Origin: a virus
IMG/VR virus record: IMGVR_UViG_3300038557_000026
Coordinates: 1-20,836 of that record
Strand: one strand, 5' to 3'
DNA: 20,836 bases
Numbering within the stretch: position 1 is the first letter of the stretch; every line of letters starts with the position of its first letter. The notes beneath the pieces are model-generated. The model worked only from the letters and a program-made list of their open reading frames with translations. It did not search any database and had not been told where the DNA came from. The position numbers were made by a program, and so were the translations under genes. Below are positions 1-20,836 of the stretch, in pieces.

Positions 1-127
1 GATGATGGTTCGGGAATGGCTAAGAGAAGGCGAAAATTCCACGGTGCACGCTGGACCGCCCAAGAAGATCGGGTGCTACGTCGCAACACAAATGCAACCG
101 CAGAATCGCTAGCGGCGATTCTCCATC
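1..127. repeat. Left copy of 127-bp terminal direct repeat (circle junction)
   Basis: These bases are identical to the last 127 bases of the window. An exact terminal overlap of this size is what a de Bruijn assembler with k near 127 leaves on a closed circle. I therefore read it as an assembly artefact marking circularity, not as a biological repeat. The copy contains the first 37 codons of the Myb-like gene. Confidence 0.93.
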
Positions 128-855
128 GGAGTATTGGAGCGGTTAAGCGAAGACGAGTGGGACACGGCGCCCATAGCTATACATCAAGCCCAGAAAGCCG
201 GAACGCCTCAGGCGCATTCAGGGTGTGGGCCTCTGCTGACCTGAGGTGGCTTCGCAAGCACAAAGACGATGAGTTAGGCGAGATGGCTGCCTATCTTGGA
301 CGGTCCGCAAAGGCTATTCGGTGCAAGCTGTTTAATATGGGCCTAGCAAGGCGAAGTACTCATCGCTCTGACTATTTTTGGTCGCCTCAGGAAGACGCTG
401 TTCTGCGGTCTTCTATGCAAGTTATGAACAAGGTTGTTGCTGAGCGCATAGGTAGGTCAGAGAAAGCGGTGGCTGACCGACGGAGTGTCTTAGGACTAAA
501 AAGGCGTCCTTTCGATCCGGATGCGTCCGTGGCTTACGCGCGCTGGACAGCTTCGGAAGATGATTTCGTGCGAGCCCACTCCGCTTGCGACGCCGCGGAA
601 ACAGCCGGTTATCTGTGCCGCTCAGCGACCGCAATTAAGCGTCGTTGCGTAGCATTGGGGATACGAAGGACATGGTGGCAGACAAAGCGAATGGCGCAGC
701 TACCTACAGCAAGACGCATTATAAAACTCCGCGAACAGGGACTTACCTACACCCAGATCTGGATCCGCATGGGAATCCCGCCGCGCAATTGTGCGGCTCT
801 AGTGCGATGGGCTCAAACCATCCCTGCATCCGTTTCGGCGAGCAGTAGACTTTGA
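16..855 (+). CDS. DNA-binding protein with four tandem Myb/SANT-like modules and a C-terminal HTH
   Basis: The 279-residue basic protein holds four repeats of one module. Each opens with a tryptophan-acidic signature and ends in a basic recognition-like helix: W13 (RWTAQED), W71 (WASAD), W122 (FWSPQED) and W177 (RWTASED), roughly residues 13-49, 71-110, 122-161 and 177-216. Each ends with a pattern like GRSxKAI followed by arginines and a GL/GI turn. Residues 231-266 (IIKLREQGLTYTQIWIRMGI) look like a separate helix-turn-helix. Single modules of this kind occur in bacterial and phage proteins, but a four-fold array is unusual. No membrane or catalytic segment is visible. On the closed circle the gene is divergent from parA, with the GCGCTAGC palindrome cluster between them, so it may act as a regulator or centromere factor; this is inference. 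The ribosome-binding site before the ATG is weak. Confidence 0.85.
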   Translation: MAKRRRKFHGARWTAQEDRVLRRNTNATAESLAAILHRSIGAVKRRRVGHGAHSYTSSPESRNASGAFRVWASADLRWLRKHKDDELGEMAAYLGRSAKAIRCKLFNMGLARRSTHRSDYFWSPQEDAVLRSSMQVMNKVVAERIGRSEKAVADRRSVLGLKRRPFDPDASVAYARWTASEDDFVRAHSACDAAETAGYLCRSATAIKRRCVALGIRRTWWQTKRMAQLPTARRIIKLREQGLTYTQIWIRMGIPPRNCAALVRWAQTIPASVSASSRL

Positions 856-861
856 AGCCAA

Positions 862-1182
862 ATGTTAGCGTGCTACGGACTCAGCATGCAGGGGGACGAC
901 AGCAGGCGAGAGAGCATACGGCGCTACGTGCGGTACACCGCCGTGGCGATGGCCATAGGCCAAGCGGTGTTCGGCGCAGCGCTACTTTACGGCTTGCATG
1001 CACCGGAGCCGACCATCCTCAAAATCGGCGCTTATGGCCTGATTGGGTGGGCACCCGTTGCGGCGCTTATGTCGTACTCCGAGATGAATGATCAATGGGG
1101 CGATGGTCGAGAGCTTTGGGCGAGCGTCAGTATGGGTTTGATCATGCTGACGCTCGGCTTCCTGGCGTGGTATCTCAGCTAA
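862..1182 (+). CDS. Small membrane protein, three predicted helices, unknown function
   Basis: The 106-residue product has a short polar, arginine-rich N-terminus and three hydrophobic stretches. These run from about residue 27 (AVAMAIGQAVFGAALLYGL), from about 52 (ILKIGAYGLIGWAPVAALM) and at the C-terminus (SMGLIMLTLGFLAWYLS). It should sit in the inner membrane. The start lies six bases after the Myb-like gene's stop, so the two are probably co-transcribed. An internal ATG at 886 (MQGDD) is an alternative start, and neither has a strong Shine-Dalgarno sequence. The stop codon overlaps the stop of the convergent 819-codon gene. I do not recognise the family. A holin-like or immunity role is possible but nothing specific supports it. 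Confidence 0.7.
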   Translation: MLACYGLSMQGDDSRRESIRRYVRYTAVAMAIGQAVFGAALLYGLHAPEPTILKIGAYGLIGWAPVAALMSYSEMNDQWGDGRELWASVSMGLIMLTLGFLAWYLS

Positions 1183-3638
1183 CGCATCGCGTTGCGCGAT
1201 TGATCTTCCTCAGGTGCCCGCATCGCGTTGCTTCCGCCTTGCCGTCCGTACGTGGCGCCGGCCGTCGAAGAGTAGGGGAGGGCGTTCCTTGGCGTCTGGC
1301 GCACTGCCTGATTAACGGCTCGGCGCGCGGAGACGGAACCGACGACTTTCGGCAGTCCGCTGTATTCGTAGATAGGCCGAGCCATCGGAACTGCATCGAG
1401 AAGCTTTCCGAAGAATTGCTTCGTGAGCGCCGCGGCCGTGTAACCCGACCCTGACGGATTCGGGTCCTTATAGGCGATGCGCTCGAGCTCACTGGCGAGG
1501 CGACGGATTTGCTTGATCTCGGCCGGTGAATACAACTCTTCCACGAGCGTCTTCTGGCTCGATAGCGAAGCCTTGATGTTGTTCAGCATGACCTGCGGAG
1601 TGTGGGGGCTACCCTTGTTGTTCTGCACAAGGCGCGCCCAATAGGCGACTTTGAGATCCCCGATGGTGTCGCTGGCAATGCGAGGATCCGCATATTTCTG
1701 CAATGCGGCTTTCATCGAGCGCAGAGCCTCGATCGCGCCGCTCTTGATCGTCGACGGGTTCTGAGCCGAGGCTGGGCCGAAGAGAATTTGCACGGCACGT
1801 TCTGGGCTGTCCGATGCTTCAAGTTCCTGCATGAGCTTTGCCGCCGGCGTGTTGCGACCCGTCACGCTCGGACTGAACAGGTTCTGCATGGTGCGCGTCG
1901 TGTCTCGTGCGATGCGAAGGTTCGCCGCGGCCGCGGGATCTCCGGCGAGTAGGGTTTGCTTCGCCGCATCGTCGATCCAATCGTTGAAGCCGTCATAGAT
2001 CGCCTTCGATGCCATCTGGTCTGTGGGATCGGCCGCGCTCTTGTACATGCCGAGCAACTGGCGCCGCATCTCGTCAACGGTCTTCACCGGTGACTGCTGA
2101 AGCACCTTCGCGACCGGATCGGCAAAGGCTTTTCCGCTCACGTACTCGTCGAGCGCTTTGGCCATTGCTGCGGCCTTCGGCATCTCCGAAGTTACGCGCA
2201 CGCCTCCGAGGCGGCCGGAGAGGGCATCGGGCAACAGGTCGAACGCTTCCTTTTTCGGAAGCAGATCCGTGACGGCATCCCAGGCCGCGGTTTCACCCGC
2301 TTCGGCCATATCTCGAGCATGGCGCATGCCGGCTTGAATGCCGGTTCCGAGGTCCGCGGCGTTGTCTGGCATTTGCTGGACGTGCGTAACCCCCGAAGGG
2401 TTCATCGTTCCGTTCTGAGCCGTGGCCTGCGAGCGAAAGTCGCTCGGCATGCGTGATCGAGCCGCGAAGTCGACGGCCTCGCTCTGCTTCGTATCGAAGG
2501 CCTGCATGGTGTCACGTGCCCGCTCGCCGTAGAGGTTGCGCCGCATCGCTTCCTCTTCCATGAGCTGCCACTTATCTTTCGATCGCTGTCCCGCTGTCGA
2601 CGGAATGCCGAACTCGCCCTCCTGCGCCTTGATCGCGGCCTGGCTGGCGTCACGCGTCTTGGCGTAGGTCTGCGCGAACGTCTTCGCGATGTCGGCCTGC
2701 ATGGCCTGCGGATCGAGGCCCTGAGACATGGCGAGGCGTTGCCCTTCAGGTGTGAGCTGCCCGGTCGATCGATTGAATAGGCGTGGCTCGATTACAAACC
2801 GGCCCCAGGCCTTACCGGCGAGGAATTCGAGCGGTACGCCAGCCGCGCCCGCGAGAGCGGCCAAGCCTGCCTTCGAAAGCTCGACGCCTTGCTCGCTGCC
2901 CATCGGCATCTGTGCAATGTCGCCGGCGATGCTGGTCGCGCCGGACGATGCGCCATAGGCCGCGAGACGGGAAATTCCGCGCGCACCCTTCATCGCGGCG
3001 CCTACGCCGGCGCCTCCGATCATGTACGGCATAGCGCCATAGATGCCGCGCGAGATGTCCTGGCTATCGAGACCCGGAGCATTCACATAGCCGCGCTGTT
3101 CCTGCCCATCGGCGCCACGCGTCACAAACACGTCGTAGCCGTTGGCGTCCTGCTCGCGACGAATAAGCTTGTCGCCTAGCTGCTTCGCGATGATGTCGCC
3201 CATCTGAGCGTCTGACGCGCCGAAGATGGCGGCGTTTGCAGTCGCGTTCCGAAGCTCTCCGGGGAACTGCTCGAATAGGGTCTTCGTGTCGGCTTCGCGC
3301 GGATCATGTCGGCCGCGGACGTCTTGCGCTCGCCGGCCCCACCATGTGTCTGCATCGGGCTCGGCGTAGGGGGATGGTGCATGCTCTCCCTCTGCCGAAG
3401 GCGCGCTGTTGCCGAATAGCAGGTCCTCGCCGTTGAGCGGGCTGTTATCCGCTCCGGCTTGCACGTTTTGGAGCGTCGCCGGCGATGCGTCATTGAAGAG
3501 CAAATCCATGCCGTCGAGGGCGCCATCGGCTGACGCCGGCGTAGGGGCGGGCGTCGGAGCGTTGCGCGCGGCCGCCTCATCAGCGAGACGGAAGCGCGAG
3601 ACGTGACGCAGGGGAGGGGCTTCGTTGAGCGGCATCAT
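1179..3638 (-). CDS. Phage DNA-ejection (internal virion / DNA-transfer) type protein
   Basis: This 819-residue product resembles large ejection proteins of podovirus-like phages, which leave the virion with the DNA and form a conduit across the envelope. The N-terminus is proline/alanine-rich and carries a duplicated motif, LDGMDLLF near residue 41 and LNGEDLLF near residue 68. Residues about 195-280 are Gly/Ala-rich and amphipathic, including a candidate membrane-active stretch (AMPYMIGGAGVGAAMKGA). The central segment GEFGIPSTAGQRSKDK followed by EEEAMRRNLYG is of a type I associate with phage ejection proteins. Its start overlaps the stop of the upstream gene in an ATGA arrangement, so the pair is translationally coupled. 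The frame is open over 2.4 kb, so the gene is not obviously decayed. Terminase, portal and capsid genes are absent. The family call rests on recognition, not a search. Confidence 0.68.
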   Translation of the reverse strand: MMPLNEAPPLRHVSRFRLADEAAARNAPTPAPTPASADGALDGMDLLFNDASPATLQNVQAGADNSPLNGEDLLFGNSAPSAEGEHAPSPYAEPDADTWWGRRAQDVRGRHDPREADTKTLFEQFPGELRNATANAAIFGASDAQMGDIIAKQLGDKLIRREQDANGYDVFVTRGADGQEQRGYVNAPGLDSQDISRGIYGAMPYMIGGAGVGAAMKGARGISRLAAYGASSGATSIAGDIAQMPMGSEQGVELSKAGLAALAGAAGVPLEFLAGKAWGRFVIEPRLFNRSTGQLTPEGQRLAMSQGLDPQAMQADIAKTFAQTYAKTRDASQAAIKAQEGEFGIPSTAGQRSKDKWQLMEEEAMRRNLYGERARDTMQAFDTKQSEAVDFAARSRMPSDFRSQATAQNGTMNPSGVTHVQQMPDNAADLGTGIQAGMRHARDMAEAGETAAWDAVTDLLPKKEAFDLLPDALSGRLGGVRVTSEMPKAAAMAKALDEYVSGKAFADPVAKVLQQSPVKTVDEMRRQLLGMYKSAADPTDQMASKAIYDGFNDWIDDAAKQTLLAGDPAAAANLRIARDTTRTMQNLFSPSVTGRNTPAAKLMQELEASDSPERAVQILFGPASAQNPSTIKSGAIEALRSMKAALQKYADPRIASDTIGDLKVAYWARLVQNNKGSPHTPQVMLNNIKASLSSQKTLVEELYSPAEIKQIRRLASELERIAYKDPNPSGSGYTAAALTKQFFGKLLDAVPMARPIYEYSGLPKVVGSVSARRAVNQAVRQTPRNALPYSSTAGATYGRQGGSNAMRAPEEDQSRNAMR

Positions 3639-5230
3639 GACTCGATTCCGAATTGTGCGCGCAGGCGCTGTTGAATGATAGGGACGAGCTCCTGACGGGG
3701 AACGCCGGGATTTGCTTTCATGACGTCGTTCTGGATCTTGTTCGTTTCCTGTTGAATGACGCGTGGCATGTCATCGAGCGGGATCTGCTTCGACATTTCA
3801 TCGACAGTGCCGTCGAAGCCGTTCTTCGTGAGGTAGCTGTAGCGAGCGAGTGCCATCTCAGTCAGCCGGATGTTGGTGTCCATCTTCGATTGGAACTCAG
3901 TCGGGCTGTCGCCGTCAAAGATGCCTTCACCGGGGTTCGGCTGCGTTTTCTTGATGCGATTGGCTTCGGGGATCGTCATCGCCGCGCCAGTGATTTCCTT
4001 GATGTACTGGTTCAGGTTGTTTAGCCCCTCGGCTCTGGATGCCGAATACGCAGCAAGCTCCTGTCGCTGCTGCGAGGTGAGGGACTTGCGCGTGCCTCCG
4101 AACTTGTCGACCAGACTGTTCCAGGCAAAGCCGAGCCGCTTGTCGATTGTCTGATATTCGGGCTTCCATGACTGCTTGATCGCCTTGAGGCGTGCATATT
4201 GCTCGACCGCGTTGAGCTGCTTTTCCTGCACTGCGTTAATGGTCGGCTTGGTCATGCTGCCGGTGGATGCCGCGTCGATCATCATCCGGCCAGCATCGCC
4301 TTTGCCGCGAAGAGCAAGGCCCATTCCGAGGCGTCGAGCTTGGTCGCGCGGCATTCGACCGAACGCCGTGTTCACGTTCTCGTCGCCCGGCAAATTGTAA
4401 GCCGCTCCCGGCGACGGACCGTCTGCGACAGGCGGCGCAGTCGGGTCAGGCCCTTCGCTATTCTGCGCGAGCACGATTCCGGGAGGTGTGCTCTGTGCGG
4501 GGTACGTGTCGGAGATCGGCTGCAAGCGCGGCTGTCCCGCATTGTCCGGCGCGTAGCTTTGCGGCTGGTACATTGCCGGCGGCTGTGTAGGCGCGGCCGG
4601 CGTGGCGCCGGAGCCGTCGATCATGCCACCGAGCGAACGGTTGAACGCATTTTCCGACTCGAGCTTTTCGACTTCCGCCTGCTGCTTGCGCCGATCGAGC
4701 AGATGGTCCTGTGCTGTCGCCATGAACAGCTCGGGACCGTTGACGCCATCGAGGAATTGAGCCGGCGCGTCGGCAAGGTCGGCATGTTGAGAGAAAATGT
4801 TGCGCATGATTTCGGTGCGCTTCGCCGGGTCCTTTTCCGTTAGGGCGTACTTTTCAACCAATGGGGCGATCAAGCCCACCTGTGCTTGGAAGCGCTTCGC
4901 GCGCCGGTCCTTTTCGTCCTGTTCGAACCTCCGACGATCGCGATCGTCCATCGCGTTCTGCCGGCCACGATTGTACGTCGTCTCGTCGGCATATCTCGTG
5001 TCGGCCAGAGTATCCCGTCCGCGGCTGTAGGCGCGTTCGTCCGCATAGCGCTGGTCAACCATTGCATTACGGCCGCGCTGGTACTGACGTTCCTCTGCGC
5101 GCTCAGCGCGGGTTTGATCCAACTCTCGCCTACGGCCTATCGCGTCGATGCCTTCGTTGAGACCTGAGAAACTGAGCATAGCGTTCTCGGGCACGCGATA
5201 CGCGGGCAGGGGGATGTATCCAGATGCCAT
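3635..5230 (-). CDS. Phage ejection-type structural protein with tandem RGR/RYADE repeats
   Basis: The 531-residue product begins at an ATG with GTGAGG six bases upstream; a GTG four codons earlier is possible but less well placed. Residues about 50-101 form three tandem copies of an 18-residue charged unit (YQRGRNAMVDQRYADER, AYSRGRDTLADTRYADET, then TYNRGRQNAMDD). This unit should form a long helix or coiled coil. The middle (about 205-290) is proline/glutamine-rich and likely disordered. The C-terminal half is mostly helical and soluble. Such repeat-helix proteins stand next to the large ejection protein in podovirus virion modules. It ends inside the start codon of the 819-residue gene and follows the 102-residue gene by nine bases. 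I infer that the two long products worked together as a DNA-injection pair. A tail or scaffold component is the alternative. Confidence 0.65.
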   Translation of the reverse strand: MASGYIPLPAYRVPENAMLSFSGLNEGIDAIGRRRELDQTRAERAEERQYQRGRNAMVDQRYADERAYSRGRDTLADTRYADETTYNRGRQNAMDDRDRRRFEQDEKDRRAKRFQAQVGLIAPLVEKYALTEKDPAKRTEIMRNIFSQHADLADAPAQFLDGVNGPELFMATAQDHLLDRRKQQAEVEKLESENAFNRSLGGMIDGSGATPAAPTQPPAMYQPQSYAPDNAGQPRLQPISDTYPAQSTPPGIVLAQNSEGPDPTAPPVADGPSPGAAYNLPGDENVNTAFGRMPRDQARRLGMGLALRGKGDAGRMMIDAASTGSMTKPTINAVQEKQLNAVEQYARLKAIKQSWKPEYQTIDKRLGFAWNSLVDKFGGTRKSLTSQQRQELAAYSASRAEGLNNLNQYIKEITGAAMTIPEANRIKKTQPNPGEGIFDGDSPTEFQSKMDTNIRLTEMALARYSYLTKNGFDGTVDEMSKQIPLDDMPRVIQQETNKIQNDVMKANPGVPRQELVPIIQQRLRAQFGIES

Positions 5231-5238
5231 AACCGGCC

Positions 5239-5547
5239 TCACTGCTTCGAGTTGATATGGACCTGCGCCAGCAGGCGGTAGGGGTGCGGATGCGCGACGA
5301 TCACGTGTCGGTCATGCGGCGAGAGGGCATGGAAAAACACGATCGCGCTGTTGATCACCGCGTCTCCGAAGTCTCGTCTAGCGAGCGCTTCGGAGAGATT
5401 GAGCTTGTCCATCATTGCGTGCACGAGTTCGACGCCATCGATCAGCTTGGCGAATTCGGCGTCGTTCGCACGCGTCGGCTGAGCCTCTGCCTCAGCGAGG
5501 AGGAGCTGCCAAAACTCGCCGATCGGTTCGCTGTTTTCATCGCTCAT
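5239..5547 (-). CDS. Hypothetical 102-residue protein in phage-like operon
   Basis: The chosen start (MSDENSEPIG) has a GAGG eight bases upstream; a start 17 codons earlier would run into the preceding gene. The product is acidic at the N-terminus and mainly helical (EFWQLLLAEAEAQ, AEFAKLIDGVELVHAMMDKLNL). Its C-terminal part is histidine-rich (FHALSPHDRHVIVAHPHPYRLL), which might bind metal or form a small beta unit. I do not recognise the family. It sits between the frameshifted SSB-tailed gene and the ejection-type genes, so it marks the junction between the replication-like block and the virion-like block. If structural genes were deleted from an ancestral phage, this boundary is where the deletion would lie. 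Confidence 0.72.
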   Translation of the reverse strand: MSDENSEPIGEFWQLLLAEAEAQPTRANDAEFAKLIDGVELVHAMMDKLNLSEALARRDFGDAVINSAIVFFHALSPHDRHVIVAHPHPYRLLAQVHINSKQ

Positions 5548-5557
5548 GGCCAGGCCC

Positions 5558-5871
5558 TCAGAAAGGAATTTCGGCGTCATCCGCGCCGGCGGAGACATGC
5601 GACTGCATCAGCGCACGCGATCGCTCCCCGTCACGTGGACGCTCGGCGTCGGCCTTCCTCGCCTTGCCCTGGTCTCCGTTGCGGGGAGGGGCTGCCGCGA
5701 TCACCAGGTTCCAAATCGATGGCCCTCAGCATCGGCGTCCTTGGACTTCAGAAGCGTGAGCTTCATCGATCCGAAAAAGCCGGTGATGTACTGATTGCCC
5801 TGCGCCGAGGTGCGCTCGTACAACTTGCCGACAGTGACGGACGGCGGGAATTCATTGCGGCGGTCAGACAT
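5558..5871 (-). pseudogene. Frameshifted small ssDNA-binding-like protein with SSB-type acidic tail
   Basis: The ATG (MSDRRNEFPPSV) has AAAGGA nine bases upstream. It opens a 56-codon frame, with KLYERTSAQGNQYITGFFGS, that stops at a TGA at 5701-5703. Shifting back one base just before that stop, at the GAGGGCC run near 5717-5723, opens a second frame. That frame continues with PSIWNLVIAAAPPRNG, a charged linker and the end DDAEIPF. Joined at that point, the product is about 104 residues and reads as one coherent protein. The DDxxIPF tip is the hallmark of bacterial single-stranded DNA-binding proteins, which recruit partners through it. No standard slippery heptamer is visible, so I read this as a one-base deletion or a homopolymer sequencing error; programmed frameshifting is less likely. 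The start overlaps the zinc-ribbon gene's end, and the downstream gene begins 11 bases after the stop. Confidence 0.7.
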
Positions 5872-6124
5872 GGGTCGAGATCCTTTCGGGTGCGGAAGGG
5901 GTCAAATTTGCGCGCTGGCGGCGATTCACACCCCCGGCCGCGGCACCGGTAGCCGCGCGGCGGCTTTCGCGCTCCTGACGGTCGCGAGCAGCGTTCGCGA
6001 ACACGCAAGGCTTGCAGCGATCCGTCAAACCGTCGTCAGACAAGGCCGACGGCAGGAAGCTGGCGGCCGGCCGGACCTGCTCGCACTGGCGGCAGGTTTT
6101 CGAGCCGGGGAGGGCGCTACACAT
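5864..6124 (-). CDS. Small zinc-ribbon protein (CxxC…CxxC)
   Basis: The 86-residue product has two cysteine pairs, C11-R-Q-C14 and C37-K-P-C40. They enclose a segment ending in DGLTDR, in the pattern of a short zinc ribbon (TCRQCEQVRPAASF … DGLTDRCKPC). The pattern is common in small phage and plasmid proteins and is also found beside HNH-type domains, but no HNH nuclease residues follow here. The C-terminal half is rich in Arg and Ala and probably disordered or DNA-contacting. Its start overlaps the end of the upstream gene by eight bases, and its end overlaps the start of the SSB-tailed gene, so all three should be translated in series. A DNA- or RNA-binding accessory of the replication block is the likeliest role, by inference. 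Confidence 0.72.
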   Translation of the reverse strand: MCSALPGSKTCRQCEQVRPAASFLPSALSDDGLTDRCKPCVFANAARDRQERESRRAATGAAAGGVNRRQRANLTPSAPERISTHV

Positions 6125-6530
6125 TGGCCGCCTCCCGTGTCGTGAACTTTGACTGCTCGAACCACGGCTTCCCAGGTTCGGAGCCGGGCGAGCGTCGAAG
6201 CGAGATCAGTCGCGAGCCGGATGCACAGCGCACCACGGCGCGCGCGGCTTCGATCGCCTCGAGCTTCGGTCCCGACAGCGAAGACAGCGCCAGACCGGTC
6301 ACGAGGCCCTGTTCGGCATAGCGATACTCGGGGGCGATCGGGGCTGCGCCGAACAACTCGGCATCGTCCCATCCGAGATCGATCGCCGTCGCGAAGTGCG
6401 GGCTGTCGAGGAAGGCGCGTGTCACGAGCTCGAGGCGCTTACGCTGCCGGTCCTTGCAAGGGGGCAGGGCAGCGAGGCGGGCGAGCACCTGGTCTCGGCG
6501 CGCGAGGATGTCTTGCGGGGCGACGGTCAT
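6117..6530 (-). CDS. Hypothetical 137-residue protein in phage-like replication operon
   Basis: The start ATG overlaps the stop of the replisome-organiser-like gene (ATGA), and a GAGGG lies about eight bases upstream. The N-terminal half is helical and charged, with PPCKDRQRKRLELVTRAFL. The centre contains DLGWDDAELFG and EYRYAEQGLVTGLALS, and the tail is basic (LISLRRSPGSEPGK). The DLGWDDAELFG segment resembles the small helical proteins that accompany replication or nuclease genes in alphaproteobacterial phages, but I cannot name a family. There is no signal peptide or membrane segment. Tight coupling on both sides suggests it is needed in fixed proportion to its neighbours. Confidence 0.72.
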   Translation of the reverse strand: MTVAPQDILARRDQVLARLAALPPCKDRQRKRLELVTRAFLDSPHFATAIDLGWDDAELFGAAPIAPEYRYAEQGLVTGLALSSLSGPKLEAIEAARAVVRCASGSRLISLRRSPGSEPGKPWFEQSKFTTREAANV

Positions 6531-7543
6531 GCGAGTGCCCTCACATCGACGGCTGCTCGCTGAGCGAACGGCACGATGTTGCCGGCTGCAATCACGTCGG
6601 CCGCGTCACGCATCCAGCCCGGGATTTCGGTTCCGCATTCGCGCTCGAGGCGATCAATCAGCTCGGGCTTGCCGGCAATGTAGTCGTGAAGGACTGTGCG
6701 CTCGCCACTGGTTAGCGACGGCCCTAGCTCCGCATGCCAACCGCCACCTTTTAAGGCCAAGGTTAGCACCCAGTCGCTGACCGGGAAGTGCCCCCTCAAA
6801 TCGCGGGCCCGAAGCTTTTCGGCATCGTCCCACAGCGGCAGGTTCGATGCGCCAGGTGCGTCGCGATCCACATGCGGCCCTATCGCGTAGTCCTGCCATC
6901 CCGCCGTGGTCAGCCATTTTTTGGGAGCGCCGGCGAACTGGCCGGGATGCTTGGTGGCGTGAGCACGCGCTGCTGCCTCGAGTTCGGCGGGGGTTGTCGC
7001 GCCAAGGGCTGCCGTGTACAGGCCACGACATTCGCTCTTCCAGCGTTTGAACTGACTCTCCGGCCAAATCGTCCAGAATCGCTCGAATGCCGCCGCTGCC
7101 GCATCGCTCTCCGGAGGAACTAAGGAGGAGGTTCTAAGTCTAGACTCTAAGTCTGTGCTGCCGTTTTTGCTGTTTCCGTTACACTTTTCAGAAAGATCTT
7201 TCTTAGCTACCGGATAGCTATCGTGTAGCTGAGCGATATCTCGCTCCGTTTGTTCATCAAGAATGAGCCCATCGCGGCGGGTCAGTTCGCGCTTCTCGAC
7301 GAGTTGGGACAGCACGCGTTTGAATTGTCGAACGTCAATATTGAGGCGGCCAGCGAGCGTTGCAGCCTCATCCTTGAGAGCGGCCTGGTCCGTCCACATT
7401 AGATCGACCACACCGTCAAGCATTGCGCGCTCTTCTAGCTGAAGACGGGCTTTACGATGCCGTTCCAGCACGGCGCCGTGGTTACGGCGGTGCCAATGGA
7501 TAGATTTGCGCCGTGTCGCGGCGCTAGGGCGTTGGATGTTCAT
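6527..7543 (-). CDS. Phage-type replication initiation / replisome organiser-like protein
   Basis: The start (MNIQRPSAATRR) is chosen because AAGGA sits eight bases upstream; an earlier in-frame start lacks a ribosome site. The 338-residue product opens with a basic stretch. It continues with a winged-helix-like segment (LDGVVDLMWTDQAALKDEA … RQFKRVLSQLVEKRELTRRDGLI) of the kind found at the N-terminus of phage replication initiators. The centre has FERFWTIWPESQFKRWKSEC, then PGQFAGAPKKWLTTAGWQDY, a pattern I associate with phage replication proteins. The C-terminal half may bind a helicase or DNA. With the DnaB gene in the same leftward block, the likely job is to open an origin and bring the helicase to it. 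A predicted antisense RNA lies across its leader. It could instead be a pure transcription regulator, but the size argues against that. Confidence 0.68.
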   Translation of the reverse strand: MNIQRPSAATRRKSIHWHRRNHGAVLERHRKARLQLEERAMLDGVVDLMWTDQAALKDEAATLAGRLNIDVRQFKRVLSQLVEKRELTRRDGLILDEQTERDIAQLHDSYPVAKKDLSEKCNGNSKNGSTDLESRLRTSSLVPPESDAAAAAFERFWTIWPESQFKRWKSECRGLYTAALGATTPAELEAAARAHATKHPGQFAGAPKKWLTTAGWQDYAIGPHVDRDAPGASNLPLWDDAEKLRARDLRGHFPVSDWVLTLALKGGGWHAELGPSLTSGERTVLHDYIAGKPELIDRLERECGTEIPGWMRDAADVIAAGNIVPFAQRAAVDVRALA

Positions 7544-7554
7544 TGCGGGTGTCC

Positions 7555-7583
7555 TTGAGAAATCGACGGACACGCGCTACATA
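7555..7583 (+). promoter_or_regulatory. Candidate promoter for the antisense RNA
   Basis: TTGAGA at 7555-7560 and TACATA at 7578-7583 are separated by exactly 17 bases. The -35 matches the sigma-70 consensus at five of six positions, the -10 only at three. It points rightward, against the leftward genes on both sides, and is followed by a strong terminator. Transcription would begin near 7590. Confidence 0.42.
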
Positions 7584-7589
7584 AGAACC

Positions 7590-7655
7590 GTCTTTGACCG
7601 AGACCGAATCCAATCGCAGCCGCTCCCGATGCTCGTCGGGGCGGCTGTTTCTTTT
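7590..7655 (+). ncRNA. Candidate antisense RNA over the leader of the replisome-organiser gene
   Basis: A rightward promoter and a strong rho-independent terminator bracket about 66 bases that hold no plausible reading frame. The gap lies between two leftward genes, the AlpA-like regulator and the replication protein. The RNA would be fully complementary to the leader of the replication gene, about 45-110 bases before its start codon. In R1- and ColE2-type plasmids short antisense RNAs over a replication gene leader set copy number, and this arrangement fits that plan. The existence of the RNA is inferred from signals only. Confidence 0.42.
7617..7655 (+). terminator. Rho-independent terminator, rightward
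   Basis: CAGCCGCTCCCGA at 7617-7629 pairs with TCGGGGCGGCTG at 7636-7647, with one bulged base, and is followed by TTTCTTTT. Read leftward the stem has no T run, so it acts on the plus strand. No rightward gene precedes it, which is why I propose a short RNA. Confidence 0.72.
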
Positions 7656-7675
7656 CGTGCTGACAGAAGTGCAGA

Positions 7676-7987
7676 TCACGCGGCGATGTCCTCGCCAGCG
7701 GTGAGCATAAGGACGTCATCATCGGCCCGAGGAGCGGATCGCTGATCCTGCTGCCACTGCGCAAGATCGCGCGCGGACCATGCCACTTTGGAGCGCGACA
7801 AGGGGATTGGCCTCGGAAATTGGCCGCGTCCGATCCGTGCGTAAATTGCAGTCTTGCCTAGGGTGGTGATGCGCTTGACGTCGTCGAGCGAAAGGAACCG
7901 ATCAAGCTCGGGTGCTGCCGCTATTGCTTCGGGCACCATGCGCGGGAAGGCGCGGCGCTCATCTTGAGACAGTGCTTCGGCGTGCAT
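7676..7987 (-). CDS. AlpA-like small helix-turn-helix regulator
   Basis: The start (MHAEALSQDE) has an excellent CGGAGG six bases upstream, which selects it over an earlier in-frame codon. The 103-residue protein contains an AlpA/MerR-type winged helix at about residues 30-80. It reads LSLDDVKRITTLGKTAIYAR, then GRGQFPRPIPLSRSKVAW and SARDLAQWQ, with the usual order of recognition helix, wing and closing helix. AlpA-family proteins are small activators or excisionase-like factors of phages and mobile islands. The C-terminal tail is acidic (ADDDVLMLTAGED). It is separated from the upstream gene by an inverted repeat and from the replication protein by the candidate antisense RNA. It may therefore switch the downstream half of the phage-like block. 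Confidence 0.85.
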   Translation of the reverse strand: MHAEALSQDERRAFPRMVPEAIAAAPELDRFLSLDDVKRITTLGKTAIYARIGRGQFPRPIPLSRSKVAWSARDLAQWQQDQRSAPRADDDVLMLTAGEDIAA

Positions 7988-8040
7988 TGGCCACCTCCGT
8001 TGAGAGATGGCGAGACGTTGCCGAAGCAGAACCACCGCGA

Positions 8041-8072
8041 ACAGGGGTAAGAACTGCCGATGTTACCCCTGT
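8041..8072 (-). terminator. Perfect 10-bp inverted repeat after the 281-residue gene
   Basis: ACAGGGGTAA at 8041-8050 and TTACCCCTGT at 8063-8072 are exact inverted copies around a 12-base loop. The structure begins three bases after the stop of the leftward 281-residue gene. No T run follows it on that strand, so it may be a weak terminator, an mRNA-stabilising hairpin or an operator for the AlpA-like protein. I keep the terminator label only as the positional best guess. Confidence 0.45.
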
Positions 8073-8074
8073 CG

Positions 8075-8920
8075 CTAAATCAGTGACTTAGCTTGCTTCA
8101 CAGCTTGTGCAAAAATCGTCTCGTACGCAGCCTCGGGATCATTTGGTCCGAGCTCTGCTAGCAGGCCGCGGACCATCTTCAAGTTCGCCGTAGCAAATGG
8201 AGTATCCCATCCGACGTGGGTATTGGGCTTGCTCCACTCTTGCAGGAGTTCCCGGCGCCTTTCTAACTCCTCGTCATCGTTTGGCCGATCGACGCTCCCT
8301 TTTCTGACGGGGAACAAGCGCTTCTCCGCAAGGCTGCCAGGGGGAGCTGGTATTGCCGTCGAGAAGGCCCTTAAAAACTCGCGCTGAGCATCCTCTATTG
8401 TCTCTTTCTTCCACGCCTTCCTTGCCTCGGCGGCGACGACACAATCCGCAATGAAGGTGTAAACTCGCTTCGGGGTCTTGCGATGATCGATATTCTTTTT
8501 GCTAGCGGTCGGTGGTTCAAAAAGCGGCTCGGGATGCCCAGAGCGAACGCTGTCCATTCCATTGATGACATTGATCAGGCGCGCTTGAGCCTCGTGTGGC
8601 GCACCCGCCGCCTGGATTAATCCGAGGATGTTTACGAGCGTCGCTAAGGTTTTTGCCTGTTCGTCAGCCGACGAGTGATCGTCGATGCGCTGAAGCGCTG
8701 CATTGTGAAGTTCTAATTGCGTATGGGTGCGCGCGGCCTCTGCTATGTCAGACTCGCTCCACCGCAGCGTAATTTCGGTGGTGCCCTCGGGAACACTGTT
8801 CCGCAAGGCCTCCGGCACGTGAAGGTCTCTGCAGACTAAGCGCAGTTCACTCCGTCGAGGACGTCCAATGCGGTCCGAGAACGTTTCACCGCGGGGTTTT
8901 ACTATCCGGCTCTTCCCCAT
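8075..8920 (-). CDS. Hypothetical 281-residue protein coupled to dnaB
   Basis: The start codon lies two bases after the dnaB stop, with AGGGGG five bases upstream, so the two proteins are almost certainly translated together. The N-terminus is basic (MGKSRIVKPRGETFSDRIGRP). The middle is helical (LNILG-type helices around AKTLATLVNILGLIQAAG), followed by a charged segment (TPKRVYTFIADCVVAAEARK) and an acidic, arginine-rich C-terminal part. No Walker, nuclease or HTH motif is evident and I do not recognise the family. Because the block has a replicative helicase but no recognisable DnaC-type loader, a helicase partner or loader is an attractive guess. Nothing in the sequence proves it. An inverted repeat closes the transcriptional segment immediately after it. 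Confidence 0.75.
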   Translation of the reverse strand: MGKSRIVKPRGETFSDRIGRPRRSELRLVCRDLHVPEALRNSVPEGTTEITLRWSESDIAEAARTHTQLELHNAALQRIDDHSSADEQAKTLATLVNILGLIQAAGAPHEAQARLINVINGMDSVRSGHPEPLFEPPTASKKNIDHRKTPKRVYTFIADCVVAAEARKAWKKETIEDAQREFLRAFSTAIPAPPGSLAEKRLFPVRKGSVDRPNDDEELERRRELLQEWSKPNTHVGWDTPFATANLKMVRGLLAELGPNDPEAAYETIFAQAVKQAKSLI

Positions 8921-8922
8921 CG

Positions 8923-10347
8923 CTACCCCCTATCCGTAAAGAGCGTGCGCGGGCCGTCGAAGGCCAGTTCCACAGATCCGACTGGGCCGTGCCGATGTTT
9001 TGCGATGATGACTTCGGCCATCCCTGCTGAGCGGTCCATGCGCTGCTCCCACGCGTCGATATCGACCTGCTTGGCGTCTGCCTGGGGCTTCTCTTGCTCG
9101 GCGTAATACTCGTCGCGGTAGCAGAACATCACGACGTCCGCGTCCTGCTCTATCGAGCCGGACTCTCTAAGGTCCGAAAGCTGAGGGCGCTTGTCGTCGC
9201 GCTCTTCGACTTTGCGCGAGAGCTGAGACAAGGCCAGAACGGGCACATTCAATTCCTTAGCGAGCGACTTAAGCCCGGTCGTGATGTCGGTTAGCTCTTG
9301 GACGCGGTTCGAACCGTTGCCTCTGCGGGTAGCTCCCATCAGCTGCAGATAGTCGACGACAATCAGGCCGAGCGCCTTGGCCCGCACAAGCCGACGCGCT
9401 TTAGTTGCTAGTTGAGGAAGTGTGAGCCCGCCGGTGTCATCGATATGCAATTGCACCCGTCCAGACCGGAACGTGTCGCGAGTTGTCATGAGACTGCGCA
9501 TCTCGGCTTCCGAGAACGTGCCCCGTCGCTGTGTGTCAGAACTGATGCCCGTTTCTCCCGCTAGGATCCGCGCAGCGACTTGAGCACGAGACATTTCGAG
9601 CGAGAAAAAGCCGACGCTCTGACCACTTTTAGCGACGTTGGCGGCTATCGTCGTCGCGAGCGCCGTTTTGCCCATCCCCGGCCGACCGCCAAGAATGATC
9701 ATGTCGGAAGGCGCTAGACCGCCGGTTTTTGCGTCCAGACCGACGATCCCGGTTGATAGTCCTGCCAATCCCGCGCCGCTCATGCGAGAGAGGTTCGCGA
9801 GGTCGATCGCCTCATCCATCGCATCGGCTACAACTATCGCTTCGCGTTCGTTCCGTTCTTTAAGGCGCAGCGCGTCGAGCTGCATTTCAGCTTGGTCAAT
9901 TTGCTGCAAAGGAGGGAAGTCGACGGGGGCGCTGTAGGCCGACGTGATCATTTCTGCGGCGATGCTGATAATGCGACGGCGCGTGAAGTAGTCGTAAACC
10001 GTCCTCGCATAGTCCTTGGCATTGGCTACGGTAGTGGCACTCACGGCCAGCGAGCCGAGATACTGCGGAACGGTCAGTCGGCCGTTTTCGATCGGCGGGT
10101 AGTCCTCGAATTGAGCCTTCAAGGTTACGGGCGTCGCTGTGCGACCGCTGCGTATTGTGGCCTCGATCGCCGTAAAGATCGCGCCGTGTAACTCGTCATA
10201 GAAATGCTCTGCTGAGACCAGAGCTGAGACGGCATGAAATGCCGAATTGCGCTCGCTCACGAGTATCGCACCTAACAAGCCCTGCTCGGCGTCGATGTTG
10301 TGGGGAAGCTCTTCGTATGCCGCTGGCGGCCTGATGTGCTCGTTCAT
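8923..10347 (-). CDS. dnaB: Replicative DNA helicase, DnaB family
   Basis: The ATG (MNEHIRPPAAYEELPHNIDA) follows GGGAGG at nine bases and gives a 474-residue protein, the normal size for DnaB; the longer upstream frame is out of place. The N-terminal domain begins with the typical PHNIDAEQGLLGAIL. The RecA-like motor has Walker A GRPGMGKT at residues 221-228 and Walker B in LGLIVVDYLQLM. Further DnaB motifs are LSQLSRKVEERDDKRPQLSD, the sensor-like DLRESGSIEQDADVVMF, and the closing IIAKHRHGPVGSVELAF. The hexamer unwinds DNA ahead of the fork and calls primase. Phages and phage-plasmids often carry their own copy. It leads the leftward phage-like block and is coupled to the 281-residue gene. 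Confidence 0.96.
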   Translation of the reverse strand: MNEHIRPPAAYEELPHNIDAEQGLLGAILVSERNSAFHAVSALVSAEHFYDELHGAIFTAIEATIRSGRTATPVTLKAQFEDYPPIENGRLTVPQYLGSLAVSATTVANAKDYARTVYDYFTRRRIISIAAEMITSAYSAPVDFPPLQQIDQAEMQLDALRLKERNEREAIVVADAMDEAIDLANLSRMSGAGLAGLSTGIVGLDAKTGGLAPSDMIILGGRPGMGKTALATTIAANVAKSGQSVGFFSLEMSRAQVAARILAGETGISSDTQRRGTFSEAEMRSLMTTRDTFRSGRVQLHIDDTGGLTLPQLATKARRLVRAKALGLIVVDYLQLMGATRRGNGSNRVQELTDITTGLKSLAKELNVPVLALSQLSRKVEERDDKRPQLSDLRESGSIEQDADVVMFCYRDEYYAEQEKPQADAKQVDIDAWEQRMDRSAGMAEVIIAKHRHGPVGSVELAFDGPRTLFTDRG

Positions 10348-10541
10348 TGCTATGCGCCTCCCGGCGCGATCCACTGAGATCACGGCACGGGGCGGGGCGG
10401 GTGGATGACCGCCGTTCGGGGGCGACCCTAGCCCCGTGCGTGAATCAGCCCTGGCCCTGTTCGAGCCAGTGCGCAACGCCAGAGCGCGGCATGGATTCGC
10501 TTCATGAGGTGTTTCCCCGCATTCCACAGGGCGCGGCCGAA

Positions 10542-10563
10542 CCCCCGTGAATTAACACGGGGG
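10542..10563 (-). terminator. Hairpin between the micro-peptide gene and dnaB
   Basis: CCCCCGTG at 10542-10549 and CACGGGGG at 10556-10563 form a perfect eight-pair stem around AATTAA. It starts about ten bases after the micro-peptide stop on the leftward strand. Without a T run it may attenuate rather than end transcription into dnaB. The rest of 10348-10573 holds no convincing gene; a 25-codon frame from a CTCATGAAG start is too weak to call. Confidence 0.45.
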
Positions 10564-10573
10564 TCGATCAGGC

Positions 10574-10651
10574 TCAGATGCTCATGATCTGGTGCAGCGC
10601 TAGCAGCACGTAGCCGAGTGCTATGAGCACCCTTGCCACAATATACAGCAT
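10574..10651 (-). CDS. 25-residue hydrophobic micro-peptide
   Basis: The frame encodes MLYIVARVLIALGYVLLALH plus QIMSI, a single continuous hydrophobic helix with one arginine near the start. It is long enough to cross a membrane once. A strong Shine-Dalgarno (GAGAGG) lies eight bases before the ATG, which is why I believe this short gene. That site is part of a stable hairpin with the upstream leader. Size, composition and an occluded ribosome site are traits of type I toxins such as TisB or Ibs. No matching antitoxin RNA promoter is clearly visible. It lies about 230 bases upstream of dnaB on the same strand, so it may also be a leader peptide for the phage-like block. Confidence 0.55.
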   Translation of the reverse strand: MLYIVARVLIALGYVLLALHQIMSI

Positions 10652-10659
10652 GCTGGCTT

Positions 10660-10702
10660 CCTCTCTCCAGCACACACGAGGGTGCTGGGTCCCATAGAGA
10701 GG
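10660..10702 (-). promoter_or_regulatory. Leader hairpin burying the micro-peptide ribosome-binding site
   Basis: On the leftward strand CCTCTCT (10702-10696) pairs with AGAGAGG (10666-10660), and CCAGCAC (10688-10682) pairs with GTGCTGG (10673-10667). The two seven-pair stems are separated by a seven-base bulge, with an eight-base loop. The second arm of the outer stem is the Shine-Dalgarno itself, so the folded leader should block translation. Confidence 0.6.
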
Positions 10703-10808
10703 TTGATCCTCGCTACCTTCTATTTAGCGTTTGGCGAATTTCACCAGCTCGGGGCCCGCTGTGGGTGAGCCACAAAGTCGATTTTGATTGTTTCACGCCC
10801 TGAAGCCT

Positions 10809-10834
10809 GTTAGTTTATCTGAGGAATAACTAAC
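10809..10834. promoter_or_regulatory. Inverted repeat before the recombinase gene: operator or crossover site
   Basis: GTTAGTT at 10809-10815 and AACTAAC at 10828-10834 are exact inverted arms around 12 bases. The two half-sites agree at 9 of 13 positions. The 26-bp size suits a serine-recombinase core site or a dimeric repressor operator. The gene starts 28 bases downstream. The flanking stretch 10703-10862 is otherwise without a gene and is AT-richer than its surroundings. Confidence 0.5.
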
Positions 10835-10862
10835 ACAAATCGGGCTAGGAGGCCCGGAAATC

Positions 10863-11552
10863 ATGGCCAAGGCCGCCAAAGAACTGAAACAAGCCATCGG
10901 CTATTTGCGCACGTCGAGCGCTGCGAACGTCGGCGCCGACAAAGACAGCGACAAGCGTCAGCGTGCAGCTATCGAGGCCTTCGCGGCGTCGGCCGGCGTC
11001 GAGATCGTCGATTGGTTCTATGACGCGGCGGTCTCAGGCGCAGACGCGATCGATGCCCGTCCCGGCTTTGCGGCTGCCCTCGAGCGCGTCGCGAGCAACG
11101 GCGTGAGGACGATCATCGTCGAGACAGCGAACCGGTTCGCTCGTGATCTCATCGTCCAAGAGACCGGCTTCCGCATGCTGCGAGATCTCGGCATCGAGCT
11201 CATCGCAGCCGACAGCCCCGGAAGCTTCATCGAGGACACGCCGACGGCAGCCCTCATCCGTCAGGTGCTCGGCGCCGTGGCGCAGTTCGAAAAAGCTGCC
11301 CTCGTGGCCAAGCTCAAGGGCGCGCGTGATCGGAAGCGTCGCGACACGGGCAAGTGTGAAGGCCGCAAGGCGCATTCCGAGGTTCGGCCGGAGGTCGTCG
11401 CAGAGGTGAAACGGTTGCGCCGGGCAAGCCCCAAGACGGGCGAGCGTCGATCGCTCCGGGAGATTTCCCGCATGCTGGCCGACAAAGGTCTGCTGAACGA
11501 GCGCGGCCGTCCGTACAACCCGAACAGCATCAAAGACATGATCGAGGGCTAG
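10863..11552 (+). CDS. Serine recombinase (resolvase/invertase family)
   Basis: AGGAGG lies ten bases before the ATG. The 229-residue protein has the resolvase catalytic domain at about residues 11-160. It opens with IGYLRTSS, where S18 is the likely nucleophile, then DSDKRQRAAI, a YDAAVSGAD loop and the arginine-bearing ETANRFARDLIVQE. The dimer helix appears as LGAVAQFEKAALVAKLKGAR. Residues about 185-229 (RSLREISRMLADKGLLNERG) form a C-terminal HTH for site recognition. The enzyme cuts both strands at paired sites through 5'-phosphoserine links. It may resolve dimers of this circle or drive integration, inversion or excision. It is the only rightward gene in the middle of the circle. TTGATTGTTT repeats stand on both sides of it. 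Confidence 0.92.
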   Translation: MAKAAKELKQAIGYLRTSSAANVGADKDSDKRQRAAIEAFAASAGVEIVDWFYDAAVSGADAIDARPGFAAALERVASNGVRTIIVETANRFARDLIVQETGFRMLRDLGIELIAADSPGSFIEDTPTAALIRQVLGAVAQFEKAALVAKLKGARDRKRRDTGKCEGRKAHSEVRPEVVAEVKRLRRASPKTGERRSLREISRMLADKGLLNERGRPYNPNSIKDMIEG

Positions 11553-11945
11553 CTATTTTCTCTCTGCAGAAGCAGTGAGACGGCGCCGCCGTGGGTCATG
11601 ATTTTTTGATATCCGTTGATTGTTTATCAAGCGCGTCGACGTACAGCGGCCAGCCTTACCGTGACCTTACCGTTCGTCAGGAGCGTCCGTCCTGATTTCC
11701 GTTGATTAAATTCAAACATTCAAACGGGCCGCCATGAGCTATTTCGAGCTAAAATAGGTCGAGTAGGTGCCAAGGGGCATTGATTGTTTTGATTTTTTAT
11801 CAAACAGGGCCGCGTCTTCGATCCGCAGCTCCCCGCATATCTGCCCATTATCCCAATTTCGCCCATTAAAATATTGGGCTGCCGCGAGGGTACGGCGAAA
11901 GTGCTGAAAGCTCGGCGCCCTTTTTGGGTGTCCGAAAATTAGCGC
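11553..11945. other. Repeat-rich non-coding region after the recombinase
   Basis: No gene is supported in this 393-bp stretch, but it is densely structured and AT-richer than the rest. TTGATTGTTT occurs at 11616 and 11780, and also at 10784 before the recombinase; the first copy extends to the palindrome-like TTGATTGTTTATCAA. TCCGTTGATT occurs at 11612 and 11698. CCTTACCGT occurs at 11654 and 11665. TCAGGA/TCCTGA arms frame 11677-11695. GCCCATTA occurs at 11843 and 11861, the latter continuing into a GCCCA…TGGGC hairpin. This could be a recombination site region, a second origin or both. Confidence 0.6.
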
Positions 11946-12554
11946 TCAGCGACCCTTGCCGAACAGCTCGCCCCTGTTCTTGTTCGCCTCGCGCCACGCG
12001 TGGCACTTCACCTTGATCCATCCGCGGTTCTTGCCGCTGACGTAGGGCTGATCCGATCTCTTCGACACGATGCCCTCTAGCTGGCGTTCGTCGAGCGCGG
12101 CGAGCAGTTTCATGGGGTCGGGGAACGTGTCCGACATGCGCAGCACCTCGTCGCCGGCTTTCTTCAGGAGCGCAGCCAGGCGCACGCGGCGAGTGAGCAG
12201 AGGGAATGCGCGCATGTCGCGGCCGTCGATCTCGAGCAAATCGAAGCACCACGCAACGCGGCTGTGCTTCTGCCCACCGACAAGCGCGCGAAAGTCGGGC
12301 CTGCCTTCGGCATCGAGCGCGACGCCCTCGGCGTCGACGATGCAGGTCTTACACGGGAGAGCAGCGACGGCCTTGGCGAGATCGCGGAATCGGGCGGTGA
12401 AGTCCTTCCCGTTCTTCGACCAGATCAAGCCGCGATCGCCGTCCTTGTGGAGCTGCAGGCGATAGCCGTCGAATTTGACCTCGTGCAGCCATCCCTTGCC
12501 GGATGGCGGCAACGATTGTTCTACGGGCTCTGACGGGGGGATGAACGCGGACAC
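11946..12554 (-). CDS. ATP-dependent DNA ligase adenylation domain, LigD-like, stand-alone
   Basis: The 202-residue product contains the nucleotidyltransferase core of LigD-type ligases. Motif I is K27-FDG with R32, so K27 should carry the AMP. An acidic site lies in IVDAEGVALD (E77), motif III is FDLLEID at about 104-110, motif IV EGIVSKR at 160-166 and motif V WIKVKC at 179-184. The protein ends soon after motif V, so the OB-fold domain that normally clamps DNA is missing. The frame shows no damage, and ligase fragments of this size are known in alphaproteobacterial genomes and plasmids. It probably seals or adenylates nicks in repair or replication. The start is a GTG without a good ribosome site and overlaps the preceding gene by 34 bases, which suggests coupling. 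Confidence 0.88.
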   Translation of the reverse strand: MSAFIPPSEPVEQSLPPSGKGWLHEVKFDGYRLQLHKDGDRGLIWSKNGKDFTARFRDLAKAVAALPCKTCIVDAEGVALDAEGRPDFRALVGGQKHSRVAWCFDLLEIDGRDMRAFPLLTRRVRLAALLKKAGDEVLRMSDTFPDPMKLLAALDERQLEGIVSKRSDQPYVSGKNRGWIKVKCHAWREANKNRGELFGKGR

Positions 12555-12865
12555 GAGGCCGATATGGGCTTAAAGCAGCCGGCGCGCAAGCGGACGTGCC
12601 GACGTCGCGGGCGTTCGATCTTTGACGCCTGCTCGAGACCCATCACCATGTAACCTTGTGATGCGAGGGCGCACCGGTAGAGCGGATAGAGACGCACGAC
12701 AAGGCCGCTCTTGTACCCCCACCATGGCCCTAAACCGCGAATCCGCTCGGGCACGTAGGTGGTCCAATTCCTATCTGGCCCTTCGCGCGGGTCTTCGTAG
12801 TGGAGCACGAATACGGCTTCCGAGAAGGCGCCGACGGTCCGCCAGATGTGCCAGCGATTGGTCAT
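12521..12865 (-). CDS. Hypothetical 114-residue protein overlapping the ligase start
   Basis: From MTNRWHIWRTVGAFSEAVFV to about residue 80 the sequence has the aromatic-rich, well-mixed look of a folded protein (YEDPREGPDRNWTTYVPERI, then LGPWWGYKSGL). The last third is dominated by Arg, Pro and Ser and overlaps the ligase start in another frame. No clear Shine-Dalgarno precedes the ATG and I recognise no family. The composition of the first 80 residues supports a real gene; the tail may have been extended by loss of an earlier stop. It lies immediately upstream of the ligase and in the same direction, so the two may form a pair. Confidence 0.5.
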   Translation of the reverse strand: MTNRWHIWRTVGAFSEAVFVLHYEDPREGPDRNWTTYVPERIRGLGPWWGYKSGLVVRLYPLYRCALASQGYMVMGLEQASKIERPRRRHVRLRAGCFKPISASCPRSSPRQSP

Positions 12866-13250
12866 GACCGACCGACTAGCATGAGTCAGAACAAAATGTG
12901 AACATCGAAGAGCATTAGTTTGTGGATCTAGCGCCTTCGGCACCGATGAGCCACTGCCATGTCAAGGTAGTGCTCGCAGCCTCATCACCTGTCGCGTGCC
13001 GGTGTGAGCATGTTCGAACGCGTCATTTGCTGTCGTCGGCTAGCGCCAAGCGTCGCACAGAAGACCCGTTTGTGACCTCTACCCTCCGAAGGCATGATCA
13101 CCAGTCCCCCAGACTGGTTAGCGCACCAGTCCGCGTTTTACTCTCGCGAAAGCTGACGGTGGCATCCTGATCCGGCAGTGCTATACTGTGTTGCGCAATC
13201 AACCCTGTGGGGCCGCTATGACGAGAGACGGTTTGAACGGTCCCAACGCA
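12866..13250. other. Intergenic region with operator-like ACCAGTC repeats
   Basis: I see no convincing gene in this 385-bp stretch. ACCAGTC at 13100-13106 and GACTGGT at 13112-13118 form a perfect inverted repeat around CCCCA, and a third copy, direct, stands at 13125-13131. A good -10-like TATACT follows near 13181-13186 on the rightward strand, but no strong -35 or gene goes with it. The repeats may bind a regulator of the ligase pair. Confidence 0.45.
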
Positions 13251-13817
13251 CTAGCGAGCGAATACCAAACTATGTATCGGAGTCCCCGGGGGGATCTTCG
13301 GCTCGCTCATAGCATCGATCATACCGACGTCCTTCGCCCAAGTTGCGTCTTTGGTCCTGGCTTCCTTGAACAACTCAACGACATCCGCTTCTTGCAAAGT
13401 CGTGTGTTGCCCGATGACGGAACCGATCCGACGGTGGTCTGAGCCGATCGAATCCAGGTGTTCGCGAAGGCTCTGGTCAACAAGGCGGACCCCACCCGTC
13501 ACGTCCAATCCTACACCGTGGAACATGAAGGTCGCGTTCGGGCACGCATACCGTTCCTTCCCCGCTAGAAATATGACGTTTCCGATCGAATCCACGTTGC
13601 CCATGTTGTAGGTGGCCAACTGCAATGGGAGCGCTCGGAGCGTGTTGTAAATTGTGAAACCGTGCATCACCGAGCCACCCGGCGTCGACAGCATCAGGTG
13701 AACTTTCGTGGCTCCCTGATTACAGAGCTGTGCCATCACAGCGATGAGGTTTTCAGTGGTCGCCGGGTTTATCTCTGCCGAGAATGAGAGATAGTGTTCT
13801 TGAGACGGGGTCGTCAT
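13251..13817 (-). CDS. ClpP-like serine peptidase, orphan
   Basis: The start (MTTPSQEHYL) has GGAG five bases upstream. The 188-residue product keeps the ClpP/crotonase fold signatures: VHLMLSTPGGSVMHGFTIYN for the oxyanion strand and turn, S77 in NVDSIGNVIF as nucleophile, H100 in ATFMFHGVG, and a candidate aspartate D157 in TKDATW before DVGMID. It is close to the size of ClpP, and only a short N-terminal extension is present. ClpP needs an AAA+ unfoldase, and none is encoded here. It could borrow a host ClpX/ClpA, work alone on small proteins as SppA-type peptidases do, or process a plasmid or phage protein. It follows repA in the same direction by 34 bases, so RepA or the DinJ antitoxin are reasonable candidate substrates by inference. 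Confidence 0.85.
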   Translation of the reverse strand: MTTPSQEHYLSFSAEINPATTENLIAVMAQLCNQGATKVHLMLSTPGGSVMHGFTIYNTLRALPLQLATYNMGNVDSIGNVIFLAGKERYACPNATFMFHGVGLDVTGGVRLVDQSLREHLDSIGSDHRRIGSVIGQHTTLQEADVVELFKEARTKDATWAKDVGMIDAMSEPKIPPGTPIHSLVFAR

Positions 13818-13851
13818 GAGCACTCCGTTCAACGCTGGCTGGTAAGGCACT

Positions 13852-15000
13852 CTAGGCTGGCGGCTTGCCTTTGGTGAAGCGCTTCACCCATCCTAGGAAC
13901 GCGGCGTCCGGGTTGTTCGGGTGCTCCCGGCCCTTCATCCATTCCCTATAGCGTGCAGCGAGGAAATACTTGTCCCAGCCAGGGGCAACGCTGCGGACCT
14001 GCGCCAGCGCGTCCTCGCTGATCAGGGGAGCTGGCGGGATCTCGGCCGCCTTTTTCGGGGCGGGGATCTCTTTTATAGGCGCTAAAGAAAGTCCGGGCTT
14101 CTCGCTGTCAGGCAGGGCCACAACGACGCCTTTTCGTCTCACGGGCGGCGGGCTCGGCATGAGGCGCAGCCCTCCCCGGATCTTGTCGACGCGGGCGCCG
14201 GGATAGACGGGCAGCACCTTGGCAAGGGCGCCGACGAGCTCGCGCTTGAAGTCCTTTTCGGTTCGATACTCCTGGCCGAACTGGCCCTTTAGCGCCGACC
14301 ATGAAACCGAGGCCCCGCCGTTCTGGCGAACACGGCAGAGGCGATGCGCGAGCCAGGTGTAGACGTCGAGCGCGAGCGCCGAGTTTTGCAGCTCGCCAAT
14401 GGCGCCGGGATCGAGCGGCACGGCATGCTCTGCGAGCGTGTCGAAGAACTTCCCCGATAACGTAATCACGCCCGGCCACATCGCACGCTGGCCGTCGTCA
14501 TCGGTCTGCACCCAGGCCTCGAACTCGTCGATCGGATCGCACTTCAGGTTCACGACACGATCGGCGATCTTGTATCCGAGTTGCATACGGCACGCGGCAA
14601 GGGCGAGCATCTGTCGACGAAAGGCTTTCATGTGGCGGCCGTTCGTATCGATGCGAAGGCGGCGCAGGAAGGCGCGCACGCTGTCCTCTACTTCGACCAC
14701 GGGCGAGCGGGTGCGAACGGCTTCAGAGCAGACGTGAAAGAGCACGAGGCGCGGACGGGTGCCCGAAGGCAGCGGCATGTCTTCCCAGGTCCGGCCATCG
14801 AACCACTGCCCGGCATCGAGCCTGAGCGAGGCGCTGCCGCTGGTGCGCGTGAAATGACGTTCGTCGACGGGGCTGCGGGGCAGGCCGACTTGGCAGAGCA
14901 CGGCATGTAGGAACGCGGGGTTCTCATCGCCCGCGACTTCCACGAGGTCGACGGCGGGCGCTTTCGTGTCCCGGCTCAGCTTTGCAATTTTCTCGACCAC
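13852..15000 (-). CDS. repA: Plasmid replication initiator RepA (RepA_C family)
   Basis: The 382-residue product matches the plasmid RepA_C family. Typical segments are RPRLVLFHVCSEAVRTRSP, the VEVEDSVRAFLRRL stretch, then RQMLALAACRMQLGY and, further on, TWLAHRLCR, the QFGQEYRTEKDFKRELVGAL helix pair and VYPGARVDKIRGGLRLMPSP. It binds iterons to open the origin and start replication. The tail after about residue 290 carries an extra basic segment ending in FLGWVKRFTKGKPPA. The start is a GTG with GGGGG close upstream; no better ATG exists in frame. Three iterons begin 124 bases upstream, and a GCTAGC palindrome like those near parA lies between. The ClpP-like gene follows. Confidence 0.92.
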   Translation of the reverse strand: MVEKIAKLSRDTKAPAVDLVEVAGDENPAFLHAVLCQVGLPRSPVDERHFTRTSGSASLRLDAGQWFDGRTWEDMPLPSGTRPRLVLFHVCSEAVRTRSPVVEVEDSVRAFLRRLRIDTNGRHMKAFRRQMLALAACRMQLGYKIADRVVNLKCDPIDEFEAWVQTDDDGQRAMWPGVITLSGKFFDTLAEHAVPLDPGAIGELQNSALALDVYTWLAHRLCRVRQNGGASVSWSALKGQFGQEYRTEKDFKRELVGALAKVLPVYPGARVDKIRGGLRLMPSPPPVRRKGVVVALPDSEKPGLSLAPIKEIPAPKKAAEIPPAPLISEDALAQVRSVAPGWDKYFLAARYREWMKGREHPNNPDAAFLGWVKRFTKGKPPA

Positions 15001-15123
15001 GTGGCCCCCGAAGCGTCCCTGCGAACAGGCTATGCGATGAAGCTTTCGCGAAACGAGTCGGGCAAGTCGGAATCCGGTCCGCCCCCTGGATTCTCAAAAC
15101 GCTAGCAGTTTCAAAGGTCGGGT

Positions 15124-15191
15124 TGCGGGCTTTTGCCCCCCTTTAGTGCGGGCCAATGCCCCCCTTTGGCTGCGGGCTTTTACCCCCTCCT
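15124..15191. repeat. Iterons of the plasmid origin (three copies)
   Basis: Three direct repeats of TGCGGGCTTTTGCCCCCC type stand at 15124-15144, 15147-15167 and 15171-15191, with 23- and 24-base periods. Copies one and two differ only in the centre; copy three has lost one C-run base and is less exact. The spacing of about two helical turns upstream of repA is the classical layout of RepA binding sites at an origin. A shorter direct repeat, ACCGGTAG, follows nearby at about 15196 and 15219. Confidence 0.88.
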
Positions 15192-15277
15192 ATATACCGG
15201 TAGGAATCTCCGCTAATGAACCGGTAGCGCAGAGGGTCTTTTTCTATGGACTGGATATAGTCACGGGAGGGCGCTCG

Positions 15278-15526
15278 ATGGATCTCGTCACCTTCTACAT
15301 GCTCTATGCGATCGGCACCGGGCCGGCAAAGGTCGGCTACCCCCTCCGGTTCCCGTCAATGTCAGAATGCGAATGGATGGCAACGCAGGTGCGCGAGCGG
15401 CGCAAAGCCGAGTTCCACCTGTTTGACTCGGCTTGCGTTGCAGATGGCACGCACCCCCCGGAATGGGTAGCGAAGCGTCCGACCGTTGGCGTGCCCTTGA
15501 TGCTCGACGCGCGGCCGCCCGGCTAG
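15278..15526 (+). CDS. Small hypothetical protein beside the origin, 82 residues
   Basis: The ATG follows GGGAGG at seven bases, which fixes the start. The product begins MDLVTFYMLYAIGTGPAKVG, weakly hydrophobic but not a clear signal peptide. It has two cysteines spaced in FPSMSECEWMATQV and FDSACVADGTHPPEW, the pattern of small disulfide-stabilised proteins. The family is unknown to me. It is transcribed away from repA and past the iterons, and it is convergent with the next gene. Both stop codons share the same CTAG tetranucleotide, so the genes end back to back without a terminator. Its promoter must lie in the origin region, so iteron occupation could affect it. Confidence 0.75.
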   Translation: MDLVTFYMLYAIGTGPAKVGYPLRFPSMSECEWMATQVRERRKAEFHLFDSACVADGTHPPEWVAKRPTVGVPLMLDARPPG

Positions 15527-16020
15527 TTGAGACGGTGCGCCGGCATCTCTCCGTCCTCGCCAAACAGTGACGCCAGCAGACGGGCTTCCTTTTCGTCGAC
15601 GCTGCTCTGCCCAGCGGGCAGCAGTGCGAGCAGAACCGGGTCTACGGCGTCGCGACTTTGAAACGGCTCGAGGTGCCCAAACTCCACGCGAGCTTTGCGC
15701 GTGATGCGCTGCCGGGCACCTATGACCTGGCTGGACGAGATCCCCGCCCCGATCAGGTGCTCATGCTCCCGGCCTCGGTCGTCACGGTGCGTTCCCTCGG
15801 CGGTGAGCACAAACGACGTGGCCAGCTTCCACGCCATGAACCGGCCAATCAGGTAGAGGCCTCGCTCACGCTGCTCCGGCTTTGTCTCATCGTATTGCGT
15901 GAGGATCAGATATTCGCCGTCGGGCGTGCCGATGCGCCAAGCCGGTATGACGGTCGAACCGCTCGTGACGACACGTCGGGCCGCGGCGAGCTGTTCGGTG
16001 AGTGCTTCAGCGAGATCCAT
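15523..16020 (-). CDS. Hypothetical 165-residue protein downstream of the toxin pair
   Basis: The frame opens with MDLAEALTEQLAAARRVVTS, followed by a beta-rich part (VIPAWRIGTPDGEYLILTQY, LYLIGRFMAWKLATSFVLTA), and ends in a helical acidic tail (EKEARLLASLFGEDGEM). It is soluble, without signal peptide or membrane segment. I do not recognise the family with certainty; the first part has the composition of a nucleic-acid or nucleotide-binding beta domain. It starts 15 bases after the toxin stop and may be the last gene of the toxin-antitoxin unit. Alternatively it is a separate plasmid accessory gene. A GGGG stretch nine bases upstream is the only candidate ribosome site. Confidence 0.75.
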   Translation of the reverse strand: MDLAEALTEQLAAARRVVTSGSTVIPAWRIGTPDGEYLILTQYDETKPEQRERGLYLIGRFMAWKLATSFVLTAEGTHRDDRGREHEHLIGAGISSSQVIGARQRITRKARVEFGHLEPFQSRDAVDPVLLALLPAGQSSVDEKEARLLASLFGEDGEMPAHRLN

Positions 16021-16035
16021 GCCCCTTAGCCCCGA

Positions 16036-16311
16036 TCAGAATAAATCGCTGTGGCTCCCCAGCCTGATTAGGCGCAGCGTGTGATCGTCGGGCCGCTCGT
16101 AGAGTAACACCAAGTCTGGCTTTAGATGGCAGTCCCGGATGCCGGCGGCGTTGGTCAACTCGTGGTCTTTGTAACTGGTCGGAAGCGGCCTGTCGTTTAG
16201 TAGTAATTCAAGCGCATCGGTCAATAGCTTATCCAGCGTCTGCGAGCCCAATGACTTTGCGATGCGCTTGAAGTCCTTTTTGAATTTGCTCGAGCGTTCA
16301 ATCGTCCGCAT
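16036..16311 (-). CDS. yafQ: YafQ-family mRNA endonuclease toxin
   Basis: The 91-residue product keeps the layout of YafQ of the RelE superfamily: a helical N-terminus (SSKFKKDFKRIAKSLGSQ), H50 in YKDHEL, H62 and D66 in CHLKPDL, and R83, H87 and F91 in the closing RLGSHSDLF. In the E. coli protein the matching residues (H50, H63, D67, H87 and the final aromatic) are needed for ribosome-dependent mRNA cleavage. The tryptophan that normally follows the aspartate is Leu here, a small deviation. The start overlaps the end of the antitoxin gene by 14 bases, the usual coupling in this system. Its role is plasmid maintenance by killing or arresting cured cells. Confidence 0.93.
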   Translation of the reverse strand: MRTIERSSKFKKDFKRIAKSLGSQTLDKLLTDALELLLNDRPLPTSYKDHELTNAAGIRDCHLKPDLVLLYERPDDHTLRLIRLGSHSDLF

Positions 16312-16567
16312 GCAGGTCGGCCATCAGTGCGGCGGCTGTAGCGAACCGCTCCGTGCCGCCCTGAGTGCGAGCCTCCTTGATTGCCGTGAGCGTGTCAGCG
16401 TTCGGCTGCAGAAGCTCGAACGGCAGACGCTTTTCGGCAGCGGTGCGAACCATCAAGAGGCGGAAGGCGGACGACGGTGTAAGGCCGATCTGGCTAAGAA
16501 CGGCTTCAGCCTCGGCCTTCACATCCTCTTCGATCCTGGCTCGGACAACAGCGTTCATTGCGGGCAT
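16298..16567 (-). CDS. dinJ: RelB/DinJ-family antitoxin
   Basis: The start (MPAMNAVVRARIEEDVKAEA) is set by AAGGAG eight bases upstream; a longer in-frame start would overlap the promoter. The 89-residue protein has the RelB/DinJ ribbon-helix-helix N-terminus (VVRARIEEDVKAEAEAVLSQ then GLTPSSAFRLLMVRTAAEK) and a flexible acidic C-terminal half that would wrap the toxin. It neutralises YafQ and, with it, represses their shared promoter. It is first in the pair and is preceded by a consensus-like promoter with a palindrome across the -10. Like other antitoxins it should be degraded by host proteases such as Lon or ClpP complexes. Confidence 0.93.
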   Translation of the reverse strand: MPAMNAVVRARIEEDVKAEAEAVLSQIGLTPSSAFRLLMVRTAAEKRLPFELLQPNADTLTAIKEARTQGGTERFATAAALMADLHADD

Positions 16568-16585
16568 GTCTCGGTCTCCTTCTGG

Positions 16586-16618
16586 GCTACAATGTAGCTC
16601 ACTAATGGAGATCGTCAA
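16586..16618 (-). promoter_or_regulatory. Promoter and operator of the dinJ-yafQ pair
   Basis: On the leftward strand TTGACG (16618-16613) and TACATT (16596-16591) are 16 bases apart. The palindrome GCTACATTGTAGC (16598-16586) lies across the -10, six bases on each side of one central base. That is where DinJ or the DinJ-YafQ complex would shut the promoter off. The antitoxin start is 19 bases further on. Confidence 0.75.
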
Positions 16619-16644
16619 GGGAGGGACGATTAAACCGCTGATGA

Positions 16645-16818
16645 TCAGCCCTTTGCCTTCCCGGCTTTCGACCTGCCGTCGACATGCGCTTTCAAAACCC
16701 GCGCGCAGTAGGCTGACAGCTTTCGATCATCGTCGATGGCGTAGCGCTCGAGCGCCTCCTTTGTGGCCTCGTCAACGCGAACAGTGATCGTGTCGTTTTT
16801 CTTCGATGTGGTGCTCAT
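16645..16818 (-). CDS. Ribbon-helix-helix (CopG/MetJ/Arc-like) regulator
   Basis: The 57-residue protein reads MSTTSKKNDT, then ITVRVDEATKEALERYAIDD, and closes with LSAYCARVLKAHV and a lysine-rich tail. This is the beta strand, helix, helix order of a ribbon-helix-helix repressor. Such small dimers repress plasmid copy-control or partner genes. No Shine-Dalgarno is seen before the ATG, but a TACCTA near it would serve as a -10, so a leaderless message is possible. Two CATAGGT copies overlap its start and look like an autoregulatory site. It is not in an evident operon with a toxin. It may control the divergent rightward operon. Confidence 0.8.
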   Translation of the reverse strand: MSTTSKKNDTITVRVDEATKEALERYAIDDDRKLSAYCARVLKAHVDGRSKAGKAKG

Positions 16819-16830
16819 AGGTGCATAGGT
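16816..16830. promoter_or_regulatory. Tandem CATAGGT operator candidate
   Basis: CATAGGT occurs at 16816-16822 and again at 16824-16830, directly repeated one turn-fraction apart and overlapping the RHH gene's start codon. RHH proteins bind short tandem sites of this size. A divergent region to 17027 separates the RHH gene from the rightward operon; it also holds a TTGATC (16843) and a TACACA (16867) that could be a rightward promoter with 18-base spacing. Confidence 0.45.
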
Positions 16831-16950
16831 ACACAAAACCTGTTGATCCCGGCAACACAGCAATGATACACATTTGGAGTAAACATACACGTTTGAGTCT
16901 GTGAGGTTGCGTCGTCATGCTTCTCCTGCGTCCCCTTCCCCCAACAACTC

Positions 16951-16987
16951 GCGCCGGTCGTCGCTCTGCGGGCCGGCGCTTTCTTTT
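16951..16987 (+). terminator. Rho-independent terminator ahead of the rightward operon
   Basis: GCGCCGG at 16951-16957 pairs with CCGGCGC at 16973-16979 and is followed by TTTCTTTT, the same tail as the terminator near 7650. No rightward gene precedes it, so it may end a short leader RNA or act as an attenuator for the operon at 17028. It also argues against starting that operon's first gene at 16917. Confidence 0.7.
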
Positions 16988-17027
16988 GATCGAGACCCGA
17001 AAGGCAAAGCCCGTCGTCTCTCGCTAC

Positions 17028-17438
17028 ATGGTCGATGACGATTCCCCGGAGACGCGTAAGCCGATAGCGTTCTTCCTCCGCAAAGCGCGGTTCACATGGG
17101 ATGACCTCGAATTCCGCGACGTGCGTCGCGTGGTGTCGGCTGCTCAAGCCGCAACGTGGGCTTTGGGCGATTGCCCAGCCGAGGACGAAAGCGACGAGTA
17201 CCGGCAAGCGCAGGCGCGCTATCGCGATGCGTGGGAGGAATGCGAGATGGTCGCTTCCCACGTGTTCACGCCTGGAGCGGAGACGACGCGCGATCTCTTC
17301 CTGCGCGCCGAGATGCTGACCATGCATTACGGCGACGGTCAGGTGTCAGAGCTGACGGAGAGCGCGTTTCCCGGCCATCGGATGCTCGGCGCCCTGCTGC
17401 TGGCGATGTGGAAAGTCGGAGGTGCTGCCAATGTCTAA
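17028..17438 (+). CDS. Hypothetical protein, cytoplasmic relative of the next gene
   Basis: Starting at MVDDDSPETRKPIAFFLRKA, the 136-residue product is acidic and helical. I prefer this ATG because an upstream one would read through a strong terminator, though no Shine-Dalgarno is present and the longer form cannot be excluded. The segment ETTRDLFLRAEMLTMHYGDG followed by KVGG at the end lines up with TSMRDIALRAEALRQFFFGG and VSGGG in the next gene, so the two look like diverged duplicates. This one lacks the Tat leader. The function is unknown. Its stop overlaps the next start by eight bases. Confidence 0.72.
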   Translation: MVDDDSPETRKPIAFFLRKARFTWDDLEFRDVRRVVSAAQAATWALGDCPAEDESDEYRQAQARYRDAWEECEMVASHVFTPGAETTRDLFLRAEMLTMHYGDGQVSELTESAFPGHRMLGALLLAMWKVGGAANV

Positions 17439-17874
17439 GCTCTCACGCCGATCCATCCTGCAGGGCGTCGCCGGCGCGGCCGTCGTTGTGCCGATCGCGG
17501 CCGACGCTTCCCCTCATCCTTCGGCGTTCCCTCTTACGCATGACGCGGATCTCGAGCTGCTCGAGCTGCGGCGCGCGATCGACGCCTATCAAGCCTCTGT
17601 GCGGTTCGAAATGAGCATCGAGGGCACGCCGGGCCATGCTGCGGCCGTGGCTGAAAGTGATGCCCGTGAGGCCATCGTAGAGGCGCTGGTTGAAGCCATT
17701 CACGAGCGCACGCCTACCTCGATGCGCGACATTGCCCTAAGAGCTGAAGCGCTCCGGCAATTCTTTTTCGGCGGCCATCAGGAGTGCATCGACGAGTGGA
17801 CCGACGGCGGGGATTACGCCTTCGCCAAGCTCTATGAGGCAGCCGTGATCGTCTCGGGAGGTGGCGATGTCTGA
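17431..17874 (+). CDS. Tat-exported small protein of an uncharacterised rhizobial-type family
   Basis: The ATG follows GGAGG at eight bases. The N-terminus MSKLSRRSILQGVAGAAVVV is a textbook twin-arginine signal (SRRSILQG), with a likely cut after ADA near residue 28. The folded protein would therefore be moved to the periplasm by Tat. The mature part is about 120 residues, helical and acidic, with HERTPTSMRDIALRAEAL as its most distinctive stretch. I recall proteins of this kind as frequent and uncharacterised in alphaproteobacteria; no catalytic residues stand out. It overlaps the preceding gene and is overlapped by the next, so the four genes form one rightward operon. A Tat-exported product on a small plasmid is unexpected, as Tat is usually used for cofactor-bearing or pre-folded enzymes. 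Confidence 0.85.
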   Translation: MSKLSRRSILQGVAGAAVVVPIAADASPHPSAFPLTHDADLELLELRRAIDAYQASVRFEMSIEGTPGHAAAVAESDAREAIVEALVEAIHERTPTSMRDIALRAEALRQFFFGGHQECIDEWTDGGDYAFAKLYEAAVIVSGGGDV

Positions 17875-18088
17875 TTCCCGACGGTTGGATTTAGAGCGGC
17901 CCATTCTCGAGATCGAGAAGTGCACCACGACGCTGACAATTATCGCTGATGCATGCGCGCACGGCGCATATACCAGCACAGCTAACGTTGAGTCAGCGCT
18001 CGTTCTTGTCGCTGATCACATCTCGAAAAATACGAAGCTTATGATGGAGATTTTGTTTCCGGACGCCGGAGGGGTCGATGGCAACTGA
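17867..18088 (+). CDS. Small hypothetical protein, 73 residues, third in operon
   Basis: The ATG (MSDSRRLDLERPILEIEKCT) has GGGAGG five bases upstream. A GTG two codons earlier is possible but is closer to the ribosome site than usual. The protein is soluble and helical (TTLTIIADACAHGAYT, then ESALVLVADHISKNTKLMME), with two cysteines. The arrangement of helices resembles small phage or plasmid proteins of unknown function that accompany the preceding Tat family; I cannot name a domain. It overlaps both neighbours by eight to eleven bases, showing tight translational coupling. Confidence 0.75.
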   Translation: MSDSRRLDLERPILEIEKCTTTLTIIADACAHGAYTSTANVESALVLVADHISKNTKLMMEILFPDAGGVDGN

Positions 18089-18425
18089 GCCTCTTACCCG
18101 GTTCGAACCACTCGATACTTTCGAGAACATTGCCAATGTTTTCGGGGCGCTCATGCACCCTCAAAGCACCTGCAGCGTTGGCGAGCGCATCGCTTGGAAA
18201 ATGGTTTCCCTCGAGCACGAGGCCCTTAAGCAGGCGGTCGACGCAATGTGCGAAGCGGAATGGGAGAACACTGAATACGGCCCTATGGGGCCGGTGATCG
18301 CAGCGATTGATGGCCTCACCGATCGGCTTCGCGTTGCCGAAGCGGCGCTCGCTCGTTTCGTCATACTATCGGGAATTCAATCGCCTCATGACAAGGGCAC
18401 TCCGTCGACCACGATCAACAATTGA
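18078..18425 (+). CDS. Hypothetical protein, last gene of the rightward operon
   Basis: The 115-residue product begins MATEPLTRFEPLDTFENIAN, preceded by GGAGGGG inside the previous gene. It is helical, with WKMVSLEHEALKQAVDAMCE, then a GPMGPVIAAIDGLTDRLRVA and a hydrophobic AEAALARFVILSG near the end. The general plan is similar to the first two genes of the operon (a central acidic helix followed by a helix ending in a Gly), so distant homology is possible, but residue identity is low. A strong two-way terminator follows within ten bases. The function is unknown. Confidence 0.78.
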   Translation: MATEPLTRFEPLDTFENIANVFGALMHPQSTCSVGERIAWKMVSLEHEALKQAVDAMCEAEWENTEYGPMGPVIAAIDGLTDRLRVAEAALARFVILSGIQSPHDKGTPSTTINN

Positions 18426-18430
18426 TCATG

Positions 18431-18471
18431 AAAAAGCCCCGCCTCGGATCTCCGGAGCGGGGCTTTCGTTT
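18431..18471. terminator. Two-way rho-independent terminator
   Basis: GCCCCGC at 18436-18442 pairs with GCGGGGC at 18457-18463. It is preceded by AAAAA and followed by TTTCGTTT, so it works on both strands. It lies between the convergent ends of the four-gene rightward operon and the leftward par operon. Confidence 0.88.
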
Positions 18472-18483
18472 GTGGCATCCGAA

Positions 18484-19581
18484 CTAGGCCGCGAGTGCGG
18501 CACCCCGGACAACCATGTCTTTGCCTTCGGGCTCGACCTCGAGGCCGATCGCGTCGACGATCGTTCGCAGATGCTTCCCGAGGTCGGCTGCCGGCAGGGG
18601 GGTGATGTCGCGAGCCTCGCACCATTCCGGATATTGCCCGTAGAGACGGCGCAGCGATGCGCTGCCTTCCGGATCTGGCCTCAGCACGGCACGAAGAAAC
18701 GCCGCGACGTGCTCCTGATCGTCCGGCCGCGGCAGAGCCTTTAGAGCAGGCTTTGGTTGCGCCTTGCGGAGCATGACAGGCGCCGGCGCGGTCTCTGACT
18801 GTTTCGGCGCTGTATTATCAGACTGTGCCGTGTCCAACTTCCTATGAGGATGCAGGGCGAGCGCGACGGCGATCGAGCCCCCGACGACTGCAAGCGAGCG
18901 CAGGGCAGCCATAACCAAATCCCAGGCCCAGGGTGCGAAGCCGAGACGCGTGGGCAGCGGCGACGCGTTGCGCGGGATCGGAAGGGCGGCCAGTGCGGTT
19001 TCCGCTGCCTTCAGCTCTACGTCGGCCTCCGATCGCGCAGCGTCGACGCGGGCGCGTGCCTCACGCAATTCGGATTCGGCGCGGTCCTTCGCGTCCTTCA
19101 GGAGGTCGACGCAGTTTTTCCGGCAACCGGGCTTGGCTGCTTCGGAGACGGCCGCGGCGTCTGCCGCCTGCTTTGCCTTCAGCGCATCGCTCACGCGAGC
19201 CTGCGCCCGCTCTCCGGCCGTTGCGAGGGCTGCCCTCGCCTCTTCGACGCGCTTCTCTGCTGCTGCGTACTTCACGGAGGCATCACGCAGCGGAGCGGCG
19301 AGCTCGTCGCGCTTCGCGATTTCCCTCTCGGCATTCGTGAGCAGCCAGTACACCTCACCCGACACGAGGCACAGACCGAGCAGGACGGCGCCGATCTTAT
19401 GCCCCTCCCCCCACGCAATCGCGCAGTAGCCGGCGCCCAGTGCGAGCAGAACGGCAATCGTGATAACGAGCCACGAGTCACTCGTCTCATAGCCGCCGGC
19501 GTGAAGCACGTTGGCGTGAGTTGCAGCAGCGATCACGGCGACGCCGGCGAGAACGGCAAGTGTTCTCCAAACGTAGATCAT
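18484..19581 (-). CDS. Membrane protein with coiled coil and C-terminal winged-helix-like domain
   Basis: The start (MIYVWRTLAVLAGVAVIAAA) overlaps the RHH gene's stop (ATGA), and a GAGGG lies upstream. The 365-residue product has three N-terminal hydrophobic segments: TLAVLAGVAVIAAAT, WLVITIAVLLALGAGYCAIA and IGAVLLGLCLVSGEVYWLL. A long charged coiled coil follows (about 85-205, with a central C-R-K-N-C), then a fourth membrane segment (LRSLAVVGGSIAVALAL). The cytoplasmic tail ends in LYGQYPEWCEARDITPLP, a stretch resembling winged-helix tails of phage primase-helicases. As third gene of the par operon it may anchor or position the partition complex. The order parA, RHH, membrane protein is notable. 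It could also be a phage-type lysis or exclusion protein; I consider that less likely. Confidence 0.75.
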   Translation of the reverse strand: MIYVWRTLAVLAGVAVIAAATHANVLHAGGYETSDSWLVITIAVLLALGAGYCAIAWGEGHKIGAVLLGLCLVSGEVYWLLTNAEREIAKRDELAAPLRDASVKYAAAEKRVEEARAALATAGERAQARVSDALKAKQAADAAAVSEAAKPGCRKNCVDLLKDAKDRAESELREARARVDAARSEADVELKAAETALAALPIPRNASPLPTRLGFAPWAWDLVMAALRSLAVVGGSIAVALALHPHRKLDTAQSDNTAPKQSETAPAPVMLRKAQPKPALKALPRPDDQEHVAAFLRAVLRPDPEGSASLRRLYGQYPEWCEARDITPLPAADLGKHLRTIVDAIGLEVEPEGKDMVVRGAALAA

Positions 19582-19898
19582 GCCCCTACCCTCACTTTCT
19601 CGGCCTTCGCGAGCGCGGCGATCGCCGCAATCACGATGTCGGCCTGAGACCACTTCCCGTTGCCGTCACGATCGGCGGCATTGAACCGGTCGATGAGCGC
19701 CTGCGTCAGAGCTTTCGTGTCGTCGTCGACGCGCACATTGAACTGATGCGGCCGCGTGACCTGGCGCTGCCGGCGTTTGTCGCCCTTCTTGAGAGCCGCC
19801 ATGCGCTCGGCGCGCGCACGCTTCTGCGTGTTCGCATGCGTTCCGAAACCGCCAAGCAATGCAGCAAACTCGCTGCCGTCATCCGCGAGCTCAGACAT
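19578..19898 (-). CDS. RHH-type centromere-binding protein candidate (ParB/ParG-like)
   Basis: The 106-residue protein has a basic, flexible N-terminal half (KRARAERMAALKKGDKRRQ). A segment fitting the strand and two helices of a ribbon-helix-helix dimer follows (HQFNVRVDDDTKALTQALID, then GKWSQADIVIAAIAALAKAE). In type Ib partition systems the partner of a short ParA is just such a small basic RHH protein, which binds the centromere and stimulates the ATPase through its flexible tail. Its start overlaps the end of parA by eight bases, as in those operons. The likely target is the GCGCTAGC cluster upstream of parA. It has no similarity I can see to classical ParB with its HTH and CTPase parts. 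Confidence 0.82.
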   Translation of the reverse strand: MSELADDGSEFAALLGGFGTHANTQKRARAERMAALKKGDKRRQRQVTRPHQFNVRVDDDTKALTQALIDRFNAADRDGNGKWSQADIVIAAIAALAKAEKVRVGA

Positions 19899-20535
19899 TG
19901 GCCTTTGCTCCCTTCCGGACCTTCGCGAGAATGGCTTTCACCTCGGCCCATAGCGCGGAGATTTCCTCCTTTGCGGTGCCCGTCTTGTCGATCTCGGGAC
20001 CGGTCTTTCCTGCCGTCATCGCGCCCAGGTAGGCCGCGCGGTGTGTGACGATTGCTTTGGCAACAGGCACCTTGTTGACAGTCAGGTACTTGCTAGCCGC
20101 TTCCGTCGTCTTCCAGCGCGGCTCGGCATCGTTGATCACGCAAAGGTGCGCCACGTTCGCCTCGCGGGCCATCAGCACCGCATCCTCGCTGGCGAGAATG
20201 TCGAGAGCGCTAGCGCGCAACGGGATCACCACGAGGTCAGCCGATTGTATAGCGTCCTCTATCAGGGCCAGGAACGCCGGCGGTGTGTCGACCAACAGAA
20301 GGTCGTACTGCTCCTCGTCGATTTCTTCCAAGGCCTGGCTCGCTTTTTCGATGTTTTCGAGGACCGCCAGGTCATCACCTCCCCTGCGATCAAGCCAGCC
20401 TTCGAGTGAACCCTGAGGGTCCAGATCGACTAGCGCTACACGCTTCCCGTCACTCGCAGCGGCAACAGCTAGCGCGCTAGTGAGGGTGGTTTTGCCAACG
20501 CCGCCCTTGCTTGAAACGATTGATATAACTTGCAT
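19891..20535 (-). CDS. parA: ParA-type partition ATPase (type Ib)
   Basis: The start (MQVISIVSSKGGVGKTTLTS) has GAGG five bases upstream; a longer frame would reach into the operator. The 214-residue protein carries the deviant Walker A KGGVGKTT with signature lysine K10 and catalytic K15, then VALVDLDPQGS (switch I/A') and LLLVDTPPAF (Walker B). There is no N-terminal HTH, so it is the short type Ib form, which does not itself bind the promoter. ATP-bound dimers bind the nucleoid and pull plasmid copies apart. It is the first gene of a leftward operon with the RHH protein and the membrane protein. Its promoter contains a GCTAGC palindrome between the -35 and -10, so the RHH protein or the Myb-array protein probably represses it. 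Confidence 0.93.
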   Translation of the reverse strand: MQVISIVSSKGGVGKTTLTSALAVAAASDGKRVALVDLDPQGSLEGWLDRRGGDDLAVLENIEKASQALEEIDEEQYDLLLVDTPPAFLALIEDAIQSADLVVIPLRASALDILASEDAVLMAREANVAHLCVINDAEPRWKTTEAASKYLTVNKVPVAKAIVTHRAAYLGAMTAGKTGPEIDKTGTAKEEISALWAEVKAILAKVRKGAKANV

Positions 20536-20578
20536 TTCGTCCTCAAAGGTATAGCGGAATAGCTGTATGTATAGCGCC

Positions 20579-20608
20579 ATTGTAGCATGAGGCTAGCGCT
20601 AGCGTCTA
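20579..20608 (-). promoter_or_regulatory. Candidate parA promoter with palindromic operator in the spacer
   Basis: On the leftward strand TAGACG (20608-20603) and TACAAT (20584-20579) are 18 bases apart. GCTAGCGCTAGC fills 20603-20592, inside the spacer and touching the -35. A protein bound there would block polymerase. Confidence 0.55.
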
Positions 20609-20690
20609 TTCGTATCTTTATAGCGCTATACATATGAATAAAGCGCTAGCAACACAGCTAGCGCGCTAGCGGCGGAACCTCGGCGCTAGC
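20592..20690. repeat. GCGCTAGC palindrome cluster (centromere/operator candidate)
   Basis: Within about 100 bp lie GCTAGCGCTAGC (20592-20603), TATAGCGCTATA (20619-20630), GCGCTAGC (20643-20650), GCTAGCGCGCTAGC (20657-20670) and GCGCTAGC (20683-20690). Further copies of the core lie inside parA, near 20208, 20430 and 20467, and in the first codons of the Myb-like gene, near 112. A related GCTAGC lies upstream of repA at about 15102. The region divides parA from the Myb-array gene on the closed circle and holds no gene of its own (20536-20709). Density and palindromy are those of a parS-like site. Confidence 0.75.
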
Positions 20691-20709
20691 GTTTTATTAA
20701 GGCCCGCTG

Positions 20710-20836
20710 GATGATGGTTCGGGAATGGCTAAGAGAAGGCGAAAATTCCACGGTGCACGCTGGACCGCCCAAGAAGATCGGGTGCTACGTCGCAACACAA
20801 ATGCAACCGCAGAATCGCTAGCGGCGATTCTCCATC
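20710..20836. repeat. Right copy of 127-bp terminal direct repeat
   Basis: These bases repeat the first 127 of the window without a mismatch, and include a second copy of the start of the Myb-like gene from 20725. Removing them closes a 20,709-bp circle. The copy should not be annotated as a separate gene. Confidence 0.93.

Follow-up and report, generated by a model that had tools for sequence, protein, structure and literature searches.

A coupled pair of podovirus ejection-type genes on a capsid-less circular element and its relatives, a probable variant of phage satellites

The window, that is, the whole stretch of DNA that was analyzed, is a record of 20,836 bases with an exact terminal repeat of 127 bp, which makes it a closed circle of 20,709 bp. 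The features of the window are given below; L014, L015, L016, and G367 denote related elements.

1–127: terminal repeat, identical to 20710–20836, which closes the circle
862–1182, plus strand: small membrane protein with two hydrophobic segments, convergent with the 819-residue gene
1179–3638, minus strand: putative gp16-type ejection protein, 819 aa; 36% identity to UOF81817 and 73–75% to capsid-less relatives
3635–5242, minus strand: putative gp20-type ejection protein, 535 aa from GTG at 5242 or 531 aa from ATG at 5230
5599–6116, minus strand: two small ORFs 5' of the pair, one zinc-finger-like and a second (SDRRNEF...) that is frameshifted in the window
6117–6530, minus strand: 137-aa protein of unknown function, 90% identity in the sister element L014
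6527–7573, minus strand: replication initiation/primosomal protein, 348 aa (PHROGs 9327 and 270)
7676–8035, minus strand: AlpA-family regulator (Phage_AlpA 1.4e-10), present also in the G367 and L016 elements
8923–10527, minus strand: DnaB-type replicative helicase (DnaB_C 2e-93), 78% in L014
10863–11552, plus strand: serine recombinase/resolvase (Resolvase 3e-25), 89% in L014 and 56% in L015
13852–15000, minus strand: plasmid RepA (RepA_C 6e-17)
16036–16618, minus strand: RelBE-type toxin-antitoxin pair; antitoxin from Pfam (RelB 6e-18), probable toxin from position and sequence read
16917–17438 and 17422–17874, plus strand: two adjoining small proteins, one with an RR-type leader, kept in L014 and G367
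18484–19653, minus strand: membrane protein of ~390 aa, which accompanies ParA in four capsid-less elements
19891–20580, minus strand: ParA partition protein (AAA_31 1e-19; phrog_164 8e-44)

The genes for the DnaB helicase, the AlpA regulator, the initiator, and the putative ejection pair form a single leftward block from 10,527 to 1,179, with the helicase gene at the head and the pair last. The 819- and 535-residue frames are free of stop codons, and their stop and start codons overlap as ATGA, which is the usual mark of translational coupling. As a control for chance, 200 dinucleotide-Markov sequences with the length and composition of the window were used. The longest stop-free frame in these sequences is 592 codons, and the mean maximum is 297 codons. 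The 819-residue frame is therefore beyond chance. The 535-residue frame is not beyond chance by length alone, and both frames are regarded as genes because of their homology and dN/dS values. The description of the pair in the earlier note as intact, coupled, and without internal stops is borne out by the stop-free frames and the overlap.

One match to the 819-residue protein was obtained among 50,697 phage records, in the podovirus MW202785 (32% identity, 89% coverage, E 2e-86). The matching protein, UOF81817, stands at the gp16 position of this phage, and the 535-residue protein is 33% identical to UOF81818, the product of the preceding gene. In the 40-kb genome of MW202785 the two genes are found after the gp10-type stabilization and tail-fiber genes and before the tail spike gene, a cassette of the P22 type. 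P22 (AF217253) has the order 7-20-16, in which gene 20 abuts gene 16, and the environmental relatives of the pair have the gene order of MW202785. The gp20-type protein has 112 relatives in IMG/VR; direct single-sequence scans of IMG/VR with the 819-residue and RepA proteins gave no match.

Profile comparison with P22 gp16 provided a marginal similarity in the C-terminal part only (E 0.0018, probability 15%), and comparison with P22 gp20 provided none. The AlphaFold models of the two proteins are mostly helical and of moderate confidence (pLDDT 72 and 68), and they match unnamed Caudovirales (tailed-phage) proteins in a viral structure library. A structure search of the PDB (Foldseek, VIA) returned only generic helical matches, none of them reliable, a result that excludes no family. 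In sequence searches of the PDB, the gp16 profile had no match, and the matches of the gp20 profile were discarded as low-complexity human proteins. The podovirus ejection identity proposed in the earlier note is thus supported, as a sequence-based assignment, by family membership and by synteny in P22-type environmental phages, whereas the similarity to P22 itself is marginal for gp16 and absent for gp20. The comparison with known ejection proteins that had been recommended turned out weak, the P22 gp16 profile similarity being its one positive result and the PDB supplying no match. Because of this, the name ejection protein rests on family and synteny.

No terminase, portal, coat, connector, or tail protein was found on the circle in Pfam and PHROGs searches of its major proteins, so the statement that nothing else for a virion is present has held up. 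The circle is without the terminase, portal, and coat genes of its own by which a tailed phage or phage-plasmid is defined, and it has the RepA_C protein, the ParA protein, and the 127-bp closing repeat that mark a plasmid. The closest plasmid relatives of RepA are from Acetobacteraceae (Roseomonas, Acetobacter; up to 54%). A packaging signal, a small terminase, or a capsid-redirecting gene was not recognized with Pfam or PHROGs, which divergent examples among the unknown proteins could escape. The capsid and packaging genes that characterize cfPICI are absent from the circle in the same searches, and the matches include no psu, sid, or related capsid-sizing family of P4-like satellites. PADLOC models gave 0 matches and no defense family among the unknown proteins scanned.

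Further proteins of the circle are listed here as side observations. A ClpP-fold protease (13251–13850, minus strand) lies directly downstream of repA with no head gene nearby; it resembles head maturation proteases and is the sole particle-like match of the circle, has a strong Pfam CLP_protease match too, and was not seen in the related elements. A DNA-binding-type protein of 279 aa (16–855, plus strand) matches the PHROGs family "transcriptional regulator, D5-like" (2.7e-21) and is absent from the other elements. A lone adenylation domain of an ATP-dependent DNA ligase (202 aa) is encoded at 11946–12554 on the minus strand, and the L015 contig contains a related fragment that is not part of the ejection block. 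One of the two adjoining small proteins has a relative in L016 too, and for the protein at 17422–17874 neither the phage nor the plasmid collection gave a match. The membrane protein of ~390 aa has a possible winged-helix end; no accepted family match, no plasmid match, and no match in the IMG/VR scan were obtained for it.

The pair, or its large partner, was found on at least five further elements without recognizable portal, coat, or terminase genes. A contig scan of genomes yielded three of these relatives (L014, L015, and L016). The sister of the circle is L014 (18.3 kb), in which the ejection proteins are 73% and 50% identical, the resolvase 89%, DnaB 78%, and ParA 78%, with the order kept. 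It is the sole element with an additional gp7-like gene (phrog_4287 "DNA ejection protein", E 1e-4). The gp16, ParA, RepA, AlpA, and ~390-aa membrane proteins are common to L016 (17 kb) and the circle; gp16, ParA, the ~390-aa membrane protein, and the resolvase are common to L015 (27.5 kb) and the circle, and L015 has no recognizable gp20. With profiles built from the phage group, no gp10, gp4, portal, coat, or terminase was detected in L014, L015, or L016. Since these three contigs are not closed, the absence of capsid genes from them is provisional, and it is certain only for the circle and for the att-bounded G367 island.

The G367 island was found by searching 397 genomes of the order to which the L015 host belongs. 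The pair is on the chromosome in this case, within an island of 18.9 kb at the 3' end of tRNA-Phe, with an 18-bp direct repeat marking its boundaries. An integrase lies beside the tRNA. Among the island proteins that were scanned are two integrases, an initiator, and a helicase, and none is a particle protein. In congeners, e.g., G328 and G458, no insert is present at this site, and the left flank runs straight into the tRNA. The search for the pair on other capsid-less circles that had been recommended has thus yielded further elements, one of them with defined ends. The L016 host (G005) contains a second element that is split over two contigs with a perfect overlap of 126 bp. On this second element (L160, G005:C288, 1–5000) a different protein type occupies the gp20 position before gp16, which suggests that the middle ejection gene is replaceable by another type.

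The hosts of L015 (labeled Hyphomicrobiales), L016, and G367 belong to one bacterial family; L014 is in a Burkholderiales bin, and the binning of plasmids is unsure. An assembly artifact is unlikely, as the block recurs in unrelated assemblies. Three candidate capsid-less loci (G006, L070, and L072) were rejected and moved to the virion group since they have major head proteins of other families, and a match in G379 was left out as a short gp16 fragment without the cassette. A DUF5681-like motif, a possible terminase neighbor, was seen in L016 only. The L015 element also has a 271-aa ORF (L026:15330–16145, minus strand) that is tail-fiber-like by eye and has no Pfam or PHROGs match; should it be a true tail-fiber gene, the lineage would have a second particle protein.

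A maximum-likelihood tree was calculated for 22 gp16-type proteins. A single clade (support 99/97) unites the proteins of the window, L014, G367, and L016, and the best tree adds L015 to this clade with weaker support (61/91). The remaining 17 proteins are from phage-type loci, for most of which the contig also carries virion genes, and a few entries (e.g., G043 and L095) were labeled as virion-encoded without a check of the contig for virion genes. In the gp20 tree (57 rows), the window, L014, and G367 form one clade with a support of 100. The capsid-less copies are on deep branches, apart from the virion-encoded ones. The dN/dS ratios were calculated by the Nei-Gojobori method for the three closest elements, and with dS values of about 1.2–1.4, near saturation, the ratios are rough: 0.13–0.18 for gp16, 0.22–0.35 for gp20, 0.15 for ParA, and 0.08 for DnaB. 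The values for one further protein (prot17) were left out because its reading frame was wrong. The N-terminal third of gp20 in the window is of a type different from that in L014 and G367, and the C-terminal part is conserved. Both genes are thus under purifying selection, and the pair has been maintained in functional form on capsid-less elements over a long time. The earlier note had stated that homologues found only with capsid modules, together with relaxed selection on the present copies, would speak against its proposal; the homologues found here include those on capsid-less elements, and selection on both genes is not relaxed.

These data bear directly on the alternative that the circle is the remnant of a phage or phage-plasmid without its head and tail genes, in which the pair survives by chance or briefly. 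The pair is phage-derived, the backbone has phage-like replication genes, and both the gp7-like gene of L014 and one neighbor are missing from the window. In the small SDRRNEF... ORF beside the pair (5599–5890, minus strand), one base is missing in comparison with the intact ORFs of L014 and G367; this is either a true pseudogene or a sequencing error. Independent recent losses would scatter the capsid-less copies among the phage copies, and the separate deep clades of both genes therefore argue against a remnant, as do the low dN/dS ratios and the intact, precisely bounded G367 island. A recent loss of the structural module, one of the two possibilities raised initially, is contradicted by the deep capsid-less clade and by its recurrence in independent elements, one of them cleanly bounded by att repeats. 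The remnant explanation is quite unlikely overall and, in the form of a recent loss, largely refuted; if the loss was ancient and the pair then took on a new role, the explanation is no longer distinct from the reading of the elements as satellites. That an old capsid-less lineage which keeps the pair exists is held with much greater confidence than the satellite mechanism described below.

The best reading of the pair, with a probability of roughly 0.55, is that the elements are phage satellites that load their own ejection proteins into the particles of a helper podovirus of the P22 type. In a cell in which such a helper is multiplying, the element would use its own initiator and helicase to replicate. 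The ejection pair stands at the end of the leftward block; its products would be synthesized during this phase and incorporated into the helper particles, and the helper would package the DNA of the element. Particles carrying the element would then deliver this DNA via the element's own conduit, and rival injections may be excluded by the small membrane protein encoded next to the pair, in the manner of P22 SieA. Of the two alternatives offered in the earlier note, an injection apparatus for a helper's particle is the better fit.

Published hybrids of P22 are informative with respect to this reading. Normal or near-normal yields of working phage were obtained from P22 with all three foreign ejection proteins of distant relatives, and normal or near-normal yields were also obtained with Sf6 gp16 and gp20 in combination with P22 gp7; a single foreign gp16 or gp20 leads to non-infectious particles, and a foreign gp7 alone is fine (PMC10883804). 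From these results, a conduit of its own in a foreign particle would require of an element a matched gp20 and gp16, and not gp7. The combination of gp20 and gp16 without gp7 is the content of the window and of G367, and L014 adds its gp7-like gene. The family of the pair occurs with several unrelated head types in phages, which argues that the pair is an exchangeable module.

The AlpA regulator and the replication block of the elements are, by analogy, the control logic of known satellites. In the PICMI satellites, AlpA is a key activator, no terS or capsid-remodeling gene is present, and concatemers fill the full-size head of the helper (PMC10803314). Phage Kapi1, which the source calls closely related to P22, mobilizes a PICI (PMC11773190). 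At 41.4 kb, two units of the circle would about fill a head made for the genomes of MW202785 and MW202691, which measure 40.0–40.5 kb; this is suggestive arithmetic only.

Possible helpers are present, in that P22-type portals were found in 11 of the 103 genomes of the host family. Contigs with such portals are in the bins that hold L014 and L015, each of which has a single gp16-type gene, located on the capsid-less element. This arrangement would also be expected if the circle were one segment of a two-part phage with the capsid genes on another replicon. The bins are incomplete, however, and many podovirus gp16 proteins escape the profile. Moreover, no P22-type portal was found in G367 or in the L016 host (G005), and the elements have their own RepA and ParA or an integrase, for which a dependent segment has no need. 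A split genome is very unlikely on these grounds.

The other alternative to a helper particle in the earlier note, a different envelope-crossing job such as the passage of DNA or protein from cell to cell through a conduit that needs no phage particle, has a basis in the periplasmic channel that ejection proteins form after release from the virion (PMC10883804). Pfam recognized no relaxase or conjugation gene on the circle either, and the transfer of the element would need another route for this reason. Nothing on the circle, however, resembles a substitute delivery device, and we know of no ejection conduit that acts without a virion delivering it from outside. Such a role is scarcely probable.

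The position of the small membrane protein (862–1182) can be compared with that of sieA in P22, which is located at 36811–37305, directly after gene 16 and on the opposite strand. SieA is an inner membrane protein that blocks conduits made of gp16 and gp20 (PMC10883804). In the window, in L014 and L016, and in the second element from the L016 host, a small protein with two hydrophobic segments matches sieA in location and orientation; some phage relatives have a shorter small protein there. The likeness to SieA is one of position, with no sequence homology shown, and suggests by analogy that the elements may control injection into their host. As a tentative extension, put at clearly less than even odds, the family may seize the injection step alone: the head and tail of the helper would be borrowed, the conduit would be replaced by the element's own matched pair, the accessible recipients would change (for example, to cells guarded by a SieA-type protein), and the element's own host would be guarded by the SieA-like protein.

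The same gene could also be part of an interference function, in which the pair poisons or blocks phages, either by being mixed into the virions of an invader or together with the membrane protein at the inner membrane, and the element is a defense island. Satellites often protect their hosts, and the membrane protein at the sieA position would suit such a function. The non-infectious P22 particles that result from a mismatched gp16 or gp20 are a precedent for poisoning (PMC10883804). The two genes, however, are coupled, kept together, and conserved over the greater part of their length, which would be expected of a working conduit and is not needed by a poison. The PADLOC result also offers no support for a defense island. 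Interference as the main function is unlikely, and it is compatible with the reading of the elements as satellites rather than exclusive of it.

In comparison with known systems, the pair is like the P22-type ejection module (gp7, gp20, gp16; AF217253, MW202785) in the gp20-gp16 order, the overlapping or touching ends, the late position, the convergent small membrane gene beside gp16 (cf. sieA), and the sequence homology to MW202785-type proteins. Unlike P22-type phages, the elements are without capsid, portal, terminase, gp10, and tail spike, and a gp7-like gene is present in one relative only; there is also no clear sequence match to the gp20 of P22 itself. The elements are like the PICI (e.g., EcCIMP1, mobilized by Kapi1) in their small size, AlpA-family regulator, replication block, G367 integrase, and absence of capsid genes. 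The AlpA-type regulator with a replication block is present in the window, G367, and L016; the PICI combination of integrase and att repeat is present in G367, and the circle has a serine recombinase and RepA instead. Unlike the PICI, the elements have no recognized small terminase or packaging-redirection gene, have RepA and ParA (in the window), and carry ejection genes.

The Vibrio PICMI are similar in having AlpA, replication, and excision genes and no terS or capsid-remodeling genes, but they are about 6 kb in size, and the accessible part of the source reports no ejection or other virion genes for them. The cfPICI and MulchRoom/MiniFlayer are also satellites that encode part of their own particle; they encode head and packaging genes and borrow tails, whereas the present lineage has no head and encodes injection proteins only. 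The satellite phage-plasmids from cryoconite (group 8, Bellas et al. 2015) are likewise small, circular, and capsid-less with replication or integration genes, but their replication is of the P4-like primase/polymerase type, and the text that was searched mentions no ejection genes. In the literature covered, which was partial, no satellite with ejection proteins alone is described.

The capsid-less lineage is probably a variant of phage satellites with the injection pair as its distinguishing content. Known satellites act by redirecting packaging, by reducing the size of the head, or by supplying heads of their own. If the reading given here is true, the entry step too would be a target of piracy, by a satellite that brings injection proteins only, and this would explain how a capsid-less element could choose its recipients. 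The coupled gp20-gp16 pair without gp10, portal, and coat provides a signature that can be searched for among sequences filed as plasmids or incomplete viruses. The elements constitute an evolutionary experiment on ejection proteins that have been freed from their source phage.
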